Assembly (NCBI RefSeq): GCF_024623785.1
Contig: NZ_JANKBZ010000017.1
Location: forward strand, 124,001 to 188,000
Reading direction: 5' to 3'
Source of the DNA: Archangium lipolyticum
GTDB taxonomy: Bacteria > Myxococcota > Myxococcia > Myxococcales > Myxococcaceae
Length of the DNA stretch: 64,000 bases
Shown here: positions 1 to 64,000 of the stretch, in pieces
Layout: each line of letters opens with the position of its first letter
How positions within the stretch are numbered: the first letter of the stretch is position 1
Made by a program: the position numbers and the translations under genes
The notes under the pieces: model-generated
What the model saw: only the letters and a program-made list of their open reading frames with translations
What the model was told of the DNA's origin: nothing
Database searches by the model: none

Positions 1-25
1 CTCAGCCATCCGCTATCTTCGCGCA

Positions 26-560
26 ATGGCTGTGCAGAAACGGTCAGGGCCGCTCGACTGGGAGGACCTGAGGGTCTTCGTCGCCTTGGCGCGGGCGGGC
101 AGTTTGTCGGCAGCCGCGCGGGCGCTGAAGGTGAGCCACGCCACCGTCGGCCGTCGCATCGCCGCGCTCGAGGACACGCTCGGCCGCACGCTGTTCGACC
201 GGTGAGCCGACGGCTACACGCTCACCGCCGACGGGGCGGCAGTGCTGGATTGGCCGCCGGCATGGACGAGCGCGCGCTGGCCATCCTGCGCCGACGGGCC
301 AGGAGGCTGGCATGACGGGCACGGTGCGGCTGACGGCCGTGGAGGGGTCGCGGAGTTCCATTGTCGCCATCCCGGCATCGACCTCGAGGTGTTGACCGAC
401 CCGCGTTCGCTCAGCCTCGCCAGGCGCGAGGCTGACGTGGCCGTCCGTCTCGCGCGGCCGAAAGCGGGGCGAGCACGTTGGCCGGCTGCTTCCTCACCTG
501 CCAGCGAACGTTCTTGGGCGCCACTACCCCCGCCCCCTCCAGCCACGCGGCTTCCATGAG
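26..560 (+). pseudogene. Broken LysR-family transcriptional regulator
   Basis: An ATG at 26 opens a typical LysR N-terminus: LDWEDLRVFVALARAGSLSA is followed by a winged-helix segment with SHATVGRRIAALE and GRTLFDR. The frame hits TGA at 203-205, exactly where LysR proteins continue (the codons after it read ADGYTLTADG). Similarity then moves to other frames: GMDERALAIL near 270-300, and PGIDLEVLTDPRSLS then ADVAVRLARP near 370-465, typical of the effector-binding domain. At least one nonsense change and two frame changes therefore separate the pieces, and no intact product is possible. The 3' end is approximate because similarity fades before the intron remnant. Only a truncated 59-residue HTH peptide could be made. 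Confidence 0.8.
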
Positions 561-643
561 TCCGCCCGGTCCCTCACGCTCGGCCAGAAGCCGCGGAACT
601 GCAAAGCCTCTTACGCTGAATGCCCCACGTGAAATCTGTCCGA

Positions 644-725
<82 letters not shown>

Positions 726-1283
726 CGAGCGGAAGCGGACCCTCGCAGTTGGCGCCGACGAACCCGAGCAGCACCGCGCCTCCCGCCCCCCTATTGGAAG
801 CGGCGGGAATCGAACCCGCCGCTTGGAGCGGCTACGCTGGCTGGAGGTGGACGTTCAGTTCCCCCCAGCAAGCAGCCCCGGTGCGCCTTCCTGGAGAGCT
901 TCGGTGAGCCTAGCTGTCCTCAAAATGGAAGGCGTGTTGAGAGGTGGCGGGCTGGAGCGCCGGGCCGGGGAGGCCGCTAACGGGTGCGCCCAGGGCTTGG
1001 CACCGGGCCGGAAGAGAGGCGATGCAGCCCTTTGGGCACACACCCGCCCAGGGCCACCCAGGCGGGAGGCAGCAGGGCGTGGGCTTCTGGGGCAGCGTGA
1101 CTGCTTGAGGCTCAACACCCCGCCTGCTGGGGTGGCCCCTGTGCTGGAGCCAGCTGAGCAGGTCCGGTGAGCCCATAGAATCTGGGTGAGGCTTCACGGA
1201 CGCGGGGACCCTCGAAAAAGCAGAGGCATTCGGCCTATAACCCCAGGCAGAACACGGAAGCCTGTTCTCACCCGGGGCCATGG
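726..1283. other. Non-coding stretch between intron remnant and toxin gene
   Basis: I see no credible gene on either strand here. Open frames exist only because of high GC, and their translations are rich in Arg, Pro and Gly without recognisable motifs. The stretch holds the left copy of the 25-bp T-arm-like repeat (799-823) and must contain the promoter of the toxin gene, but no clear -35/-10 pair stands out. Confidence 0.5.
799..823. repeat. 25-bp T-arm-like direct repeat, left copy
   Basis: A 25-base sequence here is repeated identically at 4845-4869. It is a near-perfect hairpin: AGCGGCGGG and CCCGCCGCT flank AATCGAA. Read on the minus strand it has the GCGGG-TTCGATT-CCCGC layout of a tRNA or tmRNA T-arm. 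The rest of a tRNA (matching 5' acceptor strand, D-arm, anticodon arm) is absent at both copies. This suits an attachment-site duplication around the toxin/immunity pair, which is an inference. Confidence 0.6.
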
Positions 1284-4049
1284 ATGGACCAGAGACGTTG
1301 GACCACGTCGGACGCCATCATCATCCACGTGGCGGCGCTCACAGCCGAAGAGCGCCAGCGCGCCCAGCACAAACTCGAGCGCCGCTCCTTCCTCTCCATT
1401 GTCGGCGTCCTCAGGGACCATCAACTGCAGGAGATGGCCGTCTCGGTGGGTGCCTCCCGGTCCATGCTGGGCGACAAGCTCAAGGTCCGAGAGCAGGTCC
1501 AGTCCGCCTTCAATCAGGGGCGGCTCATCGGCCTGAACCGAGTGCCTGTCACGGCCAAGGACGATGAAGCGAAGCCCATGAACCGCGGGCCTTTCCCCGT
1601 CACCAGCGCCACGCCCACCAAGGAGCCCAAGCTCTTCTACGGCCCGTTTCAGGTGAAGATCCCGGGCACGGTCAGCGAAGACGAGTTCGTGATCCTGGCC
1701 TTAATGCAGGTCTTCTCCATGACGCGGGAGGAGGCCAAGGCGTACATCGCCCAGCGGCATACGGCCGTCATCGGTGCCTTCAGGCTCACCGCCGCCGAGA
1801 TCCGCGCGCGGGTCAAGAAGGTGGACATCGCCGCGGAACTGTACGAGGGAATGCTGGCGACCAGGGCTGGCAAGGACGTGGCGACCTTCAAAAAGGAGGT
1901 CTCCGAACGGGCAGCGCGGCTCGAGAAGCGCTTCAAGACGGACAAGGAGGCCGTCCGCAAGAAGGTGGACGCTGAATTCAAGCGGCGCACCGGCCGCGAG
2001 TACGCGGGAACCAAGGCGACGAAAGAGGATCAGCTGCTACGAGGGCTCTTCCAGGACGAAACCCTGCGCAAGCAGGAGGCCAGCGCCGCAGCCAAGAAGA
2101 TCTTCGGCCCGGGTTTCATCGACCACAAGGACGGCGCCAACATCCGGACTCTCCCAGCCGAGCAGCCCGGCTCGCAGTGTCTGACAACTCGACCCCTGCC
2201 GCCTGGCACCCGCGTCTTCGTCACCGGCATCCATCCCCAGAGTCCTGAGTGGCTTCACGTGACGGCCTTTACTCAGGGCACCATGCTCCATGGGTACGTG
2301 CAGGGCTTCCGCATCACCACCGCGCTCCCCGAGCCCGCCGCCACGCTCTACTACGTCCAACCTGGCGACAAGCTCGAGCCCCTCGCCGCTCGCATCTATC
2401 ACCAGGCCATCGAGCCAGGCCGGGACCTGCGCTTCTACGAGAACGTCGTTCACTTTGTGAACCAGCAGGCGGGCCGAACCGGCGTGCGGCGTGTCCAGGG
2501 GGACGTGCAGTTGGTCGCTGGAAGCCGCATCTGGCTGGTGAGCGTGGGCTTCGCCAACACGCTCCAGGGCATCGTCCCATCGGGCTCCATCACCGGAGGG
2601 CTCGTGGCCAAGGCCAGGGAGGTGGGACGGCACATCGAGGACATCATCACCTCCGTGGAGATGTCACCCCAGTTCTTCGACAAGATCGCCGGCGTGTACG
2701 CGGATGCGATCAAGGAGAACTGGCAGAAGATCGTCGGAATCGTGGCGATGTTCATCCTGGCGGAGGCGGCATCCACCCTCCTGGCGGCCTCGCCCACGGG
2801 CGTTGGTCAGCTGGCGGCCGCCGTCATCCAGCTGGGGCTGGCCGCCTTCGGCGTCCAGGGCATGGTTGAGGCCGGTGCGGTAGCCCTCACGCACGCCAAG
2901 GCCTGGATCACCCAGGCATGGCAGGCCAACGGCAACGTGCTGAAGCTCCAGGCAGCGAGCGAGTCCTTCCTCCACATGGTGGTGAACATCGCCATGGCCG
3001 CGCTCTCCCTGCTCGGCGCCAAGACGAACATGGGACGGGGGCTGAAGATCGCCGAGGGCTTGAAGTTCGGCCCGCCCCGTCTGGCCATGATGCAGATCGC
3101 CGGGGGCCCAACGGTGCCCGTGTTCGACTCCGGCATCACCGCCGCTGCCGCCGTGAAGCTCCCTCTTAATCCGCTGTCCGCCCCCGCCTCGAGCCTGGCG
3201 AACAACGCCCCCAGGGTGAAGCGCAAGCCGGCCCCGGAGCTCCCCCCCGAGGGCGAGGCGCTGGAGAAGCTGGCGGAGCAGCTGCCTCACTGGGAGAAGC
3301 TCAAGGACTTCATCGGGCGCAAAATCCCCAAGCCGGACTCGCCCGAGTTCGCCGCTTTCAAGAAGGAGCTGGAGGCGGCAGGCTACCAGCTAGATGTGAT
3401 GAAGGAGGGCGGCAAGCCGTTCCGCCTGCGCCGCATCGGCAGCAAGGACGAGCTGGCCGCGGTCACCGTCTCAAAGGACGGCAAGATCATGCTCCAGTCG
3501 GGCGAGACAACCCGCATCAGCGTGTACAGCCGCTACCGGGAGAACTACCTGGACCTCATCGAGCAGACCCAGGGCAAGGCGGCGCGAGACGCCGCGGCGG
3601 CGCGCATCGCCAAAGGCAACCAGCTCCATCACCTCATTCCAGACGAGATCGCCCAGAGCCACCCCCTGGTGAGAGAGGCGCTCGAGCGCCTCCAGAAGTA
3701 CACGATCGATCGCGGGACGAACATGCTCGACATGCCCTCCGCCCCGAACCAGGAAGGGCTGCTCATGCACCTGGGCAGCCATAACAAATACAGCCGGCAC
3801 GTGGTCAAGCTGCTCGATGATGCAATGGAAGATGCCCTGGCCGAGAGCGGGAAGCGCGCGCTTCGCGAGGTCCCCGCTGAGCTCATTGACCGGGCGATTC
3901 TTGAAGTCGAGAAGCGGCTGCGCAGCGCCATCGAGACCAATAGCCTGCCGCCCGAGGTGCTCAAGGAGCTCATCGAGGATGGCATCCTGGTGGGCAAGAA
4001 GCTGGCTATGCTCGAGGTCCGGCCCCTCGGGGAGCTCTCCTTCGCATGA
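1284..4049 (+). CDS. Polymorphic toxin with C-terminal AHH nuclease domain
   Basis: This 921-residue protein has no signal peptide. Residues ~140-280 are charged and helical. A LysM-like segment starts near 354 (YYVQPGDKLEPLAARIYHQ). A long hydrophobic Ala/Gly/Leu-rich stretch at ~484-545 could insert in a membrane. The C-terminus carries the AHH family nuclease pattern: QLHHLIP with His782-His783, then HPLV, a conserved Asn (GTNMLDMP) and HLGSHNKYSRHVV. The AHH family belongs to the HNH/endonuclease VII superfamily and usually forms the toxic tip of contact-delivered toxins. The stop overlaps the next start by ATGA, coupling toxin and immunity gene. The delivery route (type VI-like or contractile-injection-like) is not shown by the sequence. 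The N-terminal start is uncertain because no strong RBS precedes ATG 1284. Confidence 0.82.
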   Translation: MDQRRWTTSDAIIIHVAALTAEERQRAQHKLERRSFLSIVGVLRDHQLQEMAVSVGASRSMLGDKLKVREQVQSAFNQGRLIGLNRVPVTAKDDEAKPMNRGPFPVTSATPTKEPKLFYGPFQVKIPGTVSEDEFVILALMQVFSMTREEAKAYIAQRHTAVIGAFRLTAAEIRARVKKVDIAAELYEGMLATRAGKDVATFKKEVSERAARLEKRFKTDKEAVRKKVDAEFKRRTGREYAGTKATKEDQLLRGLFQDETLRKQEASAAAKKIFGPGFIDHKDGANIRTLPAEQPGSQCLTTRPLPPGTRVFVTGIHPQSPEWLHVTAFTQGTMLHGYVQGFRITTALPEPAATLYYVQPGDKLEPLAARIYHQAIEPGRDLRFYENVVHFVNQQAGRTGVRRVQGDVQLVAGSRIWLVSVGFANTLQGIVPSGSITGGLVAKAREVGRHIEDIITSVEMSPQFFDKIAGVYADAIKENWQKIVGIVAMFILAEAASTLLAASPTGVGQLAAAVIQLGLAAFGVQGMVEAGAVALTHAKAWITQAWQANGNVLKLQAASESFLHMVVNIAMAALSLLGAKTNMGRGLKIAEGLKFGPPRLAMMQIAGGPTVPVFDSGITAAAAVKLPLNPLSAPASSLANNAPRVKRKPAPELPPEGEALEKLAEQLPHWEKLKDFIGRKIPKPDSPEFAAFKKELEAAGYQLDVMKEGGKPFRLRRIGSKDELAAVTVSKDGKIMLQSGETTRISVYSRYRENYLDLIEQTQGKAARDAAAARIAKGNQLHHLIPDEIAQSHPLVREALERLQKYTIDRGTNMLDMPSAPNQEGLLMHLGSHNKYSRHVVKLLDDAMEDALAESGKRALREVPAELIDRAILEVEKRLRSAIETNSLPPEVLKELIEDGILVGKKLAMLEVRPLGELSFA

Positions 4050-4705
4050 TCTACGCGCTATCGGCCGACACCTCGCATATCCAGGAGGAGGAGTCGCCGG
4101 AGATCCTCTACGACGCGGTCCTCATCGAGTTCGAGGGCTTCGAGGACGCGCGCTTCTTCCGGCCTGACATCGACTACCACCAGCGGGAAGGAGTCCCCAA
4201 GGTCATCGAGTTCGTCGGGAAGCTAGAGAACGTAGCCTGGCTCGATCACATCGACACCGCCCCGATGGGGTTCCTGCTCATCTCCAAGCGGATGGTGCGG
4301 GTGCTCGAATCCGTGAAACCCTTTGCGTGCCGGTTGATCCCCACCGTGATCTACTCGGAGGGGATCAAGCACCTCGTCCAGGACCCGAACACGGGACAGC
4401 GCACCTGGTATCAGGTTCAAGACCCCTCCTTGCGCAATGACGACTTCGTCATCCTGCAGGTGCTAAACCCGGTGGATTGCCTTGACCGCGAAGCCACCCT
4501 TGTCAATGGCGTGCCCTTCAGTCAGAGCGGCAAGAAGCGCCTGGGCCGAGAAACCGCCGAGCACCTCGAGCTGCGCGAGCCCGGAGGCGGCTTCCCTCCA
4601 GTGTTCTTCGTCCCCGAGCTGCTCTACTACTGTTTCTCGGAGGAGGCGAAGCGGGCGTGTGACAACGCCGGCTTGAAGGGCCTCTTGTGGCACCCCCAGC
4701 GCTGA
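4046..4705 (+). CDS. Imm11-family (MXAN_0049-like) immunity protein
   Basis: This 219-residue soluble protein begins MIYALSADTSHIQEEESPEI and includes LLISKRMVRVLESVKPFAC and the segment NDDFVILQVLNPVDCLDREA. These are hallmarks of the Imm11/DUF1629 immunity family, first described from Myxococcus. Its start ATG overlaps the toxin stop (ATGA), the usual arrangement for a cognate immunity gene, and its length is normal for the family. It presumably binds and blocks the AHH nuclease in the cytoplasm. The pairing is inferred from position, since Imm11 proteins accompany several toxin types. Confidence 0.8.
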   Translation: MIYALSADTSHIQEEESPEILYDAVLIEFEGFEDARFFRPDIDYHQREGVPKVIEFVGKLENVAWLDHIDTAPMGFLLISKRMVRVLESVKPFACRLIPTVIYSEGIKHLVQDPNTGQRTWYQVQDPSLRNDDFVILQVLNPVDCLDREATLVNGVPFSQSGKKRLGRETAEHLELREPGGGFPPVFFVPELLYYCFSEEAKRACDNAGLKGLLWHPQR

Positions 4706-4740
4706 ACTGGCTAAGAGCGAGCCTCCTGACTCGATCGTGA

Positions 4741-4777
4741 TTTGGTCCTTTTTGGTCCCAAAAACCGAATTTGGTCC
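4741..4777. repeat. Three TTTGGTCC octamers
   Basis: The octamer TTTGGTCC occurs at 4741-4748, 4751-4758 and 4770-4777, just after the immunity gene and 70-100 bp before the right 25-bp repeat. A further GGTCCC lies at about 4787. Closely spaced short direct repeats next to a T-arm-like repeat resemble arm-type recombinase sites, but no integrase is present, so the function is unknown. Confidence 0.45.
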
Positions 4778-4844
4778 CCATATGCAGGTCCCATTCCCTT
4801 TCCCAGAGGCGGGAGCCTGGAAGCGGCGGGTTGCTCTGCTTGAG

Positions 4845-4869
4845 AGCGGCGGGAATCGAACCCGCCGCT
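4845..4869. repeat. 25-bp T-arm-like direct repeat, right copy
   Basis: Identical over 25 bases to 799-823 and in the same orientation, 4046 bp away. The identity stops abruptly on both sides. A partial third copy (GGAAGCGGCGGG) lies at 4819-4830 and matches the bases at the left edge of the first copy (796-807), so the right end looks like a tandem or imprecise junction. Confidence 0.6.
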
Positions 4870-4885
4870 CCGTGCTGTCCGGTGA

Positions 4886-5956
4886 CTACTCGAAGAGGGA
4901 TACCTCGCTGAGCTCGGAGATACGGAAGCTGGTGTCCGTCGCGATGGCGTGGATGCGCACATGGCTCAGGGGGACGGGGTTGTTCAGCTCGAGCTCGATG
5001 AAGTTGCTGTCCTGCCGATCCTTGAGGTTGGCCAATGGCATCCACGTGTTGCCATCGGTGCTTCCCTCGAACGTCAGCTCAGTCACCGAGAAGGCCGTGC
5101 GGAAGCCGCGGAGCAGCGCCTTGCGCAGCACCTTGGGCTGCGCCAGCTGGATGACCACGTCGCGGGTGCTTTCCTGGAAGTAGACCTGGCTGGAGAGATT
5201 GCCGTCCGTCAACGGGCAGCTCGTCGACGAGCCGGGATAGGTGCAGCTGGCGCCCCGGCTGATGGGGATGAGCCCGCGCCGGGGCAGGTCCACCGCATCT
5301 CCCGCGTAGCGCAGGGTGAACTTCGTCCCACCAGCCTCCACCGTGCGCACGGCGTAGAGATCGGCCTCGAGGTCCGCGACGTCCTCCAGGTAGTGGTCGC
5401 TCACCTGCACCGGTGACTGCACCTGGCCGAACGACCAGATCCCTCCAGCGGACTTGCTCCTCACCGAGAGGGAATGGCCGGCACTGACTCCCTCCTGGGT
5501 GGCGGAGAGCGGCTGGAAGCTCACCGCCACCCCGGTCGCGCTGGCGAGCGCCGTGGGCGCGCCACTCCACTCCTGAAGGGTGGGCACCTGCACGGTCTCC
5601 GTCTGCACGATGAACTCGGCCTCCACCGTGCGCCCGTTTTCACCCGCGGGGGAACGCAGGGAGAAGCAACGCGCCAGGCTGCCATTCTGGGTGTCCGCGC
5701 CCAGCAACTGCAGGCTGAAGTTTCCCTCCGCGTCCGTCTTCACCGACTTCCAGTTCGCTCCGAAGATGTCGAAGACACAGCTCGAGTTCCCGCTGCGATC
5801 GATCTTCAGCAGCGTGTTCGCCACCGGCTTCTTGTCCTGCCTGAGCACCTTGCCCGTGACCTGGATGTCCACCGAGGGGTCCAGCGTGCTCTCGGTGCAG
5901 CCAACACTGGTCACCACCGCGGCGCACGCCACCTTCATCCACCGGTTCTTCGTCAT
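4886..5956 (-). CDS. Lipoprotein with C-terminal discoidin-like domain
   Basis: The start is the ATG at 5956 (MTKNRWMKVACAAVV), preceded by a GGGGGA ribosome site; an in-frame ATG 45 bases further upstream has no such site. A signal peptide ends in a lipobox (TSVGC), so the mature protein should be lipid-anchored at Cys20. Residues ~30-110 look like a carboxypeptidase-regulatory or Ig-like fold (VTGKVLRQDKKPVANTLLKI). The last ~100 residues (SSQVYFQEST, VTELTFEGSTDGNTWMPLA, LSHVRIHAIATD) resemble an F5/8 type C (discoidin) carbohydrate-binding domain. It is 356 residues long with no catalytic motif seen. It is transcribed away from the next gene and probably sits on the cell surface. Confidence 0.7.
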   Translation of the reverse strand: MTKNRWMKVACAAVVTSVGCTESTLDPSVDIQVTGKVLRQDKKPVANTLLKIDRSGNSSCVFDIFGANWKSVKTDAEGNFSLQLLGADTQNGSLARCFSLRSPAGENGRTVEAEFIVQTETVQVPTLQEWSGAPTALASATGVAVSFQPLSATQEGVSAGHSLSVRSKSAGGIWSFGQVQSPVQVSDHYLEDVADLEADLYAVRTVEAGGTKFTLRYAGDAVDLPRRGLIPISRGASCTYPGSSTSCPLTDGNLSSQVYFQESTRDVVIQLAQPKVLRKALLRGFRTAFSVTELTFEGSTDGNTWMPLANLKDRQDSNFIELELNNPVPLSHVRIHAIATDTSFRISELSEVSLFE

Positions 5957-6169
5957 GTCGATCCCCCAGCTCCGGTCAGAGGGCCGGAGCAAGCTCTCCA
6001 TCCTTTGTCAGCAGGCGGACGCATGGGATCCCACCAGGAGTGATTTCCGCTTCGCCATCCGGTGCGTATTCCCGTCAATTCCGGTACTTTTTTCACCCTC
6101 ATTTGATTTTTCAACACTTGGCTGATCTATTCCGTCTCCTTTTCTCAAACGACGGGTGCCGTTGCCGCG

Positions 6170-9100
6170 ATGAGATCGTTCGCGCTGTGTCTGGGGCTGC
6201 TCTCGCTCTCTCTTTCCGCTCTGGGGGCCGAGCGGGGGGGTCCACCGCCCTGGGAGGGCCCCGCCTTCGAGGCGTCCGCGGCCGTGATGTCCCGGGCCGC
6301 CGCCGCGTTGCCCGCGCCGGAGCCGCGCGAGGCCGACGTGGAGGTGCTCGTGGAGGAGGGGCGCTACGAGGAGATCGGCCCCAACCGCTGGCGCACCACC
6401 ACGCACCGGGTCTTCCGCATCCTCAACGAGGCGGGCATCCAGACCTGGGCGGAGACGCGCGCCGACTGGTCCCCCTGGCGCCAGTCCCGGCCGAAGATCC
6501 GCGCCCGCGTCATCTCTCCCCAGGGCCAGGAGCACTGGCTGGATCCCCAGACGCTCCATGAGGCCACGGTGGAGGACTCGACGCCCAACCTCTACACCGA
6601 CCAGCGGTTGCTGCGCGCGCCGCTCCCCGCGTTGCGCGTGGGCTCCCTCGTCGAGGAGGAGTCGGTGGTCGAGGACACCCAGGCCTTCTTCGAGGCCGGC
6701 ATCATCGAGCACTTCTACTTCGCCAACACCGTCCCGGTGCGCAAGGTGCGCCTGCTCATCGACGCGGAGCCCTCCACCCAGTTGTCGCTCCGCGTCCGCG
6801 GGCTGCCGCTCGAGCCGGTGCCTCAGCACCAGGGGTCCCGCAAGCGGCTCTTCTTCGAGGGCGGACCCTATGCCCCGGTGACGCCGCTCGAGGCGAACGT
6901 CCCTCCCTCGGAGGCCTTCCATCCTCATGTGGCCTTCTCCACCGGCCGCTCCTGGAGCGAGGTGGCCTCCACCTACCACCGCATCGTCGAGTCCAAGCTC
7001 GCGGGCCAGTCCCTGCAGACCCAGGCCCGCTCTCTCACCAAGGGCTTGAATCCAAAGGACCGCCGGGCCGTGGCGCAGCGCCTGCTGGAGTGGGTGCAGG
7101 GCTCCGTGCGCTACACGGGGCTCGAGTTCGGTGCCTCCGCCGTCGTCCCCACCAGCCCCCAGGACACGCTCGCGCGGCAGTTCGGCGACTGCAAGGATCT
7201 CTCCACCCTCATGGTGGGGCTGCTGCGCGCCTCGGGGCTCCCCGCCCACGTGGCGCTCGTCCGTTCGGGACGTGAGGACGTGCCCGAGTTGCCGGGCATG
7301 GGCTTCTTCAACCACGCCATCGTCTACGTGCCCGGCACGCCCGCGCTGTGGATCGATCCCACCGACCCCGCCGCCGAGGTGGGCGGACCCGTGGCCGGGC
7401 TCGAGGGCCGTCATGCGCTGGTGGCCGCGCCGGACACGCAGGGCCTCACGCTCATCGACGAGGCACCCCCGGCGGACAACGCCGCTGTCTTCACCCGCAG
7501 CATCCTGCTCGCCGAGGAGGGACCCGCGCGGGTGCTGGAGACGCGCGAGCTGCGCGGCGCCCTCGCCGGAGACTACCGGCGCCTGCTGCGCGCCATGCGC
7601 CCGGCCGACTTCCGCCGCAACATGGAGGCGCTGGCCGCCGCCCAGTACCAGGGCTCGCTGGCGGGGCTGAAGTACTCGCCGCTGGAGGAGCGCACCGGGC
7701 CCTTCCGGTTGGATCTGGATGTCTCCTCCGCGCGCTTCGCCACCACCGGCTGGCGCGAGGCCCGCGTCCCGTTGCGCATCGACTCGCCCCTGACCTGGCT
7801 GCCGGAGGTGCTCGATGACGTGAGCGACCTGCTGCCCGACGAGCTGGGCCGCAAGCCCGTCTCCGCGGCGCGCCGCAAGTCGGACCTGGTGCTGCCCGTG
7901 GCCTACAAGGCAGAGGTGCGCTACCGCGTGCGGCCCCCGCCCGGCTTCTCCGTGCGCACCCTGCCTCGCGACGAGACGATCCGCCTGGGGCCGGCGGTGC
8001 TGTCGCTGCGCTACTCGCGCGATGAGGAGGGCGGGCTCGCCGCCGACTTCTCCTTCGAGACCGTCAAGCGCCGCTACTCCGCCGACGAGGTCAACGCCTT
8101 CCGCGACGCCCTGGCGAAGCTCGCCCGGCGCGAGCCGCTGGTGGTGGAGCTGGAGGATCGGGGCCAGCGCCTCGTGGAGAACGGTCGGGTGCGCGACGGC
8201 CTCGCCCTGTACGAGAAGCTGCTGTCGCGCGCTCCGGGCTCGGGGCTGGTGCGGGCCCGCTACGCCGGGTCGTTGCTGGGTCTGGGTTTCGGGGAGCAGG
8301 CGCGCGCCGAGGCCCGCCGCGCCGTGGAGCAGCGTCCCGAGTCCCCCCTGGTCCACCATGTGCTCGCCTGGGTGCTGCAGCATGATCTCCAGGGCCGGCT
8401 GCGCCACGAGGGCGCGGACCTGGAGGGCGCCGTGGCCGCCTGCCGCAAGGCGCTCGCCCTGGAGCCGGAGAACGTGGCGGCGCGGGCGCTGCTCGCGGAG
8501 CTGCTCGAGTACAACCCTCGGGGCGAGCGCTTCGGGCAGGGGGCTCCGCTCGCGGATGCCCTCTCGTCCTGGCGGCACCTGCGGGACTCGGTCGCGGACC
8601 GGGACGTGGAGGACCGTTACCTGCTGGCCCTCTTCCACTCGGGGGCCGCCCAGGAGGCGCTGGAGACGGCGCAGGCCGCCCGCTCCTCCACGCTGCGCGA
8701 TCAGGTGCTGATCATGACGCTGGCCGAGCTGAAGGGCACTCGCGAGGCCATTACCGAGGCGGAGCGCTCGCTGGATGGTCTGGAGGCACGCCGCAACGCG
8801 CTGTCCATGGCCGGCGGACACCTGCTCACCAAGCGCCGCTACCCCGAGGCCGCGCAGCTCTTCGAGGCGGCGCTCCGGGGCGCGTATGATCCGGATCTCG
8901 AGACCCGGCTGGAGCTGACGCGCAAGGTGCGTCGCGCCGAGGACTCCAAGGCGGACGCCGGGCCCGAGGGCCTGGTGCGCCGCGTCGTGCTCGCCGCCTG
9001 GACGGAGCGCAGCGCCCAGGACTTCGAGAAGGCCGTCCGTCCGCTCCTCTCCAAGCGGGACCGGGCCGACAGCGATCTGCGCCAGACGCTGCGGGCCCTG

Positions 9101-10345
9101 CATGCGCGCGCCTCCCGCTACGTGCGGCTGGCCAACCTGGACGCCGCGGGCGTGGCCGCCATGGCCGATCTCGCCGTGGCCGCGTTGGACCTCCAGGTCG
9201 ATGGCAAGGAGAAGGTGGGCTACCGGGTGGGGTTGAGACTGCCGCTCGGGGGCATCCCCGCGGACACCTGGTTCGTGGTGCGCGAGGAGAAGGAATACCG
9301 GCTGCTCGCCACCTCCTCGGATCCGCGCCCGCTCGGCGCCGAGGCCCTGCGCTGGTTCGACGCCAACCACGCCACCGAGGGCGTCCTGTGGTTGCAGTGG
9401 GGCATGGAGTCCGCGCAGGACCTGCCCACCGAGGGCCTGGGGCCCCTGGGGAGCTTCTTCGCGACGCTGCGGGGCTTCTCCGGCATGGAGGCCGTGTCGG
9501 ATCTGCGGCGCGCCGCCGCCTACCTCGGGGCCAGCACGGGAGAGCCGCGCGTCATCAAGACCCTGGAGGCCGACGCCCGGTACGCCACGGGAGAGCTGCG
9601 GCAGCGGCTGCAGCTGGCGTTGGCCGTGGCCTACGAGGCCTCGGGCAACATCCCCACCGCCAACATCTGGTTGGATGAGGTGCGCCGCGAGGTGCCCGCC
9701 TCGCTGGAAGCCTTCCTGCTCAAGCGCTCCCTGCTGGCGGCCGAGGGGAAGTGGCAGGGGATGCGCGAGGTGGCCGAGAGCCGTCTCAACTTCCTGCACC
9801 AGGATCCGCAGGGAATGAGGGCGCTCCTCGAGGCGGTCGTGCAGCTCGGGGACTGGAAGGCCGTGGACCAGACCGGGCAGCAGCTCATGCGGCTGGGCAC
9901 GGCCAGCGCGGAGACGTACCGCACGCTCGCCTGGGCGGAGCTGCTGCGGGGCCGCGCCTCGTCCGAGGCGGTGGATGAGGCCCAGCGCGCGGTGTCGCTG
10001 ACCGAGCGCGAGGATCCCGAGGCGCTCGCCGTGCTCGCCGCGCTCCTGGTGGAGACGGGACGGCTGGAGGAGGCGCGGAAGCTGGTGGACGAGGCGCTCG
10101 CCCAGGGGAGCTCGGACACGGTGGAGGGGGGCGTCCTCTACGTGCGCGGCCGGCTCGCCGAGGTGTATGGGATGACCGAGGCCGCGCGCGCCCTCTACCG
10201 CTCCGTCTCCGCACCCGAGGAGCCCGATGCCCGCTCGTTCCAGAAGCTCGCCCAGGCGCGGCTCACCCGCGTCAAGGAGGGTGGGGCGCCGGCCCGTAAG
10301 GAGAAGAAGGCCGAGTCACGGAAGCTCGGCCGCCGGTCCCGGTAG
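6170..10345 (+). CDS. DUF3857 / transglutaminase-like / TPR protein
   Basis: This 1391-residue exported protein has a signal peptide (RSFALCLGLLSLSLSALGA) and ends in a lysine-rich tail. Residues ~50-270 form a DUF3857 domain. A transglutaminase-like core follows with the full catalytic triad: Cys341 in FGDCKDLS, His382 in FFNHAIVYV and Asp396 in WIDPTDP. From about residue 650 to the end the chain is helical TPR-type repeats (for example ARRAVEQRPESPLVHHVLAW and RRYPEAAQLFEAALRGAYDP). Such DUF3857-transglutaminase proteins are common in Bacteroidetes and myxobacteria, and their substrates are mostly unknown. The length is large for the family because of the TPR extension. It is monocistronic, with a strong hairpin 13 bp after the stop. 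Confidence 0.85.
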   Translation: MRSFALCLGLLSLSLSALGAERGGPPPWEGPAFEASAAVMSRAAAALPAPEPREADVEVLVEEGRYEEIGPNRWRTTTHRVFRILNEAGIQTWAETRADWSPWRQSRPKIRARVISPQGQEHWLDPQTLHEATVEDSTPNLYTDQRLLRAPLPALRVGSLVEEESVVEDTQAFFEAGIIEHFYFANTVPVRKVRLLIDAEPSTQLSLRVRGLPLEPVPQHQGSRKRLFFEGGPYAPVTPLEANVPPSEAFHPHVAFSTGRSWSEVASTYHRIVESKLAGQSLQTQARSLTKGLNPKDRRAVAQRLLEWVQGSVRYTGLEFGASAVVPTSPQDTLARQFGDCKDLSTLMVGLLRASGLPAHVALVRSGREDVPELPGMGFFNHAIVYVPGTPALWIDPTDPAAEVGGPVAGLEGRHALVAAPDTQGLTLIDEAPPADNAAVFTRSILLAEEGPARVLETRELRGALAGDYRRLLRAMRPADFRRNMEALAAAQYQGSLAGLKYSPLEERTGPFRLDLDVSSARFATTGWREARVPLRIDSPLTWLPEVLDDVSDLLPDELGRKPVSAARRKSDLVLPVAYKAEVRYRVRPPPGFSVRTLPRDETIRLGPAVLSLRYSRDEEGGLAADFSFETVKRRYSADEVNAFRDALAKLARREPLVVELEDRGQRLVENGRVRDGLALYEKLLSRAPGSGLVRARYAGSLLGLGFGEQARAEARRAVEQRPESPLVHHVLAWVLQHDLQGRLRHEGADLEGAVAACRKALALEPENVAARALLAELLEYNPRGERFGQGAPLADALSSWRHLRDSVADRDVEDRYLLALFHSGAAQEALETAQAARSSTLRDQVLIMTLAELKGTREAITEAERSLDGLEARRNALSMAGGHLLTKRRYPEAAQLFEAALRGAYDPDLETRLELTRKVRRAEDSKADAGPEGLVRRVVLAAWTERSAQDFEKAVRPLLSKRDRADSDLRQTLRALHARASRYVRLANLDAAGVAAMADLAVAALDLQVDGKEKVGYRVGLRLPLGGIPADTWFVVREEKEYRLLATSSDPRPLGAEALRWFDANHATEGVLWLQWGMESAQDLPTEGLGPLGSFFATLRGFSGMEAVSDLRRAAAYLGASTGEPRVIKTLEADARYATGELRQRLQLALAVAYEASGNIPTANIWLDEVRREVPASLEAFLLKRSLLAAEGKWQGMREVAESRLNFLHQDPQGMRALLEAVVQLGDWKAVDQTGQQLMRLGTASAETYRTLAWAELLRGRASSEAVDEAQRAVSLTEREDPEALAVLAALLVETGRLEEARKLVDEALAQGSSDTVEGGVLYVRGRLAEVYGMTEAARALYRSVSAPEEPDARSFQKLAQARLTRVKEGGAPARKEKKAESRKLGRRSR

Positions 10346-10357
10346 ATGGATGAATCA

Positions 10358-10390
10358 GGGGCCGGCCCGGGAACCCCGGACCGGCTCCTT
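10358..10390. terminator. Bidirectional hairpin between convergent genes
   Basis: GGGGCCGG and CCGGCTCC flank an inner CCGGG/CCCGG stem, giving a long GC hairpin between the stops of two convergent genes. There is no U-tract. Hairpins of the same GGCCGGxCCGGG design recur after other transcription units in this window. Confidence 0.65.
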
Positions 10391-10408
10391 CATCTCCCAC
10401 CCGAGGCT

Positions 10409-13400
10409 CTACTGCATGGAGGACAAGGTCGGGCTGTGACCGGTGGTGCTGACACAGCCGCCCGCCACGTTGTCATTGCTGTCGTTGCCGTTGCTGACGT
10501 AGGCGTTCCCCCCGCACCCCGGCCGGCCACAAGAGTCGGCGTAGCTGTTCGGGTTGCCGCAACCGTCGCCATCCCTGTCCTCGTACCAGCGCGTCACCGT
10601 CCAGGCGCCGGAGTGCGAGTCGTTGCAGTCGTCGGGATTGGCCGCCAGGTACTTGCCCTTGACGATGACCTTGCCGGACGCGTCCTTGAGGTCGCTGGGG
10701 TCCGTGCACCAGCGGAGCTGGAACCCGGTACCGGCGTGGCCATCCCGATCCGCGTCTCCGTACCAGAGGCGCGCGCCACGAGGGTTGTCCTCGAGGGGCA
10801 CCTCCACGTCGTTCTCGTCACCGTCGCAGTCGTCGTCCACCTGGACGCCCGTCAGCTCGCACAGCTCCAGGGCTTCGGGGTGCACGCCCGGCTTGGCGTC
10901 ATCGCAGTCCCGGTCCTTGTTGGAGTAGCCGGCAATCGGAGTGCAGCTGCGCACGGTGACGGCCGTCTGGCCGTACCCGTCGTTGTCCGCATCGCGGTAC
11001 CAGGTGAGTGCATCCACGGCGTCGTCCACTCCACCCGAGCAGTTGTTGTCCACCTGCGTCTGGGTCGTGGGCTCGCAGACCTCGGCCCGGCCCGGGCTGA
11101 CGATGGAACGGCTGTCGTCGCAGTCCGTGTTGTTGGAGACGTACTCGCCCTCGGGCTTGCGGCACGACAGCACGGAGGAGCTGACCTGGGCGCCGTAGCC
11201 GTCATTGTCGGCGTCCGGGTACCAGCTCGTGGCGGGCAGTCCCTCGTCGATCTGCGCGTCGCAGTCGTTGTCCTTGCCATCGCACACCTCGGCGGCGCCG
11301 GGCTTCGTGGCGGACGTACCATCATCGCAGTCCGTCTTGCTGGTGACGTAACCCGTGGGCGCGGTGCAGGCCTGGATCTTCAGGTTGGGATCCGTCGTTC
11401 CCACCCCATCCCTGTCGGCGTCCACGTAGAAGGTGAGCAGCACGCCCTCGTCGATCTGCGCGTCGCAGTCGTTGTCCTTGTTGTCGCAGACCTCGGTGGC
11501 GCCCGGACGGATGGCGTTGCTGCTGTCGTTGCAGTCCGTGTTGCTGGCGACGTAGCCGGAGGGCGCGGCACAGCTCTGGCTGAAGAGGGCGGGGTTGCCG
11601 TAACCGTCTCCATCCGCGTCCCGGTAGAACGTGCCCTTCACGCCCTCGTCGGTGTCGAAGTTGCAGTTGTTGTCCAGCCCGTCACACACCTCCGCCTTGC
11701 CGGGGTAGATCTGCGCTCCCTTGCCCGGTGCCGGAGTGTCGTTGCAGTCATCGCTGACGGCGGAGTAACCCGTGGGCAGGGTGCAGGCCAGGATCGTCTG
11801 GGTGGGCACGCCGTGCGCATCCCCGTCGGCATCCCGGTAGAAGGTGGTCTGCACGCCCTCGTCCACCGTGCCATTGCAGTTGTTGTCCTTCAGGTCGCAG
11901 ACCTCGGCCCTGGCCGGGTTGGTGATGGCGTCGGCGTCATCGCAGTCCGTGTTGTTGCCCACGTGGCCGGCCGGGGCGACGCAAGCGCGCTGGACACTCG
12001 CGTTGCGGCCGTAGCCATCGCCGTCTCCGTCCGGGTACCAGTCGAACCAGCGCGACTCGTCCTCATCCACCAGGCTGTTGCAGTCGTTGTCCTTGCCGTC
12101 GCATACCTCGCTCGCGAACTGGTGGACGGACGGGTCGTTGTCCGTGGAGTAGTTCGCCGGGCCCTCCGCCGGGGGATCGCACTCGAGGCCCGTGACGCTC
12201 GTTTCCTGGATCCATCCCGGACCGACGGGCGGCGCGCAGCTCTGCTGGCCGGAGCTGAAATAGATGTGGCTGTCGCCATCCGCGTCCAGGTACCAGGTCC
12301 TGGGATCCACCGGGTTGGCACCCACGTCATCGTCGGCCAGGCCGTCGCAGTTGTTGTCCTGTCCGTCGCAGATCTCCGCCGCGCTCGGGTTGATGGCGCT
12401 GTCCGTGTCCTTGCAGTCACCGGGCCTCAACGCCCAACCACTGTTCGCGGCGGGTTCGCCGCAACGCCGCTCGGCGCCGGTGGTCAGTCCATAGCCATCC
12501 CTGTCCGTGTCCGGGTACCAGGTCCGGGCTCCGTTGCCGAGCACCAGGAACACCGCTCCAGCGCTCGACGAATAGCCGGGGGCACCGACGGCGAAGTCCG
12601 CCGAGCCGTCGCCGTTCACGTCTCCCAGGCTCGCCAGCGCGCTGCCCGTCTGGCTCGCGGCGGCCGCTCCGGCGTAGCGCGGAACGAGCGCGAGCGAGGC
12701 GGCGCTGGTGGCCTGGAAGCGGGTCGCGCCTCCGTACACCACGTACACGGCACCGGCGCTGGACGAGTACCCGGGAGCGCCGATCACGAAGTCGCGCAGC
12801 CCGTCCCCATCGAGGTCCCCGGGCCCCAGGAGCGCCGTGCCCGCAAGGTCCCCCGCCACGCCCGTCCAGCGGGGCTGGGTGCCGAGCGCCACGGTCCCCG
12901 TGGCTCCGCCATAGACCAGATAGACCTTGCCCGCGGCGGTGCTGGTGCCCGGCGCGCCGATGAGGATGTCCTCCTTGCCGTCGTTGTCCAGGTCTCCCGC
13001 GTTGGCCACCGCACTGCCCGCGAGCTCGTTGCCGGTGGTGCCCGTGAGGATGATGTCCGCGTCGGTGAGGCTCCTGGTGCCCGACAGCGGCCCGAAGAAG
13101 ACGAAGACGGCGCCCGCGTCCACGGCCGTGGCGCTCACGTCATAGCGGGGGGCCCCCACCAGCAGATCTCCCTTGCCATCACCGTTCACGTCCGCCACGG
13201 CGATGGAGAAGCCCGCCTGGACGTTGGTCTGCGAGGTTCCGGTGTTGCCCGCGATCCTCACGGGGGCGCTGCCGAGCGTGCCCGCCGGGGACGTCGCCAC
13301 GGGACCGGGGAAGGCGTAGACGGCACCCGTGTCGGTCGGGCTGGTGGTCTCGTTGAGGTAGGCGCTCACGATGAGATCCGCGCCGCTGTCACCCGTGATG

Positions 13401-14020
13401 TCGCCCACCACCACGGCCGAGCCCGCGAGATCTCCAGCGGCCACGCCGCGCACGCGCGGGCTGGTGGTGCCGAGCACCCGGTCCCTGGCGCCGGAGGAGA
13501 GCAATGCGCCATCCACTGGATAGGCCACCCCTTGATTGGTGGTGGAGGCCGAGCTGGCGTAGTTCGGAGCGCCCAGCGCCAGATCGACGCCCGAGGTGCC
13601 GATGAAGTCACCCGCCGCCACGGCGGAGCCCTGGCGGTTCCCCGCGAGCTCCCCCTCGAAGCGAGCGGAGTACCCGCTGATGTCCAGCGAGGCCGGCAGC
13701 TGGACCACATAGGTGTAGCCCTTGAGCGTCGTGCCCGTGCCGGGAGCACCGATGAGGAGGTCGGTGATGCCATCCCCGTTCACATCTCCCGCGCCCAGTG
13801 CCGCGCCCGCGCGCGTGCTGGCGAGGCCCGTGAAACGGCGCTCCGCCTGCGTGGGCAGTGCCGTGGCCGAGCCCGCGGCCAACTTGCAGGACGGATCGCC
13901 CGGCAGCGCCTGCTCCTGCTCCGCGAACGTGGAGGAACTCTCTTCCCGTCGCGTGTCCTGCTGCCCCTCGCATGCCGCGAGCGCCAGACCAGACACGAGG
14001 ACCATCAATCGGGTCTTCAA
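10409..14020 (-). CDS. Large FG-GAP and Cys-motif repeat lipoprotein
   Basis: I place the start at TTG 14020, six bases after AAGGAG; the in-frame ATG at 14065 lacks a ribosome site. The product is 1203 residues. It has a short signal peptide with lipobox LAAC. Residues ~60-480 carry about seven FG-GAP/integrin-like repeats (VNGDGITDLLIGAPG, LDNDGKEDILIGAPG). The rest has eight copies of a Cys-motif repeat with DCDD, PGA-EVCDGKDNDCD and DEGV, separated by WYPDADNDGYG-type calcium-binding loops. Such myxobacterial proteins are surface or fruiting-body exposed with metal-stabilised repeats. No enzyme domain or MYXO-CTERM anchor is visible. It is likely a structural or adhesive surface protein. 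Confidence 0.8.
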   Translation of the reverse strand: MKTRLMVLVSGLALAACEGQQDTRREESSSTFAEQEQALPGDPSCKLAAGSATALPTQAERRFTGLASTRAGAALGAGDVNGDGITDLLIGAPGTGTTLKGYTYVVQLPASLDISGYSARFEGELAGNRQGSAVAAGDFIGTSGVDLALGAPNYASSASTTNQGVAYPVDGALLSSGARDRVLGTTSPRVRGVAAGDLAGSAVVVGDITGDSGADLIVSAYLNETTSPTDTGAVYAFPGPVATSPAGTLGSAPVRIAGNTGTSQTNVQAGFSIAVADVNGDGKGDLLVGAPRYDVSATAVDAGAVFVFFGPLSGTRSLTDADIILTGTTGNELAGSAVANAGDLDNDGKEDILIGAPGTSTAAGKVYLVYGGATGTVALGTQPRWTGVAGDLAGTALLGPGDLDGDGLRDFVIGAPGYSSSAGAVYVVYGGATRFQATSAASLALVPRYAGAAAASQTGSALASLGDVNGDGSADFAVGAPGYSSSAGAVFLVLGNGARTWYPDTDRDGYGLTTGAERRCGEPAANSGWALRPGDCKDTDSAINPSAAEICDGQDNNCDGLADDDVGANPVDPRTWYLDADGDSHIYFSSGQQSCAPPVGPGWIQETSVTGLECDPPAEGPANYSTDNDPSVHQFASEVCDGKDNDCNSLVDEDESRWFDWYPDGDGDGYGRNASVQRACVAPAGHVGNNTDCDDADAITNPARAEVCDLKDNNCNGTVDEGVQTTFYRDADGDAHGVPTQTILACTLPTGYSAVSDDCNDTPAPGKGAQIYPGKAEVCDGLDNNCNFDTDEGVKGTFYRDADGDGYGNPALFSQSCAAPSGYVASNTDCNDSSNAIRPGATEVCDNKDNDCDAQIDEGVLLTFYVDADRDGVGTTDPNLKIQACTAPTGYVTSKTDCDDGTSATKPGAAEVCDGKDNDCDAQIDEGLPATSWYPDADNDGYGAQVSSSVLSCRKPEGEYVSNNTDCDDSRSIVSPGRAEVCEPTTQTQVDNNCSGGVDDAVDALTWYRDADNDGYGQTAVTVRSCTPIAGYSNKDRDCDDAKPGVHPEALELCELTGVQVDDDCDGDENDVEVPLEDNPRGARLWYGDADRDGHAGTGFQLRWCTDPSDLKDASGKVIVKGKYLAANPDDCNDSHSGAWTVTRWYEDRDGDGCGNPNSYADSCGRPGCGGNAYVSNGNDSNDNVAGGCVSTTGHSPTLSSMQ

Positions 14021-14231
14021 CGTGTGCTCCTTGGTGGATATTACCCTCCGTGAAATAGAGGACACTCACAGTCTTAGAATCGGTTGTTGCCGGGACCTAC
14101 AAAATTTCTGGTTACGGAAGTTTTCCGCAGCTGCTGTCCGCTATCCCTCAGCGGCTCGGCCCGAGGGGTAGGGCGGCTTGCCGCAGTGCGGCATCGAACC
14201 CAGTTTGCGAGGTCTTCCGGGAGGACCTCGA

Positions 14232-14921
14232 ATGCAGCCCTACCGTCGTTTCCATCCTCAATACCGTGAGCGGCTGGCGCTCGCGGATGGGTCGTGGGCG
14301 GAGCTGCGGATGGTGCGGCCCGAGGACGCGGCGCTGCTGCGCGACGGCTTCGAGCGGCTCTCCCCCCGCTCGCGTTTCCAGCGCTTCATGTCGGCCAAGC
14401 CCCGGCTGTCACAGGACGAGCTGCGCTACCTCACGAGCGTGGACGGGGAGCGGCACGTGGCCCTCGGGGCGGTGACGTGGAGCCCCAGCGGCCGCGAGGT
14501 GGGGTTGGGCGTGGCCCGGTTCTTCCGGCTGGCGGAGGCCCCGGAGACCGCCGAGGTGGCCATCACCGTGGTGGACGACGCCCAGGGCAAGGGGCTCGGC
14601 CGAGTCCTGCTGGAGCGGCTGGTGGAGGCCGCGCGCGAGCGGGGCGTGGAGTGCTTCGAGTTCCGCGTGCTGGCGGGCAACCTGCCCATGTGCCGGCTCG
14701 TCCAGAGGCTCGCGCCGTGTGAGCCCGTGCTGGATGACGATGCGCTCTGCTTCCGCGTGCCGCTGGCCACGCCGGCGCGCGTGGGGAACGAGCTGCTGCG
14801 CACGCTGTTGGCGCTCGCGGCCCAGGGGGCGCTCACGCTCATCGGGCCCACGTGCCGGTGGAGGATGCGGCCCCACGCGCCGCCTCCGGCGGGTTACGAG
14901 GAGTCGGCCCACGCTCCCTGA
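14232..14921 (+). CDS. GNAT-family N-acetyltransferase
   Basis: The start is ATG 14232, with GGAGG about 8 bases before it. The protein has 229 residues. The GNAT fold is shown by strand RMVRPEDAALLRDGFERLSP, the conserved FQRFM segment, and the acetyl-CoA loop AQGKGLGRVLLERLVEAARE (Q/R-x-x-G-x-G/A type, residues ~118-137). Similar small GNAT domains occur as Pat-type protein lysine acetyltransferases in myxobacteria (IEFRV-like strand ECFEFRVLAGN). The C-terminal ~60 residues after VPLATPARVG are family-specific. The substrate cannot be told from sequence; protein acetylation or small-amine acetylation are the options. Confidence 0.8.
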   Translation: MQPYRRFHPQYRERLALADGSWAELRMVRPEDAALLRDGFERLSPRSRFQRFMSAKPRLSQDELRYLTSVDGERHVALGAVTWSPSGREVGLGVARFFRLAEAPETAEVAITVVDDAQGKGLGRVLLERLVEAARERGVECFEFRVLAGNLPMCRLVQRLAPCEPVLDDDALCFRVPLATPARVGNELLRTLLALAAQGALTLIGPTCRWRMRPHAPPPAGYEESAHAP

Positions 14922-15012
14922 GCGTGTGAACGCTTGCCGGACTTCGCCGCCCTCCGGACGAGCAGGCTCCTCGTCCCTGGCATGCGCGGTAGGCTGAGGC
15001 GAAGGTCTCCGC

Positions 15013-16044
15013 ATGCCCTGGCTCGCCCTCGTCATCTCCCTCATGGTGCTCGTGCTGCTCCGGCAGCCGCTCATCTCCGGGCTGTTCTCGCTGGCGGAGG
15101 CATGCAGCTTCGATTGGGGGACCTATCGCGGCACGCTCCGGCTCATCCGGACCATCCGGCTCCTGGGGGCCGATGTGCCGATGAGACGGTTGCTGCACCA
15201 GCTCTCGGTGCATGCCCACGAGGCGCTCGGAGACACCGCGCGGGCCGTCGAGGGCGCGCGGCTCCTCGCGAAGGAGGCCAGGGCGGTAGAGGATTGGGGG
15301 CTCGCCAACACCGCCATCAACACCTTCATCAACGCGGGCCTCTACCAGGAGGCCCTCGAGGTCGAGCGCGGTTGGGAGCCCCTGGAGGAGCCCGACGAGG
15401 AGTGGGGCCTGGTGCAGCTCAACCTGGCCGAGGCGCACTACAACCTCGGAGACTGGACGGCGGCCAGCGAGCGGCTCCGCGCCGTCGAGACGGTGGTGAG
15501 CGGGGAGTCGCTCCTGCGTCATGCGCTCCTCGTGCAACGGGTGTGGATTGACGCGCATACCGGGCGGGGCGAGGACGCGCTCTCCTCCCTGGAGTCGTTG
15601 AACCTCGAATGCCTGCCCCGCGTGTACTGGAGCGAGGTGGCCTTCACCCGTGCCTCGGTGCTGCTGGCGTTGCGGCGGTTCGATGAGGCCGAGGCTCGGA
15701 CCCGGGAAGGGCTGGCGCTCGCGCGCCGGGCCTCGAGTACCCGGAACGGGTTGTTCCTGCTCGGGCGGATCTCCCTGGAGGCGGGGCGACTGGAGGAGGC
15801 GTCGCGCCACTTCGAGGCCGGTGCCGCCCACCCGTACCGGGGGCAGGGTGGAGGCGCGCTGCTGGCGTGGGGGGATTGTCTGGAGCGGCTCGGCCAGGGC
15901 GGCCGGGCCCGGGAGGCCTGGCGGCTCGTGCTCGAGAGGGATCCCCAGAGCGCCGCGGCACGGGAGGTGGCCTCGCGGCGCGGAAAAAGCGAAGGGCCGG
16001 CCCGGGAAGTCCCGGACCGGCCCGAGGTGCTTCGCGCGGACTAG
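15013..16044 (+). CDS. Membrane-anchored TPR protein
   Basis: This 343-residue protein opens with a hydrophobic helix (PWLALVISLMVLVLL), likely a signal anchor, followed by TPR-like helical pairs. Examples are GDTARAVEGARLLAKEA, WGLVQLNLAEAHYNLGDWTA, FTRASVLLALRRFDEAEA and ISLEAGRLEEASRHFEAG. No catalytic motif is seen. It follows the GNAT gene by 91 bp on the same strand and may be co-transcribed. The last ~18 codons overlap a perfect terminator-type hairpin, so the natural C-terminus may be earlier and the present tail the product of a small frame change. Confidence 0.65.
   Translation: MPWLALVISLMVLVLLRQPLISGLFSLAEACSFDWGTYRGTLRLIRTIRLLGADVPMRRLLHQLSVHAHEALGDTARAVEGARLLAKEARAVEDWGLANTAINTFINAGLYQEALEVERGWEPLEEPDEEWGLVQLNLAEAHYNLGDWTAASERLRAVETVVSGESLLRHALLVQRVWIDAHTGRGEDALSSLESLNLECLPRVYWSEVAFTRASVLLALRRFDEAEARTREGLALARRASSTRNGLFLLGRISLEAGRLEEASRHFEAGAAHPYRGQGGGALLAWGDCLERLGQGGRAREAWRLVLERDPQSAAAREVASRRGKSEGPAREVPDRPEVLRAD
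15994..16023. terminator. GC hairpin inside the 3' end of the TPR gene
   Basis: GGGCCGG-CCCGGGA and TCCCGGA-CCGGCCC form a perfect hairpin. The same design is used downstream of other genes here (10358, 26775). It lies 20-50 bp before the annotated stop and is followed by an inverted neighbour, fitting a terminator for both convergent genes. Confidence 0.6.
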
Positions 16045-16108
16045 TTCACGCTGACCGCGGACCAGGCGGCGGGTGTGTGTCTGCTTTTTTGATTGGAGTG
16101 CAACTCCC

Positions 16109-16711
16109 TCAGGGCGCTGCGGTGGGCGCCTGGAGTTGTTGGTAGCGCAAAGACAGACGCGCCGGAGTGCCCGTGTCGTCGTAGTACGAGAGCATCTGGA
16201 CCTTGAAGAACCGCCCGGCGCTGCTCCGCACCACGTACAGCAGCTCCTCGCGGGTGGCGAGCCGGTGCTTGACGAGGTCGTAGGTGTACCAGCCGCCGTG
16301 GACGCCGTTGAACACCGGCTCCGAGGCGTCCTGCTGGTAGCCCTCGGTGGGGGCCGTGGCGAGCGCGTCCCAATCCTGGCCCTCGAGCACCGCCACCCGC
16401 ACCTGTCCCGTCGGGTTTCCGCCCCCGCCGTTCATCGTGACGGTGTAGCGCTGGAAGGCCAGGTCCCAGCCGTTGGTGTCGAGCGCCTCGTCGGTCTTCA
16501 TCTCCCGGCCCTCGTCGATGTCGAAGTAGACCTGGGCCGATTTGTTCGTCGCGTCGATGAGAGCATGGCTGCTCCCGTCCTCCCGCGGCGTCACCGTGAC
16601 GAGCTGCCCGGAGGAGGCCTGGCCGTCGAACGGGTAGTCCTCGCGCAGATCCGGCGCACAGCCCGCCACCCCGAGCCCCAGCAACAGCAGCGCACTTCGC
16701 ATCGTCCGCAT
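16109..16711 (-). CDS. hmuY: HmuY-family heme-binding lipoprotein
   Basis: This 200-residue protein has signal peptide RSALLLLGLGVAGC ending in a lipobox Cys (Cys18). The body matches the HmuY family of heme-capturing surface lipoproteins: AQVYFDIDEG, WDLAFQRYTVTMNGG, GGWYTYDLVKHRLATREELLYVVR, FKVQMLSYYDDTG and a final LSLRYQ strand. The start ATG is two bases after the stop of the TonB receptor gene, with GGAG inside that gene's last codons, so the two are translationally linked. Function as a heme or porphyrin scavenger delivering to the receptor is inferred from the family and the pairing. Heme-binding residues vary in this family and cannot be checked by eye. Confidence 0.8.
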   Translation of the reverse strand: MRTMRSALLLLGLGVAGCAPDLREDYPFDGQASSGQLVTVTPREDGSSHALIDATNKSAQVYFDIDEGREMKTDEALDTNGWDLAFQRYTVTMNGGGGNPTGQVRVAVLEGQDWDALATAPTEGYQQDASEPVFNGVHGGWYTYDLVKHRLATREELLYVVRSSAGRFFKVQMLSYYDDTGTPARLSLRYQQLQAPTAAP

Positions 16712-16713
16712 CG

Positions 16714-18738
16714 TCAGTACTCCCACTGGACTCCGCCCAGCACGCCGCGTGGAGGCCTCGGGTTGAACTGCTGGTCGCCCGCGTTGAGCAGGTTGTAGCC
16801 GTTGACGAAGACCTCGAACCCGCCCTTCAGCGCGTAGGAGACCTGGGCCTCGAGGTCGAAGTACGAGGGCGCCCACACGCTGGTGTCGTCGCCATAGCCG
16901 ATGACGTTGGCCATGCCACCCTCCGTGCCGAGGTAGTACGGCCGGCCGCTCACCCACGAGCCACGCACGGTGGCCTCCAGGTTCAGCGGGCGGTAGCGGG
17001 TGGAGAGCTGCGCGTTGACGCGGTGCCGGGCCCGGCCCTCCAGCGGACGGTCCCGGGTGAGATCCTTCGCGTCGAGCAGCATGTACCCCAGGTCGAGGTA
17101 CGTGGAGCGCACGGGCAGGCGGATGCGGCCGTTGAGCTCGAGCCCCTGCGTGTACGCCCGGGCCACGTTCTCGTAGCTGAAGGTCACCGGGTTGTCCGGG
17201 TTGGGGGTGCCTCCGGCGGTGATGTTGATGAGGTTGTTGAGCCGGGTGTGGAAGCCGCTCGCGGAGAAGAGCCAGCCGTCGAGGGGCGGGCGCCAGTCCA
17301 CCCCGACGTTCACCGCCGCCGAGCGCTCGGGCGAGAGCTCGCGGTTGCCCGCGACGATGTAGCCCACGCCCTGGTTGGAGAAGCGCAGGTACAGCTCCTG
17401 GAAGGACGGCGGGCGGAACCCGAGTCCCACCGAGGCGCGCACCGTCAGGGCCGGGCTCGGGTCCAGCTTGAGCGCGAGCCGGGGCGAGGGCGCTCCGCCG
17501 AACTGCGAGTCCAGGTCGAAGCGGAAGCCCGGCGCCACCTTCAGCCGGGGTCCCGAGGCGTCCGAGGACAGCGCCACGTCCCACTCGTCCTGGAGGAAGG
17601 CGCCGCCCCGGAGGCGGGCCACCGGGCTCTCCTCGAGCCGCGCCGAGGTGAGGCGCTCACCGAGGAGCTCGATGCCCCCGGTCAGCGCGTGGTCGCCGAG
17701 GCGGTGGTCCGCCTGGACGACGCCCTCGTAGAGCCGGGTGATGTTCTGCGAGTAGTCATCGAGCCCCCGCGAGCCGCGCTGGTCCTGCAGGAGCTGCTCG
17801 CGGAACAGGCCGAAGTGGCCCCGGACGAGCAGCGAGGTGTCCGTGGGAAGTTGCGTGCGGCCACCGAGCGAGACGTCGAACTGCTCCTGCCGCTGCCGGC
17901 GGTCGAGCACGGCGCCCGAGGGGTTGAGATCGACGGCGTTCTCGTCGCGGCGGTTGTACTGGCTGCGCAGCCACAGGCGCGAGGCGTCATCCGGAGACCA
18001 GGCCAGGGCCAGGTCTCCGTCGAACCGGCGCAGGCCCGCGCCGCTCGTCGCCGCGTCGGTGGGTTGCCAGTCGTAGGGGTCTCGGGTGCGGTATCCGCCT
18101 CCCACGCGCACCTCGAAGGGGCCCTGCTTCGTGCCCGCGTGCGCGCGGACGTCGCCTTCCAGCAGCATGCCGAACGAGCCCCGGGCGCTCGCCTCCAGGG
18201 GACGTTGCACGCGCCGCGTGATGAGGTTCACCACGCCGCCAATGGCATCCGCCCCGTAGAGCGCCGCCGCCGGTCCCTTGACGATCTCCACGCGCTCCAC
18301 GTCGCGCAGGCTGAAGCGCCCCAGGTCCAGCGTCGTTCCCACCCGCCCGCTCACGCGCTCGCCATCCACGAGGATGAGCACGTACTCGGGATCCATCCCC
18401 TGCAGGCGCAGGCCCGTCCCCCGGAAGGTGTGCACGAGCTCGACCCCCGGGTGCTGTTGCAGGAGCTGGCCCAGGTCCCTCGCTCCGATGGCTTCGATCT
18501 GCCCGCGGGTGATGACCTCGGTGGCCACCACGACGTCCTCGAGCTTGCGCTCGGTTCGCGAGGCCGTGACCACCGTCTGCTTGCTCCGATCCGTCTCCTC
18601 GGGCTCGGGCGGAGCTGGAAGGGGAGGGGGGGCTGGCTCGGTGAGGCCCGGTGTCACCTCGGGCGCCGCGTTGCCGGGCTGCTGTGGGTCGAGCGGCTGA
18701 CCCGCCAGGAAGGCCGCCGTCACCAGGGGGAGAATCAC
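16714..18738 (-). CDS. TonB-dependent outer-membrane receptor (heme type)
   Basis: This 674-residue protein has a signal peptide (LPLVTAAFLAGQPLDP), a Pro-rich spacer, and a TonB-box-like segment QTVVTASRTERKLEDV near residue 55. The plug domain has GQIEAIGARDLGQLLQQHPG, VLILVDGERV and VERVEIVKGPAAALYGADAI with GGVVNLITRR. A beta-barrel follows, ending in an aromatic residue (QWEY), as needed for BAM-dependent assembly. Its partner is the HmuY gene 2 bp downstream, pointing to heme rather than siderophore uptake. The barrel's last strands (GGFEVFVNGYNLLNAGDQQF) are typical. Substrate assignment is inferred from the neighbour. Confidence 0.85.
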   Translation of the reverse strand: MILPLVTAAFLAGQPLDPQQPGNAAPEVTPGLTEPAPPPLPAPPEPEETDRSKQTVVTASRTERKLEDVVVATEVITRGQIEAIGARDLGQLLQQHPGVELVHTFRGTGLRLQGMDPEYVLILVDGERVSGRVGTTLDLGRFSLRDVERVEIVKGPAAALYGADAIGGVVNLITRRVQRPLEASARGSFGMLLEGDVRAHAGTKQGPFEVRVGGGYRTRDPYDWQPTDAATSGAGLRRFDGDLALAWSPDDASRLWLRSQYNRRDENAVDLNPSGAVLDRRQRQEQFDVSLGGRTQLPTDTSLLVRGHFGLFREQLLQDQRGSRGLDDYSQNITRLYEGVVQADHRLGDHALTGGIELLGERLTSARLEESPVARLRGGAFLQDEWDVALSSDASGPRLKVAPGFRFDLDSQFGGAPSPRLALKLDPSPALTVRASVGLGFRPPSFQELYLRFSNQGVGYIVAGNRELSPERSAAVNVGVDWRPPLDGWLFSASGFHTRLNNLINITAGGTPNPDNPVTFSYENVARAYTQGLELNGRIRLPVRSTYLDLGYMLLDAKDLTRDRPLEGRARHRVNAQLSTRYRPLNLEATVRGSWVSGRPYYLGTEGGMANVIGYGDDTSVWAPSYFDLEAQVSYALKGGFEVFVNGYNLLNAGDQQFNPRPPRGVLGGVQWEY

Positions 18739-18810
18739 GGGGTGACTCTCCGCCGGATACCCAGGGTCGTCAATGGCCGGGGGCTCTCGGGGTTCATCCC
18801 GAGGCCCCTA

Positions 18811-18845
18811 TACCCTCACCCCGGCCCTCTCCCAGAGGGAGAGGG
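18811..18845. repeat. 35-bp intergenic palindromic repeat, copy 1
   Basis: TACCCTCACCCCG, one variable base, then CCCTCTCCC-AGA-GGGAGAGGG, a strong hairpin. The same element occurs at 25257-25291 and 26828-26862 with only a few differences. It lies between the tonB receptor start and the clpB stop. It resembles REP-like elements and may also act as a terminator for clpB. Confidence 0.7.
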
Positions 18846-18869
18846 TGCTCGCAACCCGGGGACAGTTGA

Positions 18870-21473
18870 TTACGCCGCCTTCGCCTGCCCCTTGCCGAAC
18901 TTCAGCGCGTCCTTGCCCGCGTCCACCACGATGTGGTCCCCGGGCGCGTACTCGCCTCCCAGCACCTTCAGCGCCAGCGGATCCATCAGGTACTTCTGGA
19001 TCGCTCGCTTCAGCGGCCGCGCCCCGTACGTCGGATCGTAGCCGCGCTCCGCCAGGAACGCCTCCGCCGGCTCCGTCAGCTCCAGCGTCAGCCTCTTGTC
19101 CGCCAGCAGCTTCTGCATCCTCGCCACCTGGATGTCCACGATGCTCTGGATGTCCTTCTTCCGCAGCGGCTCGAAGATGATGATCTCGTCCACCCGGTTG
19201 AGGAACTCCGGCCGGAACTGCTGCCGCAGGATTCCCAGCACGTCGTTGCGCGTCGCCTCGTCCAGCTCCTCCTTGCCCGCCATCCCTTCCTGCAGGGCCT
19301 GCGAGCCCACGTTGCTCGTCATGATGAGCACCGTGTTCTTGAAGTCCACGGTCCTCCCCTGGCTGTCCGTCAGCCGGCCCTCGTCCAGGATCTGCAGCAG
19401 CATGTTGAAGACGTCCGGGTGGGCCTTCTCGATCTCATCGAACAGCACCACCGTATACGGCCGGCGCCGCACCGCCTCCGTCAGCTGGCCTCCCTCCTCG
19501 TAGCCGACGTATCCCGGAGGCGCGCCCACCAGCCGGGCCACGGAGTGCTTCTCCATGTACTCGGACATGTCGATGCGCACCATCGCGCTGTCGTCGTCGA
19601 AGAGGAACTCCGCCAACGCCTTGGCCGTCTCCGTCTTTCCCACGCCCGTGGGGCCCAGGAAGATGAACGAGCCGATGGGCCGGTTCGGATCCTGCAACCC
19701 GGAGCGCGCCCGGCGCACCGCGTTGCTCACCGCCTCGATGGCGCTGCGCTGTCCGATGACCCGCTTGGCCAGCCGGTCCTCCATGTTCACCAGCTTCTGG
19801 ACCTCGCCCTCCATCAGCTTGGAGACGGGGATGCCCGTCCACTTGCCCACCACCGCCGCGATGTCCTCCGCGTCCACCTCCTCCTTGAGGAACTTGTGGC
19901 TCTTCTGCAGCTCGGCCAGCTTCGCGTTCTGCTGGGTGATCTCCTTCTCCAGGCCGGGGATGACGCCGTACTTGACCTCCGCCGCCTTGTTGAAGTCGCC
20001 CTGCCGCTCCGCCGCCGCCTGATCGTTCTTCGCCCGCTCGAGCTTCTCCTTCAGCGCGCCAATCTCACCGATGGCCTTCTTCTCCTGGTCCCAGTGCGCC
20101 TTGAGCGTGTTGAAGCGCTCGTTGAGGTTGGCCAGCTCCTTCTCGATATGCGCCAGGCGCTCCTTCGAGTGCGGATCCGTCTCCTTGCGCAGGCCCTCGC
20201 GTTCGATCTCCAGCTGGGTGATCTTCCGCCGCACGTCGTCGATCTCCGTGGGCATCGAGTCGATCTCGATGCGCAGGCGGCTGCACGCCTCGTCGACCAG
20301 ATCGATCGCCTTGTCCGGCAGGAAGCGGTCGGAGATGTAGCGGTTGGACAGGTTGGCCGCCGCCACCAGCGCCGAGTCCTGGATGCGCACGTGGTGGTGC
20401 ACCTCGTAGCGCTCCTTGAGGCCACGCAGGATGCTGATGGTGTCGTGCACCGTGGGCTCGCCCACCATCACCGGCTGGAAGCGCCGCTCCAGCGCCGCGT
20501 CCTTCTCGATGTGCTTGCGGTACTCGTCCAGCGTCGTCGCGCCGATGCAGTGCAGCTCTCCGCGCGCCAGCGCCGGCTTGAGCATGTTGCCCGCGTCCAT
20601 CGCGCCCTCGGCCTTGCCCGCGCCCACCAGGGTGTGCAACTCGTCGATGAAGAGGATGATCTCCCCCGCCGCGTCCGCCACCTCCTTGAGGACCGCCTTG
20701 AGGCGCTCCTCGAACTCGCCGCGGTACTTGGCGCCCGCCACCATCGCGCCCAGGTCCAACGTCACCAGGCGCTTGTTCTTCAGCCCCTCGGGCACGTCCC
20801 CGTCGATGATGCGCCGCGCCAGGCCCTCGACGATCGCCGTCTTGCCCACGCCCGGCTCACCGATGAGCACCGGGTTGTTCTTCGTACGCCGGCTGAGCAC
20901 CTGGATGCAGCGGCGGATCTCCTCGTCCCGGCCGATGACCGGATCCAACTTCCCGGCCCGCGCCGCCTCCGTCAGATCTCGCCCGTACTTCTCCAGCGCC
21001 TGGTAGGTGGACTCCGCGTCCTGGCTCGTCACCCGGCCCGAGCCGCGCACCTCCTTGAGGCTGTTCAGGACGCGGTCGCGCGTCACTCCCGAGGACTTCA
21101 TCACCTCGCCCACCGACCCCTTGTCCTGCGTGAGGGCCAGCAGCAGGTGCTCGCTGGAGATGAAGTCGTCCTTGAGCGACTTGGCCTCGTCCTCGGCCTT
21201 GTCGAAGATCTTCAGCAGCCGTTGGCTGAGCATCGCGCCCTCGCCGCCCTGCATCCGCGGCAGCTTCTGGAGCGCTTCGCCCAACCGGCTGGCGAACAGC
21301 TTGACATCCACGCCCACCTTGCGGAGCAGCGGCTCGACGATGCCGTCCTTCTGTCCGAGCAGCGCCGTCGCGAGATGCTCCGGCTCATAGTTCGGATGAT
21401 CGGCACGCCGGGCCAACGACTGCCCTTCTTGGATGGCTTCCTGGGCCTTCACCGTGTACTTGTCGAGTCGCAT
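18870..21473 (-). CDS. clpB: ATP-dependent disaggregase ClpB
   Basis: The start is ATG 21473 ([18 protein letters not shown]), with GAGG just before it; an upstream in-frame ATG would add a non-conserved 20-residue leader. The 867 residues comprise the N-domain (to ~145), NBD1 with Walker [10 protein letters not shown] and [13 protein letters not shown], the coiled M-domain (~400-530, [17 protein letters not shown]), and NBD2 with [29 protein letters not shown] and [12 protein letters not shown]. The C-terminal domain is complete. The protein rescues aggregated proteins with DnaK. The 200-bp upstream region is shared with a divergent gene. I could not identify a convincing heat-shock promoter. 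Confidence 0.97.
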
Positions 21474-21700
21474 GACCTCAACGTAAGGGCCGGAGGACCC
21501 TTGGCAAGAACGGTGGGAACACCCACATTGCATTTATCTTGCGTGGGTGAAAGTTTGGGTCTTTACTGACTTCCGGGCTGTCCGGGAGTTGAGTTTCTCC
21601 ACGGAGCCCGGGTATATGCCGGCTCAATAACGGGGGGAGTCCTCTGGAAGCGCACGGCGGTTATCTCATTCGAGTTGAATCCCTGGGGGGCCTGAGGCTC

Positions 21701-22204
21701 ATGGAGCTGGCCCGGCAGGCGCTCGTCGAGGACGGCGCCGCGGCGGACTCCCTGCTGACGGTGTGCGTCTACCGCCGGCGGAAGATCATCCGCCTGTCGT
21801 TGGATGGGACCCACTCGGCCGGGCGCCGGGGCTCGCACTGGTACAGCGAGCACCAGGCGCTGGCCCGCCTGCTGTCCCAGGCGGTGGGTATCACCGTGCA
21901 CTCCTATGTGTACGACCCCCAGGAGTACGAGGAGGTCATGGCCTTCGGTAAGGGCCAGCACGTGGGAGGCGAGCGGCTGCCCTATGACGAGGTGGAGCTG
22001 CCCGAGTGCCTGGACGGGGAGTTCGACGACGAGGCCTTCGCGCGGATGCAGGCCCGCTGGCCGCTGGGCCACCTGGCGTGGGTGTACGGGGTGGAGCGGG
22101 AGCTGCTGCTGGAGCTCCACCGCATGCCGGCGACCCGGCTGAAGCTCAACGGCACGGAGTCGGAGCCGCCGCTGGAGCACCTGCTGAGGGGCATCGCGGC
22201 GTAG
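21701..22204 (+). CDS. Conserved hypothetical protein
   Basis: This is a 167-residue cytoplasmic protein of unknown function. It begins (at the first ATG) ELARQALVEDGAAADSLLTV and includes VCVYRRRKIIRLSLDGTHSA and HWYSEHQALARLLSQAVG. No membrane segment or known catalytic motif is visible. The true start may be earlier: codons upstream read naturally (EAHGGYLIRVESLGGLRL), and a GGGGGGAG ribosome site at 21632-21639 stands 5 bases before an in-frame CTG at 21644, whereas ATG 21701 has no ribosome site. With that start the protein would have 186 residues. It is transcribed divergently from clpB. Confidence 0.65.
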   Translation: MELARQALVEDGAAADSLLTVCVYRRRKIIRLSLDGTHSAGRRGSHWYSEHQALARLLSQAVGITVHSYVYDPQEYEEVMAFGKGQHVGGERLPYDEVELPECLDGEFDDEAFARMQARWPLGHLAWVYGVERELLLELHRMPATRLKLNGTESEPPLEHLLRGIAA

Positions 22205-22222
22205 TAGGGCGCCGGGCGTCCT

Positions 22223-22873
22223 TCAGTCCTCTTCCTCGGTGAGGTCTCCGTCCTGGGCGCTGACGGCCTGACGGACGCGCTCACTGCGGAAGTACTGGCC
22301 GAGCAGGGCGAAGGAGCCGGCGATGAAGGCCGTCTGCAGCACGGTGCTGCCCGACATGAGCAGGGGCACGGTGGCCTTCACCTGGGCGGCCATCTGCGGC
22401 TCCTGGAACTCGGGCAGGGTGCTCATGGCCTCGGCCATGGCGACGCCCATGCGTTTGGCCACCACCATCCACTGGGCGCCGTCGATGGTGCGCAGGAAGG
22501 CGGCGGCGATGGAGGCGCCTCCGAGCAGCCGGCGCATCCGCCCCAGGGGGAGCCCGTCGGGCCGGAGCAGACGGCCGGCGGACACGAAGACCAGGGCGCA
22601 CGCCACCGAGAGGGCCCCCAGCACGAGCGAACGGGGCTCGCGCATGGGCTCAAGCGCGGCGAACTGGGCCTCGAAGGCACGCTCGGTGACGGCCTTGTCG
22701 GCCATGAGGGTGATGCGCGGCTGGCTGGACTCCTTCAGTTCCGAGAGGTGGCCCAGGCCCAGGGCCTCACTGAGGGCGAACAGCCCCGTGAGGCTGGAGA
22801 GCACCAGACACACCACCGCCGCGAAGCGGATGCCTCGCGGCAGGCGCTGGGAGGGGGTGGCCGGGGGATTCAA
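22223..22873 (-). CDS. Membrane protein of unknown function
   Basis: This 216-residue protein has four likely membrane segments: ~15-40 (FAAVVCLVLSSLTGLFAL), ~82-102 (LVLGALSVACALVFVSAG), ~120-135 (ASIAAAFL) and ~172-195 (TVLQTAFIAGSFALLGQYF). An acidic C-terminal tail (GDLTEEED) follows. No family was recognised. The start ATG overlaps the stop of the DUF1844 gene (ATGA), so the two are translated together. Together with the acidic small gene upstream they form a three-gene minus-strand operon. Confidence 0.6.
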   Translation of the reverse strand: MNPPATPSQRLPRGIRFAAVVCLVLSSLTGLFALSEALGLGHLSELKESSQPRITLMADKAVTERAFEAQFAALEPMREPRSLVLGALSVACALVFVSAGRLLRPDGLPLGRMRRLLGGASIAAAFLRTIDGAQWMVVAKRMGVAMAEAMSTLPEFQEPQMAAQVKATVPLLMSGSTVLQTAFIAGSFALLGQYFRSERVRQAVSAQDGDLTEEED

Positions 22874-23181
22874 CGCTTGTTCGCCTCCACGAAGCGGATG
22901 CGCAAGTCGGCCAGGAGGTTGTCGAAGAGCTGCTTCTCCTCGGGCGTGAGGTTGCCGCGCGTCTTGTCGTGCAGCATCCCCAGCAGATCCAGGCTCTGAC
23001 GGGCGAGCACCAGGTCCCGCTCCGCCTTGCCCGTCTCCGGATTGGGCGCCTCACCCAGGTGGATGAGGGCGCTGGAGGCCAGGCCGATGAGGAAGGTGCT
23101 GAAGGTGATGGGGGCCTCGGACGCGCTGGACTGCGCCTCGCCCTTCATCACGAACGTCTCTCCGCGCTTCTCCTCGCTCAT
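22870..23181 (-). CDS. DUF1844 family protein
   Basis: This 103-residue protein contains the DUF1844 signature: FSTFLIGLASSALIHLGEAP, then RDLVLARQSLDLLGMLHDKT, then RGNLTPEEKQLFDNLLADLR. This family is widespread in delta-proteobacteria and other deep lineages, is soluble, and has no assigned biochemical role. It lies between an acidic small protein gene (12 bp upstream) and a membrane protein gene that it overlaps by 4 bp. Confidence 0.85.
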   Translation of the reverse strand: MSEEKRGETFVMKGEAQSSASEAPITFSTFLIGLASSALIHLGEAPNPETGKAERDLVLARQSLDLLGMLHDKTRGNLTPEEKQLFDNLLADLRIRFVEANKR

Positions 23182-23193
23182 GACGTGACTCCG

Positions 23194-23439
23194 TTACTCG
23201 GCCGCCTCGTTGTCCTCGTCCTCGTCCTCGTCCTCGTCGCCCTCATCCTCCTCGTCCTCGAAGTCCTCGTCCTCCTCGAGCTCGTCGTGCATCACCGTCT
23301 CCACCGGCACGGACTTCTCGGCCGCGTCCGGCAGGGACTCGATGTGGCGCTGGTACGTCTTCTCGTCCAGCACCCCCGAGCGCAGGTAGCGTTCGACCGT
23401 GCGTTTGTCGAGGTACTTGGGGTCGGTCGGATTGGCCAT
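23194..23439 (-). CDS. Small protein with highly acidic tail
   Basis: The start is ATG 23439 (ANPTDPKYLDKRTVERYLRSG), directly after a GAGGAG ribosome site, giving 81 residues. The N-terminal 45 residues are a helical segment (LDEKTYQRHIESLPDAAEK). The C-terminal third is almost all Glu and Asp, encoded by repeated GAG/GAC codons. No family was recognised. Acidic tails of this sort often bind basic proteins or metal ions, but nothing here shows which. It is first in an operon with the DUF1844 gene. The 298 bp upstream (23440-23737) holds no other gene that I can support. Confidence 0.7.
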   Translation of the reverse strand: MANPTDPKYLDKRTVERYLRSGVLDEKTYQRHIESLPDAAEKSVPVETVMHDELEEDEDFEDEEDEGDEDEDEDEDNEAAE

Positions 23440-23737
23440 GGTCAACTCCTCGGAATCTCTTGGAAAAGGGCGCGCCACCTTATAGCAGGGCTACCCTCTG
23501 TCAACGCCGCTAAACCCCCACCCGTCCCCCGGAGCCGATGAACGTCCCCGCCCGGCAGTCCCTTCCCCGAGGAGTGTGTGTCCTCCGCGATGACGCCGTC
23601 CGCCCCGGGCTCCTCCGGGGGGAAGGGGTCGCGCGCCTGCCCGCCGGAGGGGCGAGGGGCATTCCACCGCGCGTGCGCCGCCGGTCCGCTGCTTTTGACA
23701 GGGGCGCCCGGGGGGCTAGCCTCGCGGGCGGAGACGT

Positions 23738-24499
23738 ATGACGCACAAACCTCATGGCCAGGCGCCGCGCAGGCCGAATATCGGCATCACCCCGGACTAC
23801 AGCGCCAACCGGCCCGACTCGCCCTTCCCGTACTACGAGCTGAAGGTGCCCTATGCGGACGCGGTGCTGCGCGCGGGGGGCCTGCCCTTCGTGCTGCCGT
23901 ACTCGGACGACCTGGCGTGCGTGGACGCCTACCTGGATCGCATCTCCGGGCTCGTCGTCACCGGCGGCGCCTTCGACATTCCGCCCGAGGCCTATGGCGA
24001 GACGGCCCGTGAGGGCATGGGGCCGCTGAAGGTCTCGCGGACGGCTTTCGAGACCGCGCTGATGCGCGGGGCCCTCAAGCGCAACATGCCCGTGCTGGGC
24101 ATCTGCGGGGGCATGCAGCTGCTCAACGTGGTGCTGGGCGGCACGCTGCACCAGGACATCGGCCGGGAGATCCAAGGCGCTCACGAGCACGAGCAGAAGC
24201 ACGACCGGACCCAGCCGCAGCACCCCGTGGACGTGCGCGATGGGACGCTGCTGGCCGAGGCCGTGGGCCGGGGTCAGTTGATGGTGAACTCGACGCACCA
24301 CCAGGCCGCCCGGCGCACCGGGGAGCGGGTGGTGGTGAGCGCGGTGTCACCCGATGGGGTGGTGGAGGCCATCGAGTGCGCCCAATACGCCTTCGCCCTG
24401 GGCGTGCAGTGGCACCCGGAGCTGATGCTCAACACCGTGCCCGCGCACGTGGGCGTGTACCGCGCGCTCATCCAGAAGGCGCGTGAGCACCGGCGGTGA
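23738..24499 (+). CDS. Class I glutamine amidotransferase-like hydrolase (peptidase C26)
   Basis: The 253-residue protein matches the gamma-glutamyl-gamma-aminobutyrate hydrolase (PuuD-like) family. It has N-terminal PNIGITPDYSANRPDSP, substrate-site GLVVTGGAFDIPPEAYGE, nucleophile elbow VLGICGGMQLLNVVLGG (Cys), the second-strand STHHQAARR, and the His-Glu pair in GVQWHPEL. All three catalytic residues are present. The family cleaves gamma-glutamyl bonds; in polyamine breakdown the substrate is gamma-glutamyl-GABA, but no other puu genes are nearby. The stop overlaps the start of the next gene (GTGA), so the two are translationally coupled. Confidence 0.85.
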   Translation: MTHKPHGQAPRRPNIGITPDYSANRPDSPFPYYELKVPYADAVLRAGGLPFVLPYSDDLACVDAYLDRISGLVVTGGAFDIPPEAYGETAREGMGPLKVSRTAFETALMRGALKRNMPVLGICGGMQLLNVVLGGTLHQDIGREIQGAHEHEQKHDRTQPQHPVDVRDGTLLAEAVGRGQLMVNSTHHQAARRTGERVVVSAVSPDGVVEAIECAQYAFALGVQWHPELMLNTVPAHVGVYRALIQKAREHRR

Positions 24500-25236
24500 G
24501 CGGCGCTCCGCGCATCCTGCTCTGCGCCGGCCACGAGCCCACGGGCCGCGCGGGACTGCTGGCGGATCTGGTGGCGGTGCGCGCGCTGGGAGGTGCTCCG
24601 GTGGCCGTGCCCTCGGCCCAGACCGCGCAGGGCCGGGGGACGTTCCTGTACAGGCCCACGCCAGCCCATGTGCTGCGGGCCCAGGTGACCGCGGCCCTCG
24701 AGCTGGGGCCGCTGCACGCGGTGAAGTTGGGGCAGGTGCCTGGACCCGCGTTGTTGGGCGTGCTTCGCGAGTCGCTCGAGGGCGTGGACGCGTGGTGGGT
24801 CGTCGACCCGGTCGTGCGGACGTCCCGGGGGGAGGCGCTCTCGAAGCTGACGCGGCGGCATTACCTGGCGCTCGCGGGGCCCAAGGTGGTTTTGACTCCG
24901 AACCTCGACGAGGCCGCGTGGTTGCTCGGCTCGGGCGAGGTGCGCTCCGTGGAGGAGGCTCGCGAGGCGGGCAGGGCTCTGGTGGCGCACGGGTTTGGCG
25001 CGGTGCTCGTGAAGGGCGGGCACCGGGCCACGGGCGCCGTGGATGTGCTGTGTCTGCCGGGGCGAGAGGCCGTGCTGGAAGGGGAACGGTTGGAGCGTTC
25101 TCCTGAGCGGCGGGGCTCGGGGTGCCGCCTGGCTTCGGCTCTCGCGGTGGAGCTGGGGCGGGGGAGGGCGCCTCTGGCGGCGGCTCGTCGCGCCAAGAGC
25201 TATGTGACGCGGTATCTGCGGACCGGCAGGGACTGA
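24496..25236 (+). CDS. ThiD-like hydroxymethylpyrimidine kinase homologue
   Basis: This 246-residue protein starts at GTG 24496, overlapping the previous stop. It has the ribokinase-fold ThiD layout: CAGHEPTGRAGLLADL (ThiD usually has AGSDPSGGAG), VDPVVRTSRGEAL, LTPNLDEAAWLL, VLVKGGH and the phosphate loop RRGSGCRLASALAVE. The substrate-binding N-terminal loop differs from classical ThiD, and the Thr of GxGCT is Arg, so it may phosphorylate a different pyrimidine or pyridoxal-like substrate. No other thiamine genes lie nearby. Coupling to the amidotransferase-like gene is unusual for thiD. Confidence 0.7.
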   Translation: MSGAPRILLCAGHEPTGRAGLLADLVAVRALGGAPVAVPSAQTAQGRGTFLYRPTPAHVLRAQVTAALELGPLHAVKLGQVPGPALLGVLRESLEGVDAWWVVDPVVRTSRGEALSKLTRRHYLALAGPKVVLTPNLDEAAWLLGSGEVRSVEEAREAGRALVAHGFGAVLVKGGHRATGAVDVLCLPGREAVLEGERLERSPERRGSGCRLASALAVELGRGRAPLAAARRAKSYVTRYLRTGRD

Positions 25237-25256
25237 GTTTGCAGCCCGGGGGCGTA

Positions 25257-25291
25257 TACCCTCACCCCGTCCCTCTCCCAGAGGGAGAGGG
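25257..25291. repeat. 35-bp intergenic palindromic repeat, copy 2
   Basis: Same element as 18811-18845, with hairpin CCCTCTCCC-AGA-GGGAGAGGG. It lies in the 72-bp gap between the stops of the ThiD-like gene and the convergent dnaB. Confidence 0.7.
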
Positions 25292-25308
25292 GTGGGGGAA
25301 CAGAGGGG

Positions 25309-26682
25309 TCATTCCATCCGGGCACGGCTCTCGAACCGCGTGTACTCCGCGAGGAAGATCAGATCGATCTCTCCGATGGGGCCGTTACGTTGTTTGGCCA
25401 CGATGAGCTGCACCGGGATCGCCGAGCTCGTTCGCTGCTCTCCTCCGCCTCCCTCCGCGTCCGTTTGGTCCTCTCGGTGGATGAACATCACCACGTCCGC
25501 GTCCTGCTCGATCGAGCCCGACTCGCGCAGGTCCGAGAGCATCGGCTTGCCTCCCTTGCGCTCCTCCACCTTACGGCTCAGCTGCGAGAGCGCGATGATC
25601 GGCACCTCCAGCTCTTTCGCCAGCTGCTTGAGCGCGCGCGAGATCTCCGCCACCTCCAGCTGGCGGCTCTCCACCCGGCCCTTCTGATGCATCAGCTGGA
25701 GGTAGTCGATGATGATCAGCGACAGCCGTGGATCCCTCTGCTTGAGCCGCCGTGCCTTGGCGCGCAGATCGAACGGGGACAGGCCACCCGAATCGTCGAT
25801 GTAGATGGGCGCGTTGTAGAGCTTGCCCGCCATCTCCTGGAACTTCTCCTCGTCATGCGGGGTGAGCCGCCCGCCGCGCAGCTTCTTCATGTCCACGCGC
25901 GCGCACGAGGCCAGCAGACGCATCAGCAGCTGGTCCGAGGGCATTTCCAGGCTGAAGATGGCCACCGCCTTGGCGTCCTCCGCCAGCGCCGCGTGCGTCG
26001 CCATGTTCATCGCGAAGGACGTCTTCCCGCACCCGGGACGCGCCGCGAGGATGATGAGCTCGCCCGCGTGCAGCCCCGTGAGCTGGTTGTCCAGGTCCAC
26101 GTAGCCCGTGGACAGGCCCGTGATTCCCGTGGACGCGGCCTTCATCTTGTCCAGGAGGTCCAGCGTGTGCTCCATCAGGTCGCTGACGGGCCGCAGGTCT
26201 CCCTCTCGCTTCTTCTCCGCCAGGAGGAAGACCTTGCGCTCCGCCTCGTCCAGCAGCACCTCCAGCTCGCCCGTCTCCTGGCTGGCGAGATCCTGGATCT
26301 CCCGCCCCACTCCCGCCAGGCGCCGCCGGATCGCCTGGTCCTTCACGATCTTCGCGTACTGGATGACGTTGCCCGGGACCGGTACCACCTGATCCAGGCT
26401 CATCAGGTACGCCGGGCCTCCCACCGCCGCCAGCTGCCCCAGTACCTTCAGCTCCTCGGCCAGCGTCAGGTGATCCACCTGCCGCGACGAGCCGTCCAGC
26501 TTGATCATCGCCGCGAAGATCTGCGCGTGTGCCGGACTGGCGAAGTCGTCCGTGCTCACCACCTCCGCCACGCTGGCGATGATCGTGTTGTCCGCGAGCA
26601 CGGCGCCCAGCACCGCGCGCTCGGCGGCGAGATCCTCGTGGGACCGCCGCCCTCCTGTCCGAATGTCGAGGATGTTGTCCAT
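25309..26682 (-). CDS. dnaB: Replicative DNA helicase DnaB
   Basis: This is a 457-residue hexameric helicase that unwinds DNA at the replication fork and loads primase. The N-terminal domain (residues ~15-120) begins HEDLAAERAVLGAVLADNT. The RecA-like domain has the DnaB motif GLSTGYVDLDNQLTGLHAGE, Walker A AARPGCGKTSFAMN (~211), Walker B LIIIDYLQLM (~321), ALSQLSRKVEER, and the arginine-finger region LSDLRESGSIEQDADVVMFI. Length is normal and no intein is present. The start is ATG 26682. It follows the rpsF-rpsR-rplI block, as in many bacteria, but a terminator and a 35-bp repeat intervene, so it likely has its own promoter. Confidence 0.97.
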   Translation of the reverse strand: MDNILDIRTGGRRSHEDLAAERAVLGAVLADNTIIASVAEVVSTDDFASPAHAQIFAAMIKLDGSSRQVDHLTLAEELKVLGQLAAVGGPAYLMSLDQVVPVPGNVIQYAKIVKDQAIRRRLAGVGREIQDLASQETGELEVLLDEAERKVFLLAEKKREGDLRPVSDLMEHTLDLLDKMKAASTGITGLSTGYVDLDNQLTGLHAGELIILAARPGCGKTSFAMNMATHAALAEDAKAVAIFSLEMPSDQLLMRLLASCARVDMKKLRGGRLTPHDEEKFQEMAGKLYNAPIYIDDSGGLSPFDLRAKARRLKQRDPRLSLIIIDYLQLMHQKGRVESRQLEVAEISRALKQLAKELEVPIIALSQLSRKVEERKGGKPMLSDLRESGSIEQDADVVMFIHREDQTDAEGGGGEQRTSSAIPVQLIVAKQRNGPIGEIDLIFLAEYTRFESRARME

Positions 26683-26697
26683 GGATGTCCCGCCAGT

Positions 26698-26711
26698 CTA
26701 CAGGCCTGTAG
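26698..26711. promoter_or_regulatory. 14-bp palindrome just upstream of dnaB
   Basis: CTACAGGCCTGTAG is a perfect palindrome ending 15 bp before the dnaB start codon, close to where the leader or promoter must lie. It could be an operator or part of a 5' leader structure. No known consensus is matched. Confidence 0.35.
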
Positions 26712-26774
26712 CACAGGCTGGCAGCTGCGTCTGACACACACAGGCCCGCGGCTGGCTCCCTCCCGCAAATGCAA

Positions 26775-26802
26775 GGGCCGCCCGGGGTTTCCCGGACGGC
26801 CC
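26775..26802 (-). terminator. Terminator after rplI
   Basis: GGGCCGCCCGG and CCGGACGGCCC flank a GTTTC loop, forming a strong GC hairpin downstream of the rplI stop and before dnaB. It probably ends the ribosomal operon. No long U-tract is present, as is common in this genome. Confidence 0.6.
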
Positions 26803-26827
26803 TCGTGCTTCACGGTCAGGTGACGGA

Positions 26828-26862
26828 TACCCTCACCCCGACCCTCTCCCAGGGGGAGAGGG
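26828..26862. repeat. 35-bp intergenic palindromic repeat, copy 3
   Basis: Third copy of the element at 18811-18845 and 25257-25291, with A to G at the hairpin tip. It lies 10 bp after the rplI stop, between that stop and the terminator hairpin. Confidence 0.7.
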
Positions 26863-26872
26863 AGTGGGGGGC

Positions 26873-27319
26873 TCAGGCCTCCGGCGCGACCTCGACCTTG
26901 ATCTTCGCCACCACGTCGCGGTGCAGCCGCAGCTCCACCTCGTACTGTCCCGTGGCCTTGATCGGCTCGGGCAGGTGGATGTGACGGCGATCCACCGTCT
27001 GGCCCTGCGCCGCCAGCGCCTCGGCGATGTCCAGCGCCGTGACGGAGCCGTACAGCTTGTCCTGCTCACCCACCTTGCGGCGGATGGTGGCCTTCACCGC
27101 GCCGATCTTCTTGGCCTGCTCCTCGGCCGCGCCCTTCAGCTTGGCGTTGCGCGCCGAGATGACCGCGCGCTCGTGCTCGAGCTGACGCACGTTCTGCTCG
27201 GTGGCCAGCACCGCCAGCTTGCGCGGCAGCAGGTAGTTGCGGCCGAAGCCGTCCTTCACCGTCACGAGCTCACCGGACTTGCCCAGGTTCGCGACGTCCT
27301 CACGAAGAATGACCTTCAT
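26873..27319 (-). CDS. rplI: 50S ribosomal protein L9
   Basis: This 148-residue protein has the L9 signature near the start: [20 protein letters not shown] then [15 protein letters not shown] helical linker is followed by the C-terminal rRNA-binding domain ([20 protein letters not shown] and [20 protein letters not shown]). Length and order are normal. It binds 23S rRNA at the base of the L1 stalk. It is last gene of the rpsF-rpsR-rplI group, 33 bp after rpsR. Confidence 0.97.
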
Positions 27320-27352
27320 GTTGATGTCTCCGTTGGTACGTGGGGCGGCCGG

Positions 27353-27694
27353 TCAGCCGACCATCGCGTTGTAGGGAAGCATCGCCAGACCGCGGGCGCG
27401 CTTGATGGCCGTGGCGATCTCGCGCTGGTGCTTGGCGCAGTTGCCCGAGATGCGGCGGGGGATGATCTTGCCGCGCTCGGTCACGAAGTACTTCAGGGTC
27501 GACTGATCCTTGAAGTCCACCTTCGCGTTCTTCTCCGCGCAGAAGCGGCAGACCTTCTTGCGGCCGAAGCCACGTCCACCACGCTTCTCGTCATCACCAC
27601 CGGCGCCACCACGGCCGCCGCCGTCCCTGTCGCCCCTGTCCCTGTCCCTGTCCCTGTCGCCGCCGCGGGGAGCGTTCCTGTCATTACCGATCAT
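27353..27694 (-). CDS. rpsR: 30S ribosomal protein S18 with charged N-terminal extension
   Basis: The last ~70 of 113 residues are typical S18: [40 protein letters not shown] and a final [14 protein letters not shown]. The first ~43 residues are an unusual low-complexity extension of alternating Asp-Arg followed by Gly-rich sequence ([19 protein letters not shown]), encoded by a GGGACAGGGAC-type repeat that reads CCTGTCC on the plus strand (27625-27660). S18 binds S6 on the 30S platform, and rpsF precedes it by 50 bp. Cys residues of a possible zinc-binding form (CRFC and NCAKH) are present. Confidence 0.95.
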
Positions 27695-27744
27695 GAGTGT
27701 TCTCTCTTCTCTGGAATGGGTCCGTAGAAGACACCCGGGAAGGC

Positions 27745-28206
27745 TCAGGCCTCCTCGGTGGCCTCCTCATCAGCCGACTCGGGCAGGTCCTCGGCCACCA
27801 CGCGCTCGACGGGCGCGGCACCAGGACGCGTCTCCTCGACGTCACCCGCCAGCTTCAGGTCCTCGAGCACCGGACGGGTCTCGGGATCCACCTCGTCCGC
27901 CAGCTTCACGGACAGGAAGCGCGTCACCTCGTCGAAGTTGCGGAGGTTGCGCTCCACCTCGGCCACCAGCCGGGTGTGGCCCAGGTAGCTGGCGTGCACG
28001 TAGATGGCGCGCGGCTGCTTGGCGATGGGGTACAGCGTCTTCTTCTTGCCCCACACCGTGAAGCGGAGGACCTTGCCACCCTCACGGCCCACGATGCCGC
28101 GAACGCGCTCCTTGAGCTTGTCCACGTTGTCGTCGGTGAGGTCCGGCTTGACCAGGAAGATGGTCTCGTACTCACGAAGCCGCTTGGCGGCCTGCGTCTC
28201 AGCCAT
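27745..28206 (-). CDS. rpsF: 30S ribosomal protein S6
   Basis: The start is ATG 28206, preceded by GGGGAGAG. The 153-residue product opens [20 protein letters not shown] and has the S6 strand [20 protein letters not shown] and [11 protein letters not shown], then [15 protein letters not shown]. An acidic tail of ~45 residues (ending [11 protein letters not shown]) resembles the variable Glu-rich S6 tails that RimK-type ligases extend in other bacteria. It pairs with S18 in the 30S platform. It is first gene of the rpsF-rpsR-rplI group. Confidence 0.96.
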
Positions 28207-28435
28207 GTTTCTCTCCCCTTGGGGTTGAGTGCCCCCCGGTTGCCCGGAGAGCGGGGAAACGGTTCGGACGGTCCAAGGGGGATCGTCCGCCGGGAACGGG
28301 AAAACCGCGCGCCCGTCGCCCTCGCGCTTCGTCCCGGATGCACGCACCCGGGATGATGGAAAAGAACATCTCCGCCCCCCTCGTGACTTCCCGGAGGGCG
28401 GGGAAGGGGCCTTCTACGGGGGGCCAGACCCCGAG

Positions 28436-29014
28436 TCAAGGCGCCCGCTTGTTGTACCGGTTCATCGCCGTCGCCAGGCCGTCACGCACCCAGGTGTCGG
28501 CCGCGTCCGCCGCCTGGGCGATCAAATCGTCCAGCTGCCGGCGCTCGCCGTCATCGAAGTTGGACAGCACGTACCCGGCCACCCGGTCCTTGGCGTTGGG
28601 GCCCTGCGGCTTGCCGATGCCGAAGCGCAGCCGGATGAAGCCGTCCGCTCCCAGGCTGGACACGCTGCTCTTCAGCCCGTTGTGGCCTCCGCTGCCCCCG
28701 CCCGCCTTCAACTGCAGCCGCCCGAAGGGCAGATCCAACTCGTCGTGGATGACGAGGATGTCCTCCACCGCCACCTTGTAGAAGCGCGCCGCCTCGGCCA
28801 GCGAGCGGCCGGACAGGTTCATGTAGGTCTGCGGCTCGAGGAAGAGGACCTTCTCGCCCCCCAGGGTGCCCTGGCCCACCCGGGCCTGGAACTTCTCCTG
28901 GTTGAGCTCGGCGCGGGCGCGCGACAGCAGCGCCTCCACCACCATGAATCCGATGTTGTGCCGGTGCCGCTCGTACTCGCGCCCGGGATTGCCCAGTCCA
29001 CAAATGAGCTTCAT
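28436..29014 (-). CDS. pth: Peptidyl-tRNA hydrolase
   Basis: This 192-residue enzyme releases tRNA from stalled peptidyl-tRNA. The active-site region is [20 protein letters not shown], with the conserved Asn and the catalytic His in HNIGF (~20). Also present are TYMNLSGRS, the catalytic Asp segment [19 protein letters not shown], and [14 protein letters not shown]. Length is normal. It lies between rplY (upstream) and rpsF, a classical bacterial order. A hairpin separates it from rplY. Confidence 0.96.
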
Positions 29015-29039
29015 GGCGACGCTCCTCTAGAAAAGGGAC

Positions 29040-29068
29040 GGGGCTGGCCCTTTTTCCGGACCAGCCCC
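29040..29068 (-). terminator. Hairpin between rplY and pth
   Basis: GGGGCTGG (29040-29047) pairs with CCAGCCCC (29061-29068), with the loop containing five T on the plus strand. It sits 24 bp after the rplY stop. It may terminate or attenuate transcription into pth, or act as a processing site. Confidence 0.5.
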
Positions 29069-29091
29069 GCGCGTACGGCAGGAGGACGCGA

Positions 29092-29787
29092 TTACTTCTT
29101 CGCGCCCGCCGCCGGCTTGGCCGCGGCGCCCGCCGCCGGCTTGGCCGCCGCACCCGCCGCCGGCTTGGCCGCAGCGGCCGCCGGAGCAGCAGCAGCCGCC
29201 GCCGCCGGAGCCGCCTCGACCGCGCCCTCGGGCGCGCTGATGACGGCCAGCGTGTAGTTCACGTTCGTCTTCACCGTGATGCCCTCGGGCAGCTTCACAT
29301 CGTTGATGTGGAGCGCCTGGGCGATCTTCAGCGGCGTCACGTCCACCTCGATCTTCTCGGGGATGGAGCGCGGCTTGGCCCAGACCTCGATCTCACGGCG
29401 GATCTGCGTGAGCAGACCACCCTCGGCCACGCCCTCGGCCTTGCCGGTGAGCACCACGGGCACGTTCACCTTCACCTGCTCGTCCTCGCGGACGGCGATG
29501 AAGTCCACGTGGAGGATCTCACGCGTGACCGGATCCTGCTGGTAGTCCTTGAAGAGGACCTGCTGCTCGGCACCCACGCCCTTGAGGGTGATGAGGGTGT
29601 TGAACTTGTGCGGGGTGTTGATGGCCTGGCGCACGGACTTCGGGTCGACGGCGACGCTGATCGGCTTCTCCAGGTGCTTGCCGTAGACGACGGCGGGCAC
29701 CAGGCCCTGGGCGCGCAGACGGCGCGCGGCGCCCTTGCCAGCGCCCTCACGGGCCTTCACCTCGAGCGTGCTCTTGTCGATGGACAT
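29092..29787 (-). CDS. rplY: 50S ribosomal protein L25 (Ctc form) with Ala-Pro-Lys tail
   Basis: The start is ATG 29787 (SIDKSTLEVKAREGAGKGAA), giving 231 residues. It has the L25/Ctc two-domain layout: the 5S rRNA-binding domain with LRAQGLVPAVVYGKHLEKPI and LFKDYQQDPVTREILHVDFI, then the TL5 beta domain (VNVPVVLTGKAEGVAEGGLL, IPEKIEVDVTPLKIAQALHI). The last ~45 residues are low-complexity Ala/Pro/Lys with three KPAAGA units, encoded by tandem repeats at 29100-29170. Such tails are common in this family. Ctc is a general-stress ribosomal protein in Bacillus; here it follows prs. Confidence 0.95.
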   Translation of the reverse strand: MSIDKSTLEVKAREGAGKGAARRLRAQGLVPAVVYGKHLEKPISVAVDPKSVRQAINTPHKFNTLITLKGVGAEQQVLFKDYQQDPVTREILHVDFIAVREDEQVKVNVPVVLTGKAEGVAEGGLLTQIRREIEVWAKPRSIPEKIEVDVTPLKIAQALHINDVKLPEGITVKTNVNYTLAVISAPEGAVEAAPAAAAAAAPAAAAAKPAAGAAAKPAAGAAAKPAAGAKK

Positions 29788-29974
29788 GGATCTTCCTCGG
29801 TGGGGACTGCGATGTGACCCCGCCGGAGCCCCGGCGCCTCTGGCATCCCGCCCCCGTGGCGGGCCCCGAGACGGCGCCTTCTGGAAGAAGAGGGCCGGCG
29901 TGGTGGTGGGTGCGACATGCCAGCGCGAGCGGACAGAGTCAAGCCGCCCGGCGGACAGGGGAGCGCTTCTGCGC

Positions 29975-30928
29975 CTAGACGAAGAGGGAGCTGAGCGAGT
30001 CGGCGCGGTGGATGCGGGCGATGGCCTCACCGAAGAGGCGCTCGGTGGTGAGCACGCGCATCTTGCCGCTGGCCTGGGCGGCGGGCGACAGGGGCACCGT
30101 GTCCGTGAAGACGACCTCTTCCAGGGTGGAGTCCTGGATGCGCTGGATGGCGGGCCCGGAGAGGATGGGGTGGACGGCGTAGGCCATCACCCGGCGCGCG
30201 CCCCGGTCCTTCAGGGCGGCGGCCGCCTGGGTGAGCGTGCCCGCGGTGTCCACCATGTCGTCCACCAGCACCGCGTCCTTGCCGTTCACATCGCCGATGA
30301 GGTTCATCACCTCGGAGGCGTTGGGACGCGGCCGGCGCTTGTCGATGATGGCCAGGCCGCAGTTGAGCCGCTTGGAGTAGGCGCGCGCGCGCTCCACGCC
30401 GCCCGCGTCCGGCGAGACGATGACCAGGTCCTGCGAGTCGGGGAACTTCTTGCGCAGGTCGTCCAGGAAGACCGGCGAGGCGTAGAGGTGATCCGAGGGG
30501 ATGTTGAAGAAGCCCTGGATCTGCCCGGCGTGCATGTCCATGGACACCACGCGCGTGGCGCCGGCCACCTCCAGCAGATCCGCGATCAGCTTGGCGGTGA
30601 TGGGCGTGCGCGGGGCCACCTTCCGGTCCTGCCGGGCATACCCGTAGTAGGGGATGACGGCGTTGATGGAGCCGGCGCTCGCGCGCTTGAGCGCGTCGCA
30701 CATGATGAGCAGCTCCATCAGGTGGTCATTGGCCGGCGGGCACGTGGACTGGACGATGAAGATGTCCAGGCCGCGGACGTTCTCACCGACCTCCACGTGG
30801 ATTTCCCCGTCGGAGAAGCGGCCTACCGTCGCCTTCCCCAAGGGGCGCTTGAGGTAGTCGCAGATGCGGTGGGCCAGACCCGGGTTGGAGCTCCCGGTGA
30901 ACACCTTGAAGTCGCGCGGCTGCTGCAT
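29975..30928 (-). CDS. prs: Ribose-phosphate pyrophosphokinase
   Basis: This 317-residue enzyme makes PRPP from ribose-5-phosphate and ATP. Conserved parts include [38 protein letters not shown], the ATP loop [40 protein letters not shown] and the PRPP-binding [13 protein letters not shown]. The start ATG 30928 opens [13 protein letters not shown]. Length is normal for class I PRS. It sits between spoVG (66 bp upstream) and rplY (187 bp downstream). Confidence 0.97.
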
Positions 30929-30994
30929 GGGCGCGCTACTAGCGCGCCCCGTGCCGGAAGGGAAGAGGCTTGAGCGCCGCCGCTCGGGCCGTGC

Positions 30995-31294
30995 TCAGTC
31001 GTGCTCAGCCACCTGGAAGACGGTCGCTCCCCCGGCGGCTGTCTGCAGGTGCCGCTCGTACTCCATGAGGATGGTCCGCTCCATCTGGTTGCGCGTGTCC
31101 GCGTTGAGCGGATGGGCGATGTCCTTGTACGTCCCGTCCTTCCGCCGTTTGGCCGGCATGGCGATGAAGAGGCCGGAAGCTCCGTGAATGACCTTCAAAT
31201 CCCGGATCACGAAGCAGTGGTCCAGGGTGATGGTCACGTACGCCTTCAGCTTATCCTCTTCAACCGGGTACACCTTGACGTCGGTGATGTTCAT
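30995..31294 (-). CDS. spoVG: SpoVG-family regulator
   Basis: This 99-residue protein carries the SpoVG signature: NITDVKVYPVEEDKLKAYVT, CFVIRDLKVIHGASGLFIAM and PAKRRKDGTYKDIAHPLNAD. SpoVG proteins are site-specific nucleic-acid-binding regulators, implicated in asymmetric septation in Bacillus and in gene control elsewhere. The role in this lineage is not shown by the sequence. It is first of the spoVG-prs-rplY-pth run on this strand. Confidence 0.95.
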   Translation of the reverse strand: MNITDVKVYPVEEDKLKAYVTITLDHCFVIRDLKVIHGASGLFIAMPAKRRKDGTYKDIAHPLNADTRNQMERTILMEYERHLQTAAGGATVFQVAEHD

Positions 31295-31384
31295 GGTCCC
31301 CCCAAGACCCTTGAGGTACGAGCTGGGGGGCGAGACTGGGACAGACCGACCCGGAAAATCAAGCCTGTCGGGGCTTCTCGTGTC

Positions 31385-31744
31385 TCAACCGATGCCTCGC
31401 TGACAGACATGGGCCAGGAAGGCGAGGTGGTACACGTCGATGACGCAGTAGAGCGCCGCGCCCGCCTGGATGGCCCGCTGGCTGATTCTCAGCGAACGGT
31501 GCAGGCACAGCAGCGTCAGCCCCAGGCTGACGATCGTCACCTTGACGGTCATGAAGGCCAGGGGCGAGTGCTCGTAGGCCACCCGCATCAGCGGATTGAG
31601 CTCCTCGGCCACATCCAGCTGTAAAAAGGTGAGGGTGAAGAGCCCATCCAGCAGGTTGAGCACCAGCAGCAGCACCGCCGCCGGAGTGATGTGGAAGGAA
31701 GCTCCCTCGATCCCCGCCCCGTGAGTCGCCTGCGTCGCCGCCAC
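31385..31744 (-). CDS. DUF5658-like small membrane protein
   Basis: This 119-residue protein starts at GTG 31744, with GGGGAGG seven bases before it. Three or four hydrophobic segments are visible: ITPAAVLLLVLNLLDGLFTL (~20-40), AFMTVKVTIVSLGLTLLCLH (~63-85) and AGAALYCVIDVYHLAFLAHV (~93-113). The NLLDGLFTL-x-ELNPLM layout fits the DUF5658 family, whose function is unknown. It stands alone, divergent from tdk, and shares a 136-bp upstream region with it. Confidence 0.65.
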   Translation of the reverse strand: MAATQATHGAGIEGASFHITPAAVLLLVLNLLDGLFTLTFLQLDVAEELNPLMRVAYEHSPLAFMTVKVTIVSLGLTLLCLHRSLRISQRAIQAGAALYCVIDVYHLAFLAHVCQRGIG

Positions 31745-31880
31745 CCGGACCTCCCCGTTGGTATCCGGGGCAGGGGCTCTTCAAGATGCTTGCCAGCGCT
31801 GGAATGGAACGGCCGTTCCCCGCGCGGGCCGGGCGGGGGATGGGGTGGGGATTTTGGAAAGTTGACGTGCCAGGGGGGGC

Positions 31881-32528
31881 ATGTCAGAGGAAACCCGCGC
31901 TCCCGCACAGCCCCCGACGAGCCTTCGCGTGCAACAATTCCCCAAAGACATCGGGTGGATAGAGGTCATCTGCGGCTCGATGTTCTCCGGCAAGACCGAG
32001 GAGCTCATCCGGCGCATCAAGCGTGCGGTTTACGGCAAGCAGGACGTCCAGGTCTTCAAGCCGAAATTGGACAACCGCTACGACGAGACGCAGGTGGTGA
32101 GCCACTCACAGTTGAAATTGACGTCCATACCGATTGAACGGGCTGAAGAAATTTTCCTTCACCTGGAGCCCCAGACCCAGGTGGTGGGCATCGACGAGGT
32201 GCAGTTCTTCGGCGCCGAGGTGGTGGCGGTCTGTGATGCACTGGCCAACAAGGGCCTGCGCGTCATCGCCGCGGGGCTGGACCAGGACTACCAGGGCCGT
32301 CCCTTCGAGCCGATGCCCCAGCTGCTGGCGATCGCCGAGTACGTGACGAAGCAACTGGCCATCTGCGTGGTGTGTGGCAATCCGGCCAACCGCTCGCAGC
32401 GCCTGGTGGACCGGGGCGAGCGCGTGGTGGTGGGCGCCGCCGGAGCCTACGAGGCGCGCTGCCGCAAGTGCCACCAGCCGGAGCCCGCCGAGGCCACTCC
32501 GCCCCCCCAGACGATGAAGCTGTTCTGA
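31881..32528 (+). CDS. tdk: Thymidine kinase (type II)
   Basis: This 215-residue enzyme phosphorylates thymidine for salvage. It shows the P-loop VICGSMFSGKTEELI (~28-42), the Mg-binding VVGIDEVQFF, the lasso/thymidine loop RVIAAGLDQDYQGRPFEPM, and a zinc site with CVVCGNPA and CRKC. An N-terminal ~25-residue extension precedes the core. It heads an operon with an uracil phosphoribosyltransferase homologue (18-bp gap) and hpt, forming a nucleobase/nucleoside salvage unit. Confidence 0.96.
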   Translation: MSEETRAPAQPPTSLRVQQFPKDIGWIEVICGSMFSGKTEELIRRIKRAVYGKQDVQVFKPKLDNRYDETQVVSHSQLKLTSIPIERAEEIFLHLEPQTQVVGIDEVQFFGAEVVAVCDALANKGLRVIAAGLDQDYQGRPFEPMPQLLAIAEYVTKQLAICVVCGNPANRSQRLVDRGERVVVGAAGAYEARCRKCHQPEPAEATPPPQTMKLF

Positions 32529-32546
32529 GACCGAGGAGTCCGGACC

Positions 32547-33362
32547 ATGCGTGACACCCTCTACGCCAACGTCCCCTTCCAGTTGAGCGAGATGCCCCAC
32601 CGGTACGGACCCAACGTCCACCTGGTGGGCAACCCGTTCCTGCTCTCGCAGCTGGCGAAGCTGTGCTCCAAGGCCACCCTGCAGCCGGAGATCAACCGGC
32701 TGGTGGCGCTGCTCTACACGGACCTGGTGAAGACGGTCATCAACGCGGAGTTCCCGCGCAAGATGGTGGCCCTGCCCACCCGGATGATCGACCACACGCC
32801 CCAGGGCATCTACCAGGGCGAGGTCATCGATCCGGCCGTGCGCGCGGTGACGGTGAACATCGCCCGCGCCGGCACGCTGCCCTCCCAGGTGACGTACGAC
32901 CTGCTCAACACCACGGTGGACCCGGTGCTGGTGCGGCAGGACCACATCATCATGAGCCGGATGATCGACGCCAAGGAGACGGTGGTGGGGTCGAACATCG
33001 GCGGGGCCAAGATTGGCGGGGACATCGACGACGCCATCGTCCTGTTCCCCGACCCCATGGGCGCCACCGGCGGCAGCCTCTGCACCGCCGTGTCCATGTA
33101 CAAGGAGAAGGTGCCCGGCACGCCCCGGCGCATCCTCAGCCTCAACCTGATCGTCACCCCCGAGTTCCTGCGGAGGATTTCCCGCGAGCACCCGGATGTG
33201 GTGGTGTACGCGCTGCGTCTGGACCGCGGGCTCTCTCCACCGGAGGTGTTCGGCACCATCCCCGGCGAGCTGTGGGAGAAGGAGCGCGGGCTGGATGACC
33301 GGCAGTACATCGTCCCCGGCGGCGGCGGCTTCGGGGAGATCATGAACAACGCGTACGTGTAG
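32547..33362 (+). CDS. Uracil phosphoribosyltransferase-like protein
   Basis: This 271-residue protein belongs to the UPRTase fold. It has an ARAGTLPS segment, the PRPP loop region FPDPMGATGGSLCTAVSMYK, LNLIVTPEFLRRISREHPDV, and the uracil-binding C-terminus DDRQYIVPGGGGFGEIMNN. It is about 60 residues longer than standard Upp and its sequence departs from it in the loops, so a related nucleobase substrate is possible. AGGAG precedes ATG 32547. It sits between tdk and hpt, 10 bp from the latter. Confidence 0.8.
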   Translation: MRDTLYANVPFQLSEMPHRYGPNVHLVGNPFLLSQLAKLCSKATLQPEINRLVALLYTDLVKTVINAEFPRKMVALPTRMIDHTPQGIYQGEVIDPAVRAVTVNIARAGTLPSQVTYDLLNTTVDPVLVRQDHIIMSRMIDAKETVVGSNIGGAKIGGDIDDAIVLFPDPMGATGGSLCTAVSMYKEKVPGTPRRILSLNLIVTPEFLRRISREHPDVVVYALRLDRGLSPPEVFGTIPGELWEKERGLDDRQYIVPGGGGFGEIMNNAYV

Positions 33363-33372
33363 AGGTAGCACC

Positions 33373-33906
33373 GTGGCTTTCTACGAGCAGGACGTCGGCA
33401 TCCACATCGATGAGCAGAAGCTTCAGGCCCGCGTGCGTGAGCTGGGCGCGCAGATCACCCGCGACTACCAGGGCAAGGACCTGACGCTCATCTGCGTGCT
33501 GAAGGGTTCGGCGTACTTCGCCATGGACCTGTCGCGCGCCATCGATCTGCCGCTGACGATCGAGTTCCTCGGGGTGTCCTCGTACCAGGGCGGCACCGAG
33601 ACGACGGGCGAGGTGCGCATCACCACCGACGTGAGCAAGCCCATGGCGGGCAAGCACCTGCTCGTCATCGAGGACATCATCGATACCGGGCTCACCATGA
33701 GCTTCCTGCTGGAGAACCTGCGCGCCCGCCACCCGGCGTCGCTCAAGGTGGCCACGCTGCTGGAGAAGCCGGCGCGCGCCCGCGCCCAGGTGCCCATCGA
33801 CTACAAGGGCTTCGTCATCGATGACGTCTTCGTGGTGGGCTACGGCCTCGACTACGCCGAGCGCTACCGCAACCTTCCCTTCATCGGCGTGATGAAGGGC
33901 AAGTAG
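33373..33906 (+). CDS. hpt: Hypoxanthine phosphoribosyltransferase
   Basis: This 177-residue protein starts at GTG 33373. Family motifs are LTLICVLKGSAYFAMDLSRA, the dinucleotide-flexible-loop region SSYQGGTETTGEVRITTDV, the PRPP-binding LLVIEDIIDTGLTMSFLL, the purine-site lysine in DYKGFVIDDVFVVGYGLDYA, and the final NLPFIGVM. It salvages hypoxanthine and guanine using PRPP, which Prs, encoded in this window, produces. It is last gene of the tdk operon and is followed by a hairpin 11 bp later. Confidence 0.95.
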   Translation: MAFYEQDVGIHIDEQKLQARVRELGAQITRDYQGKDLTLICVLKGSAYFAMDLSRAIDLPLTIEFLGVSSYQGGTETTGEVRITTDVSKPMAGKHLLVIEDIIDTGLTMSFLLENLRARHPASLKVATLLEKPARARAQVPIDYKGFVIDDVFVVGYGLDYAERYRNLPFIGVMKGK

Positions 33907-33917
33907 GCCCGGCTGGT

Positions 33918-33937
33918 CTCCGGCCCGACGGCCGGAG
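33918..33937 (+). terminator. Hairpin after hpt
   Basis: CTCCGGCC and GGCCGGAG form a perfect 8-bp stem around CGAC, 11 bp after the hpt stop. There is no U-tract. It probably ends the salvage operon and separates it from the exporter gene. Confidence 0.6.
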
Positions 33938-34022
33938 CTCCGTGCGTCGCCTTGCGCCGACGCCTGCTCCTCCCCATGGTCTGACCCATGCGACGCGCGA
34001 GGGTCCATCCAGGGGAGGGGCC

Positions 34023-36263
34023 TTGTTAGCCGCTCCCTCTCTGCGCCCGCCGTTCCGGTTCTCCTTCCTGTCCAGACGCCGCCGCTACCCGGTCCGGCGT
34101 CAGGTCGAGGAGTCCGACTGCGGCCCGGCCTGTCTGGAGATGATCTCCGCCTTTCATGGGGCGGAGCACGCCCAGGCCGTGCTTCGCGAGTTCCTGCACG
34201 TGCGGGCTCCGGGCACCACCCTGTTGGACATCGCCCGGGTGGCGGAGCGGATGGGGTTCCGCGCTCGCGGTGTCCACGTGGAGGACCCGGAGGACCTGAC
34301 CGACGAGGAGGGCCGGGCCCTGCTGCCCGCCATCGCCCACTGGGAGGGCAACCACTTCGTCGTCCTCTATGAGGTGGATGCCCGCCACGCCGTCGTGGGG
34401 GACCCCGCCCAGGGTCTGCGGCGAATCCCTCGCGCCGAGCTGCCCCGGCACTGGAACGGTGTCCTCCTGCTGCTCGAGCCCACCGCGGTCCTCCATGCGC
34501 CTCGCGTGGGGCCGGACGTGCCCGTGCGCCGCTCCTCCGCCCTGCGCCGCTTCGGCCAGGGACTGCTGCGCTACCGCTCACTGCTGGCGCAGATCGTCCT
34601 CGCCACGCTCCTCCTTCAGGGTCTGGCGCTCGCGCAGCCCTTCCTCGTCCAGGGGCTGGTGGACAAGGCCGTGGGCCAGCGGAACGTGTCCCTGCTCACC
34701 GCCATCGGCGTGGGTCTGGCCGTGCTGTTGCTCGGGCAGGTGGCCGTCACCGCCGCCCGGGGTGCGGCCCTCTTCCTGCTCTCCGGCAGCTACTCGATGC
34801 TGCTGCTCACCCGCTTCTGGAAGCAGCTGTTGTCCCTGCCCCTGTCCTTCTTCGCCCGGCGCCACCGGGGAGATCTGCTCAAGCGCCTCGAGGACCACCA
34901 GCGCATCCGCCGCGTCCTCCAGGGCGCCGCCGCCTCCGTGCTGCTCGACCTCTTCCTGCTCGGGGGCTACGGCGTGGTGCTGCTCCTCTACGACACCACC
35001 GTCTTCCTCTTCTTCCTCGGCAGCGCGCTCCTCTACGCGGGCTGGACGCTGGTGCTGATGCCGCGCCGCGGCCGCCTCGACGCCGAGCGCTTCCGCGTGG
35101 GCTCCGAGGCCAGCCGCCTGGAGCTCCAGATGATCGGCGGCATCCAGACCCTCAAGGCCTCCGCCGCCGAGCCCCAGATGCGCGCCGCCTGGGAGCGTCT
35201 CCAGGCCCGTGACTTCGCCGCGAGCCGCCGCCTCTGGCTCCTCGACACCCTCCACCAGGGCGGCACCCTCTTCATCAACCAGGCCATGTACCTGGGCATC
35301 CTCCTCTACGAGGCCTGGCTCGTCCTCCAGGGGCGCCTGTCACTCGGCCAGCTCGTGGCCACCCTCGCCATCCTCGCCCTCGTGCTCACCCCGTTGCAGA
35401 ACCTCGTCTCCTTCCTGCACGACCTCCAGGACGTGGCCCTCTCCCTGCGCCGCGTGGACGTCATCTACGAGGCCGAGCCCGAGCCCTCCGGTCCCGCGAC
35501 ACCCGGCGCCGCCGCGATGTCCGCGCACGCTCCGGAGATCCGCCTCGAGCACGTCTCCTTCCGCTACGGCCCGCCCGACGCGCCTCCCATCCTGGACGAC
35601 GTGAGCTTCACCCTCCCCGCCGGGAAGATGACCGCCATCGTGGGCCGCTCCGGCGCCGGGAAGACGACGCTCGCCCACCTGCTGCACGGCCTCTACCGTC
35701 CTCAACAGGGACGCATCCTCTACGACGGTGTCCCGCTCGAGGCGCTCGACTCCGCGCACCTGCGCCGCTCGGTGGCCTACGTCTTCCAGAAGACGGACAT
35801 CTTCGACGGCACGCTCGCGGAGAACATCGCCCTGGGCGACGAGCGGCCCGACCCCGAGCGGCTGCTGCACGCCGCCCGCACCGCGTGCCTGGATGATCTG
35901 CTCGCGCTGCCCAACGGCCTGTCCACCCGCATTGGCGAGTCCGGCATCCGCCTCTCCGGCGGCGAGGAACAGCGCCTTCAGCTCGCGCGCGCCATCTACC
36001 GCAACCCCCGCGTGCTCTTCCTCGACGAGGCCACGAGCCACCTGGATGCCTCCACCGAGCGCGCCATCACCCTCTCGCTCCAGCGCGAGTCGGCCGGGCG
36101 CACCGTGGTGGTGGTGGCGCACCGGCTCTCCACCGTGCGCCGGGCGGACCTCATCGTCGTGCTCGAGCGCGGGCGGGTGGTGGAGCAGGGCACTCACGAG
36201 GAGTTGCTGGCTCGCGAGGGCGGGCACTACCGCGCGCTCGTGGAGAACCAGATGGAGGGTTGA
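34023..36263 (+). CDS. Peptidase C39-containing peptide ABC exporter
   Basis: This bifunctional exporter cuts double-glycine leaders and exports the peptide. I place the start at TTG 34023, after GGGGAGGGG, giving 746 residues; a GTG at 33942 would add 27. The C39 peptidase domain has Cys33 in ESDCGPACLEMI with the preceding Gln, His in GNHFVVLYEVD and Asp in VVGDPAQG, so it should be active. Membrane helices occupy ~175-440. The ATPase has Walker A GRSGAGKTTLAHLLHGL, Q-loop FQKTDIFDG, signature LSGGEEQRLQLARAI and Walker B RVLFLDEATSHLD. It converges with a precursor gene bearing a double-glycine leader 230 bp away, its probable substrate. Confidence 0.9.
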   Translation: MLAAPSLRPPFRFSFLSRRRRYPVRRQVEESDCGPACLEMISAFHGAEHAQAVLREFLHVRAPGTTLLDIARVAERMGFRARGVHVEDPEDLTDEEGRALLPAIAHWEGNHFVVLYEVDARHAVVGDPAQGLRRIPRAELPRHWNGVLLLLEPTAVLHAPRVGPDVPVRRSSALRRFGQGLLRYRSLLAQIVLATLLLQGLALAQPFLVQGLVDKAVGQRNVSLLTAIGVGLAVLLLGQVAVTAARGAALFLLSGSYSMLLLTRFWKQLLSLPLSFFARRHRGDLLKRLEDHQRIRRVLQGAAASVLLDLFLLGGYGVVLLLYDTTVFLFFLGSALLYAGWTLVLMPRRGRLDAERFRVGSEASRLELQMIGGIQTLKASAAEPQMRAAWERLQARDFAASRRLWLLDTLHQGGTLFINQAMYLGILLYEAWLVLQGRLSLGQLVATLAILALVLTPLQNLVSFLHDLQDVALSLRRVDVIYEAEPEPSGPATPGAAAMSAHAPEIRLEHVSFRYGPPDAPPILDDVSFTLPAGKMTAIVGRSGAGKTTLAHLLHGLYRPQQGRILYDGVPLEALDSAHLRRSVAYVFQKTDIFDGTLAENIALGDERPDPERLLHAARTACLDDLLALPNGLSTRIGESGIRLSGGEEQRLQLARAIYRNPRVLFLDEATSHLDASTERAITLSLQRESAGRTVVVVAHRLSTVRRADLIVVLERGRVVEQGTHEELLAREGGHYRALVENQMEG

Positions 36264-36434
36264 ATGACGCCGAGGCTGGAAGAAGAGGAGGACCCGACGC
36301 TCACCGAGGAGCTGCGCGCCGTCATGCGCCCCCGCTCCGGGAAGGGTCTCCCCGTGCTCGTGCTGTTGGCCGTGGCGCTGGGGGTGATGGCGCTCGTGGC
36401 CTCACGCACGGTGCTCGCGGGGCTGTGGAACTGA
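36264..36434 (+). CDS. 56-residue single-span membrane protein
   Basis: This small gene begins immediately after the exporter stop (TGA-ATG, no gap), with GGAGGG just upstream. The N-terminal 30 residues are acidic then basic (TPRLEEEEDPTLTEELRAVM, RPRSGKG). They are followed by one hydrophobic helix (LPVLVLLAVALGVMALVA) and a short tail ending GLWN. Topology is likely N-in with a short periplasmic end. It has the profile of the membrane anchor of an HlyD-type accessory protein without its periplasmic part. I infer an accessory role in the exporter complex from position only. Confidence 0.65.
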   Translation: MTPRLEEEEDPTLTEELRAVMRPRSGKGLPVLVLLAVALGVMALVASRTVLAGLWN

Positions 36435-36441
36435 GAGGGGT

Positions 36442-36474
36442 GGACCGGCGGGGCCTGGATGGCCCCACCGGTCC
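36442..36474. terminator. Bidirectional terminator between exporter and precursor genes
   Basis: GGACCGG-c-GGGGCC and GGCCCC-a-CCGGTCC form a 13-bp hairpin with a short loop, lying between the convergent stops at 36434 and 36493. No U-tract. It likely ends both the exporter and precursor transcripts. Confidence 0.7.
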
Positions 36475-36492
36475 GGGTGCTTCGGAGCGTGC

Positions 36493-36663
36493 CTAACAGG
36501 CCTGGCACCCTGGGGGCTCTTCGCCGCAGGCGAAGGTGGTGATGTCCGGGCACTGCGGTTTCGCCGATGGTGGCGCCGCTCCGGTGCCTCCTTCGATGCG
36601 GGCCAGGTCCTGCACGAACAGCTCCTTGATCTTCTTGACCTTCTTCTCCTTCTTCTGCTCCAT
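36493..36663 (-). CDS. Four-cysteine RiPP precursor peptide with double-Gly leader
   Basis: This 56-residue peptide starts at ATG 36663, with GGAGGA four bases upstream; an in-frame ATG at 36675 has no such site. The leader MEQKKEKKVKKIKELFVQDL followed by ARIEGG matches the double-glycine leader pattern (EL-x3-EL/DL-x2-I-x-GG) cut by C39 peptidases. The predicted 30-residue core after GG starts TGAAPPSAKPQCPDITTFAC and continues GEEPPGCQAC. It contains four Cys, two adjacent Thr, and Asp/Glu and Lys side chains that an ATP-grasp ligase could link. Neighbours are an active C39 exporter, an ATP-grasp enzyme and a VKOR-thioredoxin fusion. No close known family was recognised. Confidence 0.8.
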   Translation of the reverse strand: MEQKKEKKVKKIKELFVQDLARIEGGTGAAPPSAKPQCPDITTFACGEEPPGCQAC

Positions 36664-36839
36664 GACGTCCTCCATGAGGTCAAGGCCCCGGAAGCCTGCC
36701 TCCCGGGGTCAACAGGCCCAGGGGGGCCTGCCTCAGAGAGAACGGTCGTCGGCTGGTCTCCACTCCGAGAGATGTCTGGAGGGTTTCCTCGTCCAGCCGC
36801 TCGGTCCTCGTGATGACGGGCGTCAGGCGGCTCGTGGCT

Positions 36840-37796
36840 TCAGGAGGCAGCCGAGCGGGCGCTCCTGGCCAATGTCCGGACGAGGTGGCCGAGGATGTCC
36901 GTGCCCGCCCGCGCGTCGAAGCCGAGGAACATCGGCGACGCGTTGAGCTCCAGGAAGCGCAGCGTGCCCCGGGCATCACGCTTGAGGTCCATCCCCGTCC
37001 AGCGCAGGCCCACCACCTCCGTGGCCCTCAGGCACTGACGCGCCACCTCGGGCGGCAGCTCGAAGGCGTCGATGCGCTCCTCGTTCTGCCGGAAGTCGAG
37101 CGCGCTCGAGAGGATGCGCAGGCTCGCGATGATCTTCCCGTCGAGCACGTAGACGCGCACGTCCTCCCCGGGCATCAGCTCCTGGAAGGTGACGGGCGCG
37201 GACTCCAGCGCGCCGAGCCGTGCGTCGGTGAGATCCTCGGGCCCCAGCTCCCGGGTGGCCGCGCCGCCCTCGACGGGCTTGTACGCCACGCGCTGGCCCG
37301 CGGCGAAGCGGCGCACCGCCTCCGGCTCGTTCGTCCAGAGTGTCCTCGGCACCGGTAGCCCCGCGTGCGCCAGGAGCGCGAGCTGCACCGGCTTGGGCGT
37401 GCGCCAGTCCGCGGCGAGCGGGTTGTAGATGGGCACGCCCATCGCCTCCCAGCGGCCCACGAGCCCCCGGAGCAGTGTCGTCTTCTCCCGGAAGGCCACG
37501 AGCGTGGTGCGCCAGTCCTCTTCCATGGCCTCCCGTGCGTCCACGCCGAAGGTGATCGGATGGGAGTGGTAGCCGCGCAGGTAGACGGCGCCGGGCCGTT
37601 CGAGGCGCTGGCCGTCCAGGGAGATGCTCTCGAGGTCATCCGTCAGCGACAGGCGCGTCTCCTGCGGGAAGGCCAGGGTGTCCACCACGATGGCCTGTAC
37701 TCCCTCCGCTTCGAGCCGCCGTGCCACCTCCGAGACGTGCGCGTCATCGCGGGAGCCCACGAGCAGCACGGGGCGGGTCTTCGAGCGGGTCGTCAT
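36840..37796 (-). CDS. RimK-like ATP-grasp ligase (putative peptide-modifying)
   Basis: This 318-residue protein has an N-terminal preATP-grasp domain (RPVLLVGSRDDAHVSEVARR, PGAVYLRGYHSHPIT). The ATP-grasp core follows: TPKPVQLALLAHAGLPVPRT, the ATP-Lys strand RVAYKPVEGGAATRELG, PVTFQELMPGEDVRVYVLDG, and the metal-binding GTLRFLELNASPMFLGFD (Glu/Asn). The start overlaps the fusion-gene stop (ATGA). Family members attach amino acids or form amide/ester cross-links in peptides (as in graspetides) or in cofactors. With a precursor peptide 176 bp downstream on the same strand, peptide modification is the simplest inference, but the reaction is unknown. Confidence 0.75.
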   Translation of the reverse strand: MTTRSKTRPVLLVGSRDDAHVSEVARRLEAEGVQAIVVDTLAFPQETRLSLTDDLESISLDGQRLERPGAVYLRGYHSHPITFGVDAREAMEEDWRTTLVAFREKTTLLRGLVGRWEAMGVPIYNPLAADWRTPKPVQLALLAHAGLPVPRTLWTNEPEAVRRFAAGQRVAYKPVEGGAATRELGPEDLTDARLGALESAPVTFQELMPGEDVRVYVLDGKIIASLRILSSALDFRQNEERIDAFELPPEVARQCLRATEVVGLRWTGMDLKRDARGTLRFLELNASPMFLGFDARAGTDILGHLVRTLARSARSAAS

Positions 37797-39565
37797 GGGG
37801 CAGGCGCTCCTTCCTGGGTGGAACCGGCGCGGACCGCCGGGGGCGTGAGGAGTTCGAGTACGGCCGACTGGTCCAGCCAGGTCGCGACGTGGGCCAGGGG
37901 CGCCTCGCAGGGGTGGCCATCGAGGAACAAGGAGGGAAGGCCCCGGGCGTGGCGCCGCTTGAGCTCCGCGGCCGCGCGCACCCGGGCTCGGGCGGTGTCC
38001 CGTACGTCCTCGAGCTCCGCGCTGTCCCGCTCCGCATAGGCGGCCACGAGTGCCAGCGGCTCCCCGGCCCGTCGCAGGCGCGCGTAGTCCTGTTTCGCCG
38101 CGCGGAAGAGCTGGAGGAAGACCGGGCCACCCCAGGCCACTCCGGCCGCCGCGAGCGCCTCGCATGCCGCCTCGTCTCTCGGGTCGTCCGGATCCATCGG
38201 CGCGAGGGCGAGGTGGACGCGCACCTGCTCTCCGTGCCGAGCCACCAGTGCCTCTACTTCCTCCAAGACGGGGCCGCAGTGGCCACAGGCGGGGTGCGCG
38301 AGCACGACGAGCACGTGTGGTGCATCCGCCTCTCCCAGCCTCGGGCCGAGGGACGCACCCTCCAGCGGCAGCCTCGGTTCCATCGAGAGCCGCGCGAGCG
38401 TGGCCAGTGGCGAGTCCAGCAATCGCGCGTGCTCCCGGAGGCGGTGGGCGTCCTCCTCTCCGGTGGAGAGGTGGGGAACCGTGGAGGACAGCAGCAACCC
38501 GAGGAAGAGCAGCAGCAGGAGGGTGGCGGGGAGCCACCCGGGAGGCGGGACGGGCCGCGCGGGCCACATGCCGAAGAGGAAGAGGGCCGCGCCGGTGAAG
38601 TCCACCGTGTGCACCACCATGCAGAGGGTGCAGAAGCGCCGCATCCGCACCTGTGCCACCACCAGCAGCGCGGAGAGGGGCAGGGTGGGGAGGAAGGCCG
38701 CGCCAACGAGCCACGCGGGCGCCGGTCCGCCTCCGAGCGCGGTGGTGCAGAGCAGCAGCAGCAGGGCGCCGAACCAGGCCGTGCCCAGTCCGGCCAGCGG
38801 CACTCCCGCGGGGCGGGCCCATTCGGAGAGCAGGACGCTCTCGCAGTCGATGGGGCCTCCACTTCCGCAGAGCAGGGAGGCCTTGCCGCCCCGTGTCCAC
38901 GAGAGCGCCGCCAGCGCCGCCACGAGTCCCACTCCCGAGAGCACGGCCAGCCCCGCGGTGGGGAGGCGCAACCCGGCGGGCTGGGCGAGGACGGCCAGCA
39001 CGAGCAGCACCCCCAGCAACGTGGCCAGTCCCACGCGCATCCAGGGCGAGGCGGAGGGCCCGGCGAGGGACGTGCCCGGCTTCCACTCCTCGAGGAGCCA
39101 TTCCCGCGCACGGTGCCGGAGGTAGCCCGGCTCGGGGTCGCCAGCGCCGCTCCGCTCCAGGAAGACCACCACTCCCGACCAGAGCGTGGCGAGCGTGTCA
39201 CGCTCCACCTCGCGGCTACCCTGGATGCTGTCCCAGATGCGGAAGGAGCCGGGAGCCCCGGCGGTGGGCGGGCTCACCGCCTCGAGCAGCCCGAAGCCGG
39301 TCCGTGCTCCGGACTGGAAATGGAGGAGGGCGGGCAACTCGTCCGCGTCCAGCTCGTCGAGCGTCTCCAGGTCGCCCTGGCCCGCCGTGGCCTTCAGCCC
39401 GAGCGAGGAGGCCCCTTGCACCAGTGCCAGCAGGGAGCCCGGCCGCTCGTGGTGGCCGAGAACCTGACGCACGTGCGTGCGGGAGTAGCGCAGGCCCAGG
39501 CGCCGGGCCGCTTCGGCGAGGACCTCCGCCGGACCATCACTGGGGACACCGGGAGCACGGAGCAT
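37793..39565 (-). CDS. C39-like / VKOR / thioredoxin fusion oxidoreductase
   Basis: This 590-residue membrane protein has three parts. Residues ~10-150 resemble a C39 peptidase domain without its catalytic Cys (GSLLALVQGASSLGLKATAG, ELPALLHFQSGARTGFGLLE, FRIWDSIQGS); such degenerate domains bind leader peptides. Residues ~170-390 are a vitamin K epoxide reductase with several membrane helices, a loop Cys pair C233/C241 (LCGSGGPIDCESVLL) and active-site CTLC (C312/C315). Residues ~400-590 are a thioredoxin/DsbA-like domain with CGHC (C427/C430). It should make disulfides outside the cytoplasm using quinone. The neighbouring four-Cys peptide is an obvious candidate substrate. The start ATG 39565 lacks a strong ribosome site. 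Confidence 0.82.
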   Translation of the reverse strand: MLRAPGVPSDGPAEVLAEAARRLGLRYSRTHVRQVLGHHERPGSLLALVQGASSLGLKATAGQGDLETLDELDADELPALLHFQSGARTGFGLLEAVSPPTAGAPGSFRIWDSIQGSREVERDTLATLWSGVVVFLERSGAGDPEPGYLRHRAREWLLEEWKPGTSLAGPSASPWMRVGLATLLGVLLVLAVLAQPAGLRLPTAGLAVLSGVGLVAALAALSWTRGGKASLLCGSGGPIDCESVLLSEWARPAGVPLAGLGTAWFGALLLLLCTTALGGGPAPAWLVGAAFLPTLPLSALLVVAQVRMRRFCTLCMVVHTVDFTGAALFLFGMWPARPVPPPGWLPATLLLLLFLGLLLSSTVPHLSTGEEDAHRLREHARLLDSPLATLARLSMEPRLPLEGASLGPRLGEADAPHVLVVLAHPACGHCGPVLEEVEALVARHGEQVRVHLALAPMDPDDPRDEAACEALAAAGVAWGGPVFLQLFRAAKQDYARLRRAGEPLALVAAYAERDSAELEDVRDTARARVRAAAELKRRHARGLPSLFLDGHPCEAPLAHVATWLDQSAVLELLTPPAVRAGSTQEGAPAP

Positions 39566-39635
39566 CGGAACGCGCGCGAAGGTAGGGCGCGTGCTCCCAT
39601 GCGGCAGGGGGTGAGGGGCCAGGAAATGCGCTTTT

Positions 39636-39696
39636 GATGGAGTCGACTATATTTGGTGTCTTACCTTTGACTACCTTCGATGTAGTCGACTACATC
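39636..39696. promoter_or_regulatory. Paired palindromic operator-like sites
   Basis: A perfect 18-bp palindrome, GATGTAGTCGACTACATC, lies at 39679-39696. A near-copy, GATGGAGTCGACTATA, lies at 39636-39651, 43 bp away (about four helical turns). Both precede the fusion gene on the minus strand and lie in a locally AT-richer gap. The layout suits two dimer sites of a regulator. No regulator gene is adjacent. Confidence 0.6.
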
Positions 39697-39723
39697 AATG
39701 GCTCCCCCGCGGCCCGGTAGGTC

Positions 39724-40272
39724 TCAGCTTCGCGAGCGCGAGGAGGTCTTCTTCGCGGCGGTGGAAGTGGAGCGCGAGCGGGCGGGAGCCTTCTTCGCCG
39801 CCGTCTTCTTCGTGGCGGGCTTCTTCGTGGCGGCCGGCGTGGACTTCCGGGCCGGCGCGCTCTTGGTCTTGCCGGGAGCAGCCTCCTGCCCACCCTCGAG
39901 CAGCGCCGCGAGCTTCTTCGGGGCCACGGCGCGGTAGCTCTCGGCGAGCCACTGGCGCAGCAGCTCGAGCGGGGGCGTGTCGCGCGCGCCGAACAGGGCG
40001 GACACCCAGCCGCTCTTGCCGAGCCCGTACCCGGTCGGCGTCGCGAAGGGCATCATCAGCGCCGCGCTGTTCGACTGCGGCAGCTTGACGGAGAGCGACA
40101 GTCCCTCGGCCGTGAGCGTCAGGAAGACGAAGGCCTTGCCCTTCACCTTGAGCGTCCGGTGCCCCCAGGGGAAGTCCTCGGTGACCTCCGGGTAGCCCAT
40201 GCCCGTCTCCCGCAGGGCCATCTCGAAGGGCTCGAGTCTCTTCATCTCGGGGGGGACCGGGGTCATCGTCAT
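39724..40272 (-). CDS. MmcQ/YjbR family protein with basic tail
   Basis: The start is ATG 40272, with GGAG eight bases before it. The product has 182 residues. Residues ~8-120 match the MmcQ/YjbR fold: YPEVTEDFPWGHRTLKVKGK, FVFLTLTAEGLSLSVKLPQS, GYGLGKSGWVSALF and LRQWLAESYRAVAPKKLAAL. The C-terminal ~55 residues are a Lys/Ala/Thr/Ser-rich, histone-H1-like tail (KKPATKKTAAKKAPARSRS). That tail suggests nucleic-acid binding, although the core fold itself has no proven DNA role here. It is transcribed toward the operator region of the peptide cluster and is probably not part of it. Confidence 0.75.
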   Translation of the reverse strand: MTMTPVPPEMKRLEPFEMALRETGMGYPEVTEDFPWGHRTLKVKGKAFVFLTLTAEGLSLSVKLPQSNSAALMMPFATPTGYGLGKSGWVSALFGARDTPPLELLRQWLAESYRAVAPKKLAALLEGGQEAAPGKTKSAPARKSTPAATKKPATKKTAAKKAPARSRSTSTAAKKTSSRSRS

Positions 40273-40321
40273 GCGGCGTCTCCTCGTGGGGGCCGCAGGT
40301 ATACCGCACCGGGGAGCGGAT

Positions 40322-41164
40322 TCAGCGTGCCGTGCCCGTCCCCTCGGGGCGCTGCTGCGTCTGGCTGTCGGTGGTCTGTACCCCCTGCTCCTGCCGCGGT
40401 GCCGCCGGCGCCGGCTGTGTCCCGGGTGCCTGGGGTTGCGCCGCCTGCTGTCCCTCGGGAGCCGGTGGGGGGATGGGCGTCTCGCCCAGGCTGCCATCCA
40501 CGGCCCGCAGGGCCTTGTCCAGCGCCTGGGCCGCCGGTCCCACCGTGGTGAGCAGCTGGTTGGCCCGCTGCGTGTTCCGGTTCCGGCTCTCCGCCGCCAG
40601 CTTCAGCTGCGCCAGCGCCTCCGCCACGTCCCGGCGCGCCTCCTCCAACTTCTGCCTCGCCTGGAAGAAGGCCACATCCGCCTTCATCGTCTCCAGCGAG
40701 TGACGCTGCTCCTGCGTCAGCCCGGAGAGCAGGTCCGCGCGCCGCAGGTAGTACAGGCCCTTCTCCAGCAGGGCCGGATCGTCCGACTGCACCTTCGGCC
40801 GCGCCAGCCCCTCCAGCACCGGGAAGAGGGCCCGGTCCAGCTCGTCGCGCTCGGTGAACTTCTGCTCCACCAGGGACGAGACGTCCCGTCCCTCGACGGC
40901 GATGGGCGCGTAGGCGTCCGCCAGGCGCGGATCCCCCGGCCGGTAGGGCACCGCTCCGGTGGGCAGCATCCGGCCTTTCATCACCACCACCTGCCCGTTC
41001 TCCAGGGCCAGGGTGAAGGTGCGGGCGTTGAGCTGTGAGAGGAGGAAGACCACGGCCCCGCCCAGGGCCAGGATGAGGAGGGTGACGAGCAGGCGGGTGA
41101 AGGCGCTCGTGGCCCTGCGGCCGAAGCTCGGTCGTTGCTGCTGCGGGTTCATCATGGGATTCAT
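40322..41164 (-). CDS. Membrane-anchored hypothetical protein
   Basis: This 280-residue protein has one N-terminal membrane span (LLVTLLILALGGAVVFLLS, ~24-43). A beta-rich domain (RTFTLALENGQVVVMKGRML, GDPRLADAYAPI) and a helical domain follow (~100-215, FTERDELDRALFPVLEGLAR, LETMKADVAFFQARQKLEEA). The tail is rich in Pro, Gln and Ala. The segment FTLALENGQVVVMKG resembles a domain repeatedly found in myxobacterial inner-membrane proteins of unknown role. It is transcribed away from the coiled-coil gene; the 101-bp gap holds both promoters. Confidence 0.6.
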   Translation of the reverse strand: MNPMMNPQQQRPSFGRRATSAFTRLLVTLLILALGGAVVFLLSQLNARTFTLALENGQVVVMKGRMLPTGAVPYRPGDPRLADAYAPIAVEGRDVSSLVEQKFTERDELDRALFPVLEGLARPKVQSDDPALLEKGLYYLRRADLLSGLTQEQRHSLETMKADVAFFQARQKLEEARRDVAEALAQLKLAAESRNRNTQRANQLLTTVGPAAQALDKALRAVDGSLGETPIPPPAPEGQQAAQPQAPGTQPAPAAPRQEQGVQTTDSQTQQRPEGTGTAR

Positions 41165-41265
41165 GTCGCTCGCTCCCCAGACGTCCGGGCGGCGGGGCGA
41201 TTTCCTGGCCCCAACGCTTTCCTTGGGACAACCGTCCCCAGGGCTATACTCGGACGACCGACCTC

Positions 41266-44200
41266 ATGCATCCCACATTCCGCCGCCTGGGGACCAGCGA
41301 GCTGTTGCCCCGGTACATCTTCGCGGAGAGCCTCTTCGCGCGCCGCCGCGTGTTGGAGGTCGACGCCGTCGCGACCACCGGGGGTGAGAGCGCGCGCTTC
41401 CTCCTGGAGCGCGGCGCCCGCACCGTGGTGGCCTGCGACGCGGACCTCGCGGCGGTGTCGGCGGCCCAGAAGGCCCATGGTGGCCCCTCGCTGCGCTACC
41501 GCGCCAACGTCTACGACGACCTCGAGCCCGGCAGCTTCGACCTGGTGTTCGTGGCGGACCTCGCCCCCTACGTGCGCGCCCCCGCGCTGTTCGCGGAGCT
41601 GGCGCGGCTGGTGAGCCGTCAGGGCTTCCTCATCGGCGGCCTGCGCAACACCGCGGGCCTCGCCCTCTGGCAGCTCATGGAGGTGGAGGAGGGCGTACCC
41701 CCCACGTACGGGCAGCTGCTCGACGCGCTCTCGCCGCACTTCCCCCACGTGGAGGTGGCCACCCAGGCCCCGGTGCTGGGCTACCAGCTCGCCTTCGAGA
41801 AGGGGGATGGCCTCCAGGTGGACGGCACCCTCATCCGCGGTGGCGAGGCCGCCTACTTCGTGGTGATGGCCGGCCAGGAGCCCGCCCGCGTCGTGGACCC
41901 CACCTGGGTGCAACTGCCGCCCGAGCCGCTCGCCTTCACCCGCGGGAAGCTGGACGAGGTGGCCCTGCGCGGCAAGGGGTGGGAGGAGCGCGCCAACCGC
42001 CTCAAGGAGTCCCTCGGCCGGATGCGCGCGGAGCTCACCGACCGCGAGAACGAGCTGACCCAGCTCAAGCCGGCGCTGGAGATCGCCCGCGACGACGTGG
42101 CCCGGCTCACCGCGCAGCTGGAGCAGGCGCGCGGCACCCCCGAGTCCGCCCGCGAGCGCGACGAGCTGTCCTCGCGCCTGCGCCGCACCGAGCTGGAGCT
42201 GCAGGTGGCGCAGGAGCGCCTGGCGGACGCGGACCGGCGCCTCACCCAGCAGCGGCTGGAGCTGGAGTCCGCCGAGCGCTCCCGGAAGGAGGCCGATGTC
42301 CAGGTCCTGGGCGCGCAGGAGGCGCTGCGGCTGGAGCGCGCCCGCCGCGAGGAGCTGAACACCACCTTGGAGGAGTCGCGCGAGCGCCTCACCCAGGCGT
42401 ACACCCACCAGCGCGAGCTGCAGGACGAGCTGGCGGGCCTGCGGGTGGAGCGCGAGAAGGATCGGCTCGCGGCCGAGCGCGCCCGGGAGCAGACCGAGGA
42501 GCTGCGGCGGCAGGCCGAGGCGGCCCGTGAGCGAGAGCTGCGCATCGCCGAGCAGTACTCGACAGCGCTCGCGGCGGTGGAGCACCTCAAGGAGGAGGTG
42601 GCCCGCGTCGAGGAGGCACGCAAGACGGCCGAGGCGCTGCTGCGCTCGCAGGACATGGACCTGGCGCGCATGTCGCGCGAGGTGGAGGACAGCGCCCGGC
42701 GCGTGTCGTCCGCGGAGGCGGGCCGGAGGGAGGCGGAGCTGGCCCTCACCGCGCGCGAGGCCGAGTGGCGCGGGCTGGACACGGAGCTGACGGCGGCGCG
42801 GGCCACGATGGAGCAGCTCACCGCCGAGGTGGAGTCTCGCACGCGCGCCGAGGCCAATGCCCGTGGGGTGGCGGCGCAGCTCGAGCAGGCCCTGCACGAG
42901 CTCCAGGCGCGCCTGGAGGACAGTGATCGCGCCGTGGCGGAGCTGTCGGCGGCGAACGAGGAGGAGCGCCGGCTCGCGGAGGAGCGGCTGTCCCAGGCGG
43001 TCGCCGAGGAGCGGGCGAGGACGGAGCGGGCCGAGGCCGAGGCCGCGCGGGAGCTGGCCGCGCGCGAGGCCCAGGAGCTCCGCGCCGAGGGACTCGAGAA
43101 CCAGGTGCGGGTGGAGGTGGCCGCCCGCGAGGAGGCGGCGCGCGAGCTCGCCGGCCTACAGGCCCAGAAGCAGGCGTGGGCCGATGAGCGAGGCGTCCTG
43201 CGGCGGCGCGTGGTGGAGGTCGAGGCGACGCTCGCGGAGCTGGAGCGGGTGCGGACCTCGGACGTGGAGGCGATCTCCCGGCTGGACGCGGCGCTGAAGG
43301 CGACGCAGGGCTCCATCACGGTGGAGCAGCAGGCGCGGGTCGAGGCCGACGAGGCGCGCGAGCAGGCGCGGGCGGAGCTCGAGGAGGAGCGCCAGCAGCG
43401 GGCCCTGGTGGAAGAGGCCCTGACGCGGGCCCAGGCCGGGCTCGAAGCGGAGCAGCGGCGGCTGGAGGAGTTCCGGGAGGCGAGCGCGAGGCTCCAGGCC
43501 GGACTCGACGCGGAGCGGCAGCTGCGCATCCAGTCGAACGAGGAGAGCGCGCGGTTCCAGGAAGAGCTCGGGGAGGAGCGCCAGCAGCGGGCCCGGATGG
43601 AAGAGGCCCTGACGCGCGCTCGGGCCTCGCTCGAGACGGAGCGCGAGCAGCGGGCCGGGCTCGAAGCCTCGCTGGCCGAGGTCCGCGCCGAGCTCGACGC
43701 CGCGCGAGAGGAGCACGGACAGTCGGAGGAAGTCTCCGGACAGGTGCGCGCGGAGCTCGAGGCCGAGCGGCAACAGCGGGCCGAGGCCGAGGAGTCGCTC
43801 GCGGCCATCCGTGCGGAGCTGGAGTCGGAGCGCGAGGGCAGGGAGCGGACCGAGGAGTCGCTGGGGCTCGCCCGGACGGAGCGCGACACCGAGCGGCAAC
43901 AGCGGGCCGAGGTCGAGGCTCTGTTGTCCCGCGTGCGCGCCGAGCTGGAATCGGAGCGTGAGGCTCATACCGAGGCGGAGATCGCGCTCGCGGAGCTGCG
44001 CCCGCTGCTGGCCCAGGTACGTGCCGAGGCGGAGTCCTGGAAGCAGGGGCGCGAGGAGGCGGAGAGCGCGCTCTCGGAGACCCGGCGCGAGCTGGAGTCC
44101 GAGCGCTCCGGCCGCGAGACGCTGGAGCGAGCCCTGTCCGATGCACGCGCGGATCTGGAGTCCGCCCGGTCCGGCGCGGACGAGCGCGAGCGGGCCCGGA

Positions 44201-45837
44201 TCTCGGAGCTGGAGACGGTCCGGCGCGAGGCGGAGGAGCTGAGCACCGACCTGACGGAGCAGCTGCGGCTCGTCGAGGAGCTTCGGGCGGGCTTGGAGCG
44301 GGAGCGCGGCACGTCCAGGTCCCTCCAGGAGGAGCTCGAGCGCCTGCGGTCCGAGCACGAGGCCTCGTCCCACCGTGCCTCCGGCCTGGACTCGCGGACC
44401 CACGAGCTGGAGGAGAAGCTGGCGGAGGCCGAGGCCCGGCTCACGGAGGCCCGGGCGCGCGAGGAGTCCATCACCGCGGAGCGCGATGCCCGCAAGCGCG
44501 ATGCCGTGGAGGTCCGGGTGGAGTTGGAGGGACTCCGGGACGACCTCGCGAGGAAGGAACAGGAGCTGGCGGCGCTGCGGGCCCAGGTGGCGCAGCTCGA
44601 TGCCGCCCGTTACCAGGCGCAGCAGGCCTCGATGGCGCTCCAACAGGCGCACATGGGGCTGAGGGACAGGGACCAGCACATCGCGCACCTTCAGAAGGAG
44701 GTGGCCGAGGTCCGGGCCCGGCTCGGCGCGGAGCACGAGCAGACGGAGCTGCTCACCATGCAGCTCGAGTCGGCGCGGCGCATCGCGGGCAAGGCGCCCT
44801 CGCTGGAGTCGGCCCTGGCGGAGGAGCGCGCGGCGCTGGAAGCCGCCCGGAGCGCGCTGGGAACGGCCCAGGGAGAGCTGGAGACCGCCCGGAGCGCGCT
44901 GGACGACGCCCGTGGCGAGCTGGAGAAGGAGCGCGAGAAGGTCGAGGCCGCGCGCACCGAGCTCGACGACGTCCGCTCGGAGCTGCTCCGGGCCCACGCG
45001 GCCTCGGCGGTGGAGCGGGATCGGGCCTCGGCGGTGGAGCGCTCGGCGAGCGAGCTCGAGAACCGTCTGGCGGAGGCCACCGCGGAGCTGGAGGCCGCGA
45101 AGGAGCAGGTGGCCGAGCTGGAGGCCACGAGGGAGAAGCTGGTGGAGCTGGAGGCCCGCGCGAGCGAGGCCGAGCGGCAGGCTCGGGAGCGCGAGTCGTC
45201 CACGCAGTCGGTGCAGGAGCAGATCGCGAAGCTGGAGACGGAGAAGGCGGGGCTCGTATCCGAGCGCGAGCGGCTCAGCTCGGAGCTGACGGTGGCGCGC
45301 GCGGCCCGCATCCGGCTGGAGGGCCGGATAACGGCGCTGGAGGCGGCCTCCGCCGAGGCGGTGAAGTTCCTCGACACCGAGCGCTCCGAGAAGGCGAAGC
45401 AGGCGCAGGCGGCCGAGGCGCTCAACGCGCGCATCCAGGTGCTGGAGGCCGACAAGACCGCGCTGAAGGAGAAGATCCAGCAACTCCAGGCGCGCCAGCC
45501 GCCCTCGGACTCGGAGGCCGTGCTGGAGCTGTCCGCGGAGGTGGAGCGGTTGCAGAGCGATATCGAGACCTTGCAGGCCACCCTGGGCGAGCGCGACGCG
45601 CAAATCGCGGAGCAGAAGCGACTCCTGGAAGGCAAGGAATCCGAGCTGGCGGGCCTGCGGCGCATGTCCGCGAAGATGGGCTCCAACTCGGTCCAGGACA
45701 TCTATGCGCGAGCCAACGCTGAGCTGAACGCGGTGAAGAATGAGTTGCTTCGCCGCCCCAAGGCGGGCACACCCACCTCAGCGCCCCCGTCGCCCGAAGC
45801 GGCTCCCGCCGCCCGGAAACCCGACGAGCAGGGCTGA
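41266..45837 (+). CDS. Methyltransferase-like domain fused to a giant coiled coil
   Basis: This 1523-residue cytoplasmic protein has two parts. Residues ~1-200 look like a class I SAM-methyltransferase fold: ARRRVLEVDAVATTGGESAR in the motif I position, TVVACDADLAAVSAAQKAHG, SFDLVFVADLAPYV, and ARLVSRQGFLIGGLRN. The motif I glycines are partly lost (ATTGGES), so catalysis is doubtful. Residues ~240-1480 are an almost unbroken heptad coiled coil of Glu/Arg/Ala/Leu, with near-repeats such as ELEAERQQRAEAEESLA. A short basic-Pro tail follows. The layout resembles AglZ/FrzS-type polarity scaffolds of myxobacteria, in which an inactive enzyme-like head is joined to a long coil, but the head differs. 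dapF follows within 9 bp. Confidence 0.75.
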   Translation: MHPTFRRLGTSELLPRYIFAESLFARRRVLEVDAVATTGGESARFLLERGARTVVACDADLAAVSAAQKAHGGPSLRYRANVYDDLEPGSFDLVFVADLAPYVRAPALFAELARLVSRQGFLIGGLRNTAGLALWQLMEVEEGVPPTYGQLLDALSPHFPHVEVATQAPVLGYQLAFEKGDGLQVDGTLIRGGEAAYFVVMAGQEPARVVDPTWVQLPPEPLAFTRGKLDEVALRGKGWEERANRLKESLGRMRAELTDRENELTQLKPALEIARDDVARLTAQLEQARGTPESARERDELSSRLRRTELELQVAQERLADADRRLTQQRLELESAERSRKEADVQVLGAQEALRLERARREELNTTLEESRERLTQAYTHQRELQDELAGLRVEREKDRLAAERAREQTEELRRQAEAARERELRIAEQYSTALAAVEHLKEEVARVEEARKTAEALLRSQDMDLARMSREVEDSARRVSSAEAGRREAELALTAREAEWRGLDTELTAARATMEQLTAEVESRTRAEANARGVAAQLEQALHELQARLEDSDRAVAELSAANEEERRLAEERLSQAVAEERARTERAEAEAARELAAREAQELRAEGLENQVRVEVAAREEAARELAGLQAQKQAWADERGVLRRRVVEVEATLAELERVRTSDVEAISRLDAALKATQGSITVEQQARVEADEAREQARAELEEERQQRALVEEALTRAQAGLEAEQRRLEEFREASARLQAGLDAERQLRIQSNEESARFQEELGEERQQRARMEEALTRARASLETEREQRAGLEASLAEVRAELDAAREEHGQSEEVSGQVRAELEAERQQRAEAEESLAAIRAELESEREGRERTEESLGLARTERDTERQQRAEVEALLSRVRAELESEREAHTEAEIALAELRPLLAQVRAEAESWKQGREEAESALSETRRELESERSGRETLERALSDARADLESARSGADERERARISELETVRREAEELSTDLTEQLRLVEELRAGLERERGTSRSLQEELERLRSEHEASSHRASGLDSRTHELEEKLAEAEARLTEARAREESITAERDARKRDAVEVRVELEGLRDDLARKEQELAALRAQVAQLDAARYQAQQASMALQQAHMGLRDRDQHIAHLQKEVAEVRARLGAEHEQTELLTMQLESARRIAGKAPSLESALAEERAALEAARSALGTAQGELETARSALDDARGELEKEREKVEAARTELDDVRSELLRAHAASAVERDRASAVERSASELENRLAEATAELEAAKEQVAELEATREKLVELEARASEAERQARERESSTQSVQEQIAKLETEKAGLVSERERLSSELTVARAARIRLEGRITALEAASAEAVKFLDTERSEKAKQAQAAEALNARIQVLEADKTALKEKIQQLQARQPPSDSEAVLELSAEVERLQSDIETLQATLGERDAQIAEQKRLLEGKESELAGLRRMSAKMGSNSVQDIYARANAELNAVKNELLRRPKAGTPTSAPPSPEAAPAARKPDEQG

Positions 45838-45846
45838 AGCGGTCCC

Positions 45847-46701
45847 ATGAGCACTTCGGCAGAGTTCTTCTTCAAGTACCAAGGCCTCGGCAACGACTTC
45901 ATCGTGTTGGACCGCCGCAAGACCGGGGTGGACATCGACGCGGAGGCCTCGCGGCTGCTGTGCGACCGGCGCCTGGGCATTGGCGCGGACGGCGTCCTGT
46001 CCCTGCTGCCCTCGGAGACGGGATTCGCGCGGATGGTGGTGCACAACGCCGACGGCAGCATCGCGGAGATGTGCGGCAACGGCCTGCGGTGCGCGGTGAA
46101 GTACCTCGTGGACCACTCCGGCGAGAAGCCCGAGCGCATCGACGTGGAGACCGGGGCGGGGGTGCTCGTGTGCTCGCCGGGCTACGGCTCGGATGGCGTG
46201 GCGCTGGTGGACATCTCCATGGGGCCCGCGCGGCTCGTCGCGCCCAACCTGCCCTCGGGAGCCACCGGCCAGCCGTTCCTCGACGCGCCCGTGCCCGGCC
46301 ACTCCGGGCTGCGCGGCTACGCCGTCAGCATGGGCAATCCTCACCTCGTCCTGCTCGACCAGCCCTTGGAGGATGCCAGCCGTCTGGGCCCCGCGCTCGA
46401 GCGGCACCCTGGCTTTCCGGACCGGACCAACGTCGAGTTCGTCCGCGTGGACCCGGATGGCCTGACGGTCGTGGTGTGGGAGCGGGGCTGTGGCCTCACC
46501 CAGGCCTGCGGCACCGGGGCCTGCGCGGCGGCCACAGCGGCGGTGCTCGCCCAGCGGCTCCCGGCGGATACCTGGTCGAGGGTCAGCCTGCCGGGCGGGG
46601 ACCTGCACATCCGGGTGCCCTCGGATCTGTCGGACATCCGCCTCCGGGGGCCCGTCGCCTTCGTCTTCACGGGCGTTGTCCCGGATCTCCCGGGCCGGTA
46701 A
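45847..46701 (+). CDS. dapF: Diaminopimelate epimerase
   Basis: This 284-residue enzyme converts LL- to meso-diaminopimelate in lysine and peptidoglycan synthesis. It has KYQGLGNDFIVLDRRK near the start, GIGADGVLSLLPSE, the first catalytic Cys in NADGSIAEMCGNGLRCAVKY, NPHLVLLDQP, RTNVEFVRVD and the second catalytic Cys in TQACGTGACAAATAAV. Both Cys and the substrate Asn/Glu residues are present. It starts 9 bp after the coiled-coil gene and precedes a receiver gene by 38 bp, so it is likely co-transcribed with both. Confidence 0.96.
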   Translation: MSTSAEFFFKYQGLGNDFIVLDRRKTGVDIDAEASRLLCDRRLGIGADGVLSLLPSETGFARMVVHNADGSIAEMCGNGLRCAVKYLVDHSGEKPERIDVETGAGVLVCSPGYGSDGVALVDISMGPARLVAPNLPSGATGQPFLDAPVPGHSGLRGYAVSMGNPHLVLLDQPLEDASRLGPALERHPGFPDRTNVEFVRVDPDGLTVVVWERGCGLTQACGTGACAAATAAVLAQRLPADTWSRVSLPGGDLHIRVPSDLSDIRLRGPVAFVFTGVVPDLPGR

Positions 46702-46739
46702 CCTCCTCTTTCCCTTTCCCACCCGTCGAGTCCCCCGCC

Positions 46740-48590
46740 GTGGCTGGCCCCATCCTCGTCGTCGACGACGACAACTTCTTCCGGCAGCTCGCTTCCGACA
46801 TGCTCTCCCGGAGGGGCTACCGCGTCGTCACCGTGGACAGCGCCGCCCGGGCCCTGGAGGAGGTGGGGCGTACCTCCTTTGAGCTCGTCATCACCGACGT
46901 GGTGATGCCCGGGATGGACGGCTTCGCCCTCACCACGAAGTTGCGCGAGCGCGACCCCGAGCAGGAGGTCATCCTCGTCAGCCAGCGCACGGACGTGAAG
47001 GGCTCGACCATGGCCCTGCGCGCGGGGGTGGCCGACTGTCTCACCAAGCCCATCGAGGAGGCGGATCTGCAACTGGCCGTCGAGCGAGCCATGGAGCGCG
47101 CCCAGCTGCGCCACGAGCGCACCCAGCTCCAGACCGAGAACCTGGAGTTCGCGCGCTACCAGAACCTCCACCAGCGCTGCCTGGAGTTCCTGTCGCAGCC
47201 GGACCTCGAGTGGCTCCAGGAGCGCGTGGCCGCCGAGCTCGCCTCCGTTTGCGATGCCCAGAGCGCCGCGTTGTGGATCGCCGATGACCGGGGGCACCTG
47301 GTCCTGCGCGCCTACCGGGGCCTGCTGGACAGACAGTTCCTCGCGGATCGCATGAGCCCGGATGGGCCGCTCGGCAACCGCCTGCGCGAGGCCATGCCGT
47401 GGATCGCCCGCGACGAGCGCTCGCCGGTGCTCTACGTCCCGTTCGTCATCAGCGGGGAGATCATGGGCCTGGCGCAGCTGTCGGACCCGCTCGCCGGGGA
47501 CTTCCGCACCGAGCACGTGCGCTACGCGAAGATTCTCGGTGACTCGGCGGCGGTGGGCATCAAGAACGGCCGCCGGGTGCAGGCGCTGCAGCGGTTGGGC
47601 CTGAGGGACCGGGACACCGCCGCCTACAACCTCAGCTACTTCACGGACTACGCCTCCAAGGAGATCTACAAGGCGCGGCGCTACGGGCGGACGTTCTCGC
47701 TGCTGACGTTCTCCGTGGACAACCTGCCGCTGGTGCGGATGCGCCTGGGGATGGCGGACGCGAAGCTGGCGGTGCGCGGCATCATCAAGGCGTTCTCGCG
47801 AATCGTGCGGGACTCGGACGTCATCGCCAAGGCGAGCGACCAGGAGTTCTACCTGCTGCTGCCGGAGACGGACTTCTTCGGCGCGATGATGTTCGTGCGG
47901 CGGGCGTTGGACGCGGTGCGCGCGGAGCCGGAGGCGCAGGAGGTGGAGGCGCGCCTGCCGCTGGCGCTGGTGGGCGGGGCGAGCACCTTCCCCAAGGACG
48001 GCGAGGACTTCGACGAGCTGGTGCACCGCTGCCGCCGCCGGATGGAGGAGCGCCGCTGCTCGCTGCAGCGCAAGCTGATGCTGGACACGCTGCCCTTCTG
48101 GGACGAGGTGGACCTGCTGCTCGGCAACGCCTCCAGCCCGAAGCTGCCGGTGGAGGAGAGCGCGGAGCCCTCGCGGCGGGGGAAGGTGTCGGACGTGCTC
48201 TTCGACGAGCTCCAGGCGGAGATCGCCCGCGAGCTGGTGCGAGACCCGAGCTCGCGCGGGCTGCTGTACGTGGGAGGCCCGGAGATCCGCGCGGATCTGC
48301 CCATCGCGCTGGGGTTGGAGTCGGCGCCAGCGGACATGTCCTCGCGGGTGTACCTGCTGGGGCGGCGGGGAGACCTGGAGTCGCACCCGGCGCTCACGCC
48401 GGTCTTCCTGGAGGGAGATGAGCGCATGAGCCGGCACGAGTTCATCCTCTGGCTGTCGGAGAACGCGGCGTACGCGCTCATCCAGCGCCGGGGGCTCGGA
48501 GCGACGTGGGGATTCCACTCGTCGGACACCTCGGTGGTGGACGGACTCATCACCCGCTTGCAGTCCGAGTACGACCTGCAGCCGTACTGA
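46740..48590 (+). CDS. Response regulator with GAF and degenerate GGDEF domain
   Basis: The start is GTG 46740 (AGPILVVDDDNFFRQLASDM), as the receiver begins at once; no strong ribosome site. The product has 616 residues. The receiver has the acidic pocket DDD, phospho-Asp in ITDVVMPGMDG and Lys in CLTKPIEEAD. A GAF-like domain follows (~150-290, SVCDAQSAALWIADDRGHLV). A GGDEF-fold domain (~295-440, YNLSYFTDYASKEIYKARRY) has ASDQEF in place of GGDEF, so cyclic-di-GMP synthesis is unlikely. A C-terminal ~150-residue domain follows (LVRDPSSRGLLYVGGPEIRA). The next gene starts 17 bp later and also begins with a receiver. Confidence 0.8.
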   Translation: MAGPILVVDDDNFFRQLASDMLSRRGYRVVTVDSAARALEEVGRTSFELVITDVVMPGMDGFALTTKLRERDPEQEVILVSQRTDVKGSTMALRAGVADCLTKPIEEADLQLAVERAMERAQLRHERTQLQTENLEFARYQNLHQRCLEFLSQPDLEWLQERVAAELASVCDAQSAALWIADDRGHLVLRAYRGLLDRQFLADRMSPDGPLGNRLREAMPWIARDERSPVLYVPFVISGEIMGLAQLSDPLAGDFRTEHVRYAKILGDSAAVGIKNGRRVQALQRLGLRDRDTAAYNLSYFTDYASKEIYKARRYGRTFSLLTFSVDNLPLVRMRLGMADAKLAVRGIIKAFSRIVRDSDVIAKASDQEFYLLLPETDFFGAMMFVRRALDAVRAEPEAQEVEARLPLALVGGASTFPKDGEDFDELVHRCRRRMEERRCSLQRKLMLDTLPFWDEVDLLLGNASSPKLPVEESAEPSRRGKVSDVLFDELQAEIARELVRDPSSRGLLYVGGPEIRADLPIALGLESAPADMSSRVYLLGRRGDLESHPALTPVFLEGDERMSRHEFILWLSENAAYALIQRRGLGATWGFHSSDTSVVDGLITRLQSEYDLQPY

Positions 48591-48607
48591 CCCGGTAGGG
48601 AGCGCCC

Positions 48608-50098
48608 ATGGCCCAGGTTCGAAAGATCCTCATCGCCGATCCCGACCTCGAGTCGGTCCGCCCGCTGTCGAGGGCGCTGCGCACCAAGGGGTACCAGGTG
48701 CACTACGCGCCGGACGGCTCGAGGGCGCTGGAGGTGTCGGTGCTGCGGCACCCGGACCTCATCCTGTTCGACGAGGCGTGCCGGCTGCTGGACGCGCGCA
48801 CCTTCATCAACATCCTGCGCACGAACCCGCGGACGGATGACATCCCCGTGGTGGTGTCCACCGGCCAGTTCGAGGCGGACCGGATGCGGGGCCTGCGCGA
48901 CGGCTTCCTGCGCAAGCCCTTCAACATCGACGAGGTGCTCTCGCGCATCGAGCACGTCTTCCGCCGCAACGAGGCGGCGAAGGACCTCAAGAGCGAGGCG
49001 CAGGAGATCGAAGGCTCGCTGAGCCAGCTGAGCATTCCGGATCTGATGCAGATCCTCGGGATGAACAAGCGCAGCGGGAAGCTGACGCTGGAGCGGGGCA
49101 ACGAGCGAGGGGAGATCGTGGTGGTGGAGGGCCGCCCGGCGAACGCGAGGGTGGGGCGGGCCGAGGGAGAGAAGGCGCTCTTCCGGCTGTTGGTGTGGTC
49201 GGAGGGGACGTTCACCTTCGCGCCGGGAGGAAACAGTGGGAAGGCGCGAATCCAGCGGGCGATGGACGACGCGCTGCTGGAGGCGATGCGGCAGGCGGAC
49301 GAGGTGAACCGGCTGTTGCCGGGGCTGCCGCCGCGCAACACGAGGCTGGTGCTCGCGCCGGAGGCGGACCTGACGAAGGATCAGCACCCGGTGACGGCGC
49401 AGGTGGTGGAGCTGCTGCGCCAGCCGAGGGCGCTGGGCGAGGTATTGGACCTGGCGCCGGCCACGGACCTGGAAGTGGTGGGCGTGCTGCACACGCTGCT
49501 GCAGAAGGGCGTGGCCCGCATGGCGGAGGGCGAGCGGGACGAGGGCGGACCGCTGATGGGCCCCGCCGAGCTGCACGCGCTGCGCGGACGCATTCTTCGG
49601 GGCAAGGGCCCCACGAGAGAGGCGACGGCGAAGGTCTTCGTCTGCGGCAGTGGCCCGTCGGTGGCACGGCGGTTGTTGTCGCAGTTGCCGGACATCGCGG
49701 CGGTGGCGGCCGAGCCCACGGCGGTGAAGAGCGGCTTCGGCACGCTGGGGCGGTTGGACCTGAACGAGCTGTTGCACCTGGACTTCTGCGTGCTGCCACC
49801 GGCGGAGGCGGCGAGGCCGTTGTGGAGGCCCTTCAGCGCGGGAGGGGTAGGGGCGCTGCTGTTCGACACGTCGGAAGCGGCGGTGAAGCTGGCGTACTTC
49901 CTGGCCTGGGACATCCGGATGCCGGTGGTGGTGGTGGGCCATCCGGTACCCGCGGAGCTCCAGGGGGCTCCAGCGGGAGCGGCGAGCGTGGGGGAGGACC
50001 TCACCGAGGCCGTGCGCAGCCTGCTCATCCTCGCGCTCAACCCGGCGCCGATGCTGCCCGGCGTGCCGCAGCAGGTGTCGCGCACCGTCTCCGCGTAG
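48608..50098 (+). CDS. Receiver - DUF4388 (PATAN) protein
   Basis: The 496-residue protein begins AQVRKILIADPDLESVRPLS, a receiver with probable phospho-Asp in PDLILFDEA (~55) and Lys in FLRKPFN. A DUF4388/PATAN domain follows (~130-230, GSLSQLSIPDLMQILGMNKR, SGKLTLERGNERGEIVVVEG, LFRLLVWSEGTFTFAPGG). The C-terminal ~170 residues have a nucleotide-binding-like beginning (ATAKVFVCGSGPSVARRLLS) and VVVVGHPVPAEL near the end, similar to a degenerate small-GTPase fold. PATAN domains act as interaction modules in gliding and motility signalling. It probably works with the preceding receiver protein. Confidence 0.78.
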   Translation: MAQVRKILIADPDLESVRPLSRALRTKGYQVHYAPDGSRALEVSVLRHPDLILFDEACRLLDARTFINILRTNPRTDDIPVVVSTGQFEADRMRGLRDGFLRKPFNIDEVLSRIEHVFRRNEAAKDLKSEAQEIEGSLSQLSIPDLMQILGMNKRSGKLTLERGNERGEIVVVEGRPANARVGRAEGEKALFRLLVWSEGTFTFAPGGNSGKARIQRAMDDALLEAMRQADEVNRLLPGLPPRNTRLVLAPEADLTKDQHPVTAQVVELLRQPRALGEVLDLAPATDLEVVGVLHTLLQKGVARMAEGERDEGGPLMGPAELHALRGRILRGKGPTREATAKVFVCGSGPSVARRLLSQLPDIAAVAAEPTAVKSGFGTLGRLDLNELLHLDFCVLPPAEAARPLWRPFSAGGVGALLFDTSEAAVKLAYFLAWDIRMPVVVVGHPVPAELQGAPAGAASVGEDLTEAVRSLLILALNPAPMLPGVPQQVSRTVSA

Positions 50099-50251
50099 GT
50101 TCCCTTCCGCAGGGGGCAGGCTCGACCGCAGCGCTGTGTGGAGCGACTGAGCGCCAAGATTCGATCAATCTCTACGCAGCAATGCATGTTCGAAGAGCCG
50201 TCCGACACTTGGTGCAGGGGTAAACTCAAGTGCTTGAGATTGCAAACAGGG

Positions 50252-51016
50252 ATGTTCGAACATGGTGACAACGTGAACCTGACCCTACTGAACACCGACG
50301 AAACCATTAGCCGGCTTGTCTCGCTCATCAAGAACGCGCGTAAGCAGGTGTTGCTCGTTTCTCCCTATGTCACGCTGGGAGGAGAGGACCGGATCGGGCA
50401 GGCCATACGAGCCGCGTTGAACAACAAGGTTTCTGTGACTCTGTTCTTCCGGCTCGATGACGACCTACAGTCTTTCACCCGGACCTTTGGTGAATACCTT
50501 CAGGAACTCGTCGCGCGGGGCTTGAAGTTCTTTTTGCTCCCGAAGCTTCATGCCAAGCTGTACTGGTCGGAGTCCGAGGTCATCATCTCCTCGTTGAACC
50601 TGCTGTCTTCCTCGTTTCTCTCCAGCATCGAGGTGGGGCTTTGGTCGCAGGACCCTGCGGACGTGGCCCAGGTGCGGAAATTCATCAGCCAGGAGATCGA
50701 GCCGCACATATTATCTCGCGAGGACATCCAGAAACGCTTTGGCGGCAAGACCAGTGGAGACACTCGCTCCGCCAGAAGTGCCAAGCAGGTGGATCGCTCT
50801 CGCTCTCCGCCTGGAATGGATGGGTTCTGCATCCGGTGCGCCATGGCCATCGAACTCAACCCAGACAAGCCATACTGCTGGGACGACTTCCAGAAGTGGG
50901 CCGAGTACGAGAACGCGGATTACGAAGACAGCTTCTGTCATGGCTGCGGCAAGGAGTTCACAGCCACCATGAACAAACCGCTGTGCCGGAGTTGTTACCG
51001 GAAAATGACAAGCTGA
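50252..51016 (+). CDS. Phospholipase D-like protein with zinc-ribbon tail
   Basis: The frame is open from ATG 50138, but residues resembling the family begin near ATG 50252 (FEHGDNVNLTLLNTDETISR), so I use that start (254 residues). Residues ~10-150 are a PLD-like domain: LVSLIKNARKQVLLVSPYVT and one HKD-type motif LHAKLYWSESEVIISSLNL (the Asp position is Glu). The C-terminal ~70 residues hold CIRC, CWDD, CHGC and CRSC cysteines, a zinc-binding tail. Codon use is visibly less GC-rich than in neighbours, suggesting transfer. Nuclease or defence roles are possible, but no partner gene is present. The stop codon overlaps the end of an IS remnant. Confidence 0.65.
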   Translation: MFEHGDNVNLTLLNTDETISRLVSLIKNARKQVLLVSPYVTLGGEDRIGQAIRAALNNKVSVTLFFRLDDDLQSFTRTFGEYLQELVARGLKFFLLPKLHAKLYWSESEVIISSLNLLSSSFLSSIEVGLWSQDPADVAQVRKFISQEIEPHILSREDIQKRFGGKTSGDTRSARSAKQVDRSRSPPGMDGFCIRCAMAIELNPDKPYCWDDFQKWAEYENADYEDSFCHGCGKEFTATMNKPLCRSCYRKMTS

Positions 51017-51118
51017 GAGGGTGTTGAATAGGAACAATCAGGCAGGGCGGCGGAGCATGAGCCGCATCATGCCCAGATGGATGAATGCTTCGGAGGACTC
51101 CTTGCGCGATTGAGTCAG
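51015..51118 (-). mobile_element. IS5-like element remnant (transposase C-terminus)
   Basis: On the minus strand 51118-51038 encodes a fragment ending ESSEAFIHLGMMRLMLRRPA and a TGA. This is the conserved C-terminus of IS5-family transposases. The following bases GAGAGGGTGTTGAA (51015-51028) look like the matching terminal inverted repeat. Everything upstream in the transposase is missing, and the fragment borders the unrelated gene at 51170, so it is a deleted insertion sequence. Confidence 0.7.
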
Positions 51119-51169
51119 CCAAAGGTGGGGTTGCCCTGGTTATGTGGCTCTACCGTAGCTACCGAACAC

Positions 51170-52012
51170 TCACTCCCCCTGAGGTGCATCGGGTGGCAGC
51201 TCGTAACCCCTGACCATGGACAGAGGGTAGAGGGCCCGGTGGCCGATATTGGGATGATACACCGCGAGGTAGATCTCACCTGCGACTGACACCCACGTCC
51301 ATCTGGCTGGCTCGGCTTGTGCCGTCAGCCAATCTTCTGCTTCCTCGAGGCTGGCGAAAGACGCGGTGGCGATGGGCGGCTCCTCCTGTTGGAACTCCGC
51401 GAGGTAGTACTCGAGACTGCGGCTGTGCGGCAGGCGACGGGCGTTCGTTTCACGGTCATGGATCACCTCGTAATAGCCGTTCGCAATCAGCACCTGGGCG
51501 AAGTCGGGAGGACTGGGGTGAGTCCTGAGCCAGGCTTCCGCCTCCTCTCTCGTATCGAAAGAGGCAATGACATAAGGCGGTGCACCGGCCTCGACGTGCT
51601 CGAGATACTCACTGAAGGCTTTGTGCTGTCCGGTCGAATCAATGAAATGGAGTGCATCGAGATGGACCTGGAGCCGCTCCTTCTCTTCGGCGGAATCGGT
51701 CTCATCACGAAGCTTCGTGAAGAAGCCCACCGTTTTGTTCATGCGTTCTTCGAGACTCAAGATGCCATCTCGAGGTGGCTCAACGGTGTCGGCTGTGCGG
51801 TGTTGGGAGATAGACGCTGTCGAGGGCGTATGAACGCCAGAGGGGATGGCTCTGCGGAAGTCCGCGAAGTGATACCGTTGGCCGGTAGAGAAAACGAAGC
51901 GGACCGCATCTCGCGCGAGCCCCAGAATGCGCGCCCGTTCAGGTGACTGTGTCTCGCTCCAGAGCTTTCCAACCAACTCGTATGAATCTGAAAGAAGGGT
52001 GGAGGATGTCAT
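51170..52012 (-). CDS. Hypothetical protein with duplicated alpha/beta modules
   Basis: This 280-residue soluble protein was not recognised. The N-terminus resembles a small helical module (SDSYELVGKLWSETQSPERA and DAVRFVFSTGQRYHFADF). A central helical part carries a related segment (LHFIDSTGQHKAFSEYLEHV), so the 'STGQ' unit is repeated. The C-terminal half has two further related segments (VIASFDTREEAEAWLRTH and TASFASLEEAEDWLTAQAEP). The start ATG 52012 overlaps the stop of a possible upstream ORF. It is less GC-rich than the surroundings and lies beside an IS remnant, consistent with an accessory gene. Confidence 0.55.
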   Translation of the reverse strand: MTSSTLLSDSYELVGKLWSETQSPERARILGLARDAVRFVFSTGQRYHFADFRRAIPSGVHTPSTASISQHRTADTVEPPRDGILSLEERMNKTVGFFTKLRDETDSAEEKERLQVHLDALHFIDSTGQHKAFSEYLEHVEAGAPPYVIASFDTREEAEAWLRTHPSPPDFAQVLIANGYYEVIHDRETNARRLPHSRSLEYYLAEFQQEEPPIATASFASLEEAEDWLTAQAEPARWTWVSVAGEIYLAVYHPNIGHRALYPLSMVRGYELPPDAPQGE

Positions 52013-52248
52013 GGCTCCACCACCGCGATTGGGGGTTGGGAAGGAACACCAGGGAACACTACGGCGTCTCCTTGATGACGAATTTCAGGTGGGAAAGTTC
52101 CTGGACGATCGTAGGGGAGGGGAGCGAAGACCGGGTCGTACTCCAAGAAAAGAGCAGAAGGCCGAGGCTCATGACCAGGAGTCGCTGAGGAGTCGGAGCT
52201 GTTCTGACGTGTAGGGGTATCGCGAAGGCGGTGTTTCTGGAGCGGCAC
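52009..52248 (-). CDS. Possible small ORF coupled to the next gene
   Basis: A 79-residue frame from GTG 52248 ends with ATGA at the start of the downstream gene. Its C-terminal half reads like protein (LEYDPVFAPLPYDRPGTFPP, then QGDAVVFPGVPSQPPIAVVE). Another frame of the same DNA opens at an ATG (52176) with a signal-like start (SLGLLLFSWSTT). The true gene may therefore be frameshifted, with a signal peptide in one frame and the body in the other. No family was recognised. Confidence 0.35.
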   Translation of the reverse strand: MPLQKHRLRDTPTRQNSSDSSATPGHEPRPSALFLEYDPVFAPLPYDRPGTFPPEIRHQGDAVVFPGVPSQPPIAVVEP

Positions 52249-52336
52249 TCCCCGAGCATAACCTGCTAAGTTGAGGTTCTGGGAGGTAGTCCCATGACCT
52301 CACATCTGCATTCCCCTGTTCCAGAGACCTCCGGCC

Positions 52337-54067
52337 ATGAGTGCGCTCGACATGCCGCCACTGCCGCCCGGCACGCTCATCGCGGGTGACGTGGTGGAGG
52401 CCGTGCTGGGCGCGGGCGGCTTCGGCACCGTGTACCAGGTGCGTGGCCCCCAAGGACACCGCTCCGCCCTCAAGATGATTCCGCTGGAGAAGGGCGAGGA
52501 TAGAGCCTGGCGCGAGGCCCTCATCGGCTCGCGCCTGCACCACCCCAACCTGGCGCGGGTGCTGGGCGCGGGCAGCTGGCCCGACAAGGACCCCCGCTTC
52601 GTCTTCGTGAAGCAGGAGCTGGTGGACGGAGTGAGGCTGGACGTCTGGGCGCGCGAGCACGCCGTGGACACGCACCAGGTGGTGGACAGGGTGCTGGAGG
52701 TGTCACGGGCCCTGGCGGTGGTGCACGAGGCCAGGGTGGTGCACCGGGACGTGAAGGAGGCCAACATCCTGGTGCGCAAGAGTGACGGGCAGGCGGTGCT
52801 GGTGGACTTCGGGGTGGGCTACTACGAGGGGGCGCCCACCCTCACCGAGGGACTGTTTCCCCCGGGCACGCCCCGCTACCGCAGCCCCGAGGCGTGGCGC
52901 TTCGGCCGGGAGAACCAGGACGTGCAGGGGGCGCACTACCGGGCCGGGGTGGGAGATGACCTGTACGCGCTGGGAGTCGTCTTCTACCGGCTGCTGACGG
53001 GGAGAGACCCCTTCCTGCTGGGCGAGCGCGGAGGCGTGGACGTGGAGGCCGTGTTGCACCAGGCGCCGCTGCCGCCGCACCTCGTCAACCCGCGCGTCCC
53101 CCTGGCCGTGGAAGCGGTGTGCCTGCGGCTTCTGGAGAAGAAGCCCGAGGATCGCTACCCGGGCGCGGTGGCGTTGTGCACTGCATTGGAGACACTGAGG
53201 GCCTGGCCGGACGAGTCCTGGAAGGTGCCACTGCGCGGTGGGGCGCGTGCGGCCGGCAAGGACAAACGGTGGGCACGCGTGCGGCGTGTGGCTCCCTGGG
53301 CGGGTGTGGGCTTGGGGTTGATGATGCTGGGCGGCGCATGGCTCGCCGGCTTCTCACCCATCGCGTCGCCCGCCGGGTCTCCAACGCGGAAGGCCGGTGT
53401 TGGCCAGGAAGTGGCGCCCTCGGAGTCACCGCCGGAATCTGCACGGGCCGCGACTCCGCCGCCGGTGGAGCCTCCCCTCGCGGCCGCCGCTTCGCCCGCG
53501 GCGTCCGGAAAGGACACAGCTCCCGTGAAGAAGCAGCAGAAGCAGAGGACGAACGGCCCTCAGCGTGAAACGCAGTCCAGCGCGGGGGCCGTGGCGCGCA
53601 ACGTGTGTCTGGGTCTGACGGGAGCCGCCCTGCAGGCCTGTCTCGGTGCGCAGCAGCAGGTGCCGCCGGTGCGCCCGATGCCTCCACCCCAGGAGTGCCC
53701 TGCCGGTGCCGTGGAGACCATGACCCGTACGCTCGGCCTCGACATCGGAGATGCCACCAGCGGTGACTTTTCCGATGTGCGGGGCAGAGCCATTCCCGTG
53801 CGCGAGGACACCCCGTTTCGAGTGATCGGTCTCTGGGGGGAAAAGCTGCCGCACATGACCGTCCTCTACGGGCGCCTCTACTTCGGAGAGAATCGCGTGT
53901 ACGGCCTCTTCACCGAGGCCCGCACGCCCACCGGGGAGACCTACGAGGTCTGCCTACGACTGGGCTACCGCGGCGAGCCCGGCACGCGCATCTACCCCGG
54001 CAGCACGCCGGAGAACATACTGGTCAGTCCCATCGCGGAGGTGGAGGTCGTGGACCACTTCGAATAG
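52337..54067 (+). CDS. Transmembrane Ser/Thr protein kinase
   Basis: This 576-residue kinase has an N-terminal domain (~12-285): glycine loop VLGAGGFGTVYQV, Lys in RSALKMIPLEK, catalytic HRDVKEANILV, DFG as VLVDFGVGYYE, and APE-like region RYRSPEAW with GDDLYALGVVFYRLLTGRDP. A juxtamembrane and Pro/Ala-rich linker surrounds one membrane span (PWAGVGLGLMMLGGAWLAGF, ~316-335). The extracytoplasmic C-terminal region (~435-576, CPAGAVETMTRTLGLDIGDA) has a beta-rich domain. The next gene encodes a DUF2381 protein, a recurrent partner of such kinases in myxobacteria. Both probably signal envelope or developmental cues. Confidence 0.9.
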   Translation: MSALDMPPLPPGTLIAGDVVEAVLGAGGFGTVYQVRGPQGHRSALKMIPLEKGEDRAWREALIGSRLHHPNLARVLGAGSWPDKDPRFVFVKQELVDGVRLDVWAREHAVDTHQVVDRVLEVSRALAVVHEARVVHRDVKEANILVRKSDGQAVLVDFGVGYYEGAPTLTEGLFPPGTPRYRSPEAWRFGRENQDVQGAHYRAGVGDDLYALGVVFYRLLTGRDPFLLGERGGVDVEAVLHQAPLPPHLVNPRVPLAVEAVCLRLLEKKPEDRYPGAVALCTALETLRAWPDESWKVPLRGGARAAGKDKRWARVRRVAPWAGVGLGLMMLGGAWLAGFSPIASPAGSPTRKAGVGQEVAPSESPPESARAATPPPVEPPLAAAASPAASGKDTAPVKKQQKQRTNGPQRETQSSAGAVARNVCLGLTGAALQACLGAQQQVPPVRPMPPPQECPAGAVETMTRTLGLDIGDATSGDFSDVRGRAIPVREDTPFRVIGLWGEKLPHMTVLYGRLYFGENRVYGLFTEARTPTGETYEVCLRLGYRGEPGTRIYPGSTPENILVSPIAEVEVVDHFE

Positions 54068-54174
54068 ACCGACGGAGTATCTGTCGATAGCGGCCGCCGT
54101 GCACTACCGGGCGGGAGGTGTGGTAGAGGCCCACTTTTCCGGTCTCATCCACATCCCTGGAGGTTCCCCGCACC

Positions 54175-55143
54175 GTGTTCGCCCTGTCCTCCGCCGCCGT
54201 CCTGGGGTTCGTCCTGCTCACCGTCCCCGCTGAGGCCGCCACAAGAACCCCGCTCCCCGACTGTGAGACGGGCACGCGCAACATCGAGATGCAAGCGGAT
54301 GCTCCAGACAGTCGCCTGGAGGTGTGCATCCACCCGGAACTGTCCACCAGCCTGTTCTTCGACTCGAAGCTGGCGCGTGTGGAACTGGCCTCTCGGGAGC
54401 GGTTCCGGGTGATAGAGGGGGAACTCGGCGTCACTCTCGTCCCCACGGAGGCGCTTCGCGATGGGGAGCGTGTTCCGGTAACAGTCCACTTCCAGGACGG
54501 TGCGGCCCCGGCGAGCGTCACCTTCCAACTGGTGGTGCACCCCTCCGAGGCCGAACGGCAGGTGGAGGTGACACGCCACCCGCGCACACTGGCCTCCTAC
54601 CGGAAGGGCGAGCAGCAGGCACGGGCGGAAGCTCGACAGTGCCGGGAGGGCATGGCTCGCCTCCAGGCTGAGTGCGGCGGGCAGGTGGGACTCACGGGCC
54701 TCATCGCCCAGGGACGCATGGGCGAAGGGGGCGTTGCCTATAGAGATCTAGGCGTCGGCGTCACCTCGCGTCCAGGCAACACCGTCACCAGCGCGTACGC
54801 GAGCAGTTACCGCTCCGACACCTACCACGAGGGCGAGAAAACCGGCATGGTGCGGCTGGCCGTGAAACAGGAATTGGCAAACACCGGCAAGACGCCCTGG
54901 ACGCCCGCCGGTGCGGCGCTGGTGGGCCCCAAGCGCAAGGAATTGAAGGCGCTCGGTGTCTGGCCATGGGAGTCCATTCCTCCGGGGCAGAAGCGCCAGG
55001 TCGTGGTGGAGGTGGAGGCGGCGGAGAGCGAGGCACGGGGCACCTTCACGCTCGAACTGAGGGGCCAGGAAGATCCAGCCCGGATCGAGCGCTTCGACGG
55101 CGTCACGTTCCCCTCCCACGGGAGCGCTGATGCACTCCGGTAG
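54175..55143 (+). CDS. DUF2381 family exported protein
   Basis: This 322-residue protein starts at GTG 54175 with a signal peptide (FALSSAAVLGFVLLTVPAEA). It matches the myxobacterial DUF2381 (TIGR02268-type) paralogous family: LEVCIHPELSTSLFFDSKL, RFRVIEGELGVTLVPTEAL, VTVHFQDGAAPASVTFQLVV, then EAERQVEVTRHPRTLAS, a helical middle, and a beta-rich end (GPKRKELKALGVWPWESIPP, QVVVEVEAAESEARGTFTLE). Function is unknown. It follows a Ser/Thr kinase gene by 107 bp on the same strand, as often seen for this family. Confidence 0.85.
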   Translation: MFALSSAAVLGFVLLTVPAEAATRTPLPDCETGTRNIEMQADAPDSRLEVCIHPELSTSLFFDSKLARVELASRERFRVIEGELGVTLVPTEALRDGERVPVTVHFQDGAAPASVTFQLVVHPSEAERQVEVTRHPRTLASYRKGEQQARAEARQCREGMARLQAECGGQVGLTGLIAQGRMGEGGVAYRDLGVGVTSRPGNTVTSAYASSYRSDTYHEGEKTGMVRLAVKQELANTGKTPWTPAGAALVGPKRKELKALGVWPWESIPPGQKRQVVVEVEAAESEARGTFTLELRGQEDPARIERFDGVTFPSHGSADALR

Positions 55144-55157
55144 TAATGTCGCCCCGA

Positions 55158-58157
55158 CTACGGAGCCCGGCTCTCCGGTCGCGCCGTGGCGGCGGCGAGT
55201 GGCAACTCCAGGGTGAAGGTGGCGCCTCCACCGGGGGTGGGGAGGACCCGGATGTGCCCGGAGTGTGCCTCCACCACCTGCCGGGCGATCCACAACCCCA
55301 GGCCGAACCCGCCGTAATGGCGTGAGGAGACAGCGCGCTCGAACCGCTCGAAGATGCGGGCGCGGTCTTGCGGAGCGATGCCGATGCCATGGTCCGCCAC
55401 TGTTACCCTGGCGGTGCCTCCCTGCACTCCGAGGCTCACCTCCACGGGCCTGCCTGGTCCGAACTTCACCGCATTGGACAGCAGGTTCCTGATGACCTGG
55501 CTGATATACGAAGGGTCGCACCTCGCCACGATGGCGGTATTCCCCTGGAAGGTGAGGGGGCTGCCAGCTCGTGCAGCCTCGTCCCTCATGGCCTCGACCG
55601 CCTCGGTCACGAGCTCCCTCAAATCCACTTCGCGCAGGTACAGGTGGAGCTGGCCGGTGTTGATCCTCGACACATCCAGGAGCGTCTCGACCAGCGAGGC
55701 CAGGCTCTGCACGGTCCGGCCGGCCGTCTCGAGCCGCGCTCCGACGCGCGCCCGGCTCTCCTCGCTCAAGCCTCGCCCCACGAGCTCCAATTGGAGGCGG
55801 AAGCGGGTCAGGGGTGTCTTCAGCTCGTGGCTGGCCACGGAGAGGAATTCGTCCCGGGCCTGAATGGCTTCCCGGAGGTTGGCCTCGAGCGCCTCGCGGC
55901 GGAAGAGCTCCCGGCGCATCTTCGAGAGCTCGAGGTTGGAGCGTACTCGCGCGACCAGCTCCCGGGCGGAGAACGGCTTCGAGAGGTAGTCATCCGCTCC
56001 CGCATCGAGCCCGCCCACGGCGGCTTCGGGACCCGCCTGGGCGGACAGCAGGATGATGGGGATGGCGCGCAGGTCCGGTTCCGTGCGGAGCCGTTGGACC
56101 AGCCCCAGCCCGTCCAGGCCCGGCATCATCACGTCGGTGACGATGACGTCCGGGCGTTGCTCGCGCGCGGCCTCGAGCGCGGCGAGTCCGTCCGCCGCCC
56201 TCTGGGTCTGGAAATGGGGAGCGAGGACACGCCGCAGGTAGTCGCGCATGTCCGCGTTGTCGTCGACGATGAGCACCAGGCCGGAGGGGTTTTCCACCCT
56301 GGGGGGGGAGGGGCCTGGGGTCTGGGACGCGCGGAGAGGCTCTTCCTTCTCGCCTTCGGGCAACCACCGGAGCGCCTCCTGAACGTGGCTCCCGGCGCCT
56401 GTCGCGGTGGAAGCCAGCGGCTTCTCCTGGAGCTTCTCCTTCGGGAGATGCGCCGAACCACGCGGGATGGACACCGTGAACCGGGAGCCCCGGCCCACCT
56501 GACTCTCGACCGCGATGGTCCCTCCGTGGAGCTTGACCAGCTCCTTCACGAGGGCCAGCCCGATGCCGCTCCCCTCGAAGGAGCGGGAGCGTGCTCCTCG
56601 CACGCGGTGGAACCGCTCGAAGAGGTGGGGCAGCTCGTTGGCTGGAATGCCCGTCCCCGTGTCCTCCACCTCGAGGACGGCGTGCCGCGCCGTCTCACGC
56701 AGCCGCACGGTGACGCCGCCCTCGAAGGTGTACTTGAAGGCATTCGACACCAGGTTGAGGACGATCATTTCCCACATGTCCCGGTCGACGTAGAGCGGCT
56801 CGGACAGGGGCGGGCAGTCCACGACGAGACCCAGCCCGGCGCGGTCCGTGGCGGACCGGAAGCTGCTGGCCAACTCCGCTGTCAGGGTGTCGAGCGCGGT
56901 GGGCGCGTAGTGAGCATCGGCGCGTCCCGCCTCGATGCGCGAGAAGTCGAGGAAGTTGTTCACGAGCCGCAGCAGGCGCTCACCGTTGCGAATGACGACC
57001 TCGAGGGCCTCACCTCGGAGCGCCTTCTCCGGGGATGCTCGCGCGTCCTTGAGCGGCCCGAGCATCAGGGTCAGGGGGGTTCGGAGCTCATGTGACACAT
57101 TGCTGAAGAAGGTCGTCTTGGCCCGATCCAGCTCCATCAAGGTCTCGGCGCGCCGGCGTTCCTCCTCGTAGGAGCGGGCACTCGCCACCGCGACGGCGAT
57201 CTGCCCCGCGGCCAGCTCGAAGAAGGTCCGGTAGCGCGCGTCGAGGGGCCGGCGTGGACTCGTGCCCGCGACGAGAAAGCCATGGGGGCACTTCTGCTCC
57301 CCGCGGGAAATGGGCAACACCAGCACGGTCCGTGTGGGCTCGGGCCAGACACCTCCTGGCAGGGCGCCGAGCTGCCGCGGCAACTCCGTGACGAGCTCCG
57401 TGGAGCAACTTCGCGCGACCTTCGCCAGGGGCCAGAGTGCGTTCTCGTCGCTCAACGAAATCTCGGCGGGGCTCAGGGACTGGCCCTCCTGGAGTCCCGA
57501 GGTACTCACGAGCCGCGCGTGTGTCGACTCCTCCGCCGTCAGATAGAGCGCCGAGAACGTGATGTCCGCGGTGTTGTTGCTCATCGAGCGGGCGCTCGCG
57601 GCACATGCTTCCTCCACGGTCTTCGCGCCCAGAGCGGCTTCTCCCAGCTCACGCAAGGTCCGCAGCCGGCGCTCGGTGATGACGTGTTCCGTGGTCTCGT
57701 TTCCCGAGCAGAAGATTCCGCGGATCTTCCCCTCGTCGTCACTCAGGGGGGCGAACGAGAAGGTGAAATAGGTCTCCTCCTGGAACCCTCTGCGATGGAG
57801 CTGGAGCGGCAGGTCCTCCGACCACGATGCGACTCCCGTGGAGACCACCCCCTTGAGCAGGGGTTCCAGATTACTCCAGACCTCCGGCCAGACCTCGCGA
57901 AAGGGTTTGCCCATCGCCGAGGGGTGCTTCATTCCCAGAATGGAGGTGTACCCATGGTTGTAGACCAGTACGAACTCCGGCCCCCACAAGACGAGGGTGG
58001 GGAAGCGTTGGCTGAGGCAGATGCTGACGGCGGTGCGGAGGAGCGGCGGCCATTGGTGCTCGGGACCGAGCGTCGTCCGCGCCCATTCCAGGTTCTGGAG
58101 GAGCGAGCTCATCTCGCCACCCCGGGCGAAGAGATTGGCGGAAGGATCGCTGCTCAT
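55158..58157 (-). CDS. Hybrid histidine kinase (PAS-GAF-HK-REC-HK)
   Basis: This 999-residue kinase has no membrane segment. A PAS domain (~25-165, FPTLVLWGPEFVLVYNHGYT) and a GAF domain (~185-345) precede the first kinase core. That core has the phospho-His in FSNVSHELRTPLTLML (~358), then HATPase boxes LVSNAFKYT, DTGTGIP and GSGIGLALVKELV. A receiver (~610-730) has VDDNADM, phospho-Asp in TDVMMPGLDG and Lys in SKPFS. A second kinase core follows: SVASHELKTPLTRF (~765), LLSNAVKFGPG, DHGIGIAP and GFGLGLWIARQVVEAH. Having two complete HisKA/HATPase units is less common. No output regulator lies next to it. It converges on the DUF2381 gene with a 14-bp gap. Confidence 0.9.
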   Translation of the reverse strand: MSSDPSANLFARGGEMSSLLQNLEWARTTLGPEHQWPPLLRTAVSICLSQRFPTLVLWGPEFVLVYNHGYTSILGMKHPSAMGKPFREVWPEVWSNLEPLLKGVVSTGVASWSEDLPLQLHRRGFQEETYFTFSFAPLSDDEGKIRGIFCSGNETTEHVITERRLRTLRELGEAALGAKTVEEACAASARSMSNNTADITFSALYLTAEESTHARLVSTSGLQEGQSLSPAEISLSDENALWPLAKVARSCSTELVTELPRQLGALPGGVWPEPTRTVLVLPISRGEQKCPHGFLVAGTSPRRPLDARYRTFFELAAGQIAVAVASARSYEEERRRAETLMELDRAKTTFFSNVSHELRTPLTLMLGPLKDARASPEKALRGEALEVVIRNGERLLRLVNNFLDFSRIEAGRADAHYAPTALDTLTAELASSFRSATDRAGLGLVVDCPPLSEPLYVDRDMWEMIVLNLVSNAFKYTFEGGVTVRLRETARHAVLEVEDTGTGIPANELPHLFERFHRVRGARSRSFEGSGIGLALVKELVKLHGGTIAVESQVGRGSRFTVSIPRGSAHLPKEKLQEKPLASTATGAGSHVQEALRWLPEGEKEEPLRASQTPGPSPPRVENPSGLVLIVDDNADMRDYLRRVLAPHFQTQRAADGLAALEAAREQRPDVIVTDVMMPGLDGLGLVQRLRTEPDLRAIPIILLSAQAGPEAAVGGLDAGADDYLSKPFSARELVARVRSNLELSKMRRELFRREALEANLREAIQARDEFLSVASHELKTPLTRFRLQLELVGRGLSEESRARVGARLETAGRTVQSLASLVETLLDVSRINTGQLHLYLREVDLRELVTEAVEAMRDEAARAGSPLTFQGNTAIVARCDPSYISQVIRNLLSNAVKFGPGRPVEVSLGVQGGTARVTVADHGIGIAPQDRARIFERFERAVSSRHYGGFGLGLWIARQVVEAHSGHIRVLPTPGGGATFTLELPLAAATARPESRAP

Positions 58158-58382
58158 GCGAGGGCTGCTCCATCGGACTGGTGGGTTGCGCGGCTGGCCT
58201 CACGGCGGATGACGAGTCGCACCCTGTGCTCAAGGTTGGGTCTCGCACCGGCGTCCGCCACCGGGGAGGTCTCCTGGCAGCCTTGGTGACTGGATGTTTC
58301 GAGCCCGGCACCCGCGAGCCTCGCGGACGGGCACGGGGGGGCCTGCTCGTCTCCATCCCCAGCGAGGTAGGCGTGGAGCGAT

Positions 58383-58417
58383 AAAAAAGGGGAACCGCCG
58401 TCGAGAGGCGATTCCCC
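58383..58417 (-). terminator. Rho-independent terminator after lanA
   Basis: On the minus strand GGGGAATCGCC and GGCGGTTCCCC form a stem with a short loop, followed by six T. It lies 25 bp after the lanA stop and is the most canonical terminator in the window. Confidence 0.85.
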
Positions 58418-58441
58418 AGGGGTCCCGTCAGGGACCGGGAA

Positions 58442-58657
58442 TCAGTAGCAGTACTTCGGCGGACACGGCGTGCAGTACGCCGAGGTGGGCTCGCCCGTGA
58501 TGCCGCCACCGCTCACGTTGCTCAGGGCACTCTCGTCCAGCTCGAGCAGCGCGGCCGGGTTGGAGGGCAGCGCGGCGCGCTCCTCGGCGGACAGGCTGTT
58601 GAAGTACTCGGCATCGCGCCAGGCGCGGAGGATGTGCTCCTTGTTGGACATGCTCAT
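58442..58657 (-). CDS. lanA: Class II lanthipeptide precursor (mersacidin/lichenicidin family)
   Basis: This 71-residue peptide starts at ATG 58657, seven bases after GAGGAG. The leader fits the mersacidin/lichenicidin type: NKEHILRAWRDAEYFNSLSA, EERAALPSNPAALLELDESA, then LSNVSGG. Cleavage after GG leaves a 20-residue core, GITGEPTSAYCTPCPPKYCY. It has three Cys (11, 14, 19) and Ser/Thr at 3, 7, 8 and 12, enough for up to three lanthionine rings. The LanM gene is directly upstream on the same strand, and a strong terminator follows. The core is unlike known mersacidin or lacticin cores, and its activity is unknown. Confidence 0.85.
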   Translation of the reverse strand: MSMSNKEHILRAWRDAEYFNSLSAEERAALPSNPAALLELDESALSNVSGGGITGEPTSAYCTPCPPKYCY

Positions 58658-58692
58658 GGGGGTGCTCCTCTGTTGAGGGTTGGGGGTGGTAG

Positions 58693-58724
58693 TTCCCGAA
58701 GACGCCAACCCTCGGCTTCGGGAA
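58693..58724 (-). promoter_or_regulatory. Stem-loop between lanM and lanA
   Basis: TTCCCGAAG (58693-58701) pairs perfectly with CTTCGGGAA (58716-58724). It lies between the lanM stop and the lanA start with no U-tract. It could be an attenuator or an mRNA processing/stabilising hairpin that raises lanA over lanM levels. Confidence 0.5.
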
Positions 58725-58749
58725 TGCCCCGCAGGGAGGCGGGGACAGC

Positions 58750-61700
58750 TCAAGGATTCCTTCTGGCGGGGGCGAGCGCGAGCACCGAGGGCACGCGCTC
58801 CGGCGCGGCCAGCCGTGCCAGTCCGAAACCGATGCCCGCGAGCCCCACCAGCAGGCCGGGGGTCTCCTGGTTGCGTTGCAGCCCGAACAGGTATCCCTGC
58901 TCGTCCATGCCGCGCAGGATGCCCCGGGCCAGCCGGTAGACCCGTCGCTCCAGCGACTCGTCCCGGAGGCTTCTCGCCGCCTCCAGGAGGAAGTCGAGGT
59001 TGCCCAGGTCTCCGTGGCACAGGCTGTGATTCTGTCCGAAGCTCCGCTCGAGTGTGGTGGCGGTGGCCACGGCGAGCTCCTCACGCACCTGGGCGTCGTC
59101 GAGCTGGGGCAGTCCCGCGAGCCGGGCCAGCCCGATACCGGGTGCGCCATGGCACCACGCCGTCATGAAGTGGGTTCCACCCCCGTGAGGGCCCGCCTCC
59201 TCCGCGGCACCCGCGCGCAGGTCCGGCCAGTTGCGCTCCGAGGAGGAGAACAGTCCCCGCTCGAACTCGAGACCCTCGAGCGCCATCCGGTGGAAGCGCT
59301 CGTCGCCCGTGGCCGCCGCGAGCCGGAGCAGGGCCAGGGCGATTCCCGCCGCGCCGTGGGACATTCCAGCGAGGGCACGATGGCCCGCCAGGGGAATCAA
59401 CCACCCCATGCCCCGTGTCTGCCGCTGGGCGGAGTCGAGCAGGCGCTCTCCACAGGCCCGTGCCGTTCGCCACAGGAGCTCCGAGGGCCGGTATTCGGCG
59501 AGCGCCAGCAGCGCGATGAGGCATCCCGCCGAGCCGATGCCGACATCCAGGATGTCGTCTCCGGCGATCAACGGGGGAAGCTTCTCCAGGTAACGCTCGG
59601 CCTGGTCGAGCAGCCGCGCGTCCCCCCACAGCACCCCGAGGTGGGTGAGGCCGTAGAGGACGCCGCCCCAGCCATTGAGGATGCCGAGCCCCCGCACCTG
59701 CGAGGCATCCTGCTCTATCTGCAGGGCCTGGGCGCGCAGGGCCAGGCGGGCCGTGCGGGTGAAGGACGCCTCGCCCGTGACGGCGCCCAGATATCCGAGG
59801 GACAAGGAGATCCCCGCGAGCCCCTGGTAGAGGTCGGGGCCGGCCGGTGCGAGCCTCCACCCGCCGGGATCCGCGTACTCGAGCGTCAGCCAGTGGGCCT
59901 CCTCCGGTCCGGAGAGGGACAGCCCGACGAGCCGCTCGCCGATGCGCCGGGCCGCCGCCAGCAACTCCTCGCGCCGCGCGGGCGCGTCGGGCTCCTCGAC
60001 GCGGTAGGAGGGACGCTCGCCCCCGGGCTCCGCCAGGCGGATGACGTCCAGTGTGCGGTGGAGGATCCACCGCTGGCGCTCGACATCCCAGGAGGACAGG
60101 TTCGCCAGACGGCGTTGGACCCGCTGGAGGCCGGTGTCCTCGAAGAAGTCGTCGAGGCGCTGGCCCGAGCTGGTCCACAGGTGACGCGAGCCGGCCCGGG
60201 TGGTGAACAGGGGAATGTCTCCCCGGTAGAGATCCTCCAGTTCGATGGGGACGAGCCGTTCCAGGAACGGGCGCTCGTCGACGCCCTTCCAGAGGTTGTC
60301 GAGGAAGCGCTGCCGCTCCAGGGCATCGCCGAGCGCATGGGGATGGAGGCCCTCGAGCAGCAGGGTGCCGTAGCCCGCCGTGTGGCGGAAGATGACGCGC
60401 ACCGTGGCCTCGGAGAACGCGGCGAGCGGACCGTCCCCGGCCAGCAACGCCTCGCGCTGCTGCTGGAGCAGGAGGCACATGCGGGAGAAGCCCTCGGAGA
60501 GCTCACCGGCGTAGTCGAGCAGGTGGACCTCCGCGTCCTCCAGCCGCGGACGGTTGTTGGAGCCGGAGATCTCCACCTGCCGGCGTTCGAAGCGCATGCG
60601 GTCCGTCCCACGCTCCACGGGCATGAGGAAGGCCTGCGGGGTGAGCTGCCCGGGACGCGAGCCGAGACCGCTGATGTCCACCCCGGGGTTGTCCCGGGTG
60701 CCCCAGGTGCGCTGGGGCAGCAGGCCGCTCTTGAGCACCGATTCGCCGAGCGGCGCACCCGGGAGACGCTCGACGCCGCGCAGCTCGCGCCCGCGGACGG
60801 AGGGGTGGAAGAGCGTCTCGAGATCCACCAGGACGGGATGCTCCCCGGAGGCGATCAGGTTCTCGTGATGGAAGTCGGTGGCATCGAGCAGGTAGAGCAG
60901 GGCGGTGTAGCCGCCCTGGCGGAGGTAGAAGCGGCGCACCTCCTCGCGCGAGGAGCAGGGCGCGGCGTTCACGAACTCCACCCAGCCATGGTCGCCGCGA
61001 TCGAGCACCTCGAGAGTCCGGAGGGGCGGGTCGAAGCCCCGGCCGTCGAGCCAGGAGAGCAGCCGTTGGAAGGCGGCCTCGACGGCGAGGGAACGGGGCT
61101 TGTAGACGAGCCGGAAGCCCGACGCGAAGTGCAGGAGGAAGACGCTCCGCCCGCCCCGGTGGGAGTCCGAGATGCCGCCCTCGGCTTCGACCAGCCTGTC
61201 CATCCGCGCCGCGCCCGTGAAGTGGCCGCGGATGTCCCGTGCGTCGAGAGCCAGGTGGCGCAGCATCTCCAGTGCGGCCCGCTCCCAATTGGCGAGCTGT
61301 TCCACGAGCCGCCGCGCGAGGACGGGGTAGTGGCGCAGGATGGAGAGCGCGGCTTCGCGGTGGCGCAGGCCGCGGACGAAGTCCTGGAAGCGCTGCTGGG
61401 GCGTGTCGCCCGCGAGCCGTCCCTCGAGGCCCGCCGCGTGGAGCTCCACGACGAGGACGCGGCTCAGCAGGGTGCCCAGGGCCGCCGGGAGATGGCCGAG
61501 CAGGGCCTCGGCGGTGGTCCGGGTCTCGAAGGGCGCTTCGGGGAACGAGGCCACGAGCTCCCGGATCCCCGCGAGGAGCCGTTCATGGCTCCTGCGCACC
61601 AGGGGCTCGACGAGCACGAGGAAGGGGGAACGCTCTGGTTGCTGTTCCCGCTCGGGCCAGGCGAAGGGCTCGGCGATGGGGGCCGCGTAGGCCTGCTCTA

Positions 61701-62013
61701 TTTCCTGGGCCCAGGAGGGGGCGGACCCCATGGCGCGCCGCAAGGCCTCGGGCGGCGTACCGAGCACGGTACGAAGCTCCTCCTCGGTGATTCCACCCGC
61801 GGCGAGCCGGCGCTCCCACAGTCCGTTCCGGCACAGGGGCTCCTGGTTGCGCCAGCGTTCGACGCGCCGCCGGGCCAGCTCACCATCGATGGCCGCCGTC
61901 CCACCGTCGTGGCGCAGCATCCGGATGCGTTCACCCAGCTCGGTACCGAGGAACCAGCGCGAGGCGTCGGCCTGACTTTCTTCCACCTCGCTGCCCATCT
62001 TGGAGTCGTTCAC
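58750..62013 (-). CDS. lanM: Class II lanthipeptide synthetase LanM
   Basis: I take GTG 62013 as the start, following GGAGAG, giving 1087 residues; an in-frame TTG at 62028 lacks that spacing. The N-terminal dehydratase (DUF4135, ~150-700) includes SDSHRGGRSVFLLHFASGFR, LVYKPRSLAVEAAFQRLLSW, DATDFHHENLIASGEHPVLV and DLETLFHP, typical of the kinase-like lanthipeptide fold. The C-terminal LanC-like cyclase has a zinc site with Cys954 (WCHGAPG) and Cys999-His1000 (LCHGDLGN), plus alpha-barrel repeats such as MSHGAAGIALALLRL. It dehydrates Ser/Thr and forms thioether rings on LanA. It starts 25 bp after a secreted lectin-like gene. No dedicated LanT is nearby. Confidence 0.94.
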   Translation of the reverse strand: MNDSKMGSEVEESQADASRWFLGTELGERIRMLRHDGGTAAIDGELARRRVERWRNQEPLCRNGLWERRLAAGGITEEELRTVLGTPPEALRRAMGSAPSWAQEIEQAYAAPIAEPFAWPEREQQPERSPFLVLVEPLVRRSHERLLAGIRELVASFPEAPFETRTTAEALLGHLPAALGTLLSRVLVVELHAAGLEGRLAGDTPQQRFQDFVRGLRHREAALSILRHYPVLARRLVEQLANWERAALEMLRHLALDARDIRGHFTGAARMDRLVEAEGGISDSHRGGRSVFLLHFASGFRLVYKPRSLAVEAAFQRLLSWLDGRGFDPPLRTLEVLDRGDHGWVEFVNAAPCSSREEVRRFYLRQGGYTALLYLLDATDFHHENLIASGEHPVLVDLETLFHPSVRGRELRGVERLPGAPLGESVLKSGLLPQRTWGTRDNPGVDISGLGSRPGQLTPQAFLMPVERGTDRMRFERRQVEISGSNNRPRLEDAEVHLLDYAGELSEGFSRMCLLLQQQREALLAGDGPLAAFSEATVRVIFRHTAGYGTLLLEGLHPHALGDALERQRFLDNLWKGVDERPFLERLVPIELEDLYRGDIPLFTTRAGSRHLWTSSGQRLDDFFEDTGLQRVQRRLANLSSWDVERQRWILHRTLDVIRLAEPGGERPSYRVEEPDAPARREELLAAARRIGERLVGLSLSGPEEAHWLTLEYADPGGWRLAPAGPDLYQGLAGISLSLGYLGAVTGEASFTRTARLALRAQALQIEQDASQVRGLGILNGWGGVLYGLTHLGVLWGDARLLDQAERYLEKLPPLIAGDDILDVGIGSAGCLIALLALAEYRPSELLWRTARACGERLLDSAQRQTRGMGWLIPLAGHRALAGMSHGAAGIALALLRLAAATGDERFHRMALEGLEFERGLFSSSERNWPDLRAGAAEEAGPHGGGTHFMTAWCHGAPGIGLARLAGLPQLDDAQVREELAVATATTLERSFGQNHSLCHGDLGNLDFLLEAARSLRDESLERRVYRLARGILRGMDEQGYLFGLQRNQETPGLLVGLAGIGFGLARLAAPERVPSVLALAPARRNP

Positions 62014-62038
62014 GGCGGATCTCTCCAATGAGAATGCG

Positions 62039-63757
62039 TCACGGCGCGAAGCGGAAGCTCTCGTTCGTCGTCCAGCTGCACGGCCATTGGATCAGGAACC
62101 CGCCGTCGTCCATGGAGCCGCCCGCGATGTCCAGACATTGGGAGCTGTGCTTCGCCTGGAGCGCGAAGTGCCCGTTGTCGTAGGGGAGCAGGCGGAAGCG
62201 TTGGTTGTCGTTGCCGCCGCAGGTGTACTGGACCACGTTCGTGTTGGCCGCCGTGGAAGCTCCGGGCACGTCCATGCACTTCCCGCTGTGGCGTGCGCGC
62301 ACCGTGAAGTACCCGTCTCCCGTCGACTCGAGCATCCATCGCTGGTTGTCCACGCCCAGGTTCGAGAACTGGGTGAGCTTCACGCCATCGCTGGTGCTCG
62401 CCCCGGGGACGTCGAGCACCTTTCCACTGTGCTGGACGTAGATGGCCGTATGGTCCGCGCCCGTCGGATCATTCTGGAAGGGGATGTTCTCACCGACGGA
62501 GGTCCGGCCGCAGCCGTCCTTCGCGCAGCCGCGCATGGAACGCAGGTCACCCGTTTGTTCGATCGGATGGCCAATCCCATCGAAGCAGCCCGAGCCCGTG
62601 CAGTTCATCCACGCGGGCGAGCTGGCACCCCGGGTGAGCGGCACCAGGTTGTTCCACGTATCCATGTGGTAGTCATTGCCGCCGGGATTGCGAAAGTCCT
62701 CGAAGTAGAGGCAGCCGCCCGAGCCCCCGGAGTCGTGGTAGGTGCCGTGGGCGTTCTTCCCGACGTAGCCGATGGGGTGCGTTCCATCCACGGTCTCGAA
62801 CGAACCGGCTTCCCGGCTGTACCATCCGCCGTGCTGGTAGAAGGCGACCCGGCTCAATCGCCCATCGACGACCAGGACCGCCATCGACTCCCAGTCCGCG
62901 GCGTGCGAGCCCTCGCTGGCGAAGCACGTGCTCTGCCACGCATAGAAGTACCAGTAGCGGATGAGCACCGTGTTCGTCCCGACCTGGGTCGCGATGTAGT
63001 AGGCCGGGACCCGGTTGTCGCGAATCGTCGAGTAGTCCTTGTTGCAGAGCGAGACGGGAGAGGCGCCCTGCGCGCGTTGCGCGAAGTACGTGGCCGCGTC
63101 GCTCGGGAAGCACTTGCTCTGCTCGCCGGAGCCCGTGGTGGTCTCCTGGTCGAAGCGGAGGCGGGGCGCGTACCGGTTCGCCATCGCGCTCAGATCGAAA
63201 GAGGGCCCGCCGTTGTCCGCCTGGCAGAGATAGAGCTGCTTGTTGTCGCAGTAGCGGCCCCAGCATCGGGCTCCCGCGAGGTACATGGACTCCGGGGCCA
63301 CGAACGTTCCGCCGCTCTCCTCGGAGACGGACTCCGTCCAGTAGCAATTCGAGCGCACGCCGCCGTTGTCGAGCTGGGAGCACCGCAGGGAGATGCTGTC
63401 GCAGTAGTCGCCGGCGCAGCGGATGCCCGTCACGAAGCCGTTGTTGCCGCACACCTGCTCGTGCGTGCCCTCTTCGGAGAAGAAGTCCGTCCACCAGCTG
63501 TTCGTCTGCGTATGTCCGGACTCCACGCTGAGCAGGCTCACGTTGTCGCAGTAGCGGCCGCTGCAGCGCAGGCCGTGCGTCAGGAATGCGGGGCCGCTCT
63601 CGATCGCGGGCGCGCCATCGGTGGTCCATGGCAGCCAGTGAGGAGGATGGACCTCGGTATGGAAGTACGTGCTGCGCGCGTCGGCGGTGGGGGCCCCGAG
63701 CGCGGTGAACGCGAGCAGAGCGGCGCCGACAGCGATGCCAATGTTTTTGATCTTCAT
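62039..63757 (-). CDS. Secreted Vps62-like / ricin-type lectin protein
   Basis: This 572-residue exported protein has signal peptide KIKNIGIAVGAALLAFTALG. Residues ~60-180 hold three copies of a Cys-rich repeat (GLRCSGRYCDNVSL, GIRCAGDYCDSISL, GARCWGRYCDNKQL). Residues ~190-390 resemble the Vps62/DUF946 fold (ANRYAPRLRFDQE, LIRYWYFYAWQSTCFASEGS, HAADWESMAVLVV, GGSGGCLYFEDFRNPGGNDY). The C-terminal ~130 residues are a ricin B-type beta-trefoil: three QxW-like repeats with VDNQRWMLESTGDG, NDNQRFRLLPYDNGHFALQA and a final TTNESFRFAP. It likely binds carbohydrate outside the cell. It sits 25 bp upstream of lanM on the same strand. Confidence 0.78.
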   Translation of the reverse strand: MKIKNIGIAVGAALLAFTALGAPTADARSTYFHTEVHPPHWLPWTTDGAPAIESGPAFLTHGLRCSGRYCDNVSLLSVESGHTQTNSWWTDFFSEEGTHEQVCGNNGFVTGIRCAGDYCDSISLRCSQLDNGGVRSNCYWTESVSEESGGTFVAPESMYLAGARCWGRYCDNKQLYLCQADNGGPSFDLSAMANRYAPRLRFDQETTTGSGEQSKCFPSDAATYFAQRAQGASPVSLCNKDYSTIRDNRVPAYYIATQVGTNTVLIRYWYFYAWQSTCFASEGSHAADWESMAVLVVDGRLSRVAFYQHGGWYSREAGSFETVDGTHPIGYVGKNAHGTYHDSGGSGGCLYFEDFRNPGGNDYHMDTWNNLVPLTRGASSPAWMNCTGSGCFDGIGHPIEQTGDLRSMRGCAKDGCGRTSVGENIPFQNDPTGADHTAIYVQHSGKVLDVPGASTSDGVKLTQFSNLGVDNQRWMLESTGDGYFTVRARHSGKCMDVPGASTAANTNVVQYTCGGNDNQRFRLLPYDNGHFALQAKHSSQCLDIAGGSMDDGGFLIQWPCSWTTNESFRFAP

Positions 63758-63799
63758 GGAGCGCGGGACCGTTCTGGCAATCAGGAAAAATGTTTAATC

Positions 63800-63816
63800 T
63801 GAATATACTGTATTCA
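63800..63816. promoter_or_regulatory. AT-rich inverted repeat upstream of the lectin gene
   Basis: TGAATATACTGTATTCA is an inverted repeat with TGAATA/TATTCA arms, 43 bp upstream of the lectin-gene start, in an AT-rich stretch where a promoter is expected. A TTGAAT (-35-like) overlaps it on the minus strand, but no clear -10 follows at standard spacing. The remaining bases to 64000 hold no gene I can support. Confidence 0.45.
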
Positions 63817-64000
63817 ATGCGTCGGCGGTATCTCTTTTCGAGAAGCAGGCCCAGGGTCCACAAGGGAGGGCTCCCGCCTTCGTGAGGAGACCCTCCCCTT
63901 GGGCGAGCGACTCGGGCGAGGCGTCACTCCCTTCCGGGTTGTTGAGGTGAGAGGAAAAAAGGATTTTTGGGAGACCCGTTCATGCGTGCTCCGGCAACCC

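Follow-up and report, generated by a model that had tools for sequence, protein, structure and literature searches.

We identified a short gene in Archangium lipolyticum whose product is most probably (roughly 0.78) the precursor of a disulfide-bearing graspetide of the plesiocin type (group 2). The gene lies in a 64,000-nt stretch of DNA (hereafter the window) from a large genome of 12.6 Mb, which belongs to the same GTDB family as Myxococcus. The assignment as a single-repeat plesiocin-type precursor was based on a TTxxxxEE core, a PsnB-like synthetase, and a profile match to the plesiocin precursor PsnA2 and to no other molecule. The PsnB-type synthetase, the TTxxxxEE core, and the PsnA2-like leader place the system in group 2, as far as these features can stand for groups that the literature defines by similarity network. 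Because plesiocin requires four repeated core motifs and only one was present, plesiocin itself was rejected and the peptide was regarded as its relative. The features of the locus were as follows:

33942..36263, plus strand: C39-peptidase ABC exporter (PCAT) with an intact DCGPACL motif; PF03412, PF00664, and PF00005
36264..36434, plus strand: 56-aa protein, apparently with a single membrane helix; its gene immediately follows that of the exporter
36493..36663, minus strand (read 36663..36493): precursor peptide gene, 56 aa plus stop
36663-36586 (leader, 26 residues) and 36585-36496 (core, 30 residues), minus strand: the two parts of the precursor
36517..36540, minus strand: core motif T42 T43 F A C G E48 E49 (TTxxxxEE), two nested Thr-Glu omega-esters predicted
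36669..36673, minus strand: Shine-Dalgarno-like GGAGG before the second ATG, read from the sequence
36840..37796, minus strand: PsnB-like ATP-grasp graspetide synthetase, 318 aa, upstream of the precursor gene on the same strand
37793..39565, minus strand: fusion protein (C39-like/VKOR/DsbA), 590 aa, its stop overlapping the synthetase start (ATGA)

Read from the second ATG of the minus strand, the peptide consists of the leader MEQKKEKKVKKIKELFVQDLARIEGG and the core TGAAPPSAKPQCPDITTFACGEEPPGCQAC (26 + 30 residues) with four cysteines (C38, C46, C53, and C56), and it exists as the first-pass annotation had quoted it; the plus-strand reading of 36493-36663 bore no relation to that peptide. 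The GGAGG, which overlaps the first ATG, is placed 5 nt upstream of the second, the codon at which the nearest relatives also start (MEPKKEKK in L052 and MAQEKEKK in L053). The second ATG was therefore taken as the start, in agreement with the earlier choice. The proposal of a 26-residue double-glycine leader also held, with the hydrophobic residues I-4, L-7, and L-12 before GG (read from the sequence) and a C39 exporter nearby. Searches of Pfam and NCBIfam with the peptide returned no match.

TTFACGEE was the sole TTxxxxEE in the six-frame translation of the 64-kb window, and its counterpart in PsnA2 is TTLAIGEE. When a profile of 8 close precursors was searched against the whole PDB (E up to 10), one molecule was matched, namely residues 14-38 of PsnA2 (E = 0.009), a plesiocin precursor fragment from the same crystals as PsnB (7drm); the alignment paired LFIEDLGKVTGGKGGPYTTLAIGEE with LFVQDLARIEGG...TTFACGEE. 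Searched as a single sequence, the peptide had no hit in the PDB. The synthetase was closest to chain A of 7drm (PsnB, the plesiocin synthetase; E = 1.1e-96, residues 9-309), with the next solved relative at E = 3e-13. It matched RimK (PF08443) in Pfam, and its best NCBIfam model, TIGR04187, scored below the curated cut-off. The peptide had been described as a novel precursor type, a claim contradicted by its plesiocin TTxxxxEE motif, its PsnA2 leader motif, and the PsnB-like synthetase directly upstream. For identification, the Thr/Glu pattern is as relevant a lead as the cysteines. As a whole, the earlier interpretation was partly supported: the reading as a secreted, double-glycine, four-cysteine precursor was right, and the kinship with plesiocin was missed.

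The exporter gene is convergent with the precursor and synthetase genes and lies outside their operon. It matched PF03412 (E = 9e-32) and, below the cut-off, TIGR03796 (E = 5.5e-144), and its true start is probably downstream of 33942. A C39 exporter adjoins many relatives of the cluster, and the 56-aa single-helix protein is kept beside it in L052, L047, L059, and L001-L005. The cluster is flanked by housekeeping genes for thymidine kinase, two phosphoribosyltransferases, YjbR, and DapF.

Clear precursor homologues (E < 1e-4) were detected in 21 of 195 Myxococcota genomes, all from the window's own family, and one further homologue was found in Sorangium cellulosum So ce26 (L006). Across the 33 aligned precursors, the window copy included, LF, AR, and the first G of GG in the leader were unchanged (33/33); T43, A45, E48, and E49 in the core were likewise invariant, and T42 was kept in 32. 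The leader type common to all was IKELFV[QK]DLAR[IV]xG and the core TTxA[CL]xEE. Type I precursors (CPxxTTxACGEExxGCxxC) came from the window, two congeners, Sorangium, and four Myxococcus; GG, TTxACGEE, and all four cysteines were kept in 8/8 with a spacer of variable length, the very pattern that the first-pass annotation had named as support for a secreted, processed product. Type II comprised PPNTTLACCEEADDGCC and close variants, and type III TTQACCEEKNDPCC and close variants. Type IV (TT[FLY]AL[AG]EESG) has no cysteine, and its GG is replaced by GK or GD. The precursor of L058, STLACGEEPGGC, has two cysteines, and a further Cys-less set (VTTMMVGEE, without GG) adjoins Myxococcus synthetases. 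Judging from these alignments, the cysteines are a variable addition, since relatives with the same leader show other Cys patterns or none. The synthetase tree grouped the window with L052, L053, and Cys-less type IV loci, with weak support for deep forks and very long branches for distant rows; because the tree joins these loci, we consider that cysteine content changed over their history.

The Cys-less precursors of L064, L068, L075, and L076 carry EGK instead of EGG, so that Cys loss coincides with GG loss there. Within about 9 kb of these four loci, no exporter of the window-exporter family was found. Cleavage at Gly-Lys by C39 is known for one glycocin (PMC12457901).

We then compared the distribution of precursors and synthetases. 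Close synthetases, defined by E < 1e-130, occurred in 26 of the 195 Myxococcota genomes, and precursors were present in 21 of these 26 vs none of the 169 others (Fisher 8e-24, a value that ignores shared ancestry). Among the relatives in Myxococcus/Pyxidicoccus, whose synthetases are identical to those of named species, one genome can hold as many as four precursors of types I-III. Around the orphan precursors of Myxococcus, no synthetase or exporter was found within about 9 kb, even at E 10 and apart from noise, and each such genome has one close synthetase located elsewhere. Their neighbours were CBS-domain, dynamin-like GTPase, amidohydrolase, and ArsA-type genes, which we took as unrelated to them. 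Because these Cys-type precursors lie far from the single close synthetase of the genome, the simplest reading of the gene layout is that they would be modified in trans by that enzyme. If true, this would explain products missed by cluster-based mining.

The fusion protein comprises a C39-peptidase fold (aa 10-142), a VKOR domain (aa 206-326), and a DsbA-type thioredoxin fold (aa 384-571, with CGHC). Pfam matched VKOR (9.5e-14), Thioredoxin_4, and, weakly, C39; the VKOR part was assigned by the Pfam match alone, as the fold comparison barely covered that stretch. The AlphaFold model, built with six sequences, had a mean pLDDT of 73 and a pTM of 0.38, and the mutual arrangement of the domains was unreliable because of the latter. 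In structure comparison, residues 10-142 of the model matched the PCAT1 peptidase (Z 15.8) as well as 6mpz, the structure of a C39 domain together with its leader; residues 384-571 matched DsbA2 (Z 16.6). The catalytic C39 cysteine (DCGxAC motif) was absent from its place in 6/6 fusion homologues, and the C39-like domain is accordingly classed, by its residues, as catalytically dead. Unchanged in 6/6 were C233, C241, C312, and C315 of the VKOR part and C427 and C430 of the DsbA part.

The fusion adjoins the synthetase at 5/6 Cys-type loci vs 0/15 Cys-less loci, counts that come from few genomes and ignore shared ancestry. The sixth homologue belongs to G116, where it lies before a canonical grasp-with-spasm cluster (L110 5056-9391) with a TIGR04192 ligase and a TIGR04193 SPASM protein, both above the curated cut-offs; the precursor there has GG and two core cysteines (KFQTLENEELEAVTGG followed by KAAPAGC...SGECG). 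The strongest case for a leader-guided disulfide oxidase comes from the sharing of the fusion by two different Cys-bearing graspetide types. We infer that the fusion, bound to the leader, oxidises the core first and that the adjacent C39 transporter then exports the peptide. Such an enzyme, if true, would be an unusual one for RiPP tailoring. No fusion was found in the genomes with Myxococcus Cys-type precursors (types I, II, and III), G116 excepted, or in the genome of L053; disulfides would thus need another oxidant there or would not form.

The analysis establishes that the gene is real, the family to which each protein belongs, and the conservation, co-occurrence, and gene order; the pathway that follows is a prediction. 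By homology, the PsnB-like ATP-grasp enzyme would bind the leader motif ELFVQDLARI and join Thr42/Thr43 to Glu48/Glu49 through two nested omega-esters, giving a bicyclic hairpin with the loop F-A-C-G. The dead C39-like domain of the fusion may hold the double-glycine leader while the VKOR and DsbA domains oxidise C38, C46, C53, and C56 to two disulfides, which would tie the hairpin to both tails. The C39 exporter would then cleave after Gly-Gly and export the 30-residue product. This product would likely be secreted and, by analogy with plesiocin, inhibit a protease, for which the loop would serve as bait; this is the weakest step of the proposal. Plesiocin and microviridins inhibit serine proteases, and two recently studied graspetides of other groups gave no growth inhibition in disk assays (PMC13097080). 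If true, two esters plus disulfides on one hairpin would yield a small, very stable scaffold for inhibiting proteases. We give an even chance to a wider proposition: that omega-esters and disulfides together lock the members of a graspetide subclass, that a dedicated oxidase recognises their leader through its dead C39 domain, and that one Myxococcus synthetase serves several precursors dispersed over the chromosome among unrelated genes.

Several other explanations were weighed against a plesiocin-type graspetide with disulfides. It is possible but unlikely that the product is a plesiocin-type graspetide in which the cysteines bind metal, stay thiols, or act as thioester donors. Cysteine number and position vary (CxxC-like ends, CC pairs, or none), the VKOR fusion is absent from most Cys-type genomes, and some graspetide synthetases take other donors, forming non-native thioesters (PMC13097080). 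However, the donor Thr pair is kept in the Cys types, which argues that the cysteines do not substitute for Thr donors, and the VKOR-DsbA fusion adjoins most Cys-bearing synthetase loci and no Cys-less ones. The peptide could instead be a bacteriocin or pheromone of the double-glycine kind that carries only disulfides, with the ATP-grasp enzyme modifying something else; a leader suited to C39 export and Myxococcus homologues far from any synthetase would fit this reading. We regard it as very improbable, because TT and EE are the best-conserved core positions, leader and core match PsnA2, and orphan precursors are confined to genomes with a synthetase.

The ORF is short and had no Pfam or NCBIfam match, as might be expected of a spurious ORF opposite other sequence, but this explanation was refuted by the homologues and retains almost no weight: 33 aligned rows from related myxobacteria keep the frame, and changes between near pairs are mostly synonymous. 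The pN/pS values were well below 1 for window/L052 (0.10/0.41) and L055/L056 (0.04/0.28), consistent with mostly purifying selection on the precursor between near pairs; for some pairs of this very short gene they were less clear, e.g., window/L053 (0.15/0.19). Other RiPP classes were rejected, in line with that annotation's exclusion of lanthipeptides and microviridins. For lanthipeptide-, sactipeptide-, or thiopeptide-type products, no LanM/LanB/LanC, radical SAM, or YcaO domain was found in the genes scanned (about 31.4-46.7 kb). For a microviridin (group 1), there was no PFFARFL-type leader, TxKxPSD core, or MvdC+MvdD pair, and the NCBIfam MvdC/MvdD scores were 68 and 55 bits vs cut-offs of 475 and 425.

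We compared the disulfide-bearing plesiocin-type system with known ones. With plesiocin (PsnA2/PsnB of Plesiocystis pacifica; group 2), it shares the synthetase family, the TTxxxxEE core, the double-glycine site, and the leader motif LF[IV]xDL..[IV]xGG. It differs in its single core motif (plesiocin has four), its four conserved cysteines, the C39-like/VKOR/DsbA fusion beside the synthetase, and an exporter that is convergent instead of in line; C39/NHLM-type exporters accompany group 2 graspetides (PMC13097080), as in the window cluster. ATP-grasp side-chain macrocyclisation and a double-glycine leader are common to microviridin/MvdC-MvdD, whereas the PFFAR[FL]L leader and KYPSD core are absent here and one synthetase replaces two. 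Grasp-with-spasm (TIGR04192/TIGR04193) has, in G116, the same fusion type and a Cys-bearing GG precursor, but a different synthetase subfamily, a SPASM partner, and a different core. Glycocins with disulfides are also Cys-rich RiPPs with a C39 exporter and thioredoxin-like proteins in the cluster (PMC12457901), whereas the present cluster has no glycosyltransferase and its predicted cross-links are omega-esters and disulfides. Very few graspetides with a secondary modification are known, and such modifications are described as understudied (PMC13097080). We found no report of a VKOR fusion or dedicated disulfide enzyme in graspetides, in a comparison that lay outside the group 2 lists of Lee et al. 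2020 and Ramesh et al. 2021, nor a description of a plesiocin-like hairpin combined with four conserved cysteines and an adjoining disulfide-enzyme candidate.

The genome of the window (C8) contains a second plesiocin-like cluster (L047 4437-10060) with a type II precursor, TTLACCEEANDGCC, and an exporter; its synthetase and its fusion protein are 73% and 59% identical to those of the window, respectively. Beside it lies a microviridin-like cluster (L047 11639-14131) with two MvdC/MvdD-like ligases, in which the precursor combines three KYPSD cores with a PFFARLLEEQ leader. Myxococcus also has distant PsnB-like loci, at about 34% identity (L102 593-1286, L103 609-1284, and L104 2630-3227), where each single precursor carries 12 to 15 TTxxxxEE repeats vs the four of plesiocin.
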